This document shows, one piece after another, positions 1 through 64,000 of a stretch of 64,000 nucleotides of DNA. Under the pieces are notes generated by a model. That model did not search any database and had not been told where the DNA came from. It saw nothing but the letters and a program-made list of their open reading frames with translations. Origin of the DNA: Pelagibius sp. (GTDB lineage Bacteria; Pseudomonadota; Alphaproteobacteria; Kiloniellales; Kiloniellaceae); contig NZ_JANQKD010000053.1 of assembly GCF_028281305.1 (NCBI RefSeq), positions 1 through 64,000 on the forward strand, in the 5' to 3' direction. The translations under genes and the position numbers were made by a program. Positions within the stretch are counted from its first letter, which is position 1. Each line of letters begins with the position of its first letter.

Positions 1-1644
1 GCCGCTCTCGTCGAGGAAAAAGATGACCACGCCGATGGTCTCGGCGCCGGAGGAGGTGAGCAGGGCGGAGACCTGGATCTCGTTGAAGGCGGTGAGGAAA
101 ACCAGCAGTCCACCCGCCGCGGCCACCGGTGCGATCAGCGGCAGCACGATGGTGGCCAAGCGCCGGAAAAAGCCGGCCCCGGCCATCTGCGCGGCCTCTT
201 CCAGGGTGCGGTCGAGCTGGTAGAAGCCGCTGATCACCGGGCGCAGGCCGAGGGTGAGGAAGCGCGCCAGGTAGGCGGCGAAGATGATCCACAGCGTGCC
301 GTAGAGCGAGACGCCGAGCAGCGGGATCGGCTTCAGGAACACCAGGATCGCGGCGATGGCCAGCACCGCGCCGGGCAGGGCGTAGGGTAGCTCCGCCAGG
401 CCGTTCAGCACCCGCAGCAGCGCGGTGCGGCGCCAGACGATGAAGTAGGCCAGCGGCACCGCCAGCGCGATCAGCAGCACCGCCGTCGCGCCCGCCAGCA
501 TGAAGCTGTTCACAAAGCCGCGCGCCGTGGCGTCGTGGCTGAGGACGGCATCGGCATAGTGGCGCAGCGTGAAGGTCTCGGGCGAAAGCGACAGGCCGTA
601 GGCTTTCACCAGGGAGGCGGCCAGCAGGGCGGCCAGCGGCAGCACCAGAATGAAGACGATGACCAGCCAGCACAGCGCTTCCACCAGCCGGCGCCGGGAC
701 CCGAGCTCGTAGAACAGCGGCTGGGAGGGGGCGCCGATGGTGCGGTAGTCGCGCCGCCGCAGCAGCCAGGCCTGGAGGCCGAAGCCCGCAGCGGCGATAA
801 AGCTGACCAGCACCGAGAGCACGGCGATCTGGCTGATGATGTCCGGCCCGAAGTCGGAGAGCCTCTGGTAGATCAGGGTCGGCAGCACCGAGTAGCGGGC
901 CGGGATGCCCAGCATGGCCGGGATGCCGAAGTTGCCGACGGCGGAGACGAAGGCCAGTGCCGTGCCGGCGACCAGCGAGGGCATCATCAGCGGCAGCACG
1001 ATGGTCTGGAAGACCTGGCGCCCGGAGGCGCCGCTGGCCCGCGCGGCCTCCACCATCTCCTTGGGCATGGCGCGCAGGCCCGCGCGCAGGGCGAGGAAGA
1101 CCAGCGGGGCGTGCTGGATGCCGAGCAGCAGGATGATGCCTTCACGCGAGTAGAGCGGATGGGGCGTGCCGAGCGGCGGGGCGAGGCCCAGCATGTTCAG
1201 CAGGCTGCTTGAAGGACCGAAGACCTGGATCCACGAAAGGGCGGTCACCTGCGGCGGAATCATCATCGGCAGCATGAAGCAGAACACCAGCACCGCTTTG
1301 CCGCGGATATCGGTGAGCGCGACGAGGAACGCAAAGAAGCTGCCGAGCAGCAGGCTGATGATCGTGCCGCCGAGGGAAACCTCGATGCTGTGCCAGGTCG
1401 CGCGCCATGTGGAGCGCCGCGCCAGCACTTCTTCGATGGTGGCCAGGGACGGCGTGCCGCCGGGGGCGACCGCCTCCCACAACAGCCGCGCCAGAGGCAG
1501 CACGGCGATCAGGCCGACGAAGAGCACGAGGAAGGCGAAGAGAGCCTGTTCGCCCTTGCCGCGCCAGAGGCCCGAAACGGGACCTGCCTTATCGGGGCCG
1601 GCGCCCGGGCTCCGGGCCAGGGCGCCGGCCTCCGAAGGCGACAT
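1..1644 (-). CDS. ABC transporter permease, FbpB/AfuB-like double permease (partial, cut at left edge)
   Basis: Inner-membrane subunit of a binding-protein-dependent ABC importer. About 548 residues are visible before the window edge. There are two homologous halves, each with roughly six hydrophobic segments, as in the fused FbpB/AfuB permeases. EAA-loop sequences contact the ATPase: the first half has EAARASGASGRQVFQTIVLP and the second has EEAAQMAGAGFFRRLATIVL. The start ATG at 1644-1642 shares one base with the TAA of the binding-protein gene, so the two are translationally coupled. The ATPase gene is presumably beyond the left edge. By homology the substrate would be ferric iron, but related systems carry phosphonates or other small solutes, and the sequence does not decide this. 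Confidence 0.9.
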   Translation of the reverse strand, partial: MSPSEAGALARSPGAGPDKAGPVSGLWRGKGEQALFAFLVLFVGLIAVLPLARLLWEAVAPGGTPSLATIEEVLARRSTWRATWHSIEVSLGGTIISLLLGSFFAFLVALTDIRGKAVLVFCFMLPMMIPPQVTALSWIQVFGPSSSLLNMLGLAPPLGTPHPLYSREGIILLLGIQHAPLVFLALRAGLRAMPKEMVEAARASGASGRQVFQTIVLPLMMPSLVAGTALAFVSAVGNFGIPAMLGIPARYSVLPTLIYQRLSDFGPDIISQIAVLSVLVSFIAAAGFGLQAWLLRRRDYRTIGAPSQPLFYELGSRRRLVEALCWLVIVFILVLPLAALLAASLVKAYGLSLSPETFTLRHYADAVLSHDATARGFVNSFMLAGATAVLLIALAVPLAYFIVWRRTALLRVLNGLAELPYALPGAVLAIAAILVFLKPIPLLGVSLYGTLWIIFAAYLARFLTLGLRPVISGFYQLDRTLEEAAQMAGAGFFRRLATIVLPLIAPVAAAGGLLVFLTAFNEIQVSALLTSSGAETIGVVIFFLDESG

Positions 1645-2639
1645 TACTCGCCGAACAGTTCGCTGAACTTCATCCGCGCGGTCTTGTCCGTCTCGATCGC
1701 CTGGTCGGCGTCAAAGCCGATCAGCTTGATCTCGGACTGCGCGGGAAAGCCCGGCGGTGGGGCGACGGCCGGGTGGGCGGGCAGGAAGCCCTGGGCCGCC
1801 GCCAGCGTCTGGCCCTCTTCCGAGAGGATGAAGTCGACGAAGGCCTGGGAGGCCGGAACGTTCCTGGAGGTCGAGAGGATGGCCACCGGCTCGGTCACCG
1901 CGCTCACCCCTTCCTCGGGGAAGACGAAGTCGACCGGCGAGCCTTCCAGCTTGTTGCGGATGGCCAGGAAGTCGATGACGATGCCGTAGAGCTTTTCGCC
2001 GCTGGCGACCGCCTTGAAGGTGCCGCCGTTGCCGCCCTTGGGCGTGATGTCGTTGCCGGCCAGGCCTTCGTAGTAGTCCCAGCCCAGGCCCGGTGCGTTC
2101 ACGACGCTGTGCATGTGGTTGAGCGCGGCGCCGGAATAGAGCGGGCTCGGCATTGCGACCAGGCCCTTGGCCTCGGCGGCCAGCAGATCGCTCCAGGATT
2201 TCGGTTTCATCGGCGCGGCGGTGTTGTAGACGATGCCGGTGGTGATCAGCTTGGTGCCGAAATAGGTCATGTCGGCGTCGTAGAGCGCCTTGTCATAAGG
2301 GCCGACGGCGGCCTCCTTGTAGGGCAGCAGGCGGCCTTCCTTCTTCAACTGGCCCATGTTGATGATGTCGGCGATCAGCAGGACGTCGGGCTTGATCTCG
2401 CCGGCGGAGATCTCCGCGCGCAGGATGTTCATCAGCTTCGAGGTGCCGTTGCGGGTCCACTCCACTTCGACGTCCGGATACTTGGCTTTAAAGGCGTCGA
2501 CCGTCTGCTGGGCGTCCTTCTCAAGCTGAGAGGTGTAGACGACCAGCTTGCCCGAGACGGCCAGGGCGGAAGAGTTGGGAAGGAAGACGGCGAGCGCAGC
2601 GAGCAGCAGGCCGGCAACAGCATAACGAAGCGATGGCAT
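1644..2639 (-). CDS. ABC transporter periplasmic substrate-binding protein (FbpA/AfuA superfamily)
   Basis: A 331-residue periplasmic solute-binding protein of the family 1 / ferric-binding type that feeds the adjacent permease. A signal peptide occupies about residues 1-28, with a hydrophobic core and cleavage near ALAVSG. The mature start KLVVYTSQLEKD and the middle motif EWTRNGTSKL fit the family. An SD-like GGAGG lies about 8 nt before the ATG. True ferric-binding proteins carry a tyrosine pair shortly after the VASGE segment. Here that stretch reads VASGEKLYGIVIDFLAI (about 211-227) with no pair, although a YY does occur earlier at about 189-190. The substrate is therefore open: iron, phosphonate or another anion. 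Confidence 0.88.
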   Translation of the reverse strand: MPSLRYAVAGLLLAALAVFLPNSSALAVSGKLVVYTSQLEKDAQQTVDAFKAKYPDVEVEWTRNGTSKLMNILRAEISAGEIKPDVLLIADIINMGQLKKEGRLLPYKEAAVGPYDKALYDADMTYFGTKLITTGIVYNTAAPMKPKSWSDLLAAEAKGLVAMPSPLYSGAALNHMHSVVNAPGLGWDYYEGLAGNDITPKGGNGGTFKAVASGEKLYGIVIDFLAIRNKLEGSPVDFVFPEEGVSAVTEPVAILSTSRNVPASQAFVDFILSEEGQTLAAAQGFLPAHPAVAPPPGFPAQSEIKLIGFDADQAIETDKTARMKFSELFGE

Positions 2640-2868
2640 CGTGGGAGCCTCCGGTGGAAATGTCGGGAAGAAAACTCACGCGCGCTCAAGGGCCGAATGC
2701 CGGGGCCCGACCGCAGAACGCCGGAGAGTAATCCCGCCCCATGATTGAAAGGTTACAGAGATATGACGGCTTGATGAAGCCCAGAGGTCCGGCACGCATC
2801 TACTGCTGCGACGCCGGGACTGCTCCTGGTAGTCCCCGCAGGCATCTCGGGGCGCGTCTTCGGGCGCA

Positions 2869-3105
2869 TTACGCCTTTGCCGCATCTCCGGGCGAGACGG
2901 ACTCGATCTTGCGGCGGCCTCCGGGCGTCATGGCCACAGAGTGGATCCCCGGACTCACCTCGGTGATGGTCAGCCAGCCTTTGGCGCGACACTCGCGCAG
3001 TGTCCGCCAGAGAATGGTTTCCGACGTCTGTTCCGTGACGCCGATCTCGCCGGACATGCGCAGCAGTTCCAGCACCAGCTGTTGTTGCGGAAGCAGGGAA
3101 GACAC
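2869..3105 (-). CDS. small winged-helix-like protein, function unknown
   Basis: A 78-residue protein starting at a GTG. It reads as a compact helical DNA-binding fold: a Gln-rich first helix (LPQQQLVLELLRM), a helix-turn-helix-like middle and a wing-like beta pair (GWLTITEVSPGIHSVAMTP). It could be a small MarR/PadR-like regulator or a replication or plasmid-type helper; I do not recognise a named family. No good SD precedes the GTG. A 13-bp tandem repeat lies immediately upstream, so the true N-terminus is uncertain. It is on the same strand as the XRE regulator 400 bp upstream. Confidence 0.55.
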   Translation of the reverse strand: MSSLLPQQQLVLELLRMSGEIGVTEQTSETILWRTLRECRAKGWLTITEVSPGIHSVAMTPGGRRKIESVSPGDAAKA

Positions 3106-3120
3106 GTTCGGGTTGGCCTT

Positions 3121-3165
3121 GGGCTGTCTCTCTGGGCTGTCTCTCTGGGCTGTCTCTCTGGGCTG
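3121..3165. repeat. 13-bp tandem repeat, about 3.5 copies
   Basis: Three perfect copies of GGGCTGTCTCTCT plus GGGCTG. It lies directly upstream of the small winged-helix gene's GTG (read on the minus strand). Thirteen is not a multiple of three, so copy-number change would shift frame relative to the ATG at 3182. Confidence 0.95.
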
Positions 3166-3520
3166 CGGGCTTTGCGTTCCATAGGCAGGGCCGAAAGCCG
3201 CTGCATCCAGACCTGATCCGGCTGTGCAGGCATCGACCCCGCGACCAGTGTGCCGCCAGCATGGTCCGGGGACAAGTGGGCCGGGGACAAGCAGGCCGTC
3301 TGCGCGCTGCCTTTATGCAGACGAGTTACGCAGACCGGGAAAAGCCCACGTCATTTGACCGCTGGAGTGGCGGCTTCTTTGAAGGCAAAGGTCGAGGAAC
3401 GGGACTGCCGGGCCATCGCAGCCGGGCAGTCCTCGTTCAAAGCCGATCGCAGACCCTCAGTCAGACAGGCTTTCGGTCAGACAGGCTTTCGGTCAGACAG
3501 GCTTTCGGTCAGACCGGGCC
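3166..3520. other. intergenic spacer without a supported gene
   Basis: About 350 bp between the small winged-helix gene and the XRE regulator. It holds only short open frames with no family resemblance, plus the 16-bp minisatellite at 3461-3508. Together with the 13-bp repeat it forms a repeat-rich spacer. I see no tRNA or clear terminator. Confidence 0.6.
3461..3508. repeat. 16-bp tandem repeat, 3 copies
   Basis: Three identical copies of TCAGACAGGCTTTCGG, followed by a partial fourth (TCAGAC). It sits just past the 3' end of the XRE regulator gene. It contains no inverted symmetry of note. Confidence 0.95.
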
Positions 3521-3895
3521 TCAGTGAGGCCGTCCGCCGTCCGCCAGGACGCGGCACAACTGGCTCACGGCCTCCTGATGGCGGTCGTTCGAGATACGGG
3601 TGAAGTTACGTGCCAGATCCAAGCACATCCGCTGACGCTCGTTCAGGCGCCCGTCTTCGCTGTTCAGGCCCTCATAGAAGAACCCGATGTCGACTCCAAG
3701 CACCTTGGCGATCTCGAACAGCCGCCCGGCCGAAACACGGTTGATACCGCGCTCGTACTTATGGGCCTGCTGGTAGGTCACGCCGATCATTTCGGCAAGC
3801 TGCTGCTGGGTCAGCCCCAGCATGGTACGCCGCTCGCGGATACGTTGACCGACGAACTTCTCAACGCTTTGAATATTAGCAGATACAGTTTCCAC
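3521..3895 (-). CDS. XRE-family HTH transcriptional regulator
   Basis: A 124-residue regulator with an N-terminal Cro/C1-type helix-turn-helix at about residues 15-72 (IRERRTMLGLTQQQLAEMIG, then the recognition segment VTYQQAHKYERG). A C-terminal helical tail of about 50 residues resembles the small chromosomal XRE regulators common in alphaproteobacteria. Such proteins usually act as dimeric repressors of nearby or stress-related genes. A perfect 7-bp inverted repeat lies about 70 bp upstream in the AT-rich spacer and is a candidate autoregulatory operator. No phage genes are nearby, so a prophage repressor is unlikely. Confidence 0.9.
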   Translation of the reverse strand: METVSANIQSVEKFVGQRIRERRTMLGLTQQQLAEMIGVTYQQAHKYERGINRVSAGRLFEIAKVLGVDIGFFYEGLNSEDGRLNERQRMCLDLARNFTRISNDRHQEAVSQLCRVLADGGRPH

Positions 3896-4527
3896 TCGAT
3901 CCCACCATCTTTGTTGTGATTCCTGCTCAACCTTAAGTAAGAATCTAATCGATACGGTGATATTTCATAATCACTTTATGAAGTAAATAAGGCAAGAGTT
4001 TTTTCGCGAGGACACTTTTAAAACCCTAGCGGAACCATCCTTATAGGCTGTTCCGGCGCAATGTCCTTACGCGAGTATGGAGTATCTAAAATACCGAAAG
4101 ATAATTCACTTTCGCGCCGCGCGCCTGTCGTGGCGCCGGACTCCATGGTCCGCGCCTGCCAGGGACCCATCAATCCTCGGGCTGCCTGGGCTCCTGATAT
4201 TCAACTTGGGGCCGCAAGAAAGCCATGCAACCCTGACTCACAGACTTTTTGAGCGGCGGACATGGCCGAAGGCACCGGATCGGCCCTTCGGTGATTGCAT
4301 CGTGACCGCATCACCCTCTCGTACAGGATGAATCTATCGCCGCCTTGGCAGTTCTACGCCAGGGTCAAAATAGGGGCGATCCAGTCCCTTTTGCCCCTCA
4401 TTGTGCAAACGACGGGCGTTCTTGGCGGCCGCGCAAACCATTGTTCATCGGGGGCTTGAGGGTATGCTGTGCGCGATGCATGGCCGTGCGGGGGGCAGGG
4501 CCGGAGTCGGGAGAGGCCGTAGGAACA
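3896..4527. other. divergent AT-rich promoter region and spacer
   Basis: A 630-bp gap between the divergent XRE and GlxA-type regulator genes. The first 150 bp is strikingly AT-rich for this genome and holds the palindrome at 3964-3982. The remainder is GC-rich, with only short open frames that match nothing I know. It probably carries both regulators' promoters. Confidence 0.6.
3964..3982. promoter_or_regulatory. perfect inverted repeat, candidate operator of the XRE regulator
   Basis: TTCATAA-TCACT-TTATGAA: 7-bp arms around a 5-bp centre, in an AT-rich stretch 69 bp upstream of the XRE start codon. Size and symmetry fit a dimeric HTH site. Assignment to this regulator is inference from position. 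Confidence 0.5.
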
Positions 4528-5529
4528 GTGGACGTCAAGCCCAGCGCCGAGTCGCAACAGACCTTTGCCTTCTTTCTGCTGCCCGGTTTTTCCATGCTGG
4601 CGTTCAGCTGTGCAGTGGAACCGCTGCGTGTGGCCAATCGGCTGACCGGCAGGACGTGTTACGACTGGCAGATCGTGACCGAGGACGGCGGGCCGGCACC
4701 GGCCTCTGATCGGCTGCGCATGTTGCCGGACTGTGCGCTCGATGCCTGCCAGTCGCCGGACTACTTCATTGTAGTCGGCGGCATGGACATTCACCGCTTT
4801 CGGGAGTCGCCGGCCATATCGGCCCTGCGCCGTCTGGAGCGCAGCGGCAGCCGTGTCGGGGCACTGTCGACCGGCAGCTACCTGCTGGCCTGGGCCGGCC
4901 TTTTGAAGGGCTATCGCTGCACGGTGCATTGGGAGAACCTCGATGCGTTCCGCGAGGACTTTCCGGAGTTGGACATCACCGGCGAGCTCTTCGAAGTCGA
5001 CCGGGGCCGTCTGACCTGCTCCGGCGGGACAGCCTCCCTGGACATGATGTTGAGCCTGATCGGCGAGCGGCTGGGCCGCGATCTCGCCACCCGGGTCGCC
5101 GAGCAGTTCATTCACGAGCGCATTCGCGAGACCCATGATCATCAGCGCATGAGCCTTCAGGGCCGCCTGGGCATCAGTCATCCGAAGCTGCTTCAGGTCG
5201 TGGAACTGATGGAGACCAATCTCGAGGAACCGCTGTCCCGCGCCGAGCTCGCGCGCCGGGCGGCGCTGTCCAACCGTCAGCTCGAACGCCTGTTCCGCAA
5301 ATACCTGGCCCGGACGCCGACCCGCTACTATCTGGAACTGCGGCTTTACCGGGCGCGTACGCTGCTGAAGCAGACGGCGATGTCGATCCTGAACGTTGCG
5401 CTGGCCTGTGGCTTCGTCTCCGCCTCCCACTTTTCCAAGTGCTACCGGGAGTTCTTCAACAAGATGCCCCGCGAGGAGCGGCAGGGTCGCGACCAGGCTG
5501 CCGGCGCCGCGGAACACAGCGAGCCATAG
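4528..5529 (+). CDS. GlxA-family transcriptional regulator (DJ-1/PfpI-like domain plus AraC HTH)
   Basis: A 333-residue regulator. Residues about 10-190 form a class I glutamine-amidotransferase/PfpI-like sensor domain (FFLLPGFSMLAFSCAVEPLR). About 220-320 hold an AraC-type double HTH (LSRAELARRAALSNRQLERL; second helix pair around VALACGFVSASHFSKCYREF). In GlxA proteins the sensor is non-enzymatic and binds small amines or amino acids. The N-terminus resembles the GbdR/CdhR/ArgR group, which governs betaine, carnitine and arginine use, but the inducer cannot be read from sequence. The GTG start was chosen because GTAGGA precedes it at good spacing. The frame is open further upstream. No catabolic operon adjoins it. 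Confidence 0.88.
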   Translation: MDVKPSAESQQTFAFFLLPGFSMLAFSCAVEPLRVANRLTGRTCYDWQIVTEDGGPAPASDRLRMLPDCALDACQSPDYFIVVGGMDIHRFRESPAISALRRLERSGSRVGALSTGSYLLAWAGLLKGYRCTVHWENLDAFREDFPELDITGELFEVDRGRLTCSGGTASLDMMLSLIGERLGRDLATRVAEQFIHERIRETHDHQRMSLQGRLGISHPKLLQVVELMETNLEEPLSRAELARRAALSNRQLERLFRKYLARTPTRYYLELRLYRARTLLKQTAMSILNVALACGFVSASHFSKCYREFFNKMPREERQGRDQAAGAAEHSEP

Positions 5530-5575
5530 GCGGGGCAACGCGGTCGCCGCTCCGCACCGCGGCGGAAGACACCAT

Positions 5576-5601
5576 TAATTGAATAAACTCAGCCTCAATT
5601 A
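5576..5601. promoter_or_regulatory. inverted repeat upstream of small membrane protein gene
   Basis: TAATTGA and TCAATTA arms (perfect, 7 bp) are separated by 12 bp, then a short T-rich run. It may be an operator for the gene at 5684 or a weak terminator of the regulator gene. Confidence 0.35.
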
Positions 5602-5683
5602 CCCTTTTTAAGAGAATCTTTCCGGGTCCGGGCTCAGCTTGCGGGCGCAGGCCTAGCGTCACTTGCGAACCGGGAGATTCCTT

Positions 5684-6103
5684 ATGAGAAGGCTGCTGAT
5701 CAAGTTCGTTCTGATCCCTCTGGGTCTTGGCGGGCTCTTTCTCTATGCGCAGTTCGACCGTGCCACCAACTACGAAGAGGCGATGGCGCGGGTGACCAAG
5801 GTTGAAGAACTCTGCTACATGGAGAAGCGTGAGCGCGGCGTTCTTTCAAAGACCACGACGACGACCGATCACGGTCCCTGCGCGCCCATGCAGCGCATTC
5901 ATGAGACCCACCCGGCCTACAAGGACTACAGGTTGGTCAAAGTCACCTATGTCGAATACCGCTATCGCTCGCCCGCCGATGGCAGGGTCCATCGCGGCAA
6001 GCACGAGCAGGTGAAGCATCCTGACGGCAAGGCTGTGAAGTCGGGCGATACGCTTCTGGTTTTGGTCCACAAAACGAAGGCCGAGAAGACGCGGAAGTTC
6101 TGA
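5684..6103 (+). CDS. membrane-anchored protein of unknown function (DUF3592-like topology)
   Basis: A 139-residue protein with one N-terminal transmembrane helix (about residues 4-24, LIKFVLIPLGLGGLFLYAQF) and a soluble, mostly beta domain rich in charged residues. The C-terminal part (VKSGDTLLVLVHKTKAEKTR) resembles the small beta domain of DUF3592-type proteins, and I would not go further than that. The ATG at 5684 is preferred over an in-frame TTG seven codons upstream because CGGGAG sits just before it. It stands alone as a single gene. Confidence 0.65.
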   Translation: MRRLLIKFVLIPLGLGGLFLYAQFDRATNYEEAMARVTKVEELCYMEKRERGVLSKTTTTTDHGPCAPMQRIHETHPAYKDYRLVKVTYVEYRYRSPADGRVHRGKHEQVKHPDGKAVKSGDTLLVLVHKTKAEKTRKF

Positions 6104-6208
6104 CGGCGGACTGGGTCCGCCTGCCGGTTGCCGGTCCGCCGGCAATCGAGGCCCGATAATCGGTGTGAGTCGGGGCGAGGGTCCGACGCTGTCCACTCTG
6201 CAGGACGG

Positions 6209-6670
6209 CTAGACGGCGAAGCGCACCAGCGTTGCGTTGTCGGGCATCAGTTCCGGCTCGCCGCCGGCCTTGCGGTAGAGGTCGCTTCCCATCAGGGCGC
6301 CGTCGCGATGCTGTGAAAGCGGGGTCTGTGCCGCCGCGGCCGGCGAGCGCTCCGCCAGGGCCTGCTGGCCCAGGACCTGCACCATGAAGGGCATGGACGA
6401 CAGGCGGGAAAAACTGACGAGGCGTCCCTTTGCCGGCTCCTGCGATGCCGCCGTCCGGTCCCGCCCGGTCGAGCCGTCGCGGCCCTCCCGCGCGCGTTGT
6501 TCGACAAGGGCCCGGGCTGCAGCCTCTTCGCTGCCGCCGCGCGGCGGCGTGGTTCTGACCACCGCCTCGATCACCTGCCGGGACCCGGACCCCTGGCCTG
6601 CAGCACCTGAAGGCGCCAACGGCTTGGCGCCGGGCGCTGGCAGCAGCTGCATCTTGGGAACACCGGTCAT
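6209..6670 (-). CDS. hypothetical protein, low-complexity N-terminus with conserved-looking C-terminus
   Basis: 153 residues. The first 80 are rich in Ala, Gly, Arg and Pro and probably disordered. The last 70 look structured (SFSRLSSMPFMVQVLGQQ and DLYRKAGGEPELMPDNATLV). There is no signal peptide, transmembrane helix or family I recognise. It is transcribed toward the gene at 5684 and away from the AT-rich region at 6700-6900. The opposite strand has a shorter open frame, but the reading here ends in a plausible folded domain, so I keep this strand with moderate confidence. Confidence 0.5.
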   Translation of the reverse strand: MTGVPKMQLLPAPGAKPLAPSGAAGQGSGSRQVIEAVVRTTPPRGGSEEAAARALVEQRAREGRDGSTGRDRTAASQEPAKGRLVSFSRLSSMPFMVQVLGQQALAERSPAAAAQTPLSQHRDGALMGSDLYRKAGGEPELMPDNATLVRFAV

Positions 6671-7033
6671 CGGGTCGGGGTCCAGTCCAGTCCTCTCATC
6701 CTCGCTTACAATAGATGCATCTTATGAAAAATTTATCAAGCATTGAATCTAATTTGGTTTATATATTAACCAATAAAATTATCTATAAGCCTGTAAAAAA
6801 TAAACGAACCGGGCGATATTTACTAAATCAATACCACGTTCAGGTCAAAATTTACAACAAACTCTCCTCGAACGTTCATGTTTCTTTAAGGGGGCACTGC
6901 CAGATTCCCATGTATCGGGTGCCAGATGGCGCCTTTAAGGCCGGGGACGGTCGCGCCAACACTGAGGGCGCCCATTTTGGGGGTGTCCAGCATTGGGGGC
7001 CGATGGTTCAGCTTCAGGTAGGAGAGCAGCGGC
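6671..7033. other. AT-rich divergent promoter region
   Basis: 363 bp between the divergent hypothetical gene and the EAL gene. About 200 bp (6700-6900) is very AT-rich and contains the near-perfect palindrome at 6754-6773. A frame that starts here runs out of the AT-rich stretch with no recognisable content, so I read the segment as regulatory DNA rather than a gene. Confidence 0.55.
6754..6773. promoter_or_regulatory. 20-bp near-perfect palindrome in AT-rich region
   Basis: TTGGTTTATATATTAACCAA, symmetrical except for one base pair. The arms TTGGTT/AACCAA flank an ATATAT core. It lies about 260 bp upstream of the EAL gene and 84 bp upstream of the divergent gene. A dimeric regulator site is plausible; its owner is unknown. 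Confidence 0.45.
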
Positions 7034-8761
7034 GTGATCGATGCCATAGGCAAGGACGACATGGAAATGGAACTCGGGCGCCTGCGTGCGGCGATCCGGG
7101 CTTCCGGCGATGTCGTCTACGACTGGGACCTGGCAACCGATCAGATCTCCTTCAGCGGCGACGTTGAGGCGCTTTTCGAGAGCGACGAACTGCCGGTGCC
7201 GCGCAGCGGCGAAGAGCTGCAACTGCGAATCAGCCCCGAGGACATTCCCCGACGCCGCCGCCTTCTGTCGGACCATTTCGCCGGTTCGGCAAACTACGAC
7301 TGCGAGTTTCGCATTCGCACCGGCCGGGGCGATTTCCAGTGGCTGCATGACCGCGGCAGCGTGGAGTATTCGCCGGCCGGCGTACCGGCACGCATGAGCG
7401 GTGTGATCCGGCTGATCACCCAGCGCAAGCGCCACGAGGAACGCCTGCAGTACCTCGCCAACTTCGACGACCTGACGGGCCACTACAACAAGCTGCGCAT
7501 GCGCGAAGCGCTTGAGCACGCGCTCACCCAGTCGCAGCGCTTCGGCCAGCCCGGCGTCTATATCGTCATCGGCATCGACCATCTCGACCGCATCAACACC
7601 GGCTACGGCTACGAGGTCGGGGATGCGGTGCTGGTCGAACTCGGCCGGCGGCTGGACGACTGTCTGCGCGCCGCCGATGTGATCGGCCGGCCGAGTGGCG
7701 ACTGCTTCGGCGCGCTGCTGTCGGTCTGCAGCGAGGAAAAGGCGCAGGCCGCGGCCGAGCGCATTCTGTCGCGCATGCGCGACGACCCCGTGGTGGTCGG
7801 CGGCGAGCGCATTCATGTCACCGTCTCCATCGGTGCGGTTGCTTTCTGCAGCCAGAGCAAGACGGCCGTGGACACCATGACCAAGGCGGAAAGCGCCCTG
7901 CAGCAGGCCAAGGCTGCCGGCCGCGACTGCCTGCGGTTCTATGAGTTGAGCGAGGCGCAGCGGCTGGACTACCGCGCCTCCATGGACATCGGCGAAGAGG
8001 TGCAGGAGGCCCTGCGCGACGACCGCATCGCGCTTTCCTATCAGCCGGTGGTCGACGCCCGGTCCCATGCGGTGCGCTACTTCGAATGCCTGGTGCGCAT
8101 GTACGACAAGGCCGGCGCCCTGGTGCCCGCCGCCCAGTTCATCCCCGCGATCGAGCAGCTGGGTCTGATGCGCTCCATCGACAACAGGGTGCGCGACCTC
8201 GCCCTCGCCGCCCTGGAGCGCTACCCGGATGTGAGGCTGGCCATCAACATCTCCGGCCTGACGGCCACGGAGCGGTCCTGGCAGCGCGGTCTCATTGCCC
8301 GCCTCAAGGGGCACCGCGACCTGGCCTCGCGGCTCATCGTCGAGATCACCGAGACGACGGCGCTCATGGATGTCGACGAGACCTCGCGCTTCGTCGCGTC
8401 GCTGCGCTCCCTTGGCTGCGAGGTTGCGCTTGACGACTTCGGCGCCGGCTTCACCACCTTCCATCATCTGCGCGCGCTGACCGTCGATATCGTGAAGATC
8501 GACGGATCCTTCATCCGCGACATCACCGCGGACAAGGAGAACCAGATCTTTATCCGCAATCTTCTGGCCCTTGCCCAGGCCCTGGGCGTCGCCACGGTGG
8601 CCGAGTGCGTCGAGACCAAAGAGGACGCCGAGTATCTGTCAGCGGAGGGTGTCGACCTGTTGCAGGGCTACTACTTCGGCCGGCCGGAGGTCGACGAACG
8701 CCTGCTGCGCCGCCAGCAGGGCGATGCAGTGCCGAAGGGCGCTCTGGCTGTGGGCGACTAA
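7034..8761 (+). CDS. PAS-GGDEF-EAL cyclic-di-GMP protein, probable phosphodiesterase
   Basis: 575 residues in the order PAS (about 12-125), GGDEF (about 140-300), EAL (about 315-560). The GGDEF signature is degraded to PSGDCF, so cyclase activity is unlikely and this half may bind GTP instead. The EAL half reads FECLVRM at the EAL position but keeps the metal and catalytic residues: the Asn of AINIS, the Glu of VEITET, the Asp pair of LDDFGAGF, VKIDG, the Glu of AECVET and the Gln of LQGYYFGRP. The expected role is c-di-GMP hydrolysis in the cytoplasm under PAS control. The GTG start has AGGAGAG upstream. It converges on phaR. Confidence 0.9.
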   Translation: MIDAIGKDDMEMELGRLRAAIRASGDVVYDWDLATDQISFSGDVEALFESDELPVPRSGEELQLRISPEDIPRRRRLLSDHFAGSANYDCEFRIRTGRGDFQWLHDRGSVEYSPAGVPARMSGVIRLITQRKRHEERLQYLANFDDLTGHYNKLRMREALEHALTQSQRFGQPGVYIVIGIDHLDRINTGYGYEVGDAVLVELGRRLDDCLRAADVIGRPSGDCFGALLSVCSEEKAQAAAERILSRMRDDPVVVGGERIHVTVSIGAVAFCSQSKTAVDTMTKAESALQQAKAAGRDCLRFYELSEAQRLDYRASMDIGEEVQEALRDDRIALSYQPVVDARSHAVRYFECLVRMYDKAGALVPAAQFIPAIEQLGLMRSIDNRVRDLALAALERYPDVRLAINISGLTATERSWQRGLIARLKGHRDLASRLIVEITETTALMDVDETSRFVASLRSLGCEVALDDFGAGFTTFHHLRALTVDIVKIDGSFIRDITADKENQIFIRNLLALAQALGVATVAECVETKEDAEYLSAEGVDLLQGYYFGRPEVDERLLRRQQGDAVPKGALAVGD

Positions 8762-8797
8762 GACCGGCGTCTGCCCGGACCTTCTGTCAAAGCTCTT

Positions 8798-9463
8798 CTA
8801 GGTCTTGTCTTTGGTCAGCGTGTTGATCTGCTTCTGCAGCTGATCGATCTGCGCTTTCAGATCCTCCAGGGACTCCGAAGAGGCCTCGGCCTTGGTGTCG
8901 GCGCGGCCGTTCTCGGCCGCCGGCTTGTCGCCGTTTTCATCCTGGTCGGCGGGGAAGGGGGAGAACATGCGCATGGCGCTTTCGAACAGCGCCATGTTCT
9001 GCTTGCCCATTTCCTCCAGATTGCCGAAGGGGAACATGTTGCCGAAGGTTTCCTGCATGGACTGGCGCATGCGGTCCTGGTTCTGGGCGAAGCTCTCCAT
9101 CATGTGTTCCAGGTAGCGCGGAACCATCCACTGCATGGAATCCCCGTAAAAGGAGATCAGCTGCCTGAGGAAGTTGATGGGCAGCAGGTTCTGGCCCTTG
9201 GACTCCTCTTCGACGATGATCTGCGTCAGCACTGCCCGGGTGATGTCTTCGCCGCTCTTGGCGTCGTAGACGACGAAGTCGACATCGTCCTGCACCATCT
9301 GGCAGAGATGGTCCAAGGTCACGTAGCTGCTGGTCGCGGTGTTGTAGAGCCTGCGGTTCGCGTACTTCTTGATCGTGATGGGCCCGTCGTTCCCATCCTT
9401 TTTCTTTCCACCCTTGCTGGAAGCAGCCAAGTTCCCTTGCCTTTCCCGCCGCGTCCCGGTCAT
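8798..9463 (-). CDS. phaR: polyhydroxyalkanoate synthesis repressor PhaR
   Basis: A 221-residue DNA- and PHA-binding repressor. The N-terminal PHB/PHA accumulation regulator DNA-binding domain (about 24-85) carries ITIKKYANRRLYNTATSSYV. A second conserved block follows (LLPINFLRQLISFYGDSMQW). The C-terminus is an acidic linker ending in a Leu/Gln coiled coil. In alphaproteobacteria PhaR represses phasin and synthase genes until PHA granules titrate it. The ATG at 9463 was chosen because GAGGA lies 5-6 nt upstream; an ATG twelve codons earlier is possible. It diverges from the synthase genes, which fits control of that promoter. Confidence 0.93.
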   Translation of the reverse strand: MTGTRRERQGNLAASSKGGKKKDGNDGPITIKKYANRRLYNTATSSYVTLDHLCQMVQDDVDFVVYDAKSGEDITRAVLTQIIVEEESKGQNLLPINFLRQLISFYGDSMQWMVPRYLEHMMESFAQNQDRMRQSMQETFGNMFPFGNLEEMGKQNMALFESAMRMFSPFPADQDENGDKPAAENGRADTKAEASSESLEDLKAQIDQLQKQINTLTKDKT

Positions 9464-9690
9464 GAGTTCCTCATGGACAACCGGCACCGGCGTTTTCATC
9501 GCTTGCGGGCGCGCGGACCTTGGGGCCCGGGCGCTGCAGCGGCGCCTCAACCGGACGTTCCGCTCCCGCAGGAAAGATATTGCTGCGCCGCATCACGGCC
9601 TGTCAACGCCCGTCTCCGGGCGCGTCTTCGCGCCCTTTCGGCCGCTTTCGCCCTGGCTTCCGCTGTTTCCGCGGCCCGGGGAGGCTGGCT

Positions 9691-9734
9691 CTCGTCTGGT
9701 CCACGTCTAGACCTCGTCTGGACCTCGTCTGGCC
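9691..9734. repeat. four 11-bp direct repeats upstream of the PHA synthase promoter
   Basis: Repeats of CTCGTCTGG at 9691, 9713 and 9724, with a degenerate copy CACGTCTAG at 9702. The period is exactly 11 bp, close to one helical turn. The last copy reaches the expected -35 position of the TATACT at 9754. Confidence 0.75.
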
Positions 9735-9753
9735 AGGGGCCCTGGGAGCCGGC

Positions 9754-9759
9754 TATACT
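9754..9759 (+). promoter_or_regulatory. candidate -10 element (TATACT) of the PHA synthase operon
   Basis: TATACT lies 10 bp before the ATG at 9769, in GC-rich surroundings. A transcript starting at normal distance would begin within a few bases of the ATG, and no SD is visible, so it would be nearly leaderless. Confidence 0.4.
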
Positions 9760-9768
9760 GGCCCTGTA

Positions 9769-10281
9769 ATGAGCCAGACCGAAGAGCTTGAAGACCTGGC
9801 GCGGCGCTACGTCGACCTCTGGCAGGATCAGATGACAGCGCTGGCGGCAGATCCGGACTTTGCCGAGGCCATGCAGCGGGTGATGGCCTCGCTGGGGGTT
9901 ACGGCGGCCGGCCTGCCCGCGGTCTGGGGTGCCTGGCCCGCGGCCATGGCCAGCATGCTCGCGGCCGCGCAGGGCGGACCGCCCGCCGGATTGCAGGCCG
10001 CCGGATTGCAGGCCGCCGGGTTGCAGGCCGCCGGGGCGGCGAAGGCCGGCGGGCCGGAAAAGGATGGGGCGAGGAATGGACGGCGCGAAGACGTGCGGGG
10101 GAACGATGGGTCCGCCGGGCCGGCTGGGCCCGCGCCCGCTGCCGCTGCATCTGACGGCGGCGGGGCTGACCTGGGCGTCATCGCGGAGCGCCTTGCCGCT
10201 TTGGAGCAGCGGATCCTTGCCCTGGAAGGGGGAACTGGCAGACCGCGCCGAAAGCCTAAGGCAAAAACTGGGGGCGGCTGA
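9769..10281 (+). CDS. small protein encoded ahead of PhaC, putative PHA synthase partner (PhaE-like)
   Basis: 170 residues. An amphipathic N-terminal helix region (LARRYVDLWQDQMTALAADP, about 8-27) is followed by an Ala/Gly-rich hydrophobic stretch, three LQAAG repeats (about 75-89), and a disordered linker. The C-terminal coiled coil (VIAERLAALEQRILALE) ends in a basic tail. Architecture and position recall PhaE of class III synthases, which supports PhaC activity, though PhaE is about twice as long. No enzyme motif is present. The gene overlaps the next one. The function is inferred from context; a phasin-like granule protein is the alternative. Confidence 0.7.
   Translation: MSQTEELEDLARRYVDLWQDQMTALAADPDFAEAMQRVMASLGVTAAGLPAVWGAWPAAMASMLAAAQGGPPAGLQAAGLQAAGLQAAGAAKAGGPEKDGARNGRREDVRGNDGSAGPAGPAPAAAASDGGGADLGVIAERLAALEQRILALEGGTGRPRRKPKAKTGGG
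9991..10035 (+). repeat. 15-bp in-frame tandem repeat, 3 copies
   Basis: TTGCAGGCCGCCGGA/G occurs three times, encoding LQAAG units in the putative PhaC partner. Copy number can change without shifting frame. Confidence 0.9.
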
Positions 10282-11368
10282 CCCCGAGGTCTTCTCCGCT
10301 GCGGTGGAACGCGAGGTGATGCAGCGGATGACCCTGCTCGCCCAGGGTATCGAGGCCTACCGCCATCATCCTTACCGCCGCGTGCTCCCCGATCCTCCGG
10401 TGATCTGGCAGGAAGGCGACACCCGCCTGCTCGATTACGGCGCCTGCCCGGAAGCGGGTGGGGCCGAGGCGGGCCCTGCCGTGCAATCGGCGGCGCCTCT
10501 GCTGGTCGTCCCCTCGCTCATCAACCGGGCCTATGTCCTGGACCTCATGGAGGGGCGCTCCTTCCTGCGCTGGCTGGCCGCCCGCGGCCTCCGCCCGCTG
10601 CTGGTGGACTGGGGCCGCCCGGGTGCGCAGGAGCGCGCCTTTACCCTGACCGACTACATCGCCGGGCGCCTGGAGCGGGCGCTCGACTTCGTGGTGGAGG
10701 AGAGCGGACGCAGGCCGCTGGCCATCGGCTATTGCATGGGCGGCTTGCTGGCGCTGGGTCTGGCGGCGCGCCGGCAGGAGGATCTCGAGGCCCTGGTGCT
10801 GCTGGCGACGCCCTGGGACTTCCACGCCGACAACGCGCCCCACAGCCGCCTTGCCGCGGCCTGCCTGCCGCTGGCCGCGCCGCTCCTGGAGGTCATGGGC
10901 GAGATGCCGGTGGACCTGATCCAGGCGCTGTTCGCCAGTCTCGACCCGCATCTCGTGGTGCGCAAGTTCCTCAGCTTCGCCCGGCTCGATCCCGCATCGT
11001 CGAAAGCCGAGGCCTTCGTGGCCCTGGAGGATTGGCTGAACGACGGCGTGGCGCTGGCCGCACCGGTGGCGCGCGAGTGTCTGGGGCGCTGGTACGGCGA
11101 CAACAGCGCGGCCCGTGGCCAGTGGCTGCTGGCAGGCCGTCCGGTCGACCCGACCGCCGTCACGCTGCCGGCACTCAGCGTCATCCCGGCGCAGGACCGC
11201 ATCGTCCCGCCGGCCTCGGCCCTCGCCCTCGCCAACGCTTTGCCTGCCGGGGAAACCGTCACCCCCACGGTCGGCCACATCGGCATGATGGTGGGCGGCA
11301 GGGCGGAGGCGAGCGTCTGGCAGCCTCTGCAGGAGTGGATCCTGGCCCGCGCCGCAGGGCCGAACTAG
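10193..11368 (+). CDS. phaC: PHA synthase PhaC, short class III-like form
   Basis: An alpha/beta-hydrolase-fold synthase that polymerises hydroxyacyl-CoA on PHA granules, about 391 residues from a TTG start. The lipase-box-like GYCMGG (Cys near residue 181) supplies the nucleophile. Asp in PAQDRIVPP (about 334) and His in VGHIGMM (about 361) complete the triad. Class I enzymes are near 600 residues; this length matches class III/IV PhaC, which needs a second subunit. The start is uncertain. TTG at 10193 follows GGAG and overlaps the upstream gene by 89 bp in another frame; ATGs at 10076 or 10106 would overlap more. The overlap suggests translational coupling with the partner. Confidence 0.85.
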   Translation: MPLWSSGSLPWKGELADRAESLRQKLGAADPEVFSAAVEREVMQRMTLLAQGIEAYRHHPYRRVLPDPPVIWQEGDTRLLDYGACPEAGGAEAGPAVQSAAPLLVVPSLINRAYVLDLMEGRSFLRWLAARGLRPLLVDWGRPGAQERAFTLTDYIAGRLERALDFVVEESGRRPLAIGYCMGGLLALGLAARRQEDLEALVLLATPWDFHADNAPHSRLAAACLPLAAPLLEVMGEMPVDLIQALFASLDPHLVVRKFLSFARLDPASSKAEAFVALEDWLNDGVALAAPVARECLGRWYGDNSAARGQWLLAGRPVDPTAVTLPALSVIPAQDRIVPPASALALANALPAGETVTPTVGHIGMMVGGRAEASVWQPLQEWILARAAGPN

Positions 11369-11542
11369 CCGCGGGACGGCGCGCGTCTCCCGCACGGCTT
11401 GCACCGCGGGCTCGTCTGTCCTTATATCAAGGTCAGGTTCGTCAAGGCTGCGCGTCCTGAGCCCTTCCGGGACGCAAGGATTGCGGGTCGCCGCTTTATC
11501 GCGAAGAGAAGCGCTCCGCCCACAACACGGGAGATCTCCGAA

Positions 11543-12718
<1,176 letters not shown>

Positions 12719-12767
12719 GCTGTGACCGGGTGGTCAATGCCCGCCCGGCCATGAAGCGAGAACGACG

Positions 12768-12796
12768 ACCGGTCCGCCCTTGTGCGGGCCGGTTTT
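12768..12796 (+). terminator. rho-independent terminator after phaA
   Basis: A 10-bp stem (ACCGGTCCGC with GCGGGCCGGT, one G-T wobble) around CCTTGT, running into TTTT. It lies 50 bp past the phaA stop and 19 bp before the convergent VOC gene ends. Confidence 0.8.
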
Positions 12797-12814
12797 CGTC
12801 TCTGCCGCGCCCGG

Positions 12815-13210
12815 CTATTGCCTGTCCTGGCCAGCGCCGTCGATCAGGTGAACGATTCCCGCCGGGTTGCTGATCCAGAATCCGTCGAAACCTTCGGGCA
12901 GCGCTTCAATGCCGTCGCAGCGGCGGATGCCCGCGCGGTCGAGCCGCTCTGCTGCGGCACGACTGTCGTTGCAGGCCACCTGCAGCCAGAGTTCCGCCTG
13001 GCTCATCTGCGGACAGCAGTCCAGGTGCAGCGTCATGTTGCCAAAAGCGAAGGCCGTGGTGTCCTCATCGCTCTTCAGCTCTCTCAGGGCCAGCACGTCG
13101 CGGTAGAAAGCCACGGTCTGGGCGTAAAGCGGCGCCGGCACCTTCATCGCGAGATTGGGGCCGGCCTTGAAACCTGTCCTGCGATCCTCTTGCTCATGCG
13201 CTTCGGGCAT
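12815..13210 (-). CDS. VOC (glyoxalase/bleomycin-resistance) family protein
   Basis: A 131-residue single-domain vicinal oxygen chelate protein with beta-alpha-beta modules: an N-terminal AMKVPAPLYAQTVAFYRDVL helix-strand, then HLDCCPQ and a closing strand FWISNPAGIVHLID. Members bind metal and act as lyases, dioxygenases or antibiotic-sequestering proteins; the substrate is unknown. ATG 13210 is favoured by a strong AAAGGAGA upstream, and an in-frame ATG lies 11 codons earlier. It is the last gene of an arsR-SRPBCC-VOC operon, with a 17-bp overlap with the gene before it. Confidence 0.85.
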   Translation of the reverse strand: MPEAHEQEDRRTGFKAGPNLAMKVPAPLYAQTVAFYRDVLALRELKSDEDTTAFAFGNMTLHLDCCPQMSQAELWLQVACNDSRAAAERLDRAGIRRCDGIEALPEGFDGFWISNPAGIVHLIDGAGQDRQ

Positions 13211-13637
13211 GATCGTCTCCTTTGCTTCCGACGCGTCGGGCAAACGCAGCGCATTTCTCCTGCCAGCCCTGGCGGAAGCTTTCTTCTTCCGGCGCGCTGG
13301 CCAGGCCGCGGTGCCGGATCGCCAGACGGCAGCCGGTCCCCCGTTCTGTCAGGGTGAAGCTGACCGCTGTCGGGCTGCCGACGCCCTCCTCCATCCAGGA
13401 CCAGACCATAAGGTGCGGTGGCTCCAGCGTCAGAACGCGGCAGCGCACAGTGCCGCCACAGTCGGTGTCCTCCGGCCCGGCGCGGAGTTCGAAGGCCGCG
13501 CCGACGACCGGGCGGAAAGTGTTGGGCATCAGCCAATCGGCCAGCGTGGTGCTGTCGGTCAGGGACTGCCAGAGCGACTCCCTGTCCTCATCGAAGTCCT
13601 GTGTCAGGACAAGGTCTATCGGCCGGCGCATGCTCAT
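13194..13637 (-). CDS. SRPBCC (AHSA1-like) domain protein
   Basis: A 147-residue START/SRPBCC-fold protein of the Aha1-C-like group: an N-terminal TQDFDEDRESLWQSLTDS, then the typical turn ADWLMPNTFRPVVGAAFELR and the C-terminal helix ESFRQGWQEKCAAFARR. Such proteins bind hydrophobic ligands in a central cavity and are very often encoded behind an ArsR regulator, as here. ATG at 13637 or 13631. Five bases separate it from the ArsR stop, and it overlaps the VOC gene, so the three form one transcript. Confidence 0.88.
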   Translation of the reverse strand: MSMRRPIDLVLTQDFDEDRESLWQSLTDSTTLADWLMPNTFRPVVGAAFELRAGPEDTDCGGTVRCRVLTLEPPHLMVWSWMEEGVGSPTAVSFTLTERGTGCRLAIRHRGLASAPEEESFRQGWQEKCAAFARRVGSKGDDHARSA

Positions 13638-13642
13638 TACGA

Positions 13643-13975
13643 TTAATCCTTTGCTGCAGGCTTTGTTGCAAGGTGCCGCCGCAGGCGCGCGAGCCGCGCC
13701 TTCCAGAAGCGTTCGTACTGATCGGTCCAGGCGCGTACCTCGGCCAGCGGCGCAGCCTCTAAGGCATAGATCCGCTTGCGGCCGGCGGGGCGGCGGTGCA
13801 CCAGTCCCGCCGCCCGCAGTATCTGAAGATGCTGTGAGACAGCCGCGAAACTCATGTCGAATTCCGCAGCCAGATCCTGCACCGGGCGATCACCCTCGGC
13901 CAACAGCTCGAGAAGCCGGCGGCGCGTCCGGTCGGCAATGGCATGAAAGACGGCGTCATTTTCAATGGCCTGCAT
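13643..13975 (-). CDS. ArsR-family HTH regulator (SRPBCC-associated type)
   Basis: A 110-residue winged-helix repressor of the ArsR superfamily: ADRTRRRLLELLAEGDRPVQ, recognition helix SFAAVSQHLQILRAAGLV, then the wing RRPAGRKRIYAL. It lacks an obvious metal-binding Cys cluster, so it belongs to the group that senses organic ligands or acts with SRPBCC partners. It heads the operon. An imperfect 20-bp palindrome lies 13 bp upstream of the start codon, well placed for autorepression. Confidence 0.92.
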   Translation of the reverse strand: MQAIENDAVFHAIADRTRRRLLELLAEGDRPVQDLAAEFDMSFAAVSQHLQILRAAGLVHRRPAGRKRIYALEAAPLAEVRAWTDQYERFWKARLARLRRHLATKPAAKD

Positions 13976-13987
13976 GGCCGGAATAAT

Positions 13988-14007
13988 ATTAAAGCGATCA
14001 CTTTAAT
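13988..14007. promoter_or_regulatory. ArsR operator candidate
   Basis: ATTAAAG-CGATCA-CTTTAAT: perfect 7-bp arms, and the whole 20 bp is symmetrical except for one pair. It sits 13 bp upstream of the ArsR ATG and typifies AT-rich ArsR sites. Confidence 0.7.
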
Positions 14008-14153
14008 GTCAATTCCTCAAATTGGGCCGCCGGTTGATGCGAGCAGCGGTTGGCGGCGGTTGCGATCCATGGTTTGATGCACCTGAAAACAGACCGTTGT
14101 CCTAAAGCGGCGGTGATCGCTAAGGGCTTAATCAGTGAGCGGGGAGGTGCACG

Positions 14154-14879
14154 ATGGCGCGGGTGGCATTGGTGACGGGGGGAACGCGGGGCATTGGGGC
14201 GGCGATTTCCGTTGCCCTGAAAGACGCCGGCTACAGTGTGGCGGCGAGCTACGGCGGCAACGACGAAGCCGCCAACAAGTTCAAGGATGACACCGGCATC
14301 GCCGTCTACAAATGGGACGTCGGCGACTTCGAGGCCTGCAAGGCCGGCATCGCCCAGGTCGAGGGCGACCTGGGGCCGGTGGACGTGCTGGTGAACAACG
14401 CCGGCATCACCCGCGACGGCACGCTGCACCGTATGAGCCTGGAAAACTGGCAGTCCGTCATCGCCACCAATCTCGATTCGCTCTTCAACATGACGCGTAA
14501 CGTCATCGAAGGTATGCGCAGCCGCAACTACGGGCGGATCATCTCGATCTCTTCGATCAACGGCCAGAAGGGTCAGCTCGGCCAGGCCAACTACTCCACC
14601 GCCAAGGCCGGCGTCTTCGGCTTCACCAAGGCGGTCGCCCAGGAGAACGCCTTCAAAGGCATCACCGTAAACGCCGTGGCGCCGGGCTACATCGGCACGG
14701 AGATGGTCCGCGCCGTTCCGGAGGAGATTCTCAACAGCAAGATTCTGCCGCTGATTCCGGTGGGCCGGCTGGGCGAGCCGGAGGAGATTGCGCGCTGCGT
14801 TGTGTTTCTCGCCAGCGAAGAGGCCGGCTTCATCACCGGCTCGACGATCTCGGCCAACGGCGGCCAGTACATGGCCTGA
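14154..14879 (+). CDS. phaB: acetoacetyl-CoA reductase PhaB
   Basis: A 241-residue NADPH-dependent short-chain dehydrogenase that reduces acetoacetyl-CoA to (R)-3-hydroxybutyryl-CoA, the PHB monomer. It shows the Rossmann TGGTRGIG at the N-terminus, NNAGITRDGTLHRM, a catalytic Ser in ISISSINGQKGQ, and YSTAKAG (Tyr/Lys). The wording is typical of PhaB rather than FabG, although FabG cannot be wholly excluded. GGGAGGT upstream serves as RBS. The arsR operon on the opposite strand separates it from phaA. Confidence 0.92.
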   Translation: MARVALVTGGTRGIGAAISVALKDAGYSVAASYGGNDEAANKFKDDTGIAVYKWDVGDFEACKAGIAQVEGDLGPVDVLVNNAGITRDGTLHRMSLENWQSVIATNLDSLFNMTRNVIEGMRSRNYGRIISISSINGQKGQLGQANYSTAKAGVFGFTKAVAQENAFKGITVNAVAPGYIGTEMVRAVPEEILNSKILPLIPVGRLGEPEEIARCVVFLASEEAGFITGSTISANGGQYMA

Positions 14880-14885
14880 CGGTGG

Positions 14886-15332
14886 ATGCTTTGGCAGGTT
14901 GCGGTGTCTGAGGAGTCGTTTTCCGAGATATCTCTGCCAGCCAAGCTGATTCTCTTCGACGGCGTCTGCGTGCTGTGCAACGGCTCCATGCAATTCATCA
15001 TGAAGCACGAGCGCGCGGCGGAGTTTCGCTTCGCCGCCGTGCAGTCGGATGCCGGGCGCCGTGCCCTGGCGGCCCACGGGCAGCCGACCGAGGACTGGGA
15101 TTCGGTGGTGGTCGTCGATGGCTCTGCGGTCTACCTGAAGTCCGACGCGGCGATCCGCATCGCGCGGGACCTGCGCGCACCCTGGTCCTGGCTGCGGGTG
15201 CTGGCGATCCTGCCGCGCGGTCTGCGCGATTGGTTCTACGACCGGGTGGCCCGCAACCGCTACCGTCTGTTCGGCCGCTACGACCACTGCCGTATCCCCA
15301 CCGCCGAGGAGCGCGGGCGGTTCCTCCAATGA
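14886..15332 (+). CDS. DCC-family thiol-disulfide oxidoreductase (DUF393, YuxK-like)
   Basis: A 148-residue thioredoxin-like protein with the DCC motif LFDGVCVLCNG (Cys pair about 29-32). The rest follows the YuxK pattern: a helix SMQFIMKHER, then GRRALAAHG, then the C-terminal segment LRDWFYDRVARNRYRLFGR. The role is presumed thiol redox chemistry; the natural substrate is unknown for the family. ATG 14886 is taken; a GTG at 14904 is possible. It starts 6 bp after phaB and overlaps the next gene by 4 bp, so it begins a compact run of coupled genes. Confidence 0.88.
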   Translation: MLWQVAVSEESFSEISLPAKLILFDGVCVLCNGSMQFIMKHERAAEFRFAAVQSDAGRRALAAHGQPTEDWDSVVVVDGSAVYLKSDAAIRIARDLRAPWSWLRVLAILPRGLRDWFYDRVARNRYRLFGRYDHCRIPTAEERGRFLQ

Positions 15333-15910
15333 GCGTAGCCGGAACAGGCAGCGGCGCCTTTGTGCCGCTTTACCGCCGGGTGCTGGGCGGTGCGCTCGAC
15401 CGGCTGCCGGGGCCGCTGCGGCGCTTGCACGATCATGACGGCGCCAGCAGTGCTGCCGGGCGCTGCGATGTGGAACGCGGAGACGGGCTGGCCGCGCGCC
15501 TTGTCGCCGCCTGCTTCGGCATGCCGCCGGCCGGACGGGACCTGCCGGTGCGGGTGCGGTTTTCGACCCGCGACGGGGTGGAGACCTGGGAGCGGGACTT
15601 CGCCGGGCATCGCCTGTCCAGCCGCCAGGGCGCGGAGCCGGCCCGGCCGGGTCACCTCTACGAGCGTTTCGGCATCGGCCATTTCATCCTGCGGCCCGAG
15701 GTTTCGGCGGCAGGTCTCGATCTCCGGCTTGTCGGGGTGCGGCTTCTGCGCCTGCCGCTGCCGCGTCGCTTGTGGCCGCGCATCGTCGGGCGCGAGCGGG
15801 TGGACGGTGCGGGCCGCTTCACCTTCGAGGTCTCCATCGTTCTGCCGCTGGCAGGGCTCTTGATCGCCTACCGCGGTTACCTCGTGCCGGAAGGGGAGGG
15901 CGTGGCGTGA
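15329..15910 (+). CDS. DUF4166 domain protein
   Basis: 193 residues that fit DUF4166: N-terminal FVPLYRRVLGGALDRLPGPLRRLHD, a central strand pair around FSTRDGVETWERDF, and C-terminal GRFTFEVSIVLPLAGLLIAYRGYL. In other genomes this domain follows DUF393 or saccharopine-dehydrogenase-like proteins; its function is unknown. The C-terminal hydrophobic stretch may be membrane-associated. ATGA overlaps both the preceding stop and, in GTGA form, the following start. Confidence 0.8.
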   Translation: MSVAGTGSGAFVPLYRRVLGGALDRLPGPLRRLHDHDGASSAAGRCDVERGDGLAARLVAACFGMPPAGRDLPVRVRFSTRDGVETWERDFAGHRLSSRQGAEPARPGHLYERFGIGHFILRPEVSAAGLDLRLVGVRLLRLPLPRRLWPRIVGRERVDGAGRFTFEVSIVLPLAGLLIAYRGYLVPEGEGVA

Positions 15911-16338
15911 ACGACTATCCCAACCGCCCGCTCATCGGCGTCGGCGTGGTGGTCTTCAAGGCGGACCGCGTGCTGCTGATCCGCCGCGGCAAGCCGCCGC
16001 GCGAAGGCCAGTGGTCGCTGCCCGGCGGGCGCCAGCGCCTCGGCGAGCGCATCGAGGCTGCTGCCCGCCGCGAGGTGCGGGAGGAGGCGGGCATCGAGAT
16101 CGCGGTCGGCCCCCTCGTCGACGTGGTCGACTCCATCACCCGCGATGACAACGGTGCCGTGCAGTACCACTACACCCTCGTCGACCTTCTGGCAGAGTGG
16201 CGCGGGGGCGAGGCGGCCGCCGGTCACGATGCCGCCGAGGTCGCCTGGGCCGACCCGGCCGATCTTGCGCCCTTCGATCTCTGGACCGAGACCGAGCGCA
16301 TCATCGCTCTCGCGGTGCAGAAGCGCGGGGCCGCCTGA
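15907..16338 (+). CDS. NUDIX hydrolase
   Basis: A 143-residue Nudix enzyme. The Nudix box is intact (GGRQRLGERIEAAARREVRE, then EAGI), with the Glu residues that bind Mg. GQWSLPGG precedes it, as in ADP-ribose or 8-oxo-dGTP pyrophosphatases. The exact nucleotide substrate is undetermined. Its GTG start overlaps the TGA of the DUF4166 gene. The grouping with DCC and DUF4166 genes suggests co-expression, not a known pathway. Confidence 0.93.
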   Translation: MNDYPNRPLIGVGVVVFKADRVLLIRRGKPPREGQWSLPGGRQRLGERIEAAARREVREEAGIEIAVGPLVDVVDSITRDDNGAVQYHYTLVDLLAEWRGGEAAAGHDAAEVAWADPADLAPFDLWTETERIIALAVQKRGAA

Positions 16339-16388
16339 ACCGGGCGGCGGGCTTGCCAGCCTGCGCGTGCAGCGCTATCAGCCAGATC

Positions 16389-17285
16389 ATGAGTTTCTCC
16401 GCCCCGGCCTCCGCTCCGCAGCGTTTGCGCGCCACCCTGATCGGGGGCATCGCCGTGCTGCTGTGGTCGCTGCTGGCGCTTTTCACCACCGGGGCGGCGG
16501 GCATTCCGCCCTTTCAGCTCCTGGCCATGACCTTCGCGGTCGCCTTCGTGACCAGCCTCTGCGTTCTTGCGGCCCGCGGCCGCGGCAGCTTTGCCGCCTG
16601 GCGCCAGCGCCCGCCGGTCTGGCTGCTGGGGGTGGCCGGGCTCTTCGGCTATCACTTCTTCTACTTCGTCGCCCTCGGCAATGCGCCGCCGGTGGAGGCC
16701 GGCCTCATCGCCTACCTTTGGCCGCTGCTGATCGTCGTCTTTTCGGCACTGCTGCCGGGCGAACGGCTGCGCTGGTTCCACCTTGGCGGGGCGTTGCTGG
16801 GTCTGGCCGGGGCGGCCCTGCTGGTCACCCGCGGCGGGCAGGTCGCCTTTCGGGCTGAGTTCGCGCTGGGCTACCTGGCCGCGCTCGCCTGTGCACTCAC
16901 CTGGTCCACCTACTCGGTCCTGAACCGGCGCTTCGGCGCGGTGCCGACCGACGTGGTGGGCGGCTTCTGCGGGGCCGTGGCCTTGCTGGGCGCGGCCTGT
17001 CACTTCTTGTTGGAGACCACGGTGGTGCCCCAGGGCCTGCAGTGGCTGGCGATCCTGGGGCTCGGCCTGGGCCCCGTGGGTGCCGCCTTCTTCGTCTGGG
17101 ACTACGGCACCAAGCACGGCAACATCCAGGTGCTGGGCGCCTTCTCCTACGCCGCGCCCCTGCTGTCGACGCTGCTGCTCATCGCCTTCGGCCAGGCCGA
17201 GGCGACCTGGATCGTCGCCCTGGCCTGCCTGCTGATCGTCGCCGGGGCGGTGCTGGCCTCGAAGGAACTGCTGCGCAAGTCCTGA
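16389..17285 (+). CDS. EamA/DMT-family transporter (YddG-like)
   Basis: A 298-residue inner-membrane protein with about ten hydrophobic helices in two EamA repeats (LIGGIAVLLWSLLALFTTGA starts the first; ALGYLAALACALTWSTYSVL starts the second). The motif WSTYSVLNRR and the phrase FFVWDYGTKHGNIQVLGAFS resemble YddG-type aromatic amino acid exporters, so export of aromatic or related metabolites is a reasonable guess. It follows the Nudix gene after 50 bp. Confidence 0.9.
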   Translation: MSFSAPASAPQRLRATLIGGIAVLLWSLLALFTTGAAGIPPFQLLAMTFAVAFVTSLCVLAARGRGSFAAWRQRPPVWLLGVAGLFGYHFFYFVALGNAPPVEAGLIAYLWPLLIVVFSALLPGERLRWFHLGGALLGLAGAALLVTRGGQVAFRAEFALGYLAALACALTWSTYSVLNRRFGAVPTDVVGGFCGAVALLGAACHFLLETTVVPQGLQWLAILGLGLGPVGAAFFVWDYGTKHGNIQVLGAFSYAAPLLSTLLLIAFGQAEATWIVALACLLIVAGAVLASKELLRKS

Positions 17286-17312
17286 CGACGAAGGGCGACG
17301 TTGCCGCGGCCT

Positions 17313-17750
17313 CTATCGGGGGAGGGGCCTCCAGTCCGGCGGTGCCATCTCGAAACCCTCGAACCGGAAGCCGGGGGCCACGGTGCAGCCCACCAGCGTC
17401 CAGGCGCCGAGGCTTTCCGCCGTCTGCCAGACCCGCGCCGGGACCACCACCTGCGGGCGCTGACGTGCCGCCAGTTCCGGCCCCAACACCTTGGCCTCGG
17501 CGTCGTGGCCGTTTGCCGACATGGTGAGCACCAGGGGCGCGCCCGCGTACCAGTGCCAGACCTCCGCCGCGTCGACCCGGTGCCAGTGGGAGACCTCCCC
17601 CGCCGCCAGCAGGTAGTAGATCGCCGTGGAGGCGGCCCGCCCCTCGATACCCCCATCGATGGCTGTGGGGTCGCGGAAGGTCTCGCGGAAGTGCCCGCCC
17701 TCCGGATGGGGCTGCAGGCCCAGGGTCTCGATGATCTGCGCGGCGTCCAA
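17313..17750 (-). CDS. cupin-type DUF985 protein
   Basis: 145 residues of the DUF985/Cupin_5 fold: the opening LGLQPHPEGGHFRETFRDP, the metal-site-like segment SHWHRVDAAEVWHWYAGAPL, and the closing LVGCTVAPGFRFEGFEMA. Family members are double-stranded beta-helix proteins of unclear function, sometimes binding sugars or metal. I chose the TTG at 17750 because a perfect AGGAGG lies 6 nt before it. Upstream in-frame ATGs at 17828 and 17798 lack an RBS. It is divergent from the methyltransferase gene. Confidence 0.85.
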   Translation of the reverse strand: MDAAQIIETLGLQPHPEGGHFRETFRDPTAIDGGIEGRAASTAIYYLLAAGEVSHWHRVDAAEVWHWYAGAPLVLTMSANGHDAEAKVLGPELAARQRPQVVVPARVWQTAESLGAWTLVGCTVAPGFRFEGFEMAPPDWRPLPR

Positions 17751-17848
17751 GGCCGTCCTCCTGTTGGGGCATCCTTCTGTTAAGGCTTTGTTAACCATAG
17801 CAGACCTGTGATCGCCTGGAACGGCCAACTGTGATAGGCTCCGCGCCC

Positions 17849-18607
17849 ATGTGGCATGACGTTGTCGATCTGCGGGAGTTCTACGAGACCCGCCGCGGCC
17901 AGGTGGCGCGCCATATGGTGCGCCGGGCCGTGCGCTCGGTCTGGCCGGACGTGACCGGCCAGCGCGTGCTGGGGCTCGGCTTCGCCACGCCTTACCTGCG
18001 CCAGTTCAGGAGCGAGGCCGAGCGGGTGCTGGCCTTCATGCCGGCCTCCCAGGGGGTGCTGCACTGGCCGCCGGAAGGGCCGGGGGTGGTTTCCCTGGTC
18101 GAAGAGACAGAGCTGCCGCTGCCCGATTACTCGGTCGACCGGGTGCTGCTGGCCCACGGCCTGGAGAACAGCGAGGCCCTGCGGGCCCTGCTGCGGGAGA
18201 TCTGGCGCGTGCTGACCGGCGACGGCCGCCTGCTGGTGGTGGTGCCCAACCGCCGCGGCATCTGGGCGCGCTCCGACCGCACGCCGCTGGGCTGGGGCCA
18301 TCCCTACAGTGCCGCCCAGCTTTCCCGGCTGCTGCGGGAGAACATGTTCACGCCGACGCGGACCGAGCGGGCGCTCTACGTGCCGCCCACCACCTCCCAC
18401 ACCCTGCTGCGCTCGGCCCCGGCCTTCGAGCGCATCGGCGCGCGCTTCTTTCCCACCTTCGCCGGCGTCGTAATGATCGAATCAGGCAAACAGCTCTACG
18501 CCGGTTCCGTCAAGCGGGTGCGCGGACGCATCGGCAAGCCGGTGGTGGTCCAACTGCCCCAGGCCGCCGGCCGCGTGCACCGAGAGAGAACGCCGAAGCC
18601 GACCTGA
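17849..18607 (+). CDS. class I SAM-dependent methyltransferase
   Basis: 252 residues. The glycine-rich motif is VLGLGFATPYL (about 40-50). An acidic motif and DRVLLAHGLENSEALRALLR follow, with REIWRVLTGDGRLLVVVPNR typical of type 11 methyltransferases. The first motif is less glycine-rich than usual. The target is unknown. In alphaproteobacteria close relatives sit beside glyoxalase II genes. ATG 17849 is preferred to a GTG six codons upstream because it begins the conserved MWHDVVDLREFY. Confidence 0.85.
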   Translation: MWHDVVDLREFYETRRGQVARHMVRRAVRSVWPDVTGQRVLGLGFATPYLRQFRSEAERVLAFMPASQGVLHWPPEGPGVVSLVEETELPLPDYSVDRVLLAHGLENSEALRALLREIWRVLTGDGRLLVVVPNRRGIWARSDRTPLGWGHPYSAAQLSRLLRENMFTPTRTERALYVPPTTSHTLLRSAPAFERIGARFFPTFAGVVMIESGKQLYAGSVKRVRGRIGKPVVVQLPQAAGRVHRERTPKPT

Positions 18608-18644
18608 GCCGGTCGCGCGATGGAGACGGTCCCGGCGAACGCCT

Positions 18645-19007
18645 ATGACCTACGAGGAGTTCAACGCCTTCTGCAAAGCCCTGCCGGCCACGACCCACGT
18701 CGTGCAGTGGGGCGGCTCCCATGTCTGGAAGGTGGGCGGCAAGGTCTTCGCCATCGGCGGCTGGGCCGAGGGCGCGCCGGCCTACACCTTCAAGACCAGC
18801 CCGCTGTCCTATGAGATCCTGCAGGATCAGCCGGGGCTGCGCCCGGCCCCCTATCTCGCCTCGCGCGGCATGAAGTGGATCCAGCACTACGCCGCGCCGG
18901 GCCTCGCGGACGACGCGCTGAAGGACTACCTGCGCGAATCCCACCGCATCGTGGCTCTGGGTCTTTCCAAGAAGAAGCAGCGCGAACTGGGGCTCGCCGA
19001 CTCCTGA
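18645..19007 (+). CDS. MmcQ/YjbR family protein
   Basis: 120 residues with the MmcQ/YjbR pattern: N-terminal TYEEFNAFCKALPATTHVVQ, a middle FAIGGWAEGAPAYTFKTSP, and a conserved KWIQHYAAPGLADDALKDYL with a C-terminal helix. The fold is CyaY-like and is described as DNA-binding, but the role is not established. It starts 37 bp after the methyltransferase stop and converges on metW with 12 bp between. Confidence 0.92.
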   Translation: MTYEEFNAFCKALPATTHVVQWGGSHVWKVGGKVFAIGGWAEGAPAYTFKTSPLSYEILQDQPGLRPAPYLASRGMKWIQHYAAPGLADDALKDYLRESHRIVALGLSKKKQRELGLADS

Positions 19008-19019
19008 CAGCGGAGGGGC

Positions 19020-19721
19020 TTAGTCCTTGCGCAGGCGGAAGATCGCCTTTTCGCCGAGCAGGTTGGCGAGCGGGCCGCCCCAGATTGACCCCAGCAGACC
19101 CTTCTGCGGGCGGTCGTTGCGCAGGACGAGGGTTTCCTCGATCTCCAGCCCGCAGGCCTCACAAAGCGCGATGAAGTCGCGGATCGTGCAGAAGTGGATG
19201 TTCGGGGTCTCGTACCAGGCTTCCGGCAAGGAGTCCGTGACCGGCATGCGCCCGCGCAAGGTCAGATGCAGGCGCACCTGCCAATGGCCGAAGTTGGGGA
19301 AGGAGACGATGGCGTGGCGGGCGATGCGCACCATCTGTTCGAGCACCCGGCGCGGGTCGCGGGTCGCCTGCAGGGTGAGGCTGAGGATGGCGTAGTCGAA
19401 GGCGCGGGCCGGATATTCCACCAGATCGGTGTCTGCATCGCCCTGGATCACCGAGAGGCCCCTGGCCACGCAGGCATTCACGTTGCGCTGAGACAGCTCG
19501 ATGCCGCGGCCGACCACCTCGCGCTCGCGGATCAGATGATCCAGCAAAGCGCCGTCGCTGCAGCCGATGTCGAGCACCCTGGCCCCGCGGTCGACCATGC
19601 GGGCGATCAGCGCGAGGTCGCTGCGCAGCGGAGCGGCGCTGCGGGCGGCGCTGGTGTCGAGCGGGCTCATCGGTCGGGTTCCGGTTGCTGCAGTCATGAG
19701 AAGGGGGTCATTGGAGGGCAT
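19020..19721 (-). CDS. metW: methionine biosynthesis protein MetW
   Basis: A 233-residue class I methyltransferase-like protein that partners MetX and is needed for its function in many proteobacteria. It contains the SAM-like motif VLDIGCSDGALLDHL (about 52-66), GIELSQRNVNACVARGLSVI and HWQVRLHLTLRGRMPVT, all MetW hallmarks. Its ATG directly follows the metX TGA with no gap. The N-terminal 20 residues are poorly conserved in type, so a start at a later ATG (about 19670) is possible. Confidence 0.94.
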   Translation of the reverse strand: MPSNDPLLMTAATGTRPMSPLDTSAARSAAPLRSDLALIARMVDRGARVLDIGCSDGALLDHLIREREVVGRGIELSQRNVNACVARGLSVIQGDADTDLVEYPARAFDYAILSLTLQATRDPRRVLEQMVRIARHAIVSFPNFGHWQVRLHLTLRGRMPVTDSLPEAWYETPNIHFCTIRDFIALCEACGLEIEETLVLRNDRPQKGLLGSIWGGPLANLLGEKAIFRLRKD

Positions 19722-20948
19722 TCATGGGAAGCTGAGACCCCGATGTTCGGCGCAGCCGTTCAGGAAGCCGGCGAGGGTCCCGCGGAATTCCGGCTCGTCG
19801 AGCAGGAAGGCGTCGTGGCCGGCGTCGCTTTCGATCTCGACGAAGCTGACGTCGGCGGCGACGGCGTTGAGGGCATGGACGACGTCGCGGTTCTCCGAGG
19901 TCGGGAACAGCCAGTCGCTGGAGAAGGAGATGACGCAGAAGCGCACCGGGGTGTCGCGGAAGGCCTGGGCAAGCTGCCCGCCGGACTCCTGGGCCAGGTC
20001 GAAGTAGTCCATCGCCCGGGTGATGTAGAGATAGGAGTTGGCGTCGAAGCGCTGCACGAAGCTGGCGCCCTGATGGCGCAGATAGCTTTCCACCTGGAAG
20101 TCGGCGTCGAAGCCGAAGGTCAGGCCGCGGCGGTCCTGCAGGCGGCGGCCGAACTTGCGGTGCAGCGCCGGCTCGGAGAGGTAGGTGATGTGCGCGGTCA
20201 TGCGTGCGACCGCCAGGCCGCGGTCCGGGTTGCGTCCCTCGGCGATGTAGCGGCCGCCGCACCAGTCCAGGTCGGCCATGATCGCCTGGCGCCCGACCTC
20301 GTGGAAGGCGATGTTCTGGGCCGTGTGGCGGGCCGCGGTGGCGATGGGCACGGCGGCGAAGACCTTCTCCGGGTAGCTGGCCGCCCACTGCAGCACCTGC
20401 ATGCCGCCCATGGAGCCGCCGGTCACGCAGAACAGCTTGTCGATGCCCAGCCGGTCGATCAGCAGCTTCTGGGCCCGTACCATGTCGGCAATGGTGATCA
20501 CCGGAAAGTCGAGCGCCCAGGCCTCGCCCGTCGCCGGGTTCGCCGACTTCGGTCCGGTGGTGCCCATGCAGCCGCCCAGCACGTTGACGCAGATGACGAA
20601 GAAGCGCTCGGTGTCCAGCGCCAGGCCGGGGCCAACGATCTGGCTCCACCAGCCGGGCTTGCCGGTCACCGGATGGGTGCCGGCCAGAAACTGGTCGCCG
20701 GTCAGGGCATGGCAGACCAGGATGGCGTTGGACTTGTCGGCGTTGAGACGGCCGTAGGTCTGGTAGGCGAGGGTGAAGGGTCCCAGCGCCACGCCGCAGT
20801 CGAGCATCATCGGCGTGTCGCCGCCGAACTCGGCGGTCAGGCCGTCCTGCCGCGCCTGCTGCTGGGCTGTCTCCGCGGCATCCTCCGCCTCCTCGGCTGC
20901 CCCTTCGACCGCCCCGTCGACCGCTGTGGCTCCCGGCTGTTCGCTCAC
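19722..20948 (-). CDS. metX: homoserine O-acetyltransferase (or succinyltransferase) MetX
   Basis: A 408-residue alpha/beta-hydrolase enzyme that acylates homoserine in methionine synthesis. The nucleophile lies in [13 protein letters not shown] (Ser about 180), Asp in [10 protein letters not shown] and His in [27 protein letters not shown] and the [12 protein letters not shown] loop are classic. Acetyl versus succinyl specificity cannot be told safely. The GTG at 20948 follows AGAGGA at 6 nt. From there an Ala/Glu-rich leader of about 40 residues precedes the conserved start [14 protein letters not shown]. It forms an operon with metW. Confidence 0.95.
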
Positions 20949-21172
20949 CGTCACTCCTCTGTCTTCGCCCGTTCCCGGGGCTTGGCCGCTGCACGGATCC
21001 GGCGCCCCTTCGGCTGCCGCCGCGGCGCCCACTCCGGCCAAAAGGCCTCTATCCTAGCGAGAGGGCCCTTAGCTAGGGAGCAAGGACCCGCTCTGTCAAC
21101 CTTTCCCATGGTCGCACAAGCGGCGCAGCAGAAGGCGCAGCGGGGCGCCGACCGCCCTCCGCCCTGGCTGCC

Positions 21173-21244
21173 GGGGTGGCCCCCGGCATGGTCCGCGGGG
21201 TGGTCCCCGGCATGGTCCGCTGGGTGGTCCCTGGGGCGGCCGGG
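21173..21244. repeat. 24-bp tandem repeat between metX and the chorismate mutase gene
   Basis: Two near-identical 24-bp units (GGGGTGGTCCCCGGCATGGT plus CCGC) and a degenerate third. They lie in the 280-bp divergent spacer, about 80 bp upstream of the chorismate mutase start. Confidence 0.8.
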
Positions 21245-21323
21245 TTAGTGTAAGGTTTCCTTTGATTTTACCCAACCCAGCGACTATCAGTAGCTCCGCC
21301 TTGGCTGCAGGTATCGGGCCCGA

Positions 21324-22256
21324 ATGTCAGAAAAACCGCCATCTCTGGACGATTTGCGTCGCCAAATCGACGAAATCGACAACGCAATCCACGACCAGCT
21401 CATGCGCCGCACGGAACTGGCGCGCCAGATCGCCCTGGCCAAGGGAACCAACGCCGTCATCATGCGCCCTGGGCGGGAAGCCCGGGTTCTGCGCCGGCTC
21501 GTGGGGCGGCATCAGGGGCTTTTCCCCAAGCCGGTCGTCTGCCGCATCTGGCGCGAGATCATCTCGGTCTTTACACGCTTGCAGGGTCCCTTCGCGGCGG
21601 CGGCTTTCGCGCCGGAGCACGGCACCGATCTCTCGCTGCTGGCGCGCGACCACTTCGGCTCGCTGACGCCGATCACCGGCTATGGATCGGAAATGGGGGT
21701 GCTGCGGGCGGTCAGCGATGGCAAGGCCAACATCGGGATTCTGCCGCTGCCGGAATCGGACCGGGGCACACCCTGGTGGCCGAAGCTGGCGCGCAGCGGG
21801 CGCGCCTCGCCCAAAATCATCGCCCGTCTGCCCTTTGCGCCACTGGACGGCGGGCGCCGCTCGGGCCCCGAGGCGGTGGTGATCTCCCTGGCCGAGCCGG
21901 AGGAAAGCGGCGGCGACCGCGGCTACCTGATCGTCGAACTGGACGAGGCGGTGTCCCGCGGCGCCCTGAAGACCTTGCTGTCCGATGCCGGCTTTGCGGT
22001 GCGCAACACCCAGGCCTGGGTCGATGCGCCGGACCGCACGCTGCACCTCGTCGAGGTGGAGGGTTTCCTGGCGAGCGACGATGCCAGGGTCGCCGCGCTG
22101 GTCGAGGAGGTTCCGCAGGTCAGCCACGCCTGGGCGGTCGGCAGCTTCGCCGTTCCGTTGACGCCGGAAGATCTGGCGGCCCAGCCGGTTGCGGCCATCA
22201 TGGCCGGGGCAGGGGCAGGGGCAGGGGCCGGAGCAGAAAGCAGCGGTGCGTCATGA
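21324..22256 (+). CDS. chorismate mutase (AroQ) with shortened prephenate-dehydratase-like region and ACT-like tail
   Basis: 310 residues. An AroQ chorismate mutase domain lies at about 5-88 (LDDLRRQIDEIDNAIHDQLM; RTELARQIALAKG; KPVVCRIWREIISVF). About 90-190 resembles the periplasmic-binding-like fold of prephenate dehydratase (SEMGVLRAVSDGKANIGILP) but is short and shows no TRF-type catalytic motif. About 195-285 looks ACT-like (RGALKTLLSDAGFAVRNTQA; DRTLHLVEVEGFL). The tail is a Gly-Ala repeat. It should convert chorismate to prephenate, while dehydratase activity is doubtful. It overlaps hisC by ATGA. Confidence 0.85.
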   Translation: MSEKPPSLDDLRRQIDEIDNAIHDQLMRRTELARQIALAKGTNAVIMRPGREARVLRRLVGRHQGLFPKPVVCRIWREIISVFTRLQGPFAAAAFAPEHGTDLSLLARDHFGSLTPITGYGSEMGVLRAVSDGKANIGILPLPESDRGTPWWPKLARSGRASPKIIARLPFAPLDGGRRSGPEAVVISLAEPEESGGDRGYLIVELDEAVSRGALKTLLSDAGFAVRNTQAWVDAPDRTLHLVEVEGFLASDDARVAALVEEVPQVSHAWAVGSFAVPLTPEDLAAQPVAAIMAGAGAGAGAGAESSGAS

Positions 22257-23359
22257 CGGCGGCAGAAGGCCCGACGCCGCGCCCTGGGATTCTGGATGTC
22301 GCGCCCTACGTCGGCGGTGAGTCCAAGGCCGCCGGGGTCAACCGGGTCATCCGCCTGGCCTCCAACGAGAACCCGCTGGGGCCGAGCCCCAAGGCCGTGG
22401 CCGCCTATGCCGCGGAGCAGGACGACCTGCACCGCTACCCCGATGGCGGCGCCCGGGCCTTGCGCGAGGCCATTGCCGAGTCCGAAGGGCTGGATGCGGC
22501 GCGTATCACCTGCGGCGCCGGCTCCGACGAGTTGATCGCCCTGTTGGTGCGCGCCTACGCCGGCCCCGGCGACGAGGTGCTCTACAGCGAGCACGGATTC
22601 CTGATGTACGGAATTTCCGCCCGCACCGCCGGGGCGACCGTGGTCGCGGCGCCGGAGGTGGCGCTGACGGCTGATGTCGACGCCCTGCTTGCGCGGGTCA
22701 CCGAGAGAACGCGCCTGCTGTTCCTGGCCAATCCCAACAACCCGACCGGCAGTTACATCTCGGAGGCGGCGCTCACACGTCTGCATCAGGGGCTGCCGCC
22801 CGGCGTGCTGCTGGTGGTCGATGCCGCCTATGCGGAATACGTTGCTGCAGCGGACTACCCGCAGCCGGCCCGCCTCGTCGAGCAGGCCGACAACGTGGTC
22901 ATGCTGCGCACCTTCTCCAAGATCCACGGCCTGGCGGCGCTGCGTCTCGGCTGGGCCTATGCGCCGCCGGCGGTCGTCGACGTCCTGAACCGGGTCCGCG
23001 GCCCTTTCAACGTCAGCCAGGCCGCACAGGCGGCGGGCATCGCCGCGGTGGGCGATGCGGCCTATGTGGCGCGCTCGCGCGCGCACAACGACGAATGGCG
23101 CGGCTGGTTTGCCCGGGCGGCAACGGCGGCGGGGGTCGAGCCTCTGCCCAGCGTCGGCAACTTCGTCCTGCTGCGTTTTCCCGGCGGGCAATCCCAGGCC
23201 GAACAGGTCCTCGCGGCCCTGAAGCGCCGGGGCGTGCTGGTGCGCGGTGTTGCGGCCTATGGTCTCGCCAACTGCCTGAGGGTGACCGTCGGCACCGAAG
23301 AGGAAATGCGGGTGACGGCCGAGGCGCTGCAGGAAGCCCTCTCGGAGACGGGCGCATGA
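22253..23359 (+). CDS. hisC: histidinol-phosphate / aromatic aminotransferase HisC
   Basis: A 368-residue PLP enzyme of fold type I. RLASNENPLGPSPKAVAAYA opens the protein. LFLANPNNPTGSYIS, DAAYAEYV and the PLP-lysine segment LRTFSKIHGLAALRLGW are intact. It has a cofactor-phosphate Arg region and C-terminal LRVTVGTEEEM. Placement between chorismate mutase and tyrC suggests it serves as the aromatic transaminase, giving phenylalanine or tyrosine, as well as or instead of histidine synthesis. Four-base overlaps with both neighbours show a tight operon. Confidence 0.94.
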   Translation: MTAAEGPTPRPGILDVAPYVGGESKAAGVNRVIRLASNENPLGPSPKAVAAYAAEQDDLHRYPDGGARALREAIAESEGLDAARITCGAGSDELIALLVRAYAGPGDEVLYSEHGFLMYGISARTAGATVVAAPEVALTADVDALLARVTERTRLLFLANPNNPTGSYISEAALTRLHQGLPPGVLLVVDAAYAEYVAAADYPQPARLVEQADNVVMLRTFSKIHGLAALRLGWAYAPPAVVDVLNRVRGPFNVSQAAQAAGIAAVGDAAYVARSRAHNDEWRGWFARAATAAGVEPLPSVGNFVLLRFPGGQSQAEQVLAALKRRGVLVRGVAAYGLANCLRVTVGTEEEMRVTAEALQEALSETGA

Positions 23360-24354
23360 GCAGCCCCGCTGTATCCAAGGCTGCGAAGGGTGGCGAAGGG
23401 CCGATGTTCGGCCGTGTCGCCCTGCTGGGGGCCGGGCTCATCGGCTCGTCCCTGGCCTGGGCCATGCGGGCGCGGGGACTGGCGGACCACGTCGCCGCCC
23501 ATTCCAGGCGTGCCGAAACCCGCGCGAAGATCGAGGAACTTGGGTTCGCCGATTCCGTTCATGCCGATCCCGGCGATGCGGTTGAGGGGGCGGATCTCGT
23601 TTTCTTCTGCGTGCCCGTGGGCGCCAACGCTGCGGTGGCCGAGGCGATCGGTCCGCGCCTTACCCCGGGCGCCATCGTCACCGATGTCGGCTCGGTCAAA
23701 CAGGCGGTGATCCGCGACATCGGCCCCACCTTGCCCGAAGGCGTGCACTTCATTCCCGGCCACCCTGTCGCCGGTACCGAGTTTTCAGGGCCGGAGGCCG
23801 GTTTCGCCGACCTCTTCGAGCAGCGCTGGTGCATCCTGACGCCGCCGCCGGGCACCCACGAGGACCAGGTGGAACGGCTGGTGCGCTTGTGGCAGGCCCT
23901 GGGCTCGACGGTCCAGATCATGGATGCGGCCCATCACGACAAGGTGCTGGCCATCACCTCTCACCTGCCGCACCTCATCGCCTATACCATCGTCGGCACG
24001 GCCACCGACCTGGAGGAGAGCGAGCGCGCCGAGGTGGTGAAGTTCTCCGCCGGCGGCTTCCGCGACTTCACCCGCATCGCCGGTTCCGACCCCATCATGT
24101 GGCGCGATGTCTTCCTGCATAACCGGGAATCGGTGCTGGAGATGCTGCAGCGTTTCTCGGAGGACCTGACGGCGCTGCAGCGCGCGATCCGTTGGGGCGA
24201 GGGCGAGACCCTGGAGGGGCTGTTCCGCCGCACGCGGGAAATCCGCGCCGGCATCATCGATGCCCACCAGGCCGGCTCCTTCGATCCTAGAGAACCGGAG
24301 CGATCGGGAACAACGGGACCGGTCCCAGAAAAAGCAGGCCGTCCCGCAGAGTAA
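23356..24354 (+). CDS. tyrC: prephenate/arogenate dehydrogenase TyrC
   Basis: A 332-residue NAD(P)-dependent oxidative decarboxylase for tyrosine synthesis. It has the Rossmann motif ALLGAGLIGSSLAWAM (about 22-37). DVGSVKQAV, FIPGHPVAGTEFSGPEAGFA (active-site His) and ITSHLPHLIAYTIVGTATD follow, with the dimerisation helix region RFSEDLTALQRAIRWGEGE. It starts by ATGA overlap with hisC. Its last 68 bp are antisense to the end of the DUF2125 gene, so the final residues (from about 310) are probably a non-conserved tail. Confidence 0.94.
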   Translation: MSSPAVSKAAKGGEGPMFGRVALLGAGLIGSSLAWAMRARGLADHVAAHSRRAETRAKIEELGFADSVHADPGDAVEGADLVFFCVPVGANAAVAEAIGPRLTPGAIVTDVGSVKQAVIRDIGPTLPEGVHFIPGHPVAGTEFSGPEAGFADLFEQRWCILTPPPGTHEDQVERLVRLWQALGSTVQIMDAAHHDKVLAITSHLPHLIAYTIVGTATDLEESERAEVVKFSAGGFRDFTRIAGSDPIMWRDVFLHNRESVLEMLQRFSEDLTALQRAIRWGEGETLEGLFRRTREIRAGIIDAHQAGSFDPREPERSGTTGPVPEKAGRPAE

Positions 24355-25309
24355 TCGGCGCTTCCAGCACCGTCGTCCCGCTGGCGGCGTCGCGCCGTCC
24401 CATGGCGGCTACGGCAAGCTGCGCGGCGAAGGCGGCTTCCGGCTTGATGCGCCCGTCTTCGACAAGACGTTCGATGATCTCGTCCGCGCCCTTCAGTTTG
24501 GTATCGAACAGCCCGGCCGGGCGCAGCGCCTGATCGAGGCCGAGCCGCCCTTCGGCCTGCAGGTCAAGGGGCCCCCAGAGCGCCGAGAGGCTTTCGAAGC
24601 GCCAGAGGCCGCCGGCATCGCGCCACTGCGGCAGAGACTCCGCCGGCTTTCCGCGGGGAATGCCGCCGACCACCGTGGAGCGGAAGGACAGCCGCTCCAG
24701 GGAATCGCCGAGGGGACCGCCTTCGCCCTCAGGCAGGCTCACGGAGACCGCCTCTCCCATGAGGTTCAACGCGTCGGGGTCGCCGGCCTGCGACGGCCGC
24801 AGCGGGCCCAGGCGGGCCGTCAGCCGGTCCACCGTCAGCGGCTTCAGGTCCGGCCCATTCACCCGCAGGGCGCCGAGATCGACGGAGGCGCTGTCGACCT
24901 GGCCGTCAAGGGCCAGCACCACCTGCCCGCGGGCCTCCCCCGTTGCGACATCGGCGGCCCGTTCCTCCTGCCCCTCGGCCAGGCGAAGCTGGTGCGTGCC
25001 GGGGAACGCGAGATCGATGGTGAAGGGATCCCAGAGCTTCGCCTCCCCCCGGATCGGCGGCCCCTGCCAGCTCAACCCCTGTGGACTGACCGCCTTGGGC
25101 TGGTTGAAGGTGACCGTCAGGGCGAAGGGAAAGCCGCCCATATGGGGGCCGTCGTAGTCGATCTCATAGCCGCGTTCGATCTGCTCGGCACGCCAGCGCG
25201 CGATGCCTTCGGCCAGGGCCTGCGAAGCCCAGTACCAGTAGGCCGATACCGCCAGCGCAAAGACCACGAGGGCGACCGTGCCGAGGCTGACGAGGCGGGT
25301 GCGACGCAT
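24287..25309 (-). CDS. DUF2125 family protein, membrane-anchored periplasmic
   Basis: 340 residues. A single N-terminal transmembrane/signal helix (about 5-25, LVSLGTVALVVFALAVSAYW) is followed by a large beta-rich domain (YDGPHMGGFPFALTVTFNQP is characteristic of DUF2125 in alphaproteobacteria). Probably periplasmic; no function is established. ATG 25309 is taken, since GGAG lies 9-10 nt upstream, rather than a start eight codons earlier. It converges on tyrC with a 68-bp coding overlap. Confidence 0.85.
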   Translation of the reverse strand: MRRTRLVSLGTVALVVFALAVSAYWYWASQALAEGIARWRAEQIERGYEIDYDGPHMGGFPFALTVTFNQPKAVSPQGLSWQGPPIRGEAKLWDPFTIDLAFPGTHQLRLAEGQEERAADVATGEARGQVVLALDGQVDSASVDLGALRVNGPDLKPLTVDRLTARLGPLRPSQAGDPDALNLMGEAVSVSLPEGEGGPLGDSLERLSFRSTVVGGIPRGKPAESLPQWRDAGGLWRFESLSALWGPLDLQAEGRLGLDQALRPAGLFDTKLKGADEIIERLVEDGRIKPEAAFAAQLAVAAMGRRDAASGTTVLEAPITLRDGLLFLGPVPLFPIAPVL

Positions 25310-25500
25310 GCGCGCGGTGGCTCCTTTCCGCAAGGGGTCGGGCTGCGGGCTTCGCAGATCGGCGCATCATAGCCGCGCCGGCCCTCTTGTTGCGGATCAA
25401 ATTGCCGCTGTCCATTCCAGGGGTAGGCTGGAGCAGGCTTGAGGGGGCGGCTGCGATTTGTTGGTATAGCAGCCGCTGCGCAGATGTATCGGAACACAAA

Positions 25501-26178
25501 ATGACGGAAAGCCGGTGGCCGGAGTTCGACGACCCCGACAACCTCACGCCCGAGGAACTGGCCGCCCGCCGTCTCGACCTCCCGGATGGTCAGGATTTCT
25601 GGGTTTTCGGCTACGGCTCGCTCATGTGGCACCCCGGCTTTCCCCACGTCGAGGTGCGCATCGCCCGCCTGAACGGCTTCCACCGTAGCTTCTGCGTCTT
25701 CTCCCACCGCTACCGCGGTACGCCACAGGTCCCGGGGCTGGTGCTGGGGCTTGACCGCGGCGGGTCCTGCCGCGGGCTGGTGTTCCGGGTCCCCGCCGGC
25801 GAGGGCGAGGAGGTGCTGGACTACCTCTACGCGCGGGAGATGATCACCGGCGTCTATCATCCGTCCTGGCGGGCCGCCAAGACCGATCAGGGCAGCGTCT
25901 CGGCGATTACCTTCGTCGTCGACCGCGCCCACCGCCAGTACGCCGGCGGGCTCAGCCACGACGATATGGTGGGTCTCATCCTGCAAGGCCACGGCGCCCG
26001 CGGGCCCTGCATGGAGTATCTCGAGAACACCGTGCACCACCTTCAGGCCCTGGGCCTGCGCGACCGCGCCCTCGAGCGCCTGCTGAAGGAAGCCAAGGCA
26101 AGGCGCGCCGCCTCCGGTTCTTCCGACTCCGGTTCTTCCGACTCCGGGGCGGCCGATCGGGGGCTCGTCACATCTTAG
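25501..26178 (+). CDS. gamma-glutamylcyclotransferase (ChaC-type)
   Basis: A 225-residue ChaC-like enzyme that cleaves glutathione to 5-oxoproline and Cys-Gly. The substrate loop FGYGSLMWHPGF is near residue 36. The catalytic Glu lies in LYAREMITGVYHP (about 118), and ENTVHHLQALGLRD near the C-terminus is also typical. The tail contains the direct repeat SGSSDSGSSDSG, encoded by duplicated 15-bp units. It lies 98 bp upstream of the YHS protein, on the same strand. A link to copper or thiol stress handled by the next operon is conceivable but is inference. Confidence 0.92.
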   Translation: MTESRWPEFDDPDNLTPEELAARRLDLPDGQDFWVFGYGSLMWHPGFPHVEVRIARLNGFHRSFCVFSHRYRGTPQVPGLVLGLDRGGSCRGLVFRVPAGEGEEVLDYLYAREMITGVYHPSWRAAKTDQGSVSAITFVVDRAHRQYAGGLSHDDMVGLILQGHGARGPCMEYLENTVHHLQALGLRDRALERLLKEAKARRAASGSSDSGSSDSGAADRGLVTS

Positions 26179-26276
26179 TGTAGTGTCGTGAATTGATCGC
26201 AGGGGCTGTTGGTCAATATTTCTAGGCCATCAGGCACCCGCCTGTCCCTTCAACAGGAGATGCGAGGTTCTCCCCC

Positions 26277-26819
26277 ATGATGCGCAAGCTATTACTGGCA
26301 TCGGCCCTGTCGGTGATGACCGTTGGCGCGGCCCAGGCCGGCGAGCAGTACGTTGACGAAACCGGCTACGCGATCAGCGGCTATGACGCGGTGGCCTATT
26401 TCGACCTGAAGCAGAACCCCGTCGGCTCCCAGCAGCCCCAGGCGGTGCGCGGCAAGGCCGGCATCACCGCCGAGTACAATGGCGCCACCTGGGCTTTCGC
26501 GAACGAGGCAAACCGCGACAAGTTCGTTGCCGATCCGGCGAAGTACGCGCCCCAGTACGACGGTCACTGCGCCTATGGTCTGGCCCAGGGCGGCAAGGTC
26601 CCCGCCAATCCCAACCTCTGGCGCATTGTGGACGGTAAGCTCTATTTGAACATCACGCCGACGGTGGTCGGGTTCTGGGAGGGCGATATTCCCGGTAACC
26701 TCGAGAAGGCCGACGGCATCTGGTCGAAGAAGGAACCCCTTCCCGCTTCAACCAAGAGCTGGAAGGCCATCAATGACAATGACGGAACCTACGAGGGTCC
26801 GGCCCCCATTGAAGGATAG
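26277..26819 (+). CDS. secreted YHS-domain protein
   Basis: 180 residues with a clear signal peptide (about 1-21, cleavage after AQA). A YHS-like domain follows: GYAISGYDAVAYFDLKQNP, TWAFANEANRDKFVADPAKY and a Cys in GHCAYGLAQGG. YHS domains in periplasmic or secreted proteins are often tied to copper handling. It contains a single cysteine after the signal. It precedes the bufferin precursor gene by 110 bp on the same strand, with AGGAGA ahead of its own start, and may be part of the same copper response. Confidence 0.85.
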   Translation: MMRKLLLASALSVMTVGAAQAGEQYVDETGYAISGYDAVAYFDLKQNPVGSQQPQAVRGKAGITAEYNGATWAFANEANRDKFVADPAKYAPQYDGHCAYGLAQGGKVPANPNLWRIVDGKLYLNITPTVVGFWEGDIPGNLEKADGIWSKKEPLPASTKSWKAINDNDGTYEGPAPIEG

Positions 26820-26929
26820 CCTTCGGCTTACACCGGACCGCGTTTCGGATCTGTTGTAAGCTCTGCCAGCGGGGCTTCCGCAGATCGGGGATCGGATGAG
26901 GAACATTCATCAAGAGGAGACATCAGTCT

Positions 26930-27259
26930 ATGGCTGAAAAAGGGAAAGTTGTATCAGCGGCGATGATCGCCGGTGCTGTGGCTCTGGCGGTTTCGGCAAC
27001 CGCGCAGGTGACGCCGGCCAGCGCCCAGGCAAAGGAAAAGTGCTATGGGATCTCTCTGGCCGGTCAGAACGACTGCGCTGCGGGCCCCGGCACGACCTGC
27101 GCCGGCACCTCGACCGTGGACTATCAGGGCAATGCCTGGACCTTGGTTCCGGCCGGGGACTGCCTGAAGTACGGCGTCGAGGAAACGACGGCGGACTTCG
27201 AGCTTCCGGGTGACCGCAAGGGCTCGCTGGAGGCTATTGACCGCGACCTGCCGGCCTGA
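26930..27259 (+). CDS. bufA: bufferin precursor peptide BufA (DUF2282)
   Basis: A 109-residue ribosomally made, modified peptide precursor of the DUF2282 family. A signal peptide of about 33 residues ends near ASAQA. The core has four cysteines: [18 protein letters not shown] and AGDCLKYG. In characterised bufferins the two central cysteines are converted by the MNIO enzyme and the peptide binds copper in the periplasm. The core here, with [16 protein letters not shown], fits that family closely. AGAGGAG lies upstream. It is followed by two hairpins, then the modification genes. Confidence 0.93.
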
Positions 27260-27273
27260 CGCCGGCCTCAAGG

Positions 27274-27302
27274 ACCGCCGGCCCGTCCTTGGACGGGGCG
27301 GT
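27274..27302 (+). promoter_or_regulatory. hairpin 1 downstream of the bufferin precursor
   Basis: CCCGTCC-TT-GGACGGG forms a perfect 7-bp stem with a 2-nt loop, extended by ACCGC/GCGGT across a 3-nt bulge. It is 15 bp past the bufA stop. It could protect the transcript's 3' end or slow RNA polymerase. Confidence 0.6.
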
Positions 27303-27313
27303 TTGAAGGGGAG

Positions 27314-27370
27314 CGCCGGTCCGGGCAAAGCAGCAGCGATGACCGGACCGGCGTTCGCCTCTTTTCTCTC
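27314..27370 (+). terminator. hairpin 2 with T-rich tail, attenuator-like, between bufA and bufB
   Basis: A perfect 11-bp stem, CGCCGGTCCGG (27314-27324) with CCGGACCGGCG (27343-27353), has an 18-nt loop and is followed by the pyrimidine run TTCGCCTCTTTTCTCTC. Its position between precursor and enzyme genes fits partial termination that keeps precursor mRNA in excess. Confidence 0.6.
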
Positions 27371-27412
27371 AACCTTGAACCTGTTTAATCCTGACAGATG
27401 CTGTGACTGGTG

Positions 27413-28312
27413 ATGGCGCGTTCTTCGACAATTCCAGCCCGCGCGGGTGTCGGCCTGAAGGCCCAGCACTACGAGGCTGTTCTGGACGGCCGGCCGGACC
27501 TGGGCTGGTTCGAGGTCCATGCCGAGAACTACATGGGCGCCGGCGGGCCGCCGCATCACTACCTGACGCGCATCCGCCGCGACTACCCGCTTTCGCTGCA
27601 CGGCGTCGGGCTGTCCATCGGCGGGGCGGCGCCCCTCGACGAAGCGCATCTGGCACGCTTCAAGGATCTGGCCGAGCGCTATGAGCCTGGCCTGGTGAGC
27701 GAACACCTCGCCTGGTCGACGCACAACGACATCTACTTCAACGATCTGCTGCCGCTGCCCTACACCAATGAGACGGTGGTGCGGGTGAGCGACCACCTGG
27801 AACGCATGCAGGATGTGGTGGGTCACCGCGTTCTGCTGGAAAACCCCTCCACCTACGTCACCTTCAGGGAAAGCACCATGAGCGAGATCGATTTCCTGAA
27901 GGCGGTGGTGAAACTCAGCGGCTGCGGCCTGCTGCTGGACGTGAACAACGTCATGGTCTCCGCCACCAACCAGGGTACGGCCCCCGAGGCCTACATCGAC
28001 TCCTTTCCTCTGGAGCATGTCGGCGAAATCCACCTCGGCGGGCACGCCCGCGAAGACGACGACCAGGGCAACACGCTGCTGATCGATGCCCACGACCGGG
28101 CGGTGGATGACGCTGTCTGGCGGCTTTACGACCGCAGCCTTGCCCGCGGCGGTGCCAAGCCCACCCTCATCGAATGGGATAACGACCTGCCTGACTGGGA
28201 GACTCTTTATTCCGAGGCCCGGGCCGCCGAGCAGCTGCTCGAGGTCCGCAAGATCTCCGGCCGCGTGCCGCCGCTGGCGAAGCGCCGCAGAGCCCATGTC
28301 GCCGCAGGCTGA
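27413..28312 (+). CDS. bufB: MNIO-family peptide-modifying enzyme BufB (DUF692)
   Basis: A 299-residue multinuclear non-heme iron oxidase of the DUF692 family, with a TIM-barrel fold. Iron-binding and catalytic segments are all visible: SLHGVGLSIGG, VSEHLAWS, VLLENPSTYV, GLLLDVNNVMVSA, GEIHLGGH and LIEWDND. It is expected to oxidise cysteines of the BufA precursor, with BufC delivering the substrate. GARAGVGLKAQHYEAVL-type N-terminal sequence is typical. The ATG at 27413 is preceded by an in-frame GTG. The 3' end overlaps bufC by 17 bp. Confidence 0.94.
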   Translation: MARSSTIPARAGVGLKAQHYEAVLDGRPDLGWFEVHAENYMGAGGPPHHYLTRIRRDYPLSLHGVGLSIGGAAPLDEAHLARFKDLAERYEPGLVSEHLAWSTHNDIYFNDLLPLPYTNETVVRVSDHLERMQDVVGHRVLLENPSTYVTFRESTMSEIDFLKAVVKLSGCGLLLDVNNVMVSATNQGTAPEAYIDSFPLEHVGEIHLGGHAREDDDQGNTLLIDAHDRAVDDAVWRLYDRSLARGGAKPTLIEWDNDLPDWETLYSEARAAEQLLEVRKISGRVPPLAKRRRAHVAAG

Positions 28313-29099
28313 CTCGCTGGCTGCGCTGCAGCAGGCGTTTTCCGCCGCGCTGCGCGACGCTGCGCAGCCGGTGCCGGCGCCAATTGCGGTGGGTGCCGAG
28401 GGGCCCGCCGCCCGCGGCTTCGACGTCTACCGCAACAATGTGGCGGTCAGCCTCATCGAAGCGCTCGAGGCCGCCTTTCCGGTGGTCCTTCGGCTGGTCG
28501 GCGCGGACTTCTTCAAGGCGACGGCCAGGGCCTACATCGCCGAGGAACCGCCACGGTCGCCCGTACTGCTGCTGTATGGCCGGGGCTTCGGGGATTTTCT
28601 CGAGACCTTCCCTCCGGCTGCGGGTGTGCCTTATCTGGGGGACATGGCACGGCTGGAGTGGGCGCAACTCTACGCTTACCACGCCAGCGACGCCGCCCCC
28701 CTGGAGATTGACTGCCTCTCGGCGGTGCCGCCGGCCGAGCTCGGCAGCCTGTGCTTCGTGCTCCATCCCTCCCTCCATCTCATCCGCTCGCGCTGGCCGG
28801 TCGTCTCGCTCTGGGCTGCGAGCGGAGGGGCGGCTGATGAGACGGACATCGACATGAAGAGCGGCCAGGAAGCTGCGGTCATTCGCCCGGCCTTGAAGGT
28901 GGAAACCCGCCTGCTCCCGCCAGGCGGCCACGACTTCATCGCCGACCTGATGGAAGGCGCAACCTTGGGCGCGGCTGCCGAACGGGCCGTCGAGCGCGAT
29001 CCGGCGTTCGACCTTGCCGTCCATCTGCAGGGCCTTTTCGAGATCGGCGCCGTGACCGCGCTCCTGCCTTCGGGCCCTGATACCCAGACACTCCAGTAA
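28296..29099 (+). CDS. bufC: BufB partner protein BufC (DUF2063)
   Basis: 267 residues. An N-terminal DUF2063 helical domain occupies about 5-95 (LQQAFSAALRDAAQPVP; FDVYRNNVAVSLIEALEAAF, VVLRLVGADFFKATARAYIA). A C-terminal winged-helix-like RRE domain probably binds the precursor leader. DUF2063 proteins are obligate partners of DUF692 enzymes. The overlap with bufB implies coupled synthesis of the complex. C-terminal FDLAVHLQGLFEIGAVTAL resembles the leader-recognition end. Confidence 0.92.
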   Translation: MSPQADSLAALQQAFSAALRDAAQPVPAPIAVGAEGPAARGFDVYRNNVAVSLIEALEAAFPVVLRLVGADFFKATARAYIAEEPPRSPVLLLYGRGFGDFLETFPPAAGVPYLGDMARLEWAQLYAYHASDAAPLEIDCLSAVPPAELGSLCFVLHPSLHLIRSRWPVVSLWAASGGAADETDIDMKSGQEAAVIRPALKVETRLLPPGGHDFIADLMEGATLGAAAERAVERDPAFDLAVHLQGLFEIGAVTALLPSGPDTQTLQ

Positions 29100-29112
29100 G
29101 GATGAACGAGAG

Positions 29113-29709
29113 ATGATGACCCGATTGACAGCAGTTCATGGCCGGATCTTCGGTGCGGTGGAGGCGAAGCTGGACGGCTGGTTCCTGGGCCTGTCTGCGC
29201 GCCTGGTCTTTGCAGCCGTGCTCGCGGTCTACTATCTGCATTCCGCCGCCACCAAGGTAGGAGAGGGTGTCCTCGGGTTTTTCAGCATCGGCGACAACGC
29301 CTACTTCCAGATCCTGCCCTCGGTGGTGGAGGCCTACGGTTACGATGCCTCCCAGGTGCCCTTCTTTCCCTACGACCTCATTGTCTTCGCCGGCACCTAT
29401 GCGGAGTTCGTCCTTCCGATACTGATCGTGCTGGGGCTCTTCACGCGGCTTGCCGCTCTCGGCATGATCGGCTTTATCGTCGTGCAGTCCTATGTCGATA
29501 TCGCCTTCCACGGCGTCGACGCGGCCACCATCGGCAGTTGGTTCGACCGCCTGCCAAGCGCGGCCATCCTCGACCAACGGGCGCTCTGGGTCTTCCTCTT
29601 GGTTTATCTCGTTGTGCGCGGCGCCGGCGCGCTCTCTCTGGACGCTGTGTTCGGGCGTGTGTTGGCGGGAAGGGGCCCCGCCGCTGCGGGGCAGATGCAC
29701 TTGCAATAG
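29113..29709 (+). CDS. bufD: DoxX-family membrane protein of the bufferin operon
   Basis: A 198-residue inner-membrane protein with four hydrophobic segments typical of DoxX (LSARLVFAAVLAVYYLHSAA; YAEFVLPILIVLGLFTRLAA; ALWVFLLVYLVVRGAGALSL). DoxX proteins close bufferin operons and are thought to help redox or transport of copper or the peptide; the exact role is unproven. It begins 13 bp after bufC. Confidence 0.9.
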   Translation: MMTRLTAVHGRIFGAVEAKLDGWFLGLSARLVFAAVLAVYYLHSAATKVGEGVLGFFSIGDNAYFQILPSVVEAYGYDASQVPFFPYDLIVFAGTYAEFVLPILIVLGLFTRLAALGMIGFIVVQSYVDIAFHGVDAATIGSWFDRLPSAAILDQRALWVFLLVYLVVRGAGALSLDAVFGRVLAGRGPAAAGQMHLQ

Positions 29710-29737
29710 CCGCAGCACCGGTTGGGCCTGGCGCGCC

Positions 29738-30226
29738 CTAAAGCTTCGTCACCAGGTTGATCCACTCATCCTTGTCGCTGCGCCCGAAGGGTGCGACTTT
29801 CGGGATGCGCTTTCCGGTGGGCTGGTAGCCGAAGTTGCGCTGGTACCAGGCGACCACGCGCTCGTCATCGGCGTTGGTGTAGAGTTCCTTGATGCCCTGA
29901 TCGCGCAGATAGTCCTGGCGTGTCTGCTGAAGCGCCGCCCCCACGTTGTGGCCGCGATAGGCTGGGTCGACCGCCAGCAAGGTGGTCTTGGCTGTGGTCG
30001 CATCGAGGATCCGATAGCCGCCGACGCCGATCACGACGCCGTCGAGTTCCGCCACGAAACAGTCGCTGAGAGGGAAGCTGGGCATCTCCGGGCCGCCGAT
30101 GTGATGAAAGTTGGCGCCTTCCAGCACTTCCATCATGCGCGGCCAGTCTTCCTCGACCGGGCGGCGGATCTTGACCTTGGGATCTGCGGCGGGCTTGTCC
30201 AAAGCTTCAGGCTTCCTTGCGGGCAC
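29738..30226 (-). CDS. GNAT-family N-acetyltransferase
   Basis: A 162-residue acetyltransferase. The acetyl-CoA motif is LLAVDPAYRGHNVGAALQQT (about 83-102). The last motif NADDERVVAWYQRNFGYQPT gives the terminal strand pair. The N-terminal arm is VKIRRPVEEDWPRMMEVLEG. The acceptor is unknown. It converges on the DoxX gene and lies 139 bp downstream of nrdJ on the same strand. Confidence 0.9.
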   Translation of the reverse strand: MPARKPEALDKPAADPKVKIRRPVEEDWPRMMEVLEGANFHHIGGPEMPSFPLSDCFVAELDGVVIGVGGYRILDATTAKTTLLAVDPAYRGHNVGAALQQTRQDYLRDQGIKELYTNADDERVVAWYQRNFGYQPTGKRIPKVAPFGRSDKDEWINLVTKL

Positions 30227-30365
30227 CGGATCTTCCCGGTCTCCTCTGACGCGGGAAATCTCAGGAGGTGGAACCTTAGGAGATTGTGAACCAGAAGTCT
30301 TTCCGCATTCTAAACCGGCCGATCACTGCCGACCGTCCCGGCGGTCTCTTAAATGCGCTTAGGCC

Positions 30366-32708
30366 TCAACTGCACTTGGAATAGCCGCAGCTCGTGCAGA
30401 GGTCGCAGCCTTCCTGGCGGATCAGCCCGGCGCTGCCACACTTCGGACACTGGGCGAAGCGCTGCGTTCCTGCGGTGGCGGCGATCTTGACGGCGCCGCC
30501 CTGCGCGCCGAGCTGCGGGCGCTCCTTGGGTTGCAGGAAGCCGATCTCCACCATGTGCTGTTCGATCACACCGCCGATGGCCGCTAGCAGGGAGGGCACA
30601 TAGCGGCCCTCCATCCAGGCGCCACCGCGCGGGTCGAAGACCGCCTTCAGTTCCTCCACGACGAAGGAAACATCGCCGCCGCGCCGGAACACCGCAGAGA
30701 TCATGCGGGTCAGTGCCAGCGTCCAGGCATAGTGCTCCATGTTCTTGGAGTTGATGAAGATCTCGAAAGGCCGCCGCCGCGGTTCCTTGCTGCCCCCGGC
30801 CTTGCCGGGAGACTCCTGCAGAATGTCGTTGAGGGTGATGTAGATGGCGTGGTCGCTTTCTGGCCAGCGCAGCTTGTAGGTGCAGCCGGGCAACATCGCC
30901 GGCCGCGCCAGCGGGTCGGTCATGTAGACGACGTCGCCTTCGGCCGGCGGTGCCGGCGGCGTGGCCGCAAGGCTTGCCTCGCGCAGTTCCGGTTGCCGCT
31001 CTTCGCTTTGCACCGTCAGCACGGCGCCGGTGATCTCGTTGGGCCGGTAGGTCGTGCAGCCCTTGCAGCCGAGATCGTAGGCCTGGGTATAGACGTCCTT
31101 GAAGGCCTCGAAGGAGATGTCGGCGGGCAGGTTGATGGTCTTGGAGACCGAGCTGTCGATGTAGCGCTGCACCGCGGCCTGCATGACCAGATGCGCCGCC
31201 GGTTCTAGGGTCTGGGCATCGACGAAAGCCTCGGTCAGCGGGGCGTCCGGTCCTTTGAGGCGGCGGTAGAGACGATAGGCATGGTCGCTCACTTCCTCCT
31301 CGCGCCGGCTGCCGTCGGGCTGAAGGATGCGCCGGGTGTAGGCGAAGCTGAAGACCGGCTCCAGGCCCGAGGAGATGTTGTCGGCAAGCAGGGAGATGGT
31401 GCCGGTGGGCGCGACCGAGGTGACCAGGGCGTTGCGGATTCCATGCTTTGCGACTCCATCCCGCAGATCCTGGTCCAGTTCGCCGATCGACTCGCCGGCC
31501 AGGTAGGCCTCGCGGTCGAACAGCGGGAAGGGGCCTTTCTCGGCGGCCAGGTCGATGGAGGCCTGATAGGCGGCCTTGCGGAAGGCGGCCATCCAGCGCT
31601 CCGTCGTCGCGACGGCTTCGGAAGAGCCGTAGCGCAGCCCGCAGCAGATGAGTGCGTCGGCGAGCCCGGTGATCCCCAGGCCGATGCGCCGCTTGGCCTG
31701 GGCTTCCTGGCGCTGGGTCTCCAGCGGGAAACGCGAAACGTCGATGGCGTTGTCGAGCATCCGCACCGCCGTCGGCACCAGTGTCTCCAAGGCCGCCATG
31801 TCGAGGGCGGCATCGTCCCCAAAGGGCTGCGTCACCAGGGCTGCGAGATTGATGGAGCCCAGCAGGCAGGCGCCGTAGGGCGGCAGGGGCTGTTCGCCGC
31901 AGGGGTTGGTGGCACAGATGGTCTCGCAGTAGTGCAGATTGTTGCGCCGGTTGATGCGGTCGATGAAGATCACGCCGGGCTCCGCCGCCGCGTAGGTGGC
32001 GCGCATGATGCGCTCCCAGAGATCGCGGGCCTGCACCACGCGGTAGACCGTGCCGTCGAAGGTCAGCGGCCAGGCTTGGTCTTCGCGCACCGCCTGCATG
32101 AAGGCGTCGGTGACCAGCACCGAGAGGTTGAACATCGAGAGGCGGCCCGGCTCCTGCTTGGCCTCGACGAAAGCTTCGATGTCCGGGTGGTTGCAGGCCA
32201 GGGTCGCCATCATGGCGCCGCGGCGCGACCCGGCGCTCATGATGGTGCGGCACATGGCGTCCCAGACGTCCATGAAAGAGAGCGGCCCCGAGGCGTCGGC
32301 GCCGATGCCGTGCACCACGGCGCCGCGCGGCCGCAGGGTGGAGAAGTCGTAGCCGATGCCGCCGCCCTGCTGCATGGTCAGGGCCGCCTCTTTCAGGTGC
32401 TCGAAAATCCCCGCCATGTCGTCGGGGATGACCCCCATGACAAAGCAGTTGAAAAGGGTGACGTTCCGCTCGCTGCCGGCGCCGGCCTGAATGCGTCCGG
32501 CCGGCAGGAAGCGGAAATCGCGCAGAGCGTCTTCGAATCGCGTCTCAATAGAACTTCTGGTTGCCGAATCCGATTCGGCGGCGGCCAGGGCCCCCGCGAT
32601 GCGCCGCCAGCTGTCGCCCAGCGTTTTGTCCACAGGCTCCCCGGAGGGGGCCTTGAGCCGGTATTTCATGTCCCAGATCTCTTGCGACAGGGCCGAGAAT
32701 TCAGACAT
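30366..32708 (-). CDS. nrdJ: adenosylcobalamin-dependent (class II) ribonucleotide reductase NrdJ
   Basis: 780 residues; reduces ribonucleotides to deoxyribonucleotides using a radical formed from coenzyme B12. It has a finger loop with the radical Cys in NPCGEQPLPPYGAC (about 267-280), a redox Cys in NCFVMG (about 87), and GGIGYDFSTLRPRG and MPKG-region equivalents. A C-terminal Cys-rich tail (CPKCGSAGL, CDLCTSCGYSKC) probably binds zinc or shuttles electrons. The start ATG follows GAGAGG. No NrdR box or cobalamin riboswitch could be recognised upstream. It depends on B12 and so links to the adenosyltransferase at 49573. Confidence 0.95.
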   Translation of the reverse strand: MSEFSALSQEIWDMKYRLKAPSGEPVDKTLGDSWRRIAGALAAAESDSATRSSIETRFEDALRDFRFLPAGRIQAGAGSERNVTLFNCFVMGVIPDDMAGIFEHLKEAALTMQQGGGIGYDFSTLRPRGAVVHGIGADASGPLSFMDVWDAMCRTIMSAGSRRGAMMATLACNHPDIEAFVEAKQEPGRLSMFNLSVLVTDAFMQAVREDQAWPLTFDGTVYRVVQARDLWERIMRATYAAAEPGVIFIDRINRRNNLHYCETICATNPCGEQPLPPYGACLLGSINLAALVTQPFGDDAALDMAALETLVPTAVRMLDNAIDVSRFPLETQRQEAQAKRRIGLGITGLADALICCGLRYGSSEAVATTERWMAAFRKAAYQASIDLAAEKGPFPLFDREAYLAGESIGELDQDLRDGVAKHGIRNALVTSVAPTGTISLLADNISSGLEPVFSFAYTRRILQPDGSRREEEVSDHAYRLYRRLKGPDAPLTEAFVDAQTLEPAAHLVMQAAVQRYIDSSVSKTINLPADISFEAFKDVYTQAYDLGCKGCTTYRPNEITGAVLTVQSEERQPELREASLAATPPAPPAEGDVVYMTDPLARPAMLPGCTYKLRWPESDHAIYITLNDILQESPGKAGGSKEPRRRPFEIFINSKNMEHYAWTLALTRMISAVFRRGGDVSFVVEELKAVFDPRGGAWMEGRYVPSLLAAIGGVIEQHMVEIGFLQPKERPQLGAQGGAVKIAATAGTQRFAQCPKCGSAGLIRQEGCDLCTSCGYSKCS

Positions 32709-32917
32709 GGGCGAACCTCTCGCGGGCCCTAAGATCCCGCATTTGTGCGATATTTCGGCGGAAACGCTGTGCTGACGATAGGTCCGCCGAAGAACCCGGT
32801 CAACGGGCTTCGTCAGGCGCTCCGGCTTCCGATTCGCCGCCTGCGCCGGGCTTGGCAAGCGGAGAATCAGCCAAAACGGCCGGCGCCCCGGGAGCTGTCC
32901 ACAGCTTTGCGCACAAG

Positions 32918-33667
32918 CTAACCGGCCTGCTTCAGCGACCGCTCTGCACGCCCATGGGTTGCGATTTCCGCCAGCTTCCGGCTGCGTCCTTCAACCGCCG
33001 CTTCCAGCCGTTGCAGGAAGGCCTTGCGGTTCAATCCCGGCTCGATGGCGGGCAGGAATTCCAGGGTGATCCGGCCCGGCTGCTTGACGAAGCTGCGGCG
33101 CCCCCAGAACAGCCCGGAGTTCAGGGCAACCGGGACCACCGGGATGTTGAGCTGCCCGTAGAGCGCCGCCACGCCGGGGTGGTAGGGCCGCTGCTGTCCA
33201 GGGGCGACCCGGGTGCCCTCCGGAAAGATAACGATCGGGCGGCCCTGAGCGGCCACCCTCTTGGCTTGGGCCACCATCTTGCGCAGGGCCTTGCTGCCGC
33301 CGGCGCGGTCGACCGGCACCAGGCCGGCCCGGATAAGGTACTGCCCGAAGACCGGGATCCAGGTGAGCTCCTGCTTCAGAACGAAGCTGTGGTCCCAGAG
33401 CAGCAGCGAGTAGATCAAGGTGTCCCAGGCGGACTGATGCTTCGACGCGACCAGGAAGGCGCCCTGGGGAAGGTTCTCCCGGCCGCGGATGTCGTAGCGC
33501 AGGTCGCAGAGGACGGCGAGGGCGGCCATGATGCCGCGCACCCAGAAGCGGCCCAGGTGATAGAGCCCGCTGCGCGGCCCCAGCATCAACGGCAGCCCGA
33601 GAAGCAGGACGACGGTGGTCCAGAGATAGAAGAAGACGTTGAACAGGAAGGAGCGCAGCTTGGTCAT
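32918..33667 (-). CDS. plsC: 1-acyl-sn-glycerol-3-phosphate acyltransferase PlsC
   Basis: A 249-residue inner-membrane acyltransferase that makes phosphatidic acid from lysophosphatidate. The HX4D active site is KHQSAWDT (about 77). FGQYLIRAGLVPVDR and the acceptor motif FPEGTRVAPGQ (about 149) are present, and an N-terminal hydrophobic helix anchors it. It lies 24 bp after the YdcF gene and may be co-transcribed with ftsEX. Confidence 0.93.
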   Translation of the reverse strand: MTKLRSFLFNVFFYLWTTVVLLLGLPLMLGPRSGLYHLGRFWVRGIMAALAVLCDLRYDIRGRENLPQGAFLVASKHQSAWDTLIYSLLLWDHSFVLKQELTWIPVFGQYLIRAGLVPVDRAGGSKALRKMVAQAKRVAAQGRPIVIFPEGTRVAPGQQRPYHPGVAALYGQLNIPVVPVALNSGLFWGRRSFVKQPGRITLEFLPAIEPGLNRKAFLQRLEAAVEGRSRKLAEIATHGRAERSLKQAG

Positions 33668-33691
33668 GGCAGATCAGTCATCGCAGATCAG

Positions 33692-34342
33692 TCACGGCAG
33701 GGCGGCGACCATGCGGTCGAACCAGCCGCGCACCACGGCGACGAGGTACTTGCTGTACTCGGTGACGAGCAGGGAGGAACTGCCCGGCCAGAGCCACCAG
33801 TCATCGTGCTTGAAGGGCTCGGGAAAGACCGGGTGAGGCACGATCTCGGCCTCCGGCATGCGGCGCCGGAACTCCAGGAGCGAACGTGGCATGTGGTAGT
33901 TGGCGGTGACAAGCCGCAGGGAGCGTGCGTTCTGCGCTGCGATCCAGTCCGCCGTTTCGATGGCGTTGCCGCGGGTGTTGTCGGCCTCGTAGCCCAGGAA
34001 GACGCAGCAGGAAAGCTCCTCCGGCGATTGCTGGAAGAGTTCCAGGAGCTGACGGACATCGACGCCGCGGTAAACGCCGGAGACGAAGAGTTTGTCGGCC
34101 TTCTGCTCGGCCAGCAGGTCGAGCGCGATGTTCAGCCGGTCGCTGCCGCCGGTCAGCACCACGATGGCATCGGTGCGGCTGTCGCTGTCCGCGACGGCGG
34201 TGGGCAGCAGCGTCGCGAACCACAACAGGCCGGCGCCCCAGGCCAGGGCGGCGATGACGGCCAGCACCAGCAGGCCGCGCAGGCGGCGGAGGCCGCGGCT
34301 GAGCGGCGAGGCGCGGTCCTTCTTGATCGTTCGCAGGCGCAT
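33692..34342 (-). CDS. YdcF/ElyC family protein (DUF218)
   Basis: 216 residues with an N-terminal transmembrane helix (about 23-45) and a DUF218 domain: TDAIVVLTGGSDRLNIALDL, FVSGVYRGVDV, EADNTRGNAIETADWIA and SLRLVTANYHMPRSLLEF. Relatives SanA/ElyC affect envelope barrier and lipid-carrier metabolism. Its ATG overlaps the ftsX stop by one base, placing it in the ftsEX operon and supporting a cell-envelope role. Confidence 0.9.
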   Translation of the reverse strand: MRLRTIKKDRASPLSRGLRRLRGLLVLAVIAALAWGAGLLWFATLLPTAVADSDSRTDAIVVLTGGSDRLNIALDLLAEQKADKLFVSGVYRGVDVRQLLELFQQSPEELSCCVFLGYEADNTRGNAIETADWIAAQNARSLRLVTANYHMPRSLLEFRRRMPEAEIVPHPVFPEPFKHDDWWLWPGSSSLLVTEYSKYLVAVVRGWFDRMVAALP

Positions 34343-35235
34343 CAGGGCATTCTAGCCAGGGTGCGCAAGACTGTAATCCGCGCTGTCATCATGGCCACCA
34401 GTGCCGAAGCCACCGGCAACAGCACCAGAAGCGACCACTCGATCGGCAGAAGCTGCATTTCCGGCAGCAGGCCGCTGTCGATTCGCTGCAGCAGGTGACG
34501 CCCGAGATAAAGGGTCGGGAGCGCGCAGAGCAGGCCGATCAGGCCGCCGCGCAGTCCGAGGCTGAGGGCGTGGCTCTGAAACTGGCGTGCTACGTAGGAA
34601 TCCTGCGCCCCGATCAGGTGCAGAACCTCGATGGCCTGCTCATGGGCCGCCAGACCCATGCGTGTGACGAAAGCGACCATGATGGCGGCGGCCAGGACGA
34701 CCAGCGCAACCACCACGATGGCCATCGCCTCGATGGCCCAGGTCAGGTCCAGCAGATGGCCCAGCCAGCGTTGGTGGTCGTCCACGAGGCTGCCCGGCGC
34801 AACCGCCAGCACTGCGCGGCGCAGGGCGTTCAGATCAGGCGGCTGATCGGCGTCCACGGTTACCGCAATCAGCCCCGGCAGCGGCAGGTCCGCGGTCAGG
34901 CCCGCGTCGCCGAGCCAGGGCTCCAGCAGCGCGGCGATGTCCCGGGTGTCGAGTCGCTCCACCGCGGTCACGCCCGGTGTGTCCCGCAGCAGGGCAACCA
35001 CCTGCTGCGCCACGGGGTCGCCCTCGCCGCCTTCCGTCGCGGCGGGCCCGGCGGCGGGAAGCTGTACGGTCAGCGCACCGCTCAGCCCGCTGTCCCAGCG
35101 GTCGGCAAGCTTGCTGGCCACCATCGCGCCGGCCAGGGCGAGGGCCGCCAGGTAGACCATGATCGCGACCAGCAGCGGCAGGTAGCGCCCGGTCGCGTCG
35201 CGGTCCAGCGGGACTGCCTGGCGCCGCCGCCTCAT
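34342..35235 (-). CDS. ftsX: cell division protein FtsX
   Basis: A 297-residue permease-like partner of FtsE with four transmembrane segments: one near residue 20-40, and three in the C-terminal half (IEAMAIVVVALVVLAAAIMV; LGLRGGLIGLLCALPTLYLG; WSLLVLLPVASALVAMMTAR). The large periplasmic loop between helices 1 and 2 is where FtsX activates cell-wall amidase regulators. Sequence is divergent, as usual for alphaproteobacterial FtsX. It overlaps ftsE by 4 bp. Confidence 0.92.
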   Translation of the reverse strand: MRRRRQAVPLDRDATGRYLPLLVAIMVYLAALALAGAMVASKLADRWDSGLSGALTVQLPAAGPAATEGGEGDPVAQQVVALLRDTPGVTAVERLDTRDIAALLEPWLGDAGLTADLPLPGLIAVTVDADQPPDLNALRRAVLAVAPGSLVDDHQRWLGHLLDLTWAIEAMAIVVVALVVLAAAIMVAFVTRMGLAAHEQAIEVLHLIGAQDSYVARQFQSHALSLGLRGGLIGLLCALPTLYLGRHLLQRIDSGLLPEMQLLPIEWSLLVLLPVASALVAMMTARITVLRTLARMP

Positions 35236-36053
35236 GGGCTTTCCCGGCCGGCCACGGCGGCCGCGGACTTGGCAGTGGCCGGGTTTGCACCGGGACCTGC
35301 GGCGGGCGTCTTGGCCATCTCTCCGGAGGGGGCGATTGCGCCGACGCTCAACCGGGTCACTGGATGGGGGAAGCGGTCGACAAGCGATTCGTTATGCGTG
35401 GCGATGACCACGGTGGTGCCGATCTTGTTCAACTCTTCGAAGAGATAGAGCAGGCGCACGGCCATGCGGTCGTCCAGATTGCCGGTCGGCTCATCCGCCA
35501 GCAGCAGGTTGGGCCGGCCGATGACCGCCCGGGCAATGGCGACGCGCTGCTGCTGGCCGCCGGAAAGCGTCGGCGGCAGGGCGTCCATGTGGTCGGCCAG
35601 ACCGACCCAGGTCAACAGTTCCTCCACGTCCTTATCGCTGCGGCCGTGGGCCTGGCCGCTGATCTGCAGAGGCAGGGCCACGTTCTCGCGCGCGGTCAGA
35701 TGGTCGAGCAGGCGAAAGTCCTGGAAGACGACTCCGATTCGCCGTCGCAGCAGCGCCGTTTCGGGGCGCGACAGTTCGGTGACGTCGCGTCCGAACAGCG
35801 TCACCCGGCCGGCGCTGGGATGCTGGGCCAGGTACATCATGCGCAGCAGCGACGACTTGCCGGCGCCGCTGGCGCCGACCAGAAAGTGATAGGATCCAGG
35901 GTCGAACTGCAGGGAGATGTGCTTCAGGATCTCCGGCCCAGTGCCATAGCGCAGCGCGACGTCCTCGAAGCGAACCAAGCTCGGATTCCCCTTTGCGGAA
36001 GCCTGAATCGAAAATGGCATAGGCAAGTCAGTCCCGTAAAGGTTCCTGCTCAT
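35232..36053 (-). CDS. ftsE: cell division ATP-binding protein FtsE
   Basis: A 273-residue ABC ATPase. Walker A is [11 protein letters not shown] (about 54), Q-loop [17 protein letters not shown], signature [15 protein letters not shown] and Walker [14 protein letters not shown], with switch His in [14 protein letters not shown]. Together with FtsX it couples cytosolic division machinery to periplasmic wall hydrolysis. The C-terminal 45 residues after about 228 are an Ala/Pro-rich tail not needed for the fold. ATG 36053 is taken; ATG 36020 is possible. Divergent from the DUF3426 gene. Confidence 0.94.
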
Positions 36054-36124
36054 GCCTTGCTTTGATTATACCGCGCCCATATAAGGTTATCGGATTACCT
36101 GCCGTTGGGGGTAGCCGGCCGTTC

Positions 36125-36781
36125 ATGATTGTTACCTGTCCTGCCTGTGGAAGCCGCTTTGCCGTCGAGCGCGAGCACCTCGGTTATGACGGGCGAATCG
36201 TACGCTGCGGAAAATGCGGCAACTGCTGGCACCAGATGCCGGAGGAGGAGCCGCCCGCCGCGGCGCCGGAACCGGCCGAACCTCCACCGCCGCCGCCCCC
36301 GCTGCCCAAGCGCCGTGCCGCACCTGCGAAGGCCAAGGCCAGAAACAGCGCCGGCCTGGGTTGGCTCGCTCTCCTGGCGGTGCTGGTCGCGCTGTTTGCC
36401 GGCGCCTGGTTCGGGCGCGAGCAGATCGTCGCCCAGTTCCCGCAGTTCGAAACGCTCTACGCCACCCTGGGCGTTCCGGTAACCGCGCCCGGGCCGACCC
36501 TGGAGCTGCGGGTTGGCGAACCGCGGGTCACCCAGCGCGACGGCGACAGCATCATCCTGCTCAGCGGGTCGGTGACCAACATCACGGACCGCAAACAGAC
36601 GGTGCCCAAGCTGCGCGCCCGCCTGACCGACGGAGAAGGCGCGGTGCTGCGCGAGTGGGAGTTCGAAGCGCCCAGGGCCGAATTGGATGCGGGTGCAGCG
36701 GTCGATTTCGCGACCGAGACGGTCGATCCGCCGGCCGAGGGCCAGAACCTCACCATCACCTTCGTTCAGGACGAGGAATAG
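36125..36781 (+). CDS. zinc-ribbon and DUF3426 domain protein
   Basis: 218 residues. An N-terminal MJ0042-type zinc ribbon (TCPACGSRFAVE and VRCGKCGNCW) is followed by a proline-rich linker, one transmembrane helix (about 80-100, LGWLALLAVLVALFAGAWFG), then a DUF3426 beta domain (LSGSVTNITDRKQTVPKLRA). The topology puts the zinc ribbon in the cytoplasm and the DUF3426 domain in the periplasm. Placement divergent from ftsE is common in alphaproteobacteria. Function is unknown, possibly division-linked. Confidence 0.88.
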   Translation: MIVTCPACGSRFAVEREHLGYDGRIVRCGKCGNCWHQMPEEEPPAAAPEPAEPPPPPPPLPKRRAAPAKAKARNSAGLGWLALLAVLVALFAGAWFGREQIVAQFPQFETLYATLGVPVTAPGPTLELRVGEPRVTQRDGDSIILLSGSVTNITDRKQTVPKLRARLTDGEGAVLREWEFEAPRAELDAGAAVDFATETVDPPAEGQNLTITFVQDEE

Positions 36782-36990
36782 CCGGCCTCATCGGCGCCTC
36801 GGACCTGCTCCATTAAGGCTTGTTTAACCACGCGGTGGCAGTTTGGCGAAGAGGCCGTGCGGGGGTATGGCCGGCGCCGGAGGCGTCACGCAGACGCGGT
36901 GATCGGCCGGGCCCTCTCATGGAAACGCCTGAAAAGCCGCAGAGTCCGGGCGCCCGCCCGAGACGAGAGGCCGCTGGAGACCGTTACACA

Positions 36991-37368
36991 ATGGCGCATA
37001 TCCTGGTCGCCGAAGACGACACCGCAGTTCAGAGTTTTGTCAGTCGCGCACTCGCCCACCGCGGTCACAAAGTGACGTCGGTGGAAGACGGTGTGCAGGC
37101 CCTCGAGGCGCTCGGCGGTTCCAGTTTCGACCTCCTGATCACCGACATCGTGATGCCCAGCCTCGACGGTATCGGTTTGGCCCTCAAGGTCGCCAAGGAC
37201 TATCCCAGCATGCCGGTGCTTCTGATGACCGGCTATTCGGCGGAACGCCAGCGTGCGCACAACCTCGAAGAGCTGATCTGCGAGGTGATCACAAAGCCTT
37301 TCACGCTGCTCGAGATCTGCGAGGCCGCCGAGGCGGCGCTGTCCAGCGAGCCGATGACCTGCCACTAG
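36991..37368 (+). CDS. cpdR: single-domain response regulator, CpdR-like
   Basis: A 125-residue CheY-like receiver. An acidic pair is in VAEDDTAVQ, phospho-acceptor Asp in LLITDIVMPSLDG (about 52), Thr in LLMTGYSAE and Lys in VITKPFTLLE. There is no output domain. The wording matches CpdR, which in alphaproteobacteria directs ClpXP to degrade CtrA and other regulators when unphosphorylated. Assignment rests on sequence flavour and the alphaproteobacterial context. The ATG at 36991 is chosen because the domain starts at once. It converges on the TIGR02302 gene. Confidence 0.8.
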   Translation: MAHILVAEDDTAVQSFVSRALAHRGHKVTSVEDGVQALEALGGSSFDLLITDIVMPSLDGIGLALKVAKDYPSMPVLLMTGYSAERQRAHNLEELICEVITKPFTLLEICEAAEAALSSEPMTCH

Positions 37369-37484
37369 AGTGTTCAGGTTCCGTCGGAGACACGTACTGG
37401 TCTTGCCGGAACACTGAAAGGCCGCTCGCGACGCCATCGTCTTCTTGTGCTTGAGGGCGTAATCGGCGCCCTTGCCGGTGTCTC

Positions 37485-40166
37485 TCAGAACCGCTTCAGC
37501 AGACGGTCGATGTACTCCAGCTCTTCGGCAGGCCGGTTGCGTTCGCCGCGCCGCCGGCGCAGTTCGTCGACGATCTCGCGGCTGCGCTGCAGCTCCATTT
37601 CCTCGGGGATCTGCACGCCCTCGTTGGAGAAGGCCTCGCCCGCCGGGCGGTTGTTGTCGCGTCCCAGCGGGTCGCGGCCGTTGGGCCCGAAGCGGCCTGA
37701 GACGCTGCCCTCGCCGGTCTCGCCGGGCTGATTGGCGAACATCTCCATGAAGCGGTCCAGGGTGGCCTGCATGCCCTGCTGAAGCTGGTCCAGCGAGCGG
37801 GTCTGCGGCGGCACCGCCTGACCGGGCTGTTCGCTGTTGAGGGCGTCGCGGGCATCGCGCATCTCGCGCTCGGCCCGGCCCAGCGGGCGCGGAATGTCGC
37901 CCATGACGTCGCCCAACTGGCGCATCAGTTCGCCCAGACTGCGGCGCAGGGCTTCCTGGCGCTGGGCATCGGTCAGGTCGGCGCTCTGCTGGCCTTGTTG
38001 TCCCTGCTGACCCTGCTGGCCCTGTTGTCCCTGCTGCCCTTGCTGGCCCTGTTGCCCCTGCTGCTGGCGCCCGCGCTGCGACCGCTCGAAGCTGCGGTCC
38101 AGCAGATCACGCTGCTCGCGCATCATGTTTTCCAGGTTCTCCATCATGCGCGAGGCATCCTGCATGTCCTGGTTCATCTGGCCTGCATAGGGATTGGCGG
38201 TCAGGTTTTCCAGCATCTCACGCAGCTGGGAGAGCAGCTCGCGCGCGGCATCGCGGGCGCCCGACTGCGCCAGCTCGCGTGCCTGATCGATCATGCTCTG
38301 CAGGTCCTGGCGGTCGAGCAGCTGCGCGTTGGGCGGCAGCTCCTGTTCGCCCGGCTGCTCGCCGCGGGCCATCTGCTCGCGCATCTGTTCGGCCAGTTCG
38401 TCGAGGAAGTTGTTGAGCGCGGCCTGCAACTCGTCGATCAGGCGCTGGATCTCGTCGTCTCCGGCGTCGCGCGCCAGGGCGTCCATCAGCGCCTGCTGGG
38501 CATCGCGCAGGGCGCGTTCGGCGATCGCCAGTTCGCCTTCCTCGATTCGCAGCGCCGTGTCCCAGAGGAGCTGCTGTACCTCGGTGATGGCCTGCTCTGA
38601 CGGATCGTAGATCAGGCGGCGCTCGGCGGAGCGGATCGCCAGCGCGACCACCAGATCGTGGAAGAAATGGTCGGGGCGCTCGTAAATGGCGCTCAGGGCC
38701 TGGACGATCGGCAGGCGCGACTCGGGCTTCAGGGTGAGCTGCTTGCGCAGTTCGACCAGAGCCCGGGCAACGGGATGGTTGAAGACGCGTTCCGGCAGCA
38801 CCGTACGCAGGGTTTCGCTGCGCCCCTCCTGGCCCGGATGGTCGCGCGCGATCAGTTGGATTTCGACGGCCAATCCGGCCCAGGGGTGCGGCGTCAGATC
38901 GCGGTAGGTCGTCGCGGCGGTGGCCTTGGGCGCGGCCCCGGGCACCACCAGATCGATTTCGATGGGCGGCTCTTCGGGTTTGTCGATGCGCTTGATCTCG
39001 GCTCTTGCGGCAACGACGCCGTAGTCGTCCTCGGCCTGATAGGCGAGGCGCAGGGCGGCACGCTCGCTGCGGCCCGGCGCCGACTCGAAGACGATGCTGG
39101 GCGCCGTGTCGGGAACCAGTTCCAGCGGCCACTCCGCCAAGCTGCGGCTGCCCTGGCGGATGGCCAGGCTGGAGCCTTCGGTCAGAATGTGCTCCAGGCG
39201 GTAGGCTTCCTGCGCAAAGGGCTCGAAGGCTTCGGTATTCTCATCGATCTGTAGGCTCGGCGCCGTGCTGCCGCCCTGGACCTGGGCCAGCAGCACACTG
39301 CCGCTCGGTACCCGCAGGCGCTCGCCGCTCTCTCCGCCGCTGCCTTCCGCATCCAGATAGAGCGGGGCCAGGCCCGTGTAGGTCGGCGGGTTGATCCAGG
39401 CATCCAGACTGGGCGGCAACGTCGGTTCGCCCTGGAACTGCGGGGTCATCGCGCTGGCCAGGCGGGTCGTGACGTTGCCGTCGGAACTGGCAAAGCCGAC
39501 AAAAATCAGCAGCAGCACAAGGCCGCGCAGGGCCCAGGGGTCCAGCCCGGCGAGCCCGGGCCGCGGCAAGAGGACGCGCAGGCCTGTAAGGCGGCTGATG
39601 GCGCGCTTCTGATGGGCGCGCCACAGGGCTTTCGACTCCACGTCGCTGAGGCCGGTCATCATGCGGTCGTCGAGCGCCGTCAGGGGCCGGTGGGAGAGTT
39701 CGCTGTCCCGCTCCAGCCGGCGCTTGCCGGCGGCCTCGTCGGGCAGCGCCACCACCGTGACGGCGCGCCAGAGGGCATAACCGAGCGCAGCGACAAAACC
39801 GATCAGGATGAGGCTGTGGAGCCAGGCCGGCAGCGCCGGCAGGATTCCGAAAAGGGCCAGTGCGAGGAACAGCCCGCAGATCCCCAGCACGGGCCAGACC
39901 GCGCGCCAGATCGCTTCCCAGGCGACAGCGCCGCGCGCCAGGCTCAGCAGGACGCCGAAGCGCCGGAGGCTGCGCTCGGTGGCGCGGCGCTCCTCGGCGC
40001 GGCTCACGCCCGCTGACCAGCGGTTCTGATTCGGGCTGGTCTGGTTCGGGTTGGCGGTCTTGGAGGGCTCGCCTCCCGGGGCAGGGCCGCGGGTGCCGCC
40101 ATCGGCGTTGTTGCTGGAGTTACCGCTGGAGTTACTGCTTGAGTTACTGGGCCAACTCGAGGTCAT
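37485..40166 (-). CDS. TIGR02302 family (DUF4175) membrane protein
   Basis: 893 residues. A Ser/Asn-rich N-terminus (NSSSNSSGNSSNN) leads to two or three transmembrane helices (about 75-125 and 215-235). A long soluble region follows (LPERVFNHPVARALVELRKQ; ALEQLLWDTA-type helices), ending in Gln/Arg-rich coiled coils with an extended QGQ repeat. This matches the TIGR02302 family, a large alphaproteobacterial protein of unknown function often next to lysA and argH. ATG 40166 has an excellent AGGAGGGACG upstream. Confidence 0.9.
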   Translation of the reverse strand: MTSSWPSNSSSNSSGNSSNNADGGTRGPAPGGEPSKTANPNQTSPNQNRWSAGVSRAEERRATERSLRRFGVLLSLARGAVAWEAIWRAVWPVLGICGLFLALALFGILPALPAWLHSLILIGFVAALGYALWRAVTVVALPDEAAGKRRLERDSELSHRPLTALDDRMMTGLSDVESKALWRAHQKRAISRLTGLRVLLPRPGLAGLDPWALRGLVLLLIFVGFASSDGNVTTRLASAMTPQFQGEPTLPPSLDAWINPPTYTGLAPLYLDAEGSGGESGERLRVPSGSVLLAQVQGGSTAPSLQIDENTEAFEPFAQEAYRLEHILTEGSSLAIRQGSRSLAEWPLELVPDTAPSIVFESAPGRSERAALRLAYQAEDDYGVVAARAEIKRIDKPEEPPIEIDLVVPGAAPKATAATTYRDLTPHPWAGLAVEIQLIARDHPGQEGRSETLRTVLPERVFNHPVARALVELRKQLTLKPESRLPIVQALSAIYERPDHFFHDLVVALAIRSAERRLIYDPSEQAITEVQQLLWDTALRIEEGELAIAERALRDAQQALMDALARDAGDDEIQRLIDELQAALNNFLDELAEQMREQMARGEQPGEQELPPNAQLLDRQDLQSMIDQARELAQSGARDAARELLSQLREMLENLTANPYAGQMNQDMQDASRMMENLENMMREQRDLLDRSFERSQRGRQQQGQQGQQGQQGQQGQQGQQGQQGQQSADLTDAQRQEALRRSLGELMRQLGDVMGDIPRPLGRAEREMRDARDALNSEQPGQAVPPQTRSLDQLQQGMQATLDRFMEMFANQPGETGEGSVSGRFGPNGRDPLGRDNNRPAGEAFSNEGVQIPEEMELQRSREIVDELRRRRGERNRPAEELEYIDRLLKRF
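37987..38066 (-). repeat. 9-bp period repeat encoding QGQ units
   Basis: Roughly nine tandem units of CAGGGACAA-like sequence on the minus strand encode repeated Gln-Gly-Gln in the TIGR02302 protein. The unit preserves frame, so its number can vary between strains. Confidence 0.85.
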
Positions 40167-40262
40167 CGTCCCTCCTGTCCTTTCGTCCCCCAGCTCTCTG
40201 CCCCCAACCAACGCTCCGCTCCGGGCCGCCACGCAGTCTTTGGCGCCTGCGGCCCAAACGCT

Positions 40263-41591
40263 TCAGCCTGCAGCCTTCCTTACGGCCGGCTGGGCGGCCC
40301 CGTCGCTCAGCCAGTCCGGCAGATGGTCCTGCCCGATCATTGTGTCATAGTTCATGCGCTCGCGCACCACTGCAAAGCGTCCGCCGCGTACCAGGACTTC
40401 CGGGGGCAGCGGGCGCGAATTGTAGGTCGATGCCATGACGAAGCTGTAGGCCCCGGCGGAGCTGAACACCAGCAGGTCGCCCTCGGCCAGCGGCGGCAAG
40501 GGGCGCTGCTTGGCGAAGGTATCGGTGGATTCGCAGACCGGCCCGACCACGTCGACCGGCCGCAGCGCCGTTCCTTCCGGCGCCGCCTTCACCGGCAGGA
40601 TTTCGTGCCAGGCATCGTAGAGGGAGGGGCGGATCAGGTCGTTCATCGCCGCATCGACGATGACGAAGCGGCGTGTGTCGTTGTCCTTTACATAGAGCAC
40701 GCGCGTGACCAGCAGCCCCGCGTTGCCGACCAGCGAGCGCCCAGGCTCGAACACCAACTCGGCGTCCAGGCCGTCCACAAGCCCGCGCACCATGGTCGCA
40801 TAGTCGCGCACCCGCTTCTCGGTTTCCGCGAACTGCGCCTGCAGATCGTGCGTGTAGCTGATGCCGATGCCGCCGCCCAGATCGACGCGGCGCAGCGGCA
40901 GGCCTGCGGCGCGCAGCTCATGATAGAGCGCGATAAGCCGCTGGAACGCCGTGCGGTAGGGTGCGATGTCGGTGAGCTGCGAGCCGATGTGGACCGCCAG
41001 TCCTTCGAAGCGGATGCCCGGCATGCTCTTGATGTTCAGCATATAGTCGCGTGCCGCGCCGGCATCGATGCCGAACTTGCTGTCGGCCCGCCCGGTGGTG
41101 ATCTGGTCCAGCGTGCCCGCGTCGACGTCCGGGTTCACGCGCACCGCGACCGGGGCGGTGGTTCCGCGCTGGCTGGCGACCTGGGAAAGCAGCTCCAGTT
41201 CGGCCAGCGACTCGACATTGAACTGCATGATCCCGGCATCCAGGCCCGCGGCCATCTCTGCTGCGGTCTTGCCGACACCGGCAAAGACGATCTTCTCGGC
41301 CGGAACACCGGCTGTCAGGGCGCGGCGAAGCTCGCCTTCGGAGACGACGTCGGCGCCGGCGCCCAGGTCGGCGAAGGTCTTGATCACCGCTTGGTTCGAG
41401 TTGGCCTTCAGCGCATAGCAGATGGTCGCCGGCAGCCCGGAAAGAGCAGCGGCGAAACTGCGGTAGCTGTGTTCGAGGGCATCGCCCGAGTAGCAGTAGA
41501 ACGGCGTGCCGACCTCCTCCGCCAGGCGATCGAGCGCGACCTCAGAGACCTGCAGGCCGCCGTCGCGATAGGCAAAGAAGGTGCTGTCCAT
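40263..41591 (-). CDS. lysA: diaminopimelate decarboxylase LysA
   Basis: A 442-residue PLP enzyme (alanine-racemase fold) making lysine from meso-diaminopimelate. The PLP lysine is in ICYALKANSNQAV (about 58). HIGSQLTD, DLGGGIGISY, EPGRSLVGNAGLLVT and the C-terminal GPVCESTDTFAKQ / YSFVMASTYNSRP are all present. An RBS-like GAGGA lies upstream of ATG 41591. It lies 37 bp after lptM and so is the third gene of an argH-lptM-lysA operon. Confidence 0.96.
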   Translation of the reverse strand: MDSTFFAYRDGGLQVSEVALDRLAEEVGTPFYCYSGDALEHSYRSFAAALSGLPATICYALKANSNQAVIKTFADLGAGADVVSEGELRRALTAGVPAEKIVFAGVGKTAAEMAAGLDAGIMQFNVESLAELELLSQVASQRGTTAPVAVRVNPDVDAGTLDQITTGRADSKFGIDAGAARDYMLNIKSMPGIRFEGLAVHIGSQLTDIAPYRTAFQRLIALYHELRAAGLPLRRVDLGGGIGISYTHDLQAQFAETEKRVRDYATMVRGLVDGLDAELVFEPGRSLVGNAGLLVTRVLYVKDNDTRRFVIVDAAMNDLIRPSLYDAWHEILPVKAAPEGTALRPVDVVGPVCESTDTFAKQRPLPPLAEGDLLVFSSAGAYSFVMASTYNSRPLPPEVLVRGGRFAVVRERMNYDTMIGQDHLPDWLSDGAAQPAVRKAAG

Positions 41592-41628
41592 AAGAACGGA
41601 TCCTCGGCGTTCGCAGCGCTGCTGCCGG

Positions 41629-41880
41629 CTAGTAGGTCGTGGTCTTGGTGCGGCTGTCTTCGAAGATCGAGAAGGGTCCGCGGTTTTCCTGCGGGTTCTC
41701 GCCTTCGGGCGGCGGCCCGACGGTGCCCGGCGCCGGATAGGCCTGCGGGTAGGTATAGGCCTCTTCCTCGCCGGTCGGGGGCTTGGGCGAGCCCTTTTTG
41801 CCGCAGGCGGCGAGGCCGCCCGCAATCAGCAGGCTTGCAGCGGCCAGAACCAGGACACGGCGGTGGCGGCCAGCGGTCAT
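41629..41880 (-). CDS. lptM: small lipoprotein LptM-like
   Basis: 83 residues with a type II signal peptide: [20 protein letters not shown], with the lipobox LAAC at about 22-25, then GKKGSPKPP and a Pro-rich tail. The KKG-P signature and size fit the LptM/YifL group, which assists maturation of the LPS transport complex in the outer membrane. The 4-bp overlap with argH and position before lysA match the order seen in many proteobacteria. Confidence 0.85.
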
Positions 41881-43370
41881 AGAAAACGCTCCCTTGCTGC
41901 GGCGATGGCCCGACGCACGGCCTCAGGGGCCGTGCCGCCTTCACTGTTGCGGCTCGCGACCGCCTTTTCAACGCTTAACACCTCGAAGACCTCGGCATCG
42001 ATGCGCGGCTCGACCTCCTGCATGGCTGCGAGAGGCAGGTCGGCCAGGGCGCAGTCGCGCTCCTCGGCCAGGCGCACGATGCTGCCGGTCACGTGATGGG
42101 CCTGCCGGAACGGCATATCCAGGCGCCGCACCAGCCAGTCCGCCAGGTCGGTCGCGGTGATGAAGCCGTGATCGGTCGCCTGGCGCAGGTCTTCGGGCCG
42201 GGCCCGCATGTCCCGGACCATACCGGTCATTGCCGTGACGCAGAGCTGAAGGGTGTCGGCGGCGTCGAACAGCGGTTCCTTATCTTCCTGCATGTCCTTG
42301 CCGTAGGTCATCGGCAGGCCCTTCATCACGGTCAGCAGGCTGTTGAGCGCCCCGATCACCCGCCCGGCCTTGCCGCGGATCAGCTCGGCCGCATCCGGGT
42401 TGCGTTTCTGCGGCATGATCGATGATCCGGTGGTGAAGGCATCGGAGAGCTCGACGAAGCGGAACCCGGCCGAGCACCAGAGCACCAGTTCCTCGGCGAA
42501 GCGCGAGAGATGCAGCGCCAGGATCGAGCCGGCGGCGATGAACTCCAGCACGTAGTCGCGGTCGGCGACCGCATCCATCGAGTTCGCCATGGGCCGGTCG
42601 AAGCCGAGGCTGCGGGCCGTCGCCGCCCGGTCGATGGGAAAGGACGTGCCGGCCAGGGCGGCCGCCCCCAGGGGCGATTCGTTGAGCCGCTGCCGGCAGT
42701 CGGCAAGGCGGGCCCGGTCGCGCCCCAGCATCTCCACATAGGCCATGAGATGATGACCGAGGGTGACCGGCTGGGCGGCCTGCAGATGGGTATAGCCCGG
42801 CATGATGGTGTCGGCCTCGCGCTCGGCCTGGTCGATCAGCGCGGCCTGCAGGTCGCGCAGGGCCGGGTCCAGGCGGTCGATGGCATCGCGCGTCCAGAGG
42901 CGCACGTCCAGGGCGACCTGATCGTTGCGCGAGCGCGCGGTGTGCAGGCGGCCGGCGGCCTCGCCGATCAGGTCCCTGAGGCGCGCCTCGATGTTCATGT
43001 GGATGTCTTCCAGGCTTGCCTTGAAGACGAAGCGCCCGGCCTCGATCTCTGACAGGATCGTGTCTAGACCCGAGAGGATCGCGGCCCCATCTTCTGCAGA
43101 GATGATGGCCTGGTCGACCAGCATGGCGCAGTGGGCCTTGGAGCCGGCAATGTCCTGGGCATAGAGGCGCTGATCGAAGGAAATGGAGGCATTGATCTGT
43201 TCCATAACCTCCGCAGGACCGGCCGCAAAACGGCCGCCCCACATGGCGTTGGCGCCAATATCGCCCGCGCTTCCGGGTTCCGCGGCGGTTTCCGGCTTTG
43301 CGGCGCTTTCAGCCTCTGTTCCCTCTTGCGCCCCGGCCTTGGCAGCCAGATTTTGTGTCTCAGCAGTCAT
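41877..43370 (-). CDS. argH: argininosuccinate lyase ArgH
   Basis: 497 residues; splits argininosuccinate into arginine and fumarate in the cytoplasm. The fumarase/aspartase signature [20 protein letters not shown] is exact, with [20 protein letters not shown] at the true family start and [15 protein letters not shown] at the active site. The first ~42 residues are an Ala/Glu-rich extension not found in most ArgH proteins, so translation could instead begin closer to MWGGRF. It diverges from tlpA, an arrangement seen in other alphaproteobacteria. Confidence 0.96.
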
Positions 43371-43431
43371 CCGCCTTTAGGGGGCCTCTCGCAGAATGAT
43401 CATAAACAACGGGGTTAGGACAATCGCCGCC

Positions 43432-44076
43432 ATGCTCCACGATCTGAGATCTCTCACGCCGCGGGCGGGGCGTTTCATGCGAAGAGCCCTCGCGGCCGTC
43501 GTGCTCGCCGTCCTTGCCGTGGCCTTTGTGATCTATCCAGACCTGGTAAGGGCATCCGGCGAAGCGCCGTCGGCCCTGAAGGGCCCCTTCGTTGAGAACC
43601 TTACCTTCTGGGACCCGCCGTTGCCAGCGCCGAGCACGGCCTTCGAGACCCTGGACGGCAGCCCCCTGGCGCTGCAGGAGTTCAAGGGGGAAGTGGTTCT
43701 GGTGAACTTCTGGGCCACCTGGTGTGCGCCCTGTATCCGCGAGATGCCGGGCCTGGAGCGCCTGCACCAGGCCTTCAAGGATCAGGGGTTTCTGGTGATG
43801 GCGGTCTCCGAAGACCGCGGCGGCGCGGCGCAGGTCGTGCCCTTTCTGGACCGCCTGGGTTTGAACGATCTGCCGGTTTTTCTGGACCAGTCCGGCGAGC
43901 GCCGGGGGGCGCTGGCCCGGGCCTTCAGCCTCAACGGCCTGCCGGCCACCTTCCTGATCGACCGCAACGGCACCGTCGTTGCCGGGATGACCGGCCCGGC
44001 GGAGTGGGACTCTCCGGAGGCCATGGAGGTGATCCGCCACTATCTGGCCCAGCCTGCCGAAGGACCTAAAACCTAA
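43432..44076 (+). CDS. tlpA: TlpA-type thiol:disulfide interchange protein
   Basis: About 214 residues, membrane-anchored (hydrophobic helix about 17-38) with a periplasmic thioredoxin-like domain. The active site WATWCAPCIREMPGLERL lies at about 103-120, with the cis-Pro loop LPATFLIDRNG. It is expected to keep periplasmic cysteines reduced, for example for cytochrome or oxidase assembly. The start is uncertain: ATG 43396 gives 12 more residues but would lie only 25 bp from the argH start; ATG 43432 leaves room for divergent promoters. Confidence 0.92.
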   Translation: MLHDLRSLTPRAGRFMRRALAAVVLAVLAVAFVIYPDLVRASGEAPSALKGPFVENLTFWDPPLPAPSTAFETLDGSPLALQEFKGEVVLVNFWATWCAPCIREMPGLERLHQAFKDQGFLVMAVSEDRGGAAQVVPFLDRLGLNDLPVFLDQSGERRGALARAFSLNGLPATFLIDRNGTVVAGMTGPAEWDSPEAMEVIRHYLAQPAEGPKT

Positions 44077-44190
44077 GGTAGAGACAACCGAGAATTTTCC
44101 CAAATTGCACGGAAAGCTTGTGGTGGGCTTCCACCCTGGCCAAGATAGAGCGTGCCGTCTTTCCAGGCCGCCAGGGTCAGGAGGTGATGT

Positions 44191-44913
44191 ATGCGCAGCA
44201 GTGATCGGTGTCTTGGCCGCCCCGTCCCCACAGCTGCCGGGGTGCCGTGGCAAGTGCGATGGGGGGGGCGTTGGCGCCGGCTGCGCCTGGGCCGGCGTTG
44301 CGGTCTGGCAGCCCTTGTTTTCGGTCTGCTTGCCTCCGCCGCGGCCCTGGCCCAGGAGCGCCTCGTCTTCGATGTGCTGCGCGACGGCGAGACCATCGGC
44401 AGCCATCACTTCGAGTTCGAGCAAGAAGACGAGGCGCTGAAGGTTTCGGTCGAAACGGCGCTGGCGGTGAAGGTGGCCTTCATCACTGTCTCGCGCTACG
44501 AGCACAAGCGCGTCGAACGCTGGCGCAACGGGCTGCTGCTCTCCCTGGCCGGGATGACCAATGACGACGGCGAGGAGACCGAGCTTTCCATCGTCCTGAA
44601 GGACAAGGAGTACACCCGCACCATAAACGGCCGGGACGAGCAGTTGGCTGCGCCCATTGTCGTTGCGAGCCTGTGGTCCAAGAGCGTTCTCTCCGGCGGC
44701 AAGCTGCTGTCGCCGGAAAAGGACGAGGTCTACAGGGTGCGCGCCGATCTGTTGGGCCGCGAGGTGATCACGCTGGAGAGCGGTGACGTCGAGGCGGAGC
44801 GCTACCGCCTCAGCGGTCAGTTGAGCCGCGACCTCTGGTACGGCCCCGACGGCAGATTGGTCCAGATCCGCTACGAGCACGAGGGTTCCGTCGTCGAATT
44901 CGTCCGCCGCTAA
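44191..44913 (+). CDS. DUF6134-like secreted protein
   Basis: 240 residues. The N-terminus is long, Arg-rich, then hydrophobic (CGLAALVFGLLASAAALAQ) with a likely signal cleavage near ALAQ. The rest is beta-rich, with FDVLRDGETIGSHHFEFEQE and ISRYEHKRVERWRNGLLLSL, matching the DUF6134 type (periplasmic, function unknown). A perfect AGGAGG lies 6 nt before the ATG. A 114-bp gap from tlpA allows a separate promoter. Confidence 0.8.
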   Translation: MRSSDRCLGRPVPTAAGVPWQVRWGGRWRRLRLGRRCGLAALVFGLLASAAALAQERLVFDVLRDGETIGSHHFEFEQEDEALKVSVETALAVKVAFITVSRYEHKRVERWRNGLLLSLAGMTNDDGEETELSIVLKDKEYTRTINGRDEQLAAPIVVASLWSKSVLSGGKLLSPEKDEVYRVRADLLGREVITLESGDVEAERYRLSGQLSRDLWYGPDGRLVQIRYEHEGSVVEFVRR

Positions 44914-44931
44914 GGCGTTGGCACCGCAGGG

Positions 44932-46158
44932 TCAGCAGGGCGCTGCCGCACGGGCTGCCAGCAGTCCGGCGGTGGAGGACGCAATGCGGTCCAGGTAGCG
45001 GTCATGGCCTTCGATGACCGGTAGGTCCGGATCCGCCTTTCCTCGCGTACCTTGCAGCGCCAGCTGATGGCAGAACCAGTTCAGCACGGCGCCGCGCGGC
45101 AGAGCCTCCGCCGGCGGGAAGTCGCGCTCGGGCGCGGGGGTGACGGCAATGTCGCCGGCCAGAAGCTTCCTCGGAAATGCCGGATCGAGAATGAAGGGGC
45201 GGCCCATGCCGATCAGGTCCGTTGCATCTTCTGCGAGGGCCTGGCGCATCACCGCGGCTGAGCGGAAACCGCCGGTGACCATGACCGGAATGCCGAGCGC
45301 CCTTTTGATATCGCGGGCATAGTCCAGGAAGTAGGCTTCGCGCGCCGCTGTGCTTTGTTTTTGCGTGGCATGCTGGTAGGCGACCGGAGTTTCGAAGGTG
45401 CCGCCGGAGATCTCCAGCAAGTCTACGCCCTCGCGCTCCAGCATCCGCGCGGTTTCGATGCTCTCCTCGTGGGTGAAGCCGCCCTTCTGAAAGTCCGACG
45501 AATTGAGCTTCGCGGCCACGACGAAGTCCGCTCCGCCCGCCGCGCGCACCGCCCGGATCACCTCCCGCAGCAGGCGGCTGCGGTTCACCAGGGAACCGCC
45601 CCAGCGGTCCTTCCGGGTGTTGATGCGCGGCGACAGTGCGGAGCTCAGCAGGTAGCCATGGGCGCCATGAACCTCCACCCCGTCGAAGCCGGCTTCTCGT
45701 GCGAGGCGGGCCGTGGCCGCGAAGCGCGCGATGATCGCCTGCAACGCGTCCTCGCTGGCGATCTTCGGTGTGCCGTAACCGGGCAGGTCCAGCGCCCTGT
45801 CGGAGATGGACAGCGGCCGCGCGTTGATCGCTGCGGGGGTCTGCCGTCCGCTGTGGGCGATCTGGACCAGGGCCAGGGCGCCGCCGCTCTTGGCCGCCAC
45901 CGCCAGGCGACGGGTCTTTTCCAGGTTGCTTCTTTCGTCCAGGACGACGTTCGCGGCGTGCTCCAGATGATTGCGCTCGACCGGTGTGTTGCCGGTGATC
46001 AGCAGTGCGGCTCCGCTTTGGCCCCAGCGCCTGTAGAGGGCGATCATGCCCTCCGTCGGGTCGTTCCGGGCATCGGCCAGCGCCTCCGACATGGCGGACT
46101 TCACGATGCGATTGTTCAGGCGCGCACCGCTGGGCAGCGTCAAAGGACGGTCGATCAT
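44932..46158 (-). CDS. NADH:flavin oxidoreductase, Old Yellow Enzyme family
   Basis: A 408-residue FMN TIM-barrel enzyme. RIVKSAMSEALAD, LVQIAHSGRQTP (FMN contacts), GFDGVEVHGAHGYLLSSALS, RKDRWGGSLVNRSRLLREVI and VMVTGGFRS are all typical. It probably reduces activated alkenes or quinone-like electrophiles with NAD(P)H. Its ATG overlaps the upstream ArsR gene by 4 bp, so it is repressed and induced together with the regulator. Confidence 0.92.
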   Translation of the reverse strand: MIDRPLTLPSGARLNNRIVKSAMSEALADARNDPTEGMIALYRRWGQSGAALLITGNTPVERNHLEHAANVVLDERSNLEKTRRLAVAAKSGGALALVQIAHSGRQTPAAINARPLSISDRALDLPGYGTPKIASEDALQAIIARFAATARLAREAGFDGVEVHGAHGYLLSSALSPRINTRKDRWGGSLVNRSRLLREVIRAVRAAGGADFVVAAKLNSSDFQKGGFTHEESIETARMLEREGVDLLEISGGTFETPVAYQHATQKQSTAAREAYFLDYARDIKRALGIPVMVTGGFRSAAVMRQALAEDATDLIGMGRPFILDPAFPRKLLAGDIAVTPAPERDFPPAEALPRGAVLNWFCHQLALQGTRGKADPDLPVIEGHDRYLDRIASSTAGLLAARAAAPC

Positions 46159-46469
46159 GGCTGCGCCTTGGTGAGGGCGTCCCGGAAGGCTTCGGCGAAA
46201 TCTGCGATGGCCGCCTCGTCGCGGCGGTAGAAGGTCCACTGACCGTGACGTTCGGAGACCACGAGGCCGGCCTGCTTCAGCAGCGCCATGTAGCTGGAAA
46301 CCGTGGACTGGGAGAGGCCCGCCTTTTCCTGGATGTAGCCGACGCAGACTCCGTCCACCCCGGCATGTTCGGGCAGGGCGGGGGGAAAGTTGCTGCGGTC
46401 CTTCAGCCAGTCGAGGATCTGGCGGCGCACCGGATTATTGAGGGCCGTGAGGCCGGCTTGTAAATCCAT
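46155..46469 (-). CDS. ArsR-family HTH regulator of the Old Yellow Enzyme gene
   Basis: A 104-residue winged-helix regulator: ALNNPVRRQILDWLKDRSNF, AGLSQSTVSSYMALLKQAGL (recognition helix) and SERHGQWTFYRRDE (wing). A single Cys (GVCVGYI) could sense electrophiles by alkylation. The ATG at 46469 is chosen because it fits the conserved length and the operator begins there. The 24-bp palindrome at 46468-46491 overlaps the start, indicating tight self-repression. Confidence 0.92.
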   Translation of the reverse strand: MDLQAGLTALNNPVRRQILDWLKDRSNFPPALPEHAGVDGVCVGYIQEKAGLSQSTVSSYMALLKQAGLVVSERHGQWTFYRRDEAAIADFAEAFRDALTKAQP

Positions 46470-46491
46470 ATATCGAGATATAGCGATATAT
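46468..46491. promoter_or_regulatory. ArsR operator overlapping the start codon
   Basis: ATATATCG-AGATATAG-CGATATAT: perfect 8-bp arms in otherwise GC-rich DNA. The left arm includes bases of the regulator's own ATG. A bound dimer would block both transcription and the start region. Confidence 0.75.
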
Positions 46492-46609
46492 CGGCACAAA
46501 TCAAGAGCAACAAGCTTCTCCGGGCTGAATGCCCGCGAAATCCTAAGGTTGCAGTGGGGTCGCACCCCGGTCGTTGCGGTCTGCCGTACTGGCTGGCCGC
46601 CGCGCCCGG

Positions 46610-47518
46610 TCAGCGGGTCGGGACGGGTTCGTCGCCGGAGTAGTCGTAGAAGCCGCGCCCGGCCTTCTTGCCCAGCCAGCCCGCCTCGACGTACTTCACC
46701 AGCAGCGGGCAGGGCCGGTACTTGGTGTCGGCCAGGCCGTCATAGAGCACGTGCATGATCGCCAGGCAGGTGTCGAGGCCGATGAAATCGGCCAGCTCCA
46801 GCGGTCCCATCGGGTGGTTGGCGCCCAGGCGCATGGCGGTGTCGATGGACTTCACCGAGCCGACGCCCTCGTAGAGCGTGTAGACCGCCTCGTTGATCAT
46901 CGGCAGCAGGATGCGGTTGACGATGAAAGCGGGGAAGTCTTCCGCGGAGGCGGTGGTCTTGCCCAGCCTCTCGGCCATCATGCGCACGGTCTCGAAGGTC
47001 GCCTCGTCGGTGGCGATGCCGCGGATCAGTTCCACCAGTTGCATCAGCGGCACCGGGTTCATGAAGTGCATGCCCATGAAACGCGACGGCCGGTCCGTCA
47101 CCGAAGCCAGGCGGGTGATGGAGATCGACGAGGTGTTGGTGCAGATGATGGCCTGCGGCTTGATCAGCGGGCAGAGCGCCTTGAAGATCTCGCGCTTGGT
47201 CTCTTCGACCTCGCTGGCGGCTTCGATGACGAGGTCGCTGTCGCCGAAGACTTCCAGGCTGCCGCCGGGGACGATCCGCGCCAGGGCGGCGTCCTTGTCG
47301 GCGTCGCTGATCTTGCCGCGCTTGACCTGGCGGTCCATGTTGCGCGCGATGATGTCGAGCGCTGCCTTGGCCTGATCTTCCGAGATATCCGAGAGCTTCA
47401 CGTCATAGCCCGCCAGGGCGCAGACATGGGCGATGCCCGTGCCCATCTGGCCGGCGCCGATCACGCCCACCGACTTCACGTCCGTCGGGCCTTCGGCGGC
47501 CGCGTCTTGATCTGCCAT
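46610..47518 (-). CDS. 3-hydroxybutyryl-CoA dehydrogenase
   Basis: A 302-residue NAD-dependent 3-hydroxyacyl-CoA dehydrogenase: Rossmann GVIGAGQMGTGIAHVCALAG (about 18-37), NTSSISITRLASVTDRPSRF, catalytic His in GMHFMNPVPLMQLVE and FIVNRILLPMINEAV. It oxidises (S)-3-hydroxybutyryl-CoA in fatty-acid or butyrate degradation, opposite in stereochemistry to the PHA pathway. It lies 113 bp after etfA in a conserved electron-transfer cluster. ATG 47518 is preferred over 47527. Confidence 0.94.
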   Translation of the reverse strand: MADQDAAAEGPTDVKSVGVIGAGQMGTGIAHVCALAGYDVKLSDISEDQAKAALDIIARNMDRQVKRGKISDADKDAALARIVPGGSLEVFGDSDLVIEAASEVEETKREIFKALCPLIKPQAIICTNTSSISITRLASVTDRPSRFMGMHFMNPVPLMQLVELIRGIATDEATFETVRMMAERLGKTTASAEDFPAFIVNRILLPMINEAVYTLYEGVGSVKSIDTAMRLGANHPMGPLELADFIGLDTCLAIMHVLYDGLADTKYRPCPLLVKYVEAGWLGKKAGRGFYDYSGDEPVPTR

Positions 47519-47631
47519 CAGTTCCAACTTACCCCGTCCTCATGCCTGATCCGGTCCTTGGTGTTCGCGGTCCCGCTGGGTCCTGCACCGGACCTTCGCC
47601 GGCTTCCTGCCGGCTTCGCTGTCGGGCTGTC

Positions 47632-48564
47632 TCAGCCCAGTTCCTTCTCCAGTTCGGGTACCGCCTGGAAGAGGTCCGCCACCAGGCCGTAGTCGGCGAC
47701 CTGGAAGATCGGCGCTTCCTCGTCCTTGTTGATGGCGACGATGACCTTGGAGTCCTTCATGCCCGCCAGATGCTGGATGGCTCCGGAGATGCCGATGGCC
47801 ACATAGAGGTCCGGCGCCACCACCTTGCCGGTCTGGCCGACCTGATAGTCGTTGGGCACGAAACCGGCATCGACGGCGGCACGCGAAGCGCCGACGGCGG
47901 CGCCGAGCTTGTCGGCGACCCGCTCCAGCATGGCGAAGTTCTCGCCCGACTGCATGCCGCGCCCGCCGGAGATCACGATCCCGGCGGTGGTCAGCTCCGG
48001 CCGCTCCGACTTGGTGAGCTCCTGGCCCTTGAAACTGGAAAGGCCGGCATCGCCGGTGCCGTCGACCGCCTCCACCGCGGCGGAGCCGCCTTCGGCCGCG
48101 GCGGCATCGAAGGTGGTGGCGCGGATGGTCAGCACCTTGACGGCGTCGCCCGACTTCACCGTGGCCAGCGCGTTGCCGGCGTAGATCGGACGCACGAAGG
48201 TGTCTTCGGATTCGATCGCCGAGATGTCGGAGACCTGCTGCACGTCCAGCAGTGCCGCAGCACGCGGCATCACGTTCTTTCCGAAGGTGGTGGCGGCGGC
48301 GATGACATGGCTGTAGCCGTCGGCGAGCTTGGCCACCAGCGGGGCCAGGTTTTCCGCCAGGCCGTGGCCGAAAGCGGCGTCGTCGGCTTTCAAGACCTTG
48401 TCGACTCCGGACACCTTGGCGGCGGCTTCGGCGGCGGCATCGCAGCCGGTGCCGGCGACCAGCACGTGGGTTTCGCCGGGCAACTGGCCGGCGGCGGTGA
48501 CGGCGTTGAGCGTTGCGGGCTTCAGCTCCGCATTGTCGTGCTCGGCGACGATCAGCGTCGACAT
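47632..48564 (-). CDS. etfA: electron transfer flavoprotein alpha subunit
   Basis: 310 residues. An N-terminal domain ([15 protein letters not shown]) and the C-terminal FAD-binding domain with [34 protein letters not shown] and [20 protein letters not shown]. With EtfB it carries electrons from acyl-CoA dehydrogenases to the ETF:ubiquinone oxidoreductase. Its ATG shares one base with the etfB stop. Confidence 0.96.
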
Positions 48565-49313
48565 CAGATCACCTTCGCTTCGTTGCGCAGTTTTTCCACC
48601 AGCTCGGCGACCGAGCCGACCTTGACGCCGGCCTGGCGGGCCGGCGGCTCGTTCACGGCCACCACGGTCAGGCGCGGGCTGACGTCGACGCCCAGGTCCG
48701 CCGGGGTCATGGTGTCGATCGGCTTCTTCTTCGCCTTCATGATGTTGGGCAGCGAGGCATAGCGCGGCTCGTTCAGGCGCAGGTCGGTGGTCACCACCGC
48801 CGGCAGCTTGATGTCCAGCATCTCCAGGCCGCCGTCGACCTCGCGGGTGATGGCGAAGCTGCCGTCGGCCTTTTCGATCTTGGAGATGAAGGTGCCCTGC
48901 GGCCAGCCCAGCAGTGCGGCCAGCATCTGGCCGGTCTGGTTGTTGTCGTTGTCGACCGCCTGCTTGCCGAGGATCACCAGTTCCGGGCTCTCCTTCTCGA
49001 CCACCGCCTTCAGAAGCTTGGCGACGGCCAGCGGCTCAGGGTCCGCATCGCACTGGATCAGGATGCCGCGGTCGGCGCCCATGGCCAGGCCCGTGCGCAG
49101 AGTTTCCTGCGCCTGCGCCAGGCCGGCGGAGACCACGATGACCTCGCTGGCCGCACCCGCTTCCTTCAGGCGCACGGCCTCTTCCACGGCGATTTCGCAA
49201 AACGGATTCATCGCCATCTTGACGTTGGCGGTTTCCACCCCGCTGTGGTCCGGCTTCACGCGGACCTTCACGTTGGCGTCGATGACGCGCTTGATCGGTA
49301 CGAGTACTTTCAT
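48564..49313 (-). CDS. etfB: electron transfer flavoprotein beta subunit
   Basis: 249 residues: [20 protein letters not shown] start, [18 protein letters not shown], the signature region [20 protein letters not shown] and [18 protein letters not shown]. It binds AMP and completes the ETF heterodimer. The ATG at 49313 matches the family start exactly. The upstream frame is open but not conserved. A 259-bp spacer before the adenosyltransferase probably holds the promoter. Confidence 0.96.
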
Positions 49314-49572
49314 CGCAAGTCTGCGACCTACCTCTCGGCTAGGAAATGTCAACGAGTCCGGCAGCGGGGTTGCCCAAAAAAGCCCCCAAGCAAGCGCCTG
49401 GGCAAGGCCCGGAAACCGGACGGACGAACGCATACATTACTATCTCGCGGTCGCACAATAGGAGTCCGGCCGGGGAGTGTCAACGCCGCGTCAGCCCAGG
49501 ATTTCCGCCGATAAACCGCGGATGAGGCGCCGGTGAAGCGCCGGTGAAGCGCCAATGTACCGCCGAGTCTGT

Positions 49573-50148
49573 CTAGCGGTTCGCGCCGGGCACCCAGAGC
49601 ACGTCGCCGGCGCCCTTGTCGTTCACGTAGCGGCTCATGACGAAGAGCAGATCGGAGAGGCGGTTGATGTAGCGGATCGCCTCCGGGTTGATCGCTTCGG
49701 CCTCCGCCAGCGTGGTGATTTCGCGCTCCGCGCGCCGCGCCACTGTGCGGGCCTGATGCAGGAAGGCCGCCGCCGGCGAGCCGCCCGGCAGGACGAAGGA
49801 GTTGAGCGGCTCTAGGTCGGCGTTCAGTCGGTCGATCTCCCCTTCCAGCCGGTCCACCTGGGGCGCGGTGATGCGCAGCGGCGGGTACTCCGGGTTCTCC
49901 ACCTCCGGCGTCGCCAGGTCGGCGCCGAGGTCGAAGAGGTCGTTCTGCACACGGCCCAGAATGGCGTCGACCTCCGGGTCCGGCAGGCCTTGCGTGTGCA
50001 GGCGGGCGAGGCCGACGGCGGCATTCGCCTCGTCGACCGTGCCATAGGCGGCAACGCGCGGGTGGTGCTTGGCGACCCGCTGGCCGGAGCCAAGCGCCGT
50101 CTTTCCCTTGTCGCCGCCCTTGGTGTAGATGCGGGTGAGCTTCACCAT
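49573..50148 (-). CDS. pduO: cob(I)alamin adenosyltransferase, PduO type
   Basis: 191 residues; transfers adenosine from ATP to cob(I)alamin, giving coenzyme B12. TRIYTKGGDKGKTALGSGQR is the ATP motif at the N-terminus. AAYGTVDEANAAVGLAR, RAEREITTLAEAEAINPEAI and YINRLSDLLFVMSRYVN follow, all diagnostic. It would supply the cofactor for NrdJ at 30366. It sits downstream of the twin-transmembrane gene and upstream of etfBA on one strand. Confidence 0.95.
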   Translation of the reverse strand: MVKLTRIYTKGGDKGKTALGSGQRVAKHHPRVAAYGTVDEANAAVGLARLHTQGLPDPEVDAILGRVQNDLFDLGADLATPEVENPEYPPLRITAPQVDRLEGEIDRLNADLEPLNSFVLPGGSPAAAFLHQARTVARRAEREITTLAEAEAINPEAIRYINRLSDLLFVMSRYVNDKGAGDVLWVPGANR

Positions 50149-50219
50149 CTGCCGAACTCTCTGGGGTGTTTAGGGTCCAAGGCGTCGGCCCGAAACAAAC
50201 CGGGCCAGCCCTCCGGACT

Positions 50220-50420
50220 TCAGTCCTGGGCGCCGGCCAGCACGGCCAGCGCGAAGAGGGCCAGGGCGACGCCCTGGGCGATGACCCGGGCGCGCATCAG
50301 CTTGTTGCCGTACTTGGCGTTGAAGTCGCCGCCGCGGGCCATGCCGATGATGCCGGTGGCCAGAACCCCCAGGGTGATCAGCATGGCGATGAGAATGAGA
50401 ACGAAGAATACGCCTTTCAT
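50220..50420 (-). CDS. twin-transmembrane (HIG1-like) small protein
   Basis: 66 residues: two hydrophobic helices (VFFVLILIAMLITLGVLATG and IAQGVALALFALAVLAGA) linked by a short charged loop, ARGGDFNAKYGNKLMRAR, that resembles the HIG1 hypoxia-induced domain hinge. In alphaproteobacteria this small gene commonly precedes the cobalamin adenosyltransferase and etf genes, as here. Function is unknown, possibly respiratory-complex stability. It lies 71 bp upstream of pduO. Confidence 0.85.
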   Translation of the reverse strand: MKGVFFVLILIAMLITLGVLATGIIGMARGGDFNAKYGNKLMRARVIAQGVALALFALAVLAGAQD

Positions 50421-50490
50421 GCGTCAGACCATAGACCCGCCCCGGGGCGCGGGGCCAGCGAAAATCCGACTGCGGCAGTTTGTCGCGCGC

Positions 50491-50596
50491 CCTTCGAGAC
50501 GCAGCCCTGCGGGCCGCTCCTCAGGATGAGGCTTTCATTTCGGCCCTCATCCTGAGGAGGCCCGCCCAATGAGTCGGAAGCGGGCCGTCTCGAAGG
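50491..50596. repeat. intergenic palindromic repeat, copy 1
   Basis: The ends are a perfect inverted pair (CCTTCGAGAC ... GTCTCGAAGG). An inner perfect 14-bp pair (TCCTCAGGATGAGG at 50518 and its complement at 50545) folds into a second hairpin. It sits in the 230-bp gap between the twin-transmembrane and DUF4440-like genes. A related copy lies at 51185. Confidence 0.9.
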
Positions 50597-50649
50597 ATGA
50601 TGCCCCGTGCCAACTCCGCCCTAGGACCGAAAGCCCTCATCGAATTCCT

Positions 50650-51141
50650 TCAGCGCCAGCTCTTCTCGGTGTTCTGGGCCGCGCGGATGCGCCAGCCCTC
50701 GTCGCCGCGCTGCAGCAGCAGGGTCATGATGCTGCGCGACAGCTTGGTCTTGGTTCCGGCGTTTTGCTGGGCGGCAGGCGCCGCCGCCTGGGCCTGGGCC
50801 TGGCCCTGGGGCGGATCGCCGCCGACGATCTTCTTGCCCACCTTGTTGCCGCCCGCTGTGCGCTCAGGAACCGGGACGTGCAGCCGCCAGTCGACCTGCG
50901 CCAGCGCCAGGTCCGGGGCCAGGCTCTCCAGCGAGCGCAGTTGGCCCTCCAGCAGGGAGCGGGCGTAGGGCCCGGCGTGGGCGGCGCGGTGGCGCTGGGC
51001 GATGGTCTCGCGGTCACGCCACCACAGGCCGTGCACGTTGACGAAATCCGCCTTGTCGCGGAACAGGCCCTCCAGCGCCGTCATGTCGTGGGCATTCCAG
51101 GCGTCCTGAAAGGCCGCCACTACGGCCTCCGGTGTTTCCAT
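50650..51141 (-). CDS. SnoaL/DUF4440-like protein
   Basis: 163 residues of the NTF2-like fold: ETPEAVVAAFQDAWNAHDMT, LEGLFRDKADFVNVHGLWWR and a late Trp-rich strand (GDEGWRIRAAQNT). A Gln/Ala-rich insertion (GQAQAQAAAPAAQQNAG) interrupts the middle. Members are ligand-binding or isomerase-like; no substrate can be named. ATG 51141 has AAAAGGAG upstream. Palindromic repeat copies flank the gene on both sides. Confidence 0.8.
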   Translation of the reverse strand: METPEAVVAAFQDAWNAHDMTALEGLFRDKADFVNVHGLWWRDRETIAQRHRAAHAGPYARSLLEGQLRSLESLAPDLALAQVDWRLHVPVPERTAGGNKVGKKIVGGDPPQGQAQAQAAAPAAQQNAGTKTKLSRSIMTLLLQRGDEGWRIRAAQNTEKSWR

Positions 51142-51184
51142 GTCGGGCGGCTCCTTTTCGATCACTCTGTCCGGCAGCGCTCGC

Positions 51185-51325
51185 CCTTCGAGACGCGGCC
51201 CTGCAGGCCGCTCCTCAGGGCGAGGCCCTTACTCTTCTCCTCATCCTGAGGAGGCCTGTAAAGGCCGTCTCGACCTGCCTTCGCCGAAGCGAAGCCGCTT
51301 CGGCTTCGCGCAGGCAGGAGGATGA
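51185..51325. repeat. intergenic palindromic repeat, copy 2
   Basis: Same element as at 50491: it begins CCTTCGAGAC, contains the TCATCCTGAGGAGG core and ends with GTCTCGA (51267-51273). It is then joined by an extra hairpin region rich in CGAAGC/GCTTCG. It lies between the DUF4440-like and LysE genes. Confidence 0.85.
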
Positions 51326-51356
51326 AGCAGCGGTCTCCTCTCGCTACCGCCGCGCC

Positions 51357-51986
51357 CTACCGTCTTGCCAGGGCGAGGCCGACGCCGGTGCCGATCAGCA
51401 GCGTGCCGGTGATGCCGTGGCGGATGCGGTTGGCCCGGGCGGAGACGAAGAAACGCCTCACGCGGCTGGCCAGGACGGCATAGAGCCCGTCCAGCGTGGT
51501 GGCGATGATCACGAAGGCGATGGACATGGCCAGCAATTGCGGGCCCGCCGCCAGCGCCGGGTCGATGAACTGCGGGAAGAAGGCGGCGTAGAACAGGATG
51601 GTCTTCGGGTTGGTGATGGCCACCAGCACGCCCTGGCCGAAGACGCCCTTGTGAGACTTCATCGGCGCCACTTCGCCCTGCGCGCCGGCGGTGAACACGG
51701 CCCGCCACTGCTTGATGCCGAGATAGAGCAGGTAGGCGACGCCGATCCAGCGCAGCACCTCGAAGAGGCCGGCGGCGACGGCCAGCAGGGTGGTCAGGCC
51801 CAGCGCCCCGGCCGCCACCAGGATGGCATTGCCGCTGCTCGCCCCCGCCACCGTCGCCAGCCCGGTGCGCTGCCCGTAGGCCAGCGAGTTGGCGATCACC
51901 AGGGTGACGATCGGCCCCGGCATCAGGATCAGCACGGCGGTGGCGAAGAGATAGGCGGCGAAAAGCTCCGGATTGACGGCAAGCAT
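51357..51986 (-). CDS. LysE-family amino-acid/metabolite exporter
   Basis: 209 residues with about six hydrophobic segments. The diagnostic start is LFATAVLILMPGPIVTLVIA, then ATVAGASSGNAILVAAGALG, LRWIGVAYLLYLGIKQWRA and FGQGVLVAITNPKTILFYAA. It exports a basic or neutral amino acid, or homoserine-lactone-type metabolite; specificity is unknown. A single-gene unit. Confidence 0.93.
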   Translation of the reverse strand: MLAVNPELFAAYLFATAVLILMPGPIVTLVIANSLAYGQRTGLATVAGASSGNAILVAAGALGLTTLLAVAAGLFEVLRWIGVAYLLYLGIKQWRAVFTAGAQGEVAPMKSHKGVFGQGVLVAITNPKTILFYAAFFPQFIDPALAAGPQLLAMSIAFVIIATTLDGLYAVLASRVRRFFVSARANRIRHGITGTLLIGTGVGLALARR

Positions 51987-52082
51987 GGGTCTTGTTTCCT
52001 GCGTTTGGCGCGGCTGTCGGCATCAGCAAAGACAGGAAACGGAAGACAGGTCCAGCGTTATGTCGGAAAGCGGGCGTGGGGG

Positions 52083-52215
52083 CTTTGGTTCGGAACTTCG
52101 GAGCGGGCTGCCCCATCGCACTCCCCCACACCCAGCTTCGGCTGAACTCATCCTTTGGGTTCGCCAAGCCTGCGCAACCCTCTCCCCTTGCGGGAGAGGG
52201 AGGGGAAAGACGCCG
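52083..52215. repeat. intergenic repeat, short copy (CTTTGGTTC family)
   Basis: Shares CTTTGGTTC, CACCCAGCTTCGGCT and CGCCAAGCCTGCGCAACCCT with the copy at 54077-54260. It ends in a C/G-rich inverted pair (CTCTCCCCTTGCGGGAGAG). It occupies most of the gap between the LysE and VOC genes. Confidence 0.75.
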
Positions 52216-52331
52216 GCGCGAAGGAAGCGGTGGTCTGCCTTCAGGCCGAGAGCGGCCTTTGCTTTTCCCGGCAAGGTTGGATCATATAGGTCTCCCGCCA
52301 GATGGACCGCCCGCCCCATCGACAGGCCCGC

Positions 52332-53006
52332 ATGTCATCCATCCGGACGCCACAGGAGTTCGTCCCCGTGCTGACGCTTGACCACCTCACCGTGATCGCC
52401 CCGACCCTGGCCGAGGGCGTCGCGCACGTGCGCGATTGCCTCGGCCTCGAGGTGCCCTTCGGCACGCGCCACGATTACATGGGCACGCACAATCACCGGC
52501 TTCAGCTCGGCGGCACCGTCTATCTGGAGATCGTCGCCCGCGACCCGGAGGGCATCGACCCCGGCCGCGCGCGCTGGTTCGGCCTCGACAACGGGGAGCA
52601 GGTGCGGGCGGACTGGGCCGAGGGCCGGCGCCTGCGCGGCTGGGTCGCCGCGACGGAGGACATCGGGTCCCTTGTCTGCGCCCAGGGCACGGTTTTCGGC
52701 GAGCGGGTTTCCCTGCCGCCCGCCGCGCCGTCCTTCGACTTCGCTATTCCGGCGGATGGTTCGCTCCCTCTTGGCGGCGCCGCCCCCTCGCTTATCGACC
52801 ACTGCGGCGAACGCACTGTGATGGCCAGGATTCCCGACCTCGGCGCGCGCCTCCTCTCGCTCACCCTCGAACACCCGGACCCCGCCGCCGTCGAGACGCT
52901 CTACCACGCCCTCGCCATCGACCGCCCGCCCGCCGTCGTCCAGGGCCCCCGGCTCCGCTACCGCGCCCGGATCGAAACCCCGGACGGCGTGAAGGAGCTG
53001 ACCTGA
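52332..53006 (+). CDS. glyoxalase-like (VOC) domain protein
   Basis: 224 residues. It starts LTLDHLTVIAPTLAEGVAHV with DCLGLEVPFGTRHDYMGTHN, and LGGTVYLEIVARDPEGIDPG matches the larger Glyoxalase_3-type VOC proteins, which have two modules. Substrate is unknown. ATG 52332 was chosen; GTG 52368 would shorten it by 12 residues. A single-gene unit whose frame ends cleanly with TGA. Confidence 0.85.
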   Translation: MSSIRTPQEFVPVLTLDHLTVIAPTLAEGVAHVRDCLGLEVPFGTRHDYMGTHNHRLQLGGTVYLEIVARDPEGIDPGRARWFGLDNGEQVRADWAEGRRLRGWVAATEDIGSLVCAQGTVFGERVSLPPAAPSFDFAIPADGSLPLGGAAPSLIDHCGERTVMARIPDLGARLLSLTLEHPDPAAVETLYHALAIDRPPAVVQGPRLRYRARIETPDGVKELT

Positions 53007-53344
53007 AGCCACGGCGCACCAGCGCCACGACATCCGCACCGGCGCCCTGCTGCTCGCCCTGCCGCTCGCCCTGCCGCTGCTGGCGGCCCACACCTGGAAA
53101 GCCGATCCCGCCGCGCCGAGCCACCACCGCAGCGGCGGCCCCTGGCGCAACGGCCGGCGGAGGGAGCCGGATCTGGTCAACAGGTGGCGCGGGGCGGCGG
53201 CTTTCCGTTGCGGCCGGACGGGCCTGAGTCCCCGCACCCCTTGCGCGAGGGGGCGGGGGTCCCGACGTGGGAGGGGAGACGGCGCCGGCGCGCCGCGACC
53301 CCACGATGGCGCCCGTCACGACGCCGCCGCAACCGGAGAACCCC
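53007..53344. other. GC-rich spacer, possible remnant of a short hydrophobic reading frame
   Basis: 338 bp. Directly after the VOC stop, a plus-strand frame without a good start reads a hydrophobic run (TGALLLALPLALPLLAAHTW) that could be a decayed signal peptide or small membrane protein. The rest is low-complexity GC-rich DNA. No complete gene is supported. Confidence 0.35.
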
Positions 53345-53962
53345 ATGCTGGTCACCCCCAAGCCGCTGTCGGCCTATCCCTGGTTCATCCGCCTGTTCTT
53401 CTGGAAGCAGAAGCGCAGCTACGGCAAGGTGCTGGAACCGGGGCTGCTCTGGGGCCGCTCGCCCTGGGTCTTCGCGGCGCTGGCGCTGCTCTACGGGGCG
53501 CTGAACCGCCGCGGCTCGCCGCTGGATCCGGCCCTGCGCTCCCTCGTCACCGTGCGCATCTCGCAGATCAACCACTGCGCCTTCTGCGTCGATGTGAACG
53601 CGGCGACCCTGGAAAAGAGCGGCGTGGCGGCGGAGAAGATCCAGGCCCTGCACCGCTGGCGCGGCAGTGACGGCTTTACGGCGGCGGAGCGGGCGGCGCT
53701 CGACTACGCCGAGGCGGTGACCCGCACGGGGGAGGCCGTCACGCCGGCGATGGCCGCCGCGCTGACCGAGCAGTTCGACGAGGACCAGCGCGCCGAGCTG
53801 ACCGGCCTCATCGCCTTCCAGAACATGTCCAGCAAGTTCAACGCCGCCCTGGAGGTCCCGCCCCAGGGCTTCTGCCGCCTGCCCGAGGTGACGGTCGACG
53901 GGGTCGATGGCGGTGTGGGGGCGGTGGGGGCGGAAGGCGAGAGCGAAAGGAAGAACGCCTGA
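53345..53962 (+). CDS. carboxymuconolactone decarboxylase / AhpD-like protein
   Basis: 205 residues with a CMD domain. The redox centre NHCAFCVDVNAATLEKSG (CxxC at about 78-81) is followed by FTAAERAALDYAEAVTRTGE and ELTGLIAFQNMSSKFNAALE. Such proteins act as alkylhydroperoxidase-like peroxide or thiol enzymes. The C-terminal ~25 residues are a Gly/Val-rich tail. The ATG follows an open but unconserved frame. Confidence 0.88.
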   Translation: MLVTPKPLSAYPWFIRLFFWKQKRSYGKVLEPGLLWGRSPWVFAALALLYGALNRRGSPLDPALRSLVTVRISQINHCAFCVDVNAATLEKSGVAAEKIQALHRWRGSDGFTAAERAALDYAEAVTRTGEAVTPAMAAALTEQFDEDQRAELTGLIAFQNMSSKFNAALEVPPQGFCRLPEVTVDGVDGGVGAVGAEGESERKNA

Positions 53963-53979
53963 GCGGCAGGTCCCCTCAC

Positions 53980-54284
53980 CCCGGCCCTCTCCCCAGCGGG
54001 GAGAGGGGGAAACAGAGTAGTCCCCTCGCCCCAGCGGGGAGAGGGAGGGGCCCGCGTAAGCGGGAGGGTGAGGGGGGCTTTGGTTCAGTACGAGGGACTG
54101 CGCACGGCCTCCGCCATCGCAGTCCCCCTCACCCAGCTTCGGCTAGGCTCGCTGCGCTCGCCAAGCCTGCGCAACCCTCTCCCACCAGGAGAGAGGGGTT
54201 TATATGCAGGGGCGAGGCGCTTTTTGGTTCCCTCTCCCCTCGTGGGAGAGGGAGGGGCCCACGTAGTGGGAGGGTGAGGGGGAT
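53980..54284. repeat. intergenic repeat cluster with several hairpins
   Basis: About 300 bp holding repeated CCTCTCCCCAGCGGGGAGAG hairpins (twice near 53990-54055) and a long copy of the CTTTGGTTC family (54077-54190). A further CTCCCCTCGTGGGAGAGGGA hairpin sits near 54233. No gene is supported here. The stretch is typical of dispersed palindromic repeats in large alphaproteobacterial genomes. Confidence 0.8.
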
Positions 54285-54395
54285 GCCCCACACACGCCCC
54301 GCCCGATGTCATTTCCGGGGCCCGGTTGACGCCCCAGGCGCGATGTTCCACGCTCCGCGCCAGCCTCCTCCACAGTGACGCTTGCGGCGGCGCCC

Positions 54396-54956
54396 ATGGC
54401 CCACATCGTTCTCTTCCATTCCATCCTCGGGCTGCGGCCCGCCGAGCGGGAGATCGCCGCCGTGCTGGAGCAGGACGGGCACCGTGTCGTGCTACCCGAT
54501 CTCTACGACGGCCAGGCCGTCGACGACTACGACGCGGGCTTCCGGCTGAAGGACGCGGTGGGCGATGCCGCCATCGCGGCGCGCGCCCGCGCCGCCGTCG
54601 ACGCGGCGCCGGAGGACGCGGTGCTCTCCGGCGTCTCCTACGGCGCCTTTCTGGTCGGCAGTTTCTGGGGCAGCCGCCCGCGCATGCCTGCGGCGCTGCT
54701 CTTCGCCGGCGTCGCGCCCTGGATGACGCCGCAGCGCCCGGGCCTGCCGGTCGCCGTCCACATCGCCCGGCCCGATCCCTTCGACGACGAAGACTTCTTC
54801 GAGGACTGGCAGGACGGCGCGGGCGCCGTGCAACTGGAAGTGCACCGCTACGACGGCGTCGGCCACTACTTCCTCGACCGCAGCCTGCCCGACTACGACG
54901 CCGAAGCCGCCGCCCTCTGCCTGGAGCGCAGCCGCGCCTTTCTGGGCGGCCTGTAG
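54396..54956 (+). CDS. dienelactone hydrolase-family protein
   Basis: A 186-residue alpha/beta hydrolase. It opens MAHIVLFHSILGLRPAEREI. The nucleophile elbow is SGVSYGAFLVGS (Ser rather than the Cys of classical dienelactone hydrolases), with Asp in HIARPDPFDDEDFF and His in DGVGHYFLDRS. The substrate is unknown. ATG 54396 is preferred over GTG 54375 because it begins the first strand; neither has a clear RBS. Confidence 0.87.
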   Translation: MAHIVLFHSILGLRPAEREIAAVLEQDGHRVVLPDLYDGQAVDDYDAGFRLKDAVGDAAIAARARAAVDAAPEDAVLSGVSYGAFLVGSFWGSRPRMPAALLFAGVAPWMTPQRPGLPVAVHIARPDPFDDEDFFEDWQDGAGAVQLEVHRYDGVGHYFLDRSLPDYDAEAAALCLERSRAFLGGL

Positions 54957-55165
54957 ACCCCATTGCGGGGTAGCCGCTGTCGGCCCCGGCACTTGCTGGT
55001 TGTAGTGCTGGGCCTGCGCGGCTAAGCATGTTCATGTTGGCGATTGCGGGACCGTGCCCGCTCAAGGTTCTGCGCCGATTTGCCTGCATAGAGCGATCCC
55101 GGGCCGGCGTGCCGCGTTGAATTCGTCGGGCGGCAGCGCGGCGGAATGCGACTTGGGTAGGATGC

Positions 55166-56098
55166 ATGAGCGTTCGGTCAGCATCGGGTTCCGCGTCGGT
55201 TCAGGTCGCGGTCATCGCGATCCTCATCACCGTCGCGACGCTTTCGCTCAGCGATGCGCTGGCCAAGCTGCTGAGCGCGAACTTTCCGCTCTGGCAGATC
55301 TTTGCGCTTCGCTCGCTGCTGACGGTTCCCATGATCCTGTTGATCCTGGCGGCCTGGTACCGGAGCGTTTCCTGGCGGCCGCGAAGCTTTCTCTGGGTGT
55401 CGCTCAGAAGCGTCTTGATGGTGGCCCAAGCGGTCGTCTACTACATCGCCCTTCCGAAGGTCGAGCTGTCCGCCGTCGCAGCGACAAACTACACGATGCC
55501 TCTGTTTGTCTGCATTTTCGCTGCGATCCTGCTCGGCGACCGAGTATCGCCCGTGGTCTGGGCGGCGGTGGGGCTCGGGTTTTTCGGCGTTCTGCTGATC
55601 GTTCAGCCGGCGACGGAATCGTTCAACAGCTTCGCCCTCCTGCCGCTGGCGGCTGCAATGCTCGCCGCGCTTGCGAACCTCCTGACCAAAGCCAAGTGCC
55701 AGGGCGAACATCCGCTCGTTATCAGCCTGAACCTGAACATGGCGCTCTTGGCGACCGGCTTGGCGGCAACCCTGGTCGGCCTGCTGTGGGTTCAGGACTC
55801 CCAGACCTCGCAGATGGTGGCCTACCTCCTGGGAGGCTGGTCGCCCATGGGGCGGAGCGAGTGGATCGTCATCGTCATCATGGCCGTGAGTTTCGTCGTC
55901 GGCAGCGTGGGAGCGGCGCTGGCCTATCAGGTCGGCCCTCCGACAACGATCGCGACGCTGGACTTTGCCTACATCGCCTTTGCTCTCATGTGGGGCATGC
56001 TCTTTTTCGGCGAATTCCCCAACGCTGCAGCCTTTCTCGGCATTTTCTCGATCATCGCCGCCGGTATTTTCGTCGTCAGGTCCCGGCGGCTCCGGTAA
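55166..56098 (+). CDS. EamA/DMT-family transporter
   Basis: 310 residues with ten hydrophobic helices in two EamA repeats. It begins VAVIAILITVATLSLSDALA. RSLLTVPMILLILAAWYRSV, LSAVAATNYTMPLFVCIFAA and GPPTTIATLDFAYIAFALMW follow. It probably exports a metabolite. Codon usage is slightly less GC-rich than the neighbours, which may hint at later arrival. A 200-bp spacer precedes it, and it converges on the HEAT-like gene. Confidence 0.9.
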   Translation: MSVRSASGSASVQVAVIAILITVATLSLSDALAKLLSANFPLWQIFALRSLLTVPMILLILAAWYRSVSWRPRSFLWVSLRSVLMVAQAVVYYIALPKVELSAVAATNYTMPLFVCIFAAILLGDRVSPVVWAAVGLGFFGVLLIVQPATESFNSFALLPLAAAMLAALANLLTKAKCQGEHPLVISLNLNMALLATGLAATLVGLLWVQDSQTSQMVAYLLGGWSPMGRSEWIVIVIMAVSFVVGSVGAALAYQVGPPTTIATLDFAYIAFALMWGMLFFGEFPNAAAFLGIFSIIAAGIFVVRSRRLR

Positions 56099-56140
56099 CC
56101 AGGCGCGGTGATCGGCATAGTGGCTGCGGCAGGCTTGGGC

Positions 56141-56680
56141 CTAGCCGTCGCCCGCCCTGGCCCAGCCATGCGCCTTCGCGATCCCGCGCAGGCGGGCGCG
56201 GACCGAGGCGGCCGCGTCGTTCGCGCCGTGCGCCAGCAAAACTTGCACCGCCGCCCGTTGGGCCGGATGCTGCGCGGCCAGGGCCGCCAGGGCGTTGTAG
56301 GTCCAGGCGCGGACGAGCTTGTTGGCATCGCCGCGGTAGGCGGGACCGCGCAGCAGCGCGGACAGCACAGGCGCTTCGTCCTTCGGAACCGCGAGGCCCG
56401 GAAAGATCTGCAGCAGGTGCAGCTTCGCCTCCCAGGGAGTGACCTGATGCAGGAGGGCGAGCAGCGCCGCCGTCTGGCGCGCCGAGAACGCCAGACCGTC
56501 TTCGCTGTAGTGTTTCAGCAGCCAGGTCGCCGCGCTCTGCTGCCTTTCATCGGGCACGGTGGCCCGCGCGGTCAGGGCGCGGATGACCGCCGCCGTTGGC
56601 GCCTGGCGCACGGCAAAAGCTTCCAGCGGCGCGGTGTGCTTGCCGTCGAAGGCGGTCAGCACGATATCAAGACCCTTCAT
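56141..56680 (-). CDS. HEAT-repeat-like protein, function unknown
   Basis: 179 residues, all helical: repeated two-helix units such as VPDERQQSAATWLLKHYSED, ALLALLHQVTPWEAKLHLLQ and ANKLVRAWTYNALAALAAQH resemble HEAT/ARM repeats. It lacks a signal or catalytic motif. ATG 56680 lies just inside the MFS gene's 3' end (14-bp overlap), so the two are translated as a unit. Role unknown, perhaps protein-protein scaffolding. Confidence 0.7.
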   Translation of the reverse strand: MKGLDIVLTAFDGKHTAPLEAFAVRQAPTAAVIRALTARATVPDERQQSAATWLLKHYSEDGLAFSARQTAALLALLHQVTPWEAKLHLLQIFPGLAVPKDEAPVLSALLRGPAYRGDANKLVRAWTYNALAALAAQHPAQRAAVQVLLAHGANDAAASVRARLRGIAKAHGWARAGDG

Positions 56681-58142
56681 GCTCTGCCTCCGATCCACTC
56701 TGTTCCGGCGGCGTCTCCGCCCGCACGAAGCGCGCCGCGGCCAGCAGGCCCAGGGCCGCCAGCGGCAGGCAGGCGAGGAAGATCGCCGCGGCGGCGAAGG
56801 CTAGAGCGTCGCCCGGGGTCTGCGGCCCGTTCTCTCCGGCGATGCCCGCGGCGTTGGCGACGATGCCGGCAAAGGCGGCGCCCAGCGCGTAGCCCAGGCG
56901 CTGCACCGTGGGAATCGCGGCGGCGGCGCGCTCCACCTCGCCCGGCGGTGCCAGGGCCGTTGCCCGCCGCAGAATGAAGGTCCAGGCCATGCCGAAGCCG
57001 GCGCCCTGCAGCATGGCGAAGGCGGCGATCAGCCACAGCGGGCCCTGGGAAACGCTGTAGGCGAGGCCGGCGATGCTGAGGCCGACGAGCGCCATGCCGG
57101 TGACGATCAGCACTGGGTCGCGGCGCTCCGGCGCGCCCGACAGCAGCGCCGCCACGGCGGCCCAGGCAACCGCCTCCAGCGCCAGGATGTAGCCGGCCAC
57201 CAGGATGGGCGCGCCGTGCAGCCGCGTCATGATCAGCGGCCCGTAGATGCTGAGGGCGATGGTCGCCGCGGTGAAGCAGAGGATCATGGTGAGCGCCGCG
57301 CCCAGCGGGGTACCGAGCCCGATGGGCCGCTGCGGCAGCAGGCGGTCCCCGCCGCGCGCCGCCTCCAGCCGCAGGAAGACGATGAAGCAGACGACGCCCA
57401 GAGCCACGAAGGCGGGCGTGCGCAGCGCGGTGATCTCGATCCCCGCGTAGGCGATGGAGACCACGCCGGCGGAGAGCCACAGCAGGCGGAACACCGGGAA
57501 GCGCGTTTCGGCCTTCTGCTCGGCCTTGCGGATGTCTGCCGGGCGCGCGCTGCTTTCCCCGCGCGCCGCGATCCAGGCTGCCAGCAGCACGGCCTGCACG
57601 GCGAAGAACCAGAAGCCCAGGCGCCAGGTTGCGAACTCCACGAAGAGGCCGCCGATCAGCGGGCCGAGAAAGGCCGAGACCGCCCAGATCGTGGAAACGG
57701 CGCCCATCACCCGCGCCACCAGCCGGCGCGGGAACAGGAGCCCGACGGAAACGAAAGACAGCGCCATCAGGCCGCCGCCGCCGAGGCCCTGCAGCAGCCG
57801 CCCGGCCAGCAGCAGCCACATCTCCGGCGCCAGCGCCGACAGCGCACAGCCGGCGGCGAAGAGGCAGGCGGCGGCGGTCATCGGGCGACGGGTGCCGAGG
57901 CGCAGCGCGAGCAGACCGCTGGCCGCGCCGGCGACGATGGAGCCGATCTCGTAGAGCGCCACCGTCCAGGCGATCAGGCGGATGCCCCCGATCTCCGCGA
58001 TGATCGCCGGCATCATGGTGGAGACCAGCAACGCATCGGCGGCATGCAGCCAGACGCCGAGGCAGACCAGCGCCAGCGAGGGGCCGTAGACCCGCGTGAA
58101 AACGTCCCGCCAGGGAACGGCGCTGTGTTCGGCATCGACCAT
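56667..58142 (-). CDS. major facilitator superfamily transporter
   Basis: 491 residues with 12-14 hydrophobic helices. The MFS loop motif occurs as GLLALRLGTRRPMTAAACLF and the antiporter-like segment as LLQGLGGGGLMALSFVSVGL, consistent with a drug:proton antiporter (DHA2-like) group. ATG 58142 is chosen; upstream codons are not conserved in type. It is co-transcribed with the HEAT-like gene and diverges from the unknown membrane protein at 58384. Confidence 0.9.
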   Translation of the reverse strand: MVDAEHSAVPWRDVFTRVYGPSLALVCLGVWLHAADALLVSTMMPAIIAEIGGIRLIAWTVALYEIGSIVAGAASGLLALRLGTRRPMTAAACLFAAGCALSALAPEMWLLLAGRLLQGLGGGGLMALSFVSVGLLFPRRLVARVMGAVSTIWAVSAFLGPLIGGLFVEFATWRLGFWFFAVQAVLLAAWIAARGESSARPADIRKAEQKAETRFPVFRLLWLSAGVVSIAYAGIEITALRTPAFVALGVVCFIVFLRLEAARGGDRLLPQRPIGLGTPLGAALTMILCFTAATIALSIYGPLIMTRLHGAPILVAGYILALEAVAWAAVAALLSGAPERRDPVLIVTGMALVGLSIAGLAYSVSQGPLWLIAAFAMLQGAGFGMAWTFILRRATALAPPGEVERAAAAIPTVQRLGYALGAAFAGIVANAAGIAGENGPQTPGDALAFAAAAIFLACLPLAALGLLAAARFVRAETPPEQSGSEAEHEGS

Positions 58143-58383
58143 GAAGGCCCCATGAAGGCGGCGGAGGGCGGCAGCCGTCAAGATCTCGCCGCCACGCTCC
58201 TGACAGCTGGTGACGCGCGTGCTGGGAACGCCCCCGCCGCGCGAAGCCGCCCCACCCCTCCACCCCTTCCGGGGTACTGCGGCTGCGGGGCTAAACAATT
58301 CATCCGGGCGCGGCTAGGATGCATCCCTGGGGGCGAGTCGCGGCGCCGAATCGGGGGGCAGGCGGCGGAAAGGGTGGGGGACG

Positions 58384-59310
58384 ATGACAGCCGGCTTGCT
58401 GGCCTTTCTCACGGTCTTGGTCATTCTCGGGAAGTTCCTCGACTTTCTCTTCGGCGAGAAGGGCGACGCGGAGGTGCGCCGCCGCCTGGAGGAGATCGCC
58501 GACGACATGCCGCAGGTCGCATCAGCCCACGGCGATTATCCGCGGCGTGCGGCGGCGGCCGTGGAGGTCTTCCTCGACCGCTACTTCGGGGACCTGCTGT
58601 CGCGCCGCGCCGTGCTGCACTGCCTGTACTTCAGCGGCACGGTGACCTGCCTCATCACCCTGCTGGTCATCCTGACCGACGAGGCCCTGCCCGGCTTTCT
58701 CGAGCAGCCCGGCGAGCGGGAACCGCAGGGACTGACCATCGCCTTCGTGTTGGTGCTGACGGCCAACTTCCTGGTCGACTTCTGCTCGCTCACCGCGACC
58801 CGCGTGCTGCTGCGCCGCACCCTGCGCGCGGCGGCTCACTGGATCTGGTACCTGGTCGGCCTGCAGTTGCTGCTGTCCTATCTCTTCGTCGTGATGGCGA
58901 TGAACCTCACCTTCTCGGGCATCATCTTCGCCCAGGGCATCGCCGAGGGATACTTCGCCAACACCCTGGGCCGGGGCGACATCGCGGGCTTCCTGGGCGA
59001 GTCCCTGGCCGCCTGGGCGATCCTCTTCGACAGCTACACCCTGGAGAGCTACTTCAAGCCGGTGCAGACGGGCGAGATGCTGGCCATCGGCTCCACCAAC
59101 CTGCTGGTGTTTTCCCTGACCGCGGCGCTGCCGTCGATCCTCTATGCCGTCACCATGGCCGTGGCGGCCCTGCTGGAAACCCTGGACTTTGCGATCGGCG
59201 GCTTCCTGCGCCGTCTTCTCGACCGGCTGGCCGAGCACGAACGGCCGGTGTTCCTGAACCTTGCGCTCGGCACGGCGGTGGTGATTCCCGCCGTCAAGGC
59301 GCTGGCCTGA
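58384..59310 (+). CDS. multi-pass membrane protein of unknown function
   Basis: 308 residues. A short N-terminal hydrophobic helix (GLLAFLTVLVILGKFLDFLF) is followed by a charged cytosolic segment, then about four to five further transmembrane helices (CLYFSGTVTCLITLLVILTD; LVGLQLLLSYLFVVMAMNLT; LLVFSLTAALPSILYAVTMA). I do not recognise the family; no transporter or heme-ligand pattern stands out. The gene ends 10 bp before a cytochrome c gene, so the two probably work together. Confidence 0.7.
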   Translation: MTAGLLAFLTVLVILGKFLDFLFGEKGDAEVRRRLEEIADDMPQVASAHGDYPRRAAAAVEVFLDRYFGDLLSRRAVLHCLYFSGTVTCLITLLVILTDEALPGFLEQPGEREPQGLTIAFVLVLTANFLVDFCSLTATRVLLRRTLRAAAHWIWYLVGLQLLLSYLFVVMAMNLTFSGIIFAQGIAEGYFANTLGRGDIAGFLGESLAAWAILFDSYTLESYFKPVQTGEMLAIGSTNLLVFSLTAALPSILYAVTMAVAALLETLDFAIGGFLRRLLDRLAEHERPVFLNLALGTAVVIPAVKALA

Positions 59311-59320
59311 GGGGCCCGGC

Positions 59321-60028
59321 ATGCGTGCGCCCTTCCTCGTTCTGGTCGGCGTCATCGGCATCTATGCCCTGTCCCGCGACCTGCCCAACCTGGATGACGT
59401 TCTGGCGCTGTACCGCGCCCCGGCGGCAGAGGACAGCGTCTCCGGTGCCGAGGTGTTCCGCAAATGCGCGATCTGTCACTCCCTGGTGCCGGACGACCAC
59501 CGCATCGGCCCATCGCTGCATTGCGTCGTCGGGCGCAAGATCGCCGCGGTGAAGGGCTACCGCTACTCGACGGCCATGCGCGCGGCGCAGATCGACTCCG
59601 CCTTCGGCAGCTACGAGCCGGAGACCTGGACGCGGGAAACCCTCACCGCCTACGTGATGGATCCGGTGCTGACCTTCGGCAACACCCGCATGCCGTTTCC
59701 CGGGTTTCTGGCAACCGAAGCGGACGAGGATCTGCTCGACGTGACCGCGGCGCTGATCGATCATCTGGAGCAGAGCTGCGATGCGGCGCCCCATGCGCTG
59801 ATCGCGCTGGAGCGCTCGGCATCCGGCGCGGGCGAGGGGCTGGGCTGCATGACCATCGCCAGGCGACCCTCGCATGCGGCCTGCCAGGAACTGGCGGAGA
59901 GCCTGCGCGCCGGCGACAGCGGAGAGGCCTCGAGCCTGCCGACCCTGGCCTGCGTGCCGCCCGGTCGCCTGGCCTGCGGCGGAGACGGCGCTGCTGGCGA
60001 TGCGGCCCTTGCCACCACCGACCGCTAG
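59321..60028 (+). CDS. c-type cytochrome, single heme
   Basis: 235 residues. An N-terminal signal or anchor (FLVLVGVIGIYALSR) is followed by a class I cytochrome c domain (heme motif CAICH at about 47-51, distal Met in TRMPFPG at about 125). It resembles cytochrome c550/552-type domains (VPDDHRIGPSLHCVVGRKIA). The C-terminal 80 residues, with further cysteines (LGCMTIA, AACQELAES, LACVPPG), are not typical of small cytochromes and may form a separate domain. It follows the unknown membrane protein. Confidence 0.85.
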   Translation: MRAPFLVLVGVIGIYALSRDLPNLDDVLALYRAPAAEDSVSGAEVFRKCAICHSLVPDDHRIGPSLHCVVGRKIAAVKGYRYSTAMRAAQIDSAFGSYEPETWTRETLTAYVMDPVLTFGNTRMPFPGFLATEADEDLLDVTAALIDHLEQSCDAAPHALIALERSASGAGEGLGCMTIARRPSHAACQELAESLRAGDSGEASSLPTLACVPPGRLACGGDGAAGDAALATTDR

Positions 60029-60170
60029 CTCCTGCCGGTATTGCCGTGCCCAGGCTGCCTGCAGTGCGCCGCGGGCCTTGCTTCGAGCCGTCGACACGGA
60101 CTTGCCCGTCGCGGCGGCGCGATGCTAAGGCGCTGGGGCCGCGCTGCGTTCCGACAGGAGAGTTCGCTTT

Positions 60171-61031
60171 ATGGAATCCCTCTCCGGCCTCGCCTGGGTC
60201 CAGGCCGATGTCTTCTGCGAGGCCCCGCTGGGCGGCAACGGCCTTTGCGTGTTCCGCCCCGACCGTTCCCTGGACGACGACATCATGCTGCGTCTCACCC
60301 AGGAGATGCGGCAGTTCGAATCGATCTTCCTCTTTCCTGAAGGAGACGACGTCCGCGCGCGCATTTTCACGGTGGAGGAGGAACTCGACTTCGCCGGCCA
60401 TCCCCTGCTGGGCGCAGCGGCGGTGCTGCACGACGCGGCCCCTGCAGCGGGCGAACGCGCGGCCTGGCGCATCAGGCTGAACAGCCGCAGCGTCATGCTT
60501 TCGACCCGGCGCCTGCGCGACCGCTTCTATGAGGCGGAGATGGATCAGGGCGTTCCGCTCTGGGGGCGGGAGGCCGAAGGGGCCGCGCGGGCGGCGGTCC
60601 TGGAGGGATTGGGCCTGACCGAGGCGGATCTGATGCCGGGGCTGCCCCTGGGCATGGTCTCCACCGGTCTCGACTACCTCATCGTGCCGGTGACGCCACA
60701 GGGTCTGGCGCGGGCCGCCATCCGTGTCGACGACTTCGAGGCGCGGCTGGAAACCCTCGGCGCCAAGTTCGCCTATCTGCTGGACACGGCGAACGCCGAA
60801 GGCCGCACCTGGGACAACCTGGGCGCCGTCGAGGATGTCGCCACCGGCAGCGCCGCCGGCCCCGCCGGCGCCTATCTGCACCGCCACTGCGGCGCGCCGC
60901 AGGCGATCACCCTGCGCCAGGGCCGCTTCGCCGGACGGCCGAGCCGCCTCTCCGTCACCATCGACGGCGACAGCGGCGCCGTCACCGTCGGCGGCGGCGT
61001 CGCCCTGCTCGCCGAGGGACGGTTCTACTGA
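60171..61031 (+). CDS. PhzF family isomerase/epimerase
   Basis: 286 residues of the PhzF fold (diaminopimelate-epimerase-like halves). The N-terminal catalytic region contains MRQFESIFLFPEG, with Glu equivalent to the phenazine enzyme's base. FTVEEELDFAGHPLLGAAAV and the signature EDVATGSAAGPAGAYLHRHC are exact family marks. No phenazine genes are near, so the substrate is probably another isomerisable metabolite. Confidence 0.93.
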   Translation: MESLSGLAWVQADVFCEAPLGGNGLCVFRPDRSLDDDIMLRLTQEMRQFESIFLFPEGDDVRARIFTVEEELDFAGHPLLGAAAVLHDAAPAAGERAAWRIRLNSRSVMLSTRRLRDRFYEAEMDQGVPLWGREAEGAARAAVLEGLGLTEADLMPGLPLGMVSTGLDYLIVPVTPQGLARAAIRVDDFEARLETLGAKFAYLLDTANAEGRTWDNLGAVEDVATGSAAGPAGAYLHRHCGAPQAITLRQGRFAGRPSRLSVTIDGDSGAVTVGGGVALLAEGRFY

Positions 61032-61080
61032 TTTGCTGAGCCAGACTGCTAACGCGGGGTCGCGCCAGCACACACTCACC

Positions 61081-61255
61081 TGTCACCCCGGACGTGATCC
61101 GGGGTCCATGGTTCCGCGCGCTGGGTCTGGGCGCTCATCCAGCGCTGCGTTCACCCCCCTCCCGACCTCCCCCCATCAAGGGGGGAGGGGATTCTTTAGG
61201 TCGCCTCAATAACACCCCCTCCCCCTTCGATGGGGGAGGGTCGGGGTGGGGGTGA
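61081..61255. repeat. intergenic palindromic repeat block
   Basis: CACCCCGGACGTGATCCGGG-type element at 61084 (shared with 62220). Two G/C stem-loops follow: CCTCCCCCC-ATCAA-GGGGGGAGG at 61166-61188, and CCCTCCCCC with GGGGGAGGG near 61220. No gene is seen in the 290 bp here. Confidence 0.8.
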
Positions 61256-61319
61256 CTCCCTTTCCGCACAAAGCTGTCTGGCGCTCACAGGCTCTTGCTC
61301 GATCTCCGGCGTCAGGCGC

Positions 61320-62081
61320 TCAGCCCAGATTGATGGAGACGCCGCCGTCTACAAGCTGGGCCGTGCCGGTGATGAAGCTGGCGGCGTCGGAGGCCAGGTG
61401 CAGCACCGGGCGGGCGATCTCCTCCGGCTCTGCTATGCGTTTCAGGGCGTGCAGGTTCTCCACGAAGGCGCGTGCATCCGAGTCGCTGCTCGGCGCCATG
61501 TCGGTGGCGGTGCCGCCGGGCAGGACCGCGTTCACCCGAATGCCCTGGGGGCCGAGCTCGGCGGCCAGTGCTTTTGTGAAGCCGATCAGCCCCGCCTTGC
61601 TGGCGGCATAGGCGGCCATCCCCGGCAGGCCCGCGGCGGTGTGGCCGACGAAGCTGGAGGTGAAGAGGAGGGAGCCGCCGCCGCGCGCCAGCATCGCCGG
61701 CACCTGGTACTTTGCGCCCAGGAAAGCGCTGGTGAGATTGGTGTCGAGGGTGTCGCGCCAGTCGTCGAGCGTCATCGCCCCGACCGGCCCGATCTTGCCC
61801 AGGGCGCCGGCGTTGTTGAAGGCGATGTCGAGGCCGCCGAAGCGGCCGCTTGCGGTCGCAACCAGAGTCTTGGCAAGCGCTTCGTCCTTCACGTCGCCGG
61901 AAAGCGCGACCGCTTCGCCGCCCGCTTCGGCGATCTCGTCCACCAGGGCGTCGAGTTCGGCCTGGCGCCGTGCCGCGACGATGACCTTTGCGCCTTCCGC
62001 TGCGAAGAGTTTCGCGGTGGCGCGCCCGATGCCTGCGCTCGCCCCGGTGACGATGGCGACCTTGCCGGCAAGTGTGCTCAT
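61320..62081 (-). CDS. SDR-family oxidoreductase
   Basis: A 253-residue short-chain dehydrogenase: VAIVTGASAGIGRATAKLFA (NADP motif), NNAGALGKIGPV, Ser in LLFTSSFVGHT, YAASKAGLIGFTKALAAELG (Tyr/Lys), and GIRVNAVLPGGTATDMAPSS. Substrate is unknown; classical SDRs reduce carbonyls or oxidise alcohols. A single-gene unit between repeats. Confidence 0.93.
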   Translation of the reverse strand: MSTLAGKVAIVTGASAGIGRATAKLFAAEGAKVIVAARRQAELDALVDEIAEAGGEAVALSGDVKDEALAKTLVATASGRFGGLDIAFNNAGALGKIGPVGAMTLDDWRDTLDTNLTSAFLGAKYQVPAMLARGGGSLLFTSSFVGHTAAGLPGMAAYAASKAGLIGFTKALAAELGPQGIRVNAVLPGGTATDMAPSSDSDARAFVENLHALKRIAEPEEIARPVLHLASDAASFITGTAQLVDGGVSINLG

Positions 62082-62216
62082 GGTTCCTGTCCTTCTGTCC
62101 TCTGTGCCTCTGGCCGCGTGTTCGGCCGCGGCGGGACAGATGACAGAACGGGCCCGCGCGTTCTCTCCGGAACTTGCGCTGGTACTCCTACTTCCTCGGT
62201 GTCTTTTCAGGCTTTG

Positions 62217-62330
62217 AATGTCACCCCGGACTTGATCCGGGGTCCATCGTGGGGACAGCCTCGGTGCTTGCCCAAAAGAGACCCTGCCCGCGGAACCATG
62301 GATCCCGGATCAAGTCCGGGATGACGGATG
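62217..62330. repeat. pair of inverted CCCGGA palindromes
   Basis: CACCCCGGACTTGATCCGGG at 62222 and the inverted ATCCCGGATCAAGTCCGGGA near 62304 bracket about 60 bp. The same element recurs at 61084. They form stable hairpins in RNA or DNA. Confidence 0.8.
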
Positions 62331-62365
62331 AGAAAGCGGTGACGGCCGTGCGTTCTGGAAGACCG

Positions 62366-63604
62366 CTACAGCAAGGACAGTCCGACACCGCCCAGTGCCA
62401 TCAGGACCACGACGGCCCAGGGCGGCGCCTTCCAGGCCATCAGCAGCACGAAGCCTGCGAGCGCCAGGGCGAAGTCGCCGGGCGTGCGCACGGTGCTGGT
62501 CCAGATCGGGTCGTAAAGCGCGGCGCCGAGGATGCCGACCACGGCGGCGTTGGTGCCGGCCAGCGCGGCCTGGGCAGTCGGGCGCGCGCGCAGAGCGTCC
62601 CAGAAGGGCAGGGTGCCCAAGAGCAGCAGGAAGCCGGGCAGGAAGATTGCCACCAAGGCAATGGCCGCCGTCACCAGCCCGGCGGGCACCGGCGCCATCA
62701 CCGCACCCAGGTAGGCGGCGAAGGTGAACAGCGGCCCCGGCACCGCCTGGGCCGCGCCGTAGCCGGCGAGGAAGGCTTCGCCGCTCACCCAGCCCGGCGG
62801 CACCACCTCGGCCTGGAGCAGCGGCAGCACTACGTGACCGCCGCCGAAGACCAGCGCCCCGGCACGGTAGAAGGCATCGAAGACCGCGAGTTCCGGCGCG
62901 GCGACGGCCAGCACCAGCAGCGGCAGGCCGAAGAGCAGCGCGAAGAACGCGGCCAGCGAGACCAGCCCGGTCCGCCGCGAGAGCGAAAAGACCAGCGGCC
63001 GCGCAGATTGGGCGCCACCGTTGCGGCAGAGCGCGAGCCCGGCGAGCCCGCCGAGGACGATGGCCGCCACCTGGCCGAGCGCACCGCCGGCGAAGACCAC
63101 GACCGCGACGGCGGCCAGCGCGATGGTCGCGCGCTCCCGGTCCGGGCAGAGGCTGCGGGCCATGCCCCAGAGCGCCTGGGCGACCACGGCGACGGCCACC
63201 AGCTTCAGGCCCTGCAGCAGCCCGGCGGCGGTCGGCCCGGTGAGGCTGGCGGCGCCAAGGGCGAAGAGGATCAGCGCAATGGCCGACGGCAGGGTGAAGG
63301 CGGTCCAGGCCGCCGCGGCACCCAGCGGCCCGCCGCGCATGAGGCCGAGGGCGAAGCCCACCTGGCTGCTGGCGGGCCCGGGCAGGAACTGGCAGAGCGC
63401 CACCAGGTCGGCGTAGGCCTGGTCGTCCAGCCACCTGCGCCGCGCCACGAACTCCTCGCGGAAGTAACCGAGATGGGCGATGGGCCCGCCGAAGGAGGTG
63501 AAGCCCAGCTTCAGGAAGGCGCCGAAGACCTCCCCCGCCGAGCCGCGCCCCGCGACGGGTCTCTCAGTTCTGTCGGGTGGGGACGACTCCGTCGGCGCGG
63601 TCAT
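62366..63604 (-). CDS. chrA: chromate transporter ChrA
   Basis: A 412-residue two-domain CHR transporter, each half with the proline- and glycine-rich motifs FLKLGFTSFGGPIAHLGYFR and LCQFLPGPASSQVGFALGLM, then the second half FGGGHVVLPLLQAEVVPPGW and YGAAQAVPGPLFTFAAYLGA. About ten hydrophobic helices. It exports chromate using the membrane potential, giving chromate resistance. A single gene; no chrB regulator is adjacent. Confidence 0.94.
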   Translation of the reverse strand: MTAPTESSPPDRTERPVAGRGSAGEVFGAFLKLGFTSFGGPIAHLGYFREEFVARRRWLDDQAYADLVALCQFLPGPASSQVGFALGLMRGGPLGAAAAWTAFTLPSAIALILFALGAASLTGPTAAGLLQGLKLVAVAVVAQALWGMARSLCPDRERATIALAAVAVVVFAGGALGQVAAIVLGGLAGLALCRNGGAQSARPLVFSLSRRTGLVSLAAFFALLFGLPLLVLAVAAPELAVFDAFYRAGALVFGGGHVVLPLLQAEVVPPGWVSGEAFLAGYGAAQAVPGPLFTFAAYLGAVMAPVPAGLVTAAIALVAIFLPGFLLLLGTLPFWDALRARPTAQAALAGTNAAVVGILGAALYDPIWTSTVRTPGDFALALAGFVLLMAWKAPPWAVVVLMALGGVGLSLL

Positions 63605-63678
63605 GGGCAGAGGTCCAGGCAGTGCAAAAGGGCCGCACTATGTCCGATCCTCCATGACGCTGTCGACCGTGCTTCGAA

Positions 63679-64000
63679 CTAATTCCGCCCGGACAGCAAC
63701 CCCCTTGCGATCACCTGGGCCTGGATCTCGGCGGCGCCTTCGAAGATGTTGAGGATGCGCGCGTCGCAGAGCACGCGGGAGATCTTGTACTCCTCGGCAT
63801 AGCCGTTGCCGCCGTGGACCTGCAGGGCGTTGTCGGCGTTGGCCCAGGCGACGCGGGCGCCGAGCAGCTTGGCCATGCCGGCCTCGATGTCGCAGCGCCG
63901 GTCCGAGTCCTTCTCGCGCGCCGCGAAGTAGGTGAGTTGGCGGGCCATCATGGTCTCCACCGCCATCCAGGCGAGCTTGCCGGCGACGCGCGGGAAGGCG
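63679..64000 (-). CDS. acyl-CoA dehydrogenase, C-terminal part (cut at right edge)
   Basis: The last ~106 residues of an acyl-CoA dehydrogenase are visible. QVHGGNGYAEEYKISRVLCD and ILNIFEGAAEIQAQVIARGL are the FAD-adjacent C-terminal domain with the flavin-binding signature. The N-terminal domains lie beyond the window. It would donate electrons through the ETF encoded at 47.6-49.3 kb. Confidence 0.9.
   Translation of the reverse strand, partial: AFPRVAGKLAWMAVETMMARQLTYFAAREKDSDRRCDIEAGMAKLLGARVAWANADNALQVHGGNGYAEEYKISRVLCDARILNIFEGAAEIQAQVIARGLLSGRN

What the first reader, a model, noticed from the sequence alone, without database searches (positions are those of the whole stretch)
26277..29709. 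Complete bufferin-type operon with a secreted YHS protein directly upstream
The sequence shows DUF2282 precursor, DUF692 enzyme, DUF2063 partner and DoxX protein in order, with a signal-bearing YHS protein 110 bp before the precursor and a glutathione-cleaving ChaC enzyme before that. The four-gene operon is established as a copper-binding modified peptide system (bufferins). The YHS protein as an extra component, perhaps a copper carrier or chaperone for the peptide, is my inference and may be undescribed.
Basis: partly seen in the sequence, partly recalled or inferred. Interest (0 to 1): 0.7.

Follow-up and report, generated by a model that had tools for sequence, protein, structure and literature searches.

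The report
Copper-peptide operon with extra YHS protein
This is a standard operon for a copper-binding modified peptide (a bufferin) that has, as its first gene, an exported YHS-family protein, and because several bacterial lineages have put such a gene next to the peptide gene it is probably an undescribed helper of this copper-defence system.

Summary
In detail: ChaC, an exported YHS protein, then bufA (DUF2282), bufB (MNIO/DUF692), bufC (DUF2063) and doxX, with 110 bp between YHS and bufA. In the window's family a distinctive YHS subfamily is in all 12 genomes with DUF2282 and none of 11 without. A YHS gene lies within 1 kb upstream, same strand, in 9 of 118 DUF2282 loci of a class sample (about 0.01 expected, uncorrected for relatedness) and 5 of 112 of a phylum sample. 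The link needs 11 changes on the YHS tree and 9 on the MNIO tree, so it arose repeatedly, though most bufferin operons lack it. A conserved promoter-like element precedes YHS, not bufA. A plasmid carries the whole unit. ChaC is only a genus-level neighbour. Two loci without a nearby MNIO keep YHS, bufA and doxX, suggesting a role with the exported peptide. YHS has one cysteine, at the position that is selenocysteine in some relatives. Copper or thiol handling through it is inference. I found no print on the link.

The parts
26167..26196 (+). Conserved promoter-like element GT[AC]AC[AG]-N16-TGA[AT], 80 bp before the YHS start; its first bases overlap the end of ChaC
   Evidence: Aligned block before YHS in the family and in L054; the pattern built from these occurs once in the own genome at up to 3 mismatches and once in the window, 0 in 100 shuffles
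26277..26819 (+). YHS_seleno-family protein, 180 aa, signal peptide by eye, single cysteine (Cys98)
   Evidence: PF04945, NF041384; subfamily alignment; model pLDDT 92.2
26568..26570 (+). Codon of Cys98 in the G-H-C motif, the position that is selenocysteine (GxU) in selenoprotein members of NF041384
   Evidence: G-x-C in 145 of 147 distinct sequences held; GxU motif from a table in PMC13188914
26930..27259 (+). bufA: Buf1 (DUF2282) bufferin precursor, four cysteines, Sec signal by eye
   Evidence: PF10048 83 bits
27413..28312 (+). bufB: MNIO (DUF692) bufferin maturase
   Evidence: PF05114 346.7 bits, NF050167 383.9 bits over cut-off
28296..29099 (+). bufC: DUF2063 partner protein
   Evidence: PF09836 95.4 bits
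29113..29709 (+). doxX: DoxX-family membrane protein
   Evidence: PF07681 27.8 bits
25501..26178 (+). ChaC gamma-glutamylcyclotransferase; neighbour, not part of the unit
   Evidence: PF04752 132.4 bits; near the operon only in the genus and often separated from YHS

Best explanation
A five-gene variant of the Buf1 bufferin operon, YHS-bufA-bufB-bufC-doxX, probably read from one promoter in front of YHS. BufB with BufC turn central cysteines of BufA into copper-binding thiooxazoles and the peptide is exported by Sec (established for bufferins, PMC12452194; not tested here). The YHS protein is exported to the same compartment and acts with the exported peptide rather than in its maturation. The most likely chemistry is that its single invariant Cys98 binds Cu(I), or offers a thiol, to pass copper to or from the bufferin or to protect it. 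Shown by computation: the genes, the recurrent adjacency, the repeated origins, the conserved upstream element. Inferred: co-transcription, periplasmic partnership, and the copper or thiol chemistry. I put the functional link at about 0.85, the copper-relay version at about 0.4 and a thiol-redox version at about 0.3.
For: Family: subfamily in 12 of 12 genomes with DUF2282 and 0 of 11 without; order: 15 of 26 and 0 of 35, all 15 copies directly upstream of DUF2282. Class 9 of 118 and phylum 5 of 112 DUF2282 loci with YHS within 1 kb upstream on the same strand, 0.012 expected in the class sample. Repeated origins on two trees. Conserved element before YHS, none in the YHS-bufA gap. Unit on a mobilizable plasmid; YHS last in the operon in Aminobacter. 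Divergent AraC- or TetR-type regulators before YHS in other lineages. YHS-bufA-doxX kept without a nearby MNIO in 2 loci. One cysteine, Sec in some relatives.
Against: Most bufferin operons lack YHS: 109 of 118 and 107 of 112 loci in the samples, and none of 40 fetched control loci has one. The same GHC subfamily also stands alone: 15 of 20 named loci, including Thalassospira and Rhodobacteraceae, and five further unnamed ones (L148-L152). The chance expectation ignores relatedness. The MNIO-less argument rests on 2 loci, whose genomes hold other DUF2282 loci. No copper ligand set beyond one cysteine is visible; Foldseek found no significant match. No expression or binding data.
Confidence: 0.6

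Rival explanations
1. The YHS protein is a periplasmic thiol-redox or sulfur-handling partner: its single cysteine reduces, protects or carries sulfur for bufferin or DoxX under copper or oxidative stress, rather than carrying copper.
For: Cys98 is at the selenocysteine position of selenoprotein members. A thioredoxin gene lies between YHS and bufA in L142 (and by eye in L141) and after doxX in L113. In Aminobacter YHS sits beside a GDCCVxC (seleno)protein. In several Rhodobacteraceae the YHS gene is followed by a rhodanese-like gene (by eye).
Against: One cysteine only, so no internal disulfide cycle; the thioredoxins appear only in some gamma loci and have no signal peptide by eye; no direct data.
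Confidence: 0.3
2. The YHS protein is a second substrate of the MNIO, modified at Cys98.
For: It is exported, has a cysteine, and its gene precedes the MNIO gene, as precursors do; tandem precursor genes are reported for some clusters (PMC12452194, section 14).
Against: YHS stays with bufA and doxX at 2 loci without a nearby MNIO; the cysteine is invariant in copies not next to any buf gene and is selenocysteine in some relatives.
Confidence: 0.05
3. YHS is an unrelated gene that happens to sit beside the operon and was inherited with it.
For: Within the genus much of the region is syntenic; most bufferin operons lack YHS.
Against: Repeated linkage on two trees, same strand in all survey cases within 1 kb, across families and on plasmids, and co-absence in the family.
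Confidence: 0.05

Closest known systems
Buf1 (DUF2282) bufferin gene cluster, bufA-bufB-bufC-doxX (Antoine et al. 2025, PMC12452194)
   Same: Same four core genes in the same order, Sec-signal precursor with four cysteines, MNIO over the bufferin-maturase cut-off
   Different: A YHS_seleno gene precedes bufA, with a conserved promoter-like element before it; no sigma factor/NrsF gene beside it and no NrsF in the own genome
YHS domain-containing (seleno)protein family NF041384 / PF04945
   Same: Passes both curated cut-offs; invariant G-x-C cysteine
   Different: Belongs to a subfamily with GHC and a 9-residue insertion; many members of the family, and 15 of 20 named members of this subfamily, have no bufferin genes beside them
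Caulobacter sigma-F regulated DUF2282-DUF692-DUF2063-DoxX operon (PMC3511200)
   Same: Same core genes; upstream element loosely like GTAACC-N16-CGAA (passages)
   Different: No NrsF in the own genome or in the other 22 YHS-linked genomes tested, though the Thalassobaculum plasmid unit does have sigma factor and NrsF

Membership tests
Buf1 bufferin operon | DUF2282 precursor with four conserved cysteines and a Sec signal | tested here: met
   PF10048 83 bits; four cysteines in the sequence; the signal was judged by eye
Buf1 bufferin operon | bufABC gene order with MNIO and DUF2063 partner, then DoxX | tested here: met
   Coordinates and families
Buf1 bufferin operon | Thiooxazole formation and copper binding by the mature peptide | not testable with these tools
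   Needs mass spectrometry and copper assays
YHS_seleno family NF041384 | Score over the curated cut-off and the G-x-C/U motif | tested here: met
   128.8 against 70; GHC at residues 96-98; GxU motif of selenoprotein members
Copper chaperone (functional class) | Cu(I) binding and transfer to a partner | not testable with these tools
   One candidate thiol ligand in the sequence; model geometry was not available
Bufferin accessory gene (proposed here) | Adjacency to bufA beyond chance and by repeated origin | tested here: met
Bufferin accessory gene (proposed here) | Co-transcription and copper response | not testable with these tools
   No expression data; only a conserved element before YHS

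The most novel reading that the evidence does not exclude
YHS_seleno proteins are an unrecognised class of periplasmic Cu(I)/thiol carriers that load, unload or protect bufferins, and bacteria have recruited them to bufferin precursors several times independently, making YHS an additional functional type in copper-peptide systems.
Probability: 0.35. Interest if true: 0.72.

Novelty: new variant of a known kind. Interest (0 to 1): 0.52.

Why it matters
Bufferin clusters are described as a four-gene core with other conserved genes in extremely low proportions (PMC12452194). How copper gets on and off the peptide in the periplasm, and what DoxX does, are open as far as I know. A protein linked repeatedly to the precursor gene, and kept at two loci where no MNIO gene is nearby, is a concrete genetic handle on the step after export. 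It would also give a first functional context to a protein family of unknown function that includes selenoproteins.

Tried and rejected
ChaC as a component: rejected. In one search it was found only at the 6 genus relatives; at L153 and L154 it is over 1 kb from YHS (in L153 a PALP-family gene lies between), at L157 and L158 a GNAT gene lies between, and at L155 and L156 it is next to YHS. The flanks held upstream of YHS at the other loci run from about 0.8 to 6 kb.

Sigma-F/NrsF regulation: NrsF was found in 1 of 26 genomes searched, G019, which lacks the operon; 23 of the 26 hold a YHS-linked locus. Against a simple rule, the Thalassobaculum plasmid unit does have a sigma factor and NrsF. 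The upstream element resembles an ECF-type promoter only loosely and no regulator was identified. A sigma-70 scan of 26100-29800 found none.

A terminator between YHS and bufA: the scan gave one terminator-like match there (26833-26848) and 2 in the region, against 2.6 in shuffles; taken as chance, not excluded.

A hairpin after bufA as a mark of YHS-type operons: rejected. z below -2 in 20 of 33 linked and 17 of 40 control loci (simple base shuffles), and 0.0 at L156, the closest relative of the window.

The C-terminal extension (about 30 residues after the domain) as a mark of linked copies: not supported. Unlinked Thalassospira-type copies (L150, L152) have it and the linked f89 copies (L139, L140) have a different, shorter end. 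The paralogue rows were cut at the match, so that alignment says nothing on this point.

Solved relatives: phmmer gave only matches at E 0.11 or worse; Foldseek none at 0.001 or better, with short matches to toluene/phenol monooxygenase hydroxylases.

I first took G020:C164 for a GHC-subfamily copy (notes). Its readable stretch has GYCSW, then a stop, then remnants of a GHC-type copy in other frames: a decayed or chimeric locus. It is not among the 15 full-length copies but is among the 16 of 37 DUF2282 loci of the order with an adjacent YHS match.
Full report
What is there. On the + strand: ChaC 25501-26178, YHS 26277-26819, bufA 26930-27259, bufB 27413-28312, bufC 28296-29099, doxX 29113-29709, followed by a GNAT gene on the other strand. 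The bufferin core is complete. The YHS protein passes NCBIfam NF041384, 'YHS domain-containing (seleno)protein'. By eye it and BufA have Sec signal peptides.

A distinct YHS subfamily. Aligned with six paralogues of the same lineage, the buf-linked copies have G-H-C where the paralogues have G-Y-C or G-F-C, and a 9-residue insertion after the GYDxVAYF stretch. In the order (61 genomes) the profile gives a clean gap: 15 hits over 325 bits, all others under 132. In the family (23 genomes) all 12 genomes with DUF2282 have this subfamily and none of the 11 without does. In the order it is in 15 of the 26 genomes with DUF2282 and in 0 of 35 without. All 15 copies lie directly upstream of DUF2282 on the same strand. 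Counting any YHS match, 16 of the order's 37 DUF2282 loci have one directly upstream; the sixteenth, G020:C164, is a decayed or chimeric locus.

Survey beyond the order. The same genomes were searched for DUF2282 and NF041384 and the coordinates compared by eye. Class: 289 genomes, 118 DUF2282 loci, 9 with YHS within 1 kb upstream on the same strand (G000, G100, G226, G322, G110, G182, G285, G141, G255). Phylum: 398 genomes, 112 loci, 5 so placed (G000, G351, G637 twice, G664); in G351 and one G637 locus a thioredoxin gene lies between YHS and bufA. The own locus is in both counts, and the two samples share some genomes. At genome level the two families co-occur more than expected (odds ratio 2.4 in the class, 7.2 in the phylum), also uncorrected. 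So the link is far beyond chance yet present in a small minority of bufferin operons.

Named examples. In genome contigs (the best 80 loci kept of 558), 20 are GHC-subfamily members at 61% identity or more; 5 of the 20 have bufABC-doxX directly downstream and 15 do not. One of the five, L055, is the same contig as G032. Of the other 60 loci, some of them cut short, 2 have a different YHS type directly upstream of the operon (Marinobacter salinexigens L113, Glaciecola L126), and in Bosea L110 the YHS gene lies 2.3 kb from doxX on the other strand. Among plasmids, 82 records have a YHS match and I read 4 neighbourhoods: Thalassobaculum sp. OXR-137 carries YHS-DUF2282-DUF692-DUF2063-DoxX-sigma factor-NrsF on a mobilizable plasmid, with 33 bp between YHS and DUF2282; the other three have no buf genes beside YHS. 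In Aminobacter sp. SS-2016, found through its DUF2282, YHS is the last gene, after doxX and a GDCCVxC (seleno)protein gene.

Repeated origins. On a maximum-likelihood tree of 140 YHS sequences the label 'next to bufA' (33 rows) needs 11 changes, at least 7 forced by well-supported branches. On an MNIO tree of 71 rows (30 linked; 40 control loci chosen for lacking YHS, and Bosea L110 counted as unlinked) it needs 9, at least 5 forced. The rows are not a random sample, because loci were partly fetched for being linked or unlinked, so proportions mean nothing, but the scatter does. In the f89 genomes (G141, G255) a GHC-type YHS sits with an MNIO lineage away from the main one. Some changes may be losses rather than gains.

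The unit. In 12 loci of the family the 200 bases before YHS share a block (window 26167-26196, GTCACATCTTAGTGTAGTGTCGTGAATTGA; strongly alike in the 7 genus loci, a shorter core in the other 5), with a close match in Oceanibacterium L054, while the YHS-bufA gap shows no conserved block; in 14 loci it is 48-119 bp long. The element is less clear or not seen before YHS in several more distant linked loci. The pattern built from it occurs once in the own genome at up to 3 mismatches. It resembles, loosely, the Caulobacter sigma-F motif GTAACC-N16-CGAA (PMC3511200, passages), but NrsF is absent from the own genome and from the other 22 linked genomes tested. Elsewhere divergent regulators lie in front of YHS: AraC type with Cupin_6 (L113, L142, L143) and TetR type (L133, L134). 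ChaC is not part of the unit.

What YHS may do. Two loci (L136 in G110, L142 in G637) keep YHS, bufA and doxX but show no MNIO in about 8 kb; G637 has an MNIO at its second buf locus (L143), and G110 has a second DUF2282 whose surroundings I did not read. This suggests, on two cases, that YHS follows the peptide and DoxX, not the maturation enzymes. The whole window protein has one cysteine, and each of the 34 linked sequences has one in its matched region. The G-x-C motif is in 145 of 147 distinct sequences held, and in selenoprotein members the motif is GxU (PMC13188914, one passage). [quoted passage not shown] The model is confident (pLDDT 92.2, pTM 0.85) but has no significant fold match. 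A Cu(I) or thiol role is a reasoned guess.

Novelty. Searches for YHS with DUF692, DUF2282, DUF2063, DoxX or MNIO, with copper and periplasm, bufferin, copper and metal with periplasmic found no paper linking them in the open-access library; the single YHS-and-'bufferin' hit (the word also matches 'buffering') is a Rhodopseudomonas proteomics paper whose one YHS passage makes no such link. The bufferin-cluster survey PMC12452194 (outline with abstract, and sections 4, 13, 14, 18 and 20 read) has no occurrence of 'YHS' in its main text; its supplementary tables were not seen. Of PMC13097082, PMC12538549, PMC9312934, PMC10783030 and PMC12239567 I saw passages only. Most subscription papers, and the original bufferin paper, were not seen.

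Noticed in passing
L142 3412-3726; L141 between YHS and bufA; L113 9046-9390: Thioredoxin genes beside or inside YHS-linked bufferin operons of gammaproteobacteria: between YHS and bufA in L142 (Pfam) and by eye in L141, after doxX in L113.
   Followed up: partly
L211 (G020:C164), contig end: A decayed or chimeric second buf locus: a YHS stretch of another type ends in a stop and is followed by remnants of a GHC-type YHS in other frames, with a short broken bufB start after bufA.
   Followed up: partly
L064, L069, L070, L071, downstream of YHS: In several Rhodobacteraceae the GHC-type YHS gene has no bufferin genes beside it but is followed by a gene whose product looks rhodanese-like by eye (no Pfam scan).
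   Followed up: no
90 bases after bufA in 73 loci: A strong hairpin between bufA and bufB is common (z below -2 in 37 of 73 loci) in linked and control operons alike; it may set the ratio of precursor to enzyme.
   Followed up: partly
L208 7484-7741: A GDCCVxC (seleno)protein gene lies between doxX and YHS in an Aminobacter plasmid operon flanked by insertion-sequence transposases.
   Followed up: no
window 24287-25333: DUF2125-family gene on the minus strand, divergent from ChaC; the pair is also seen in the 6 genus relatives.
   Followed up: no
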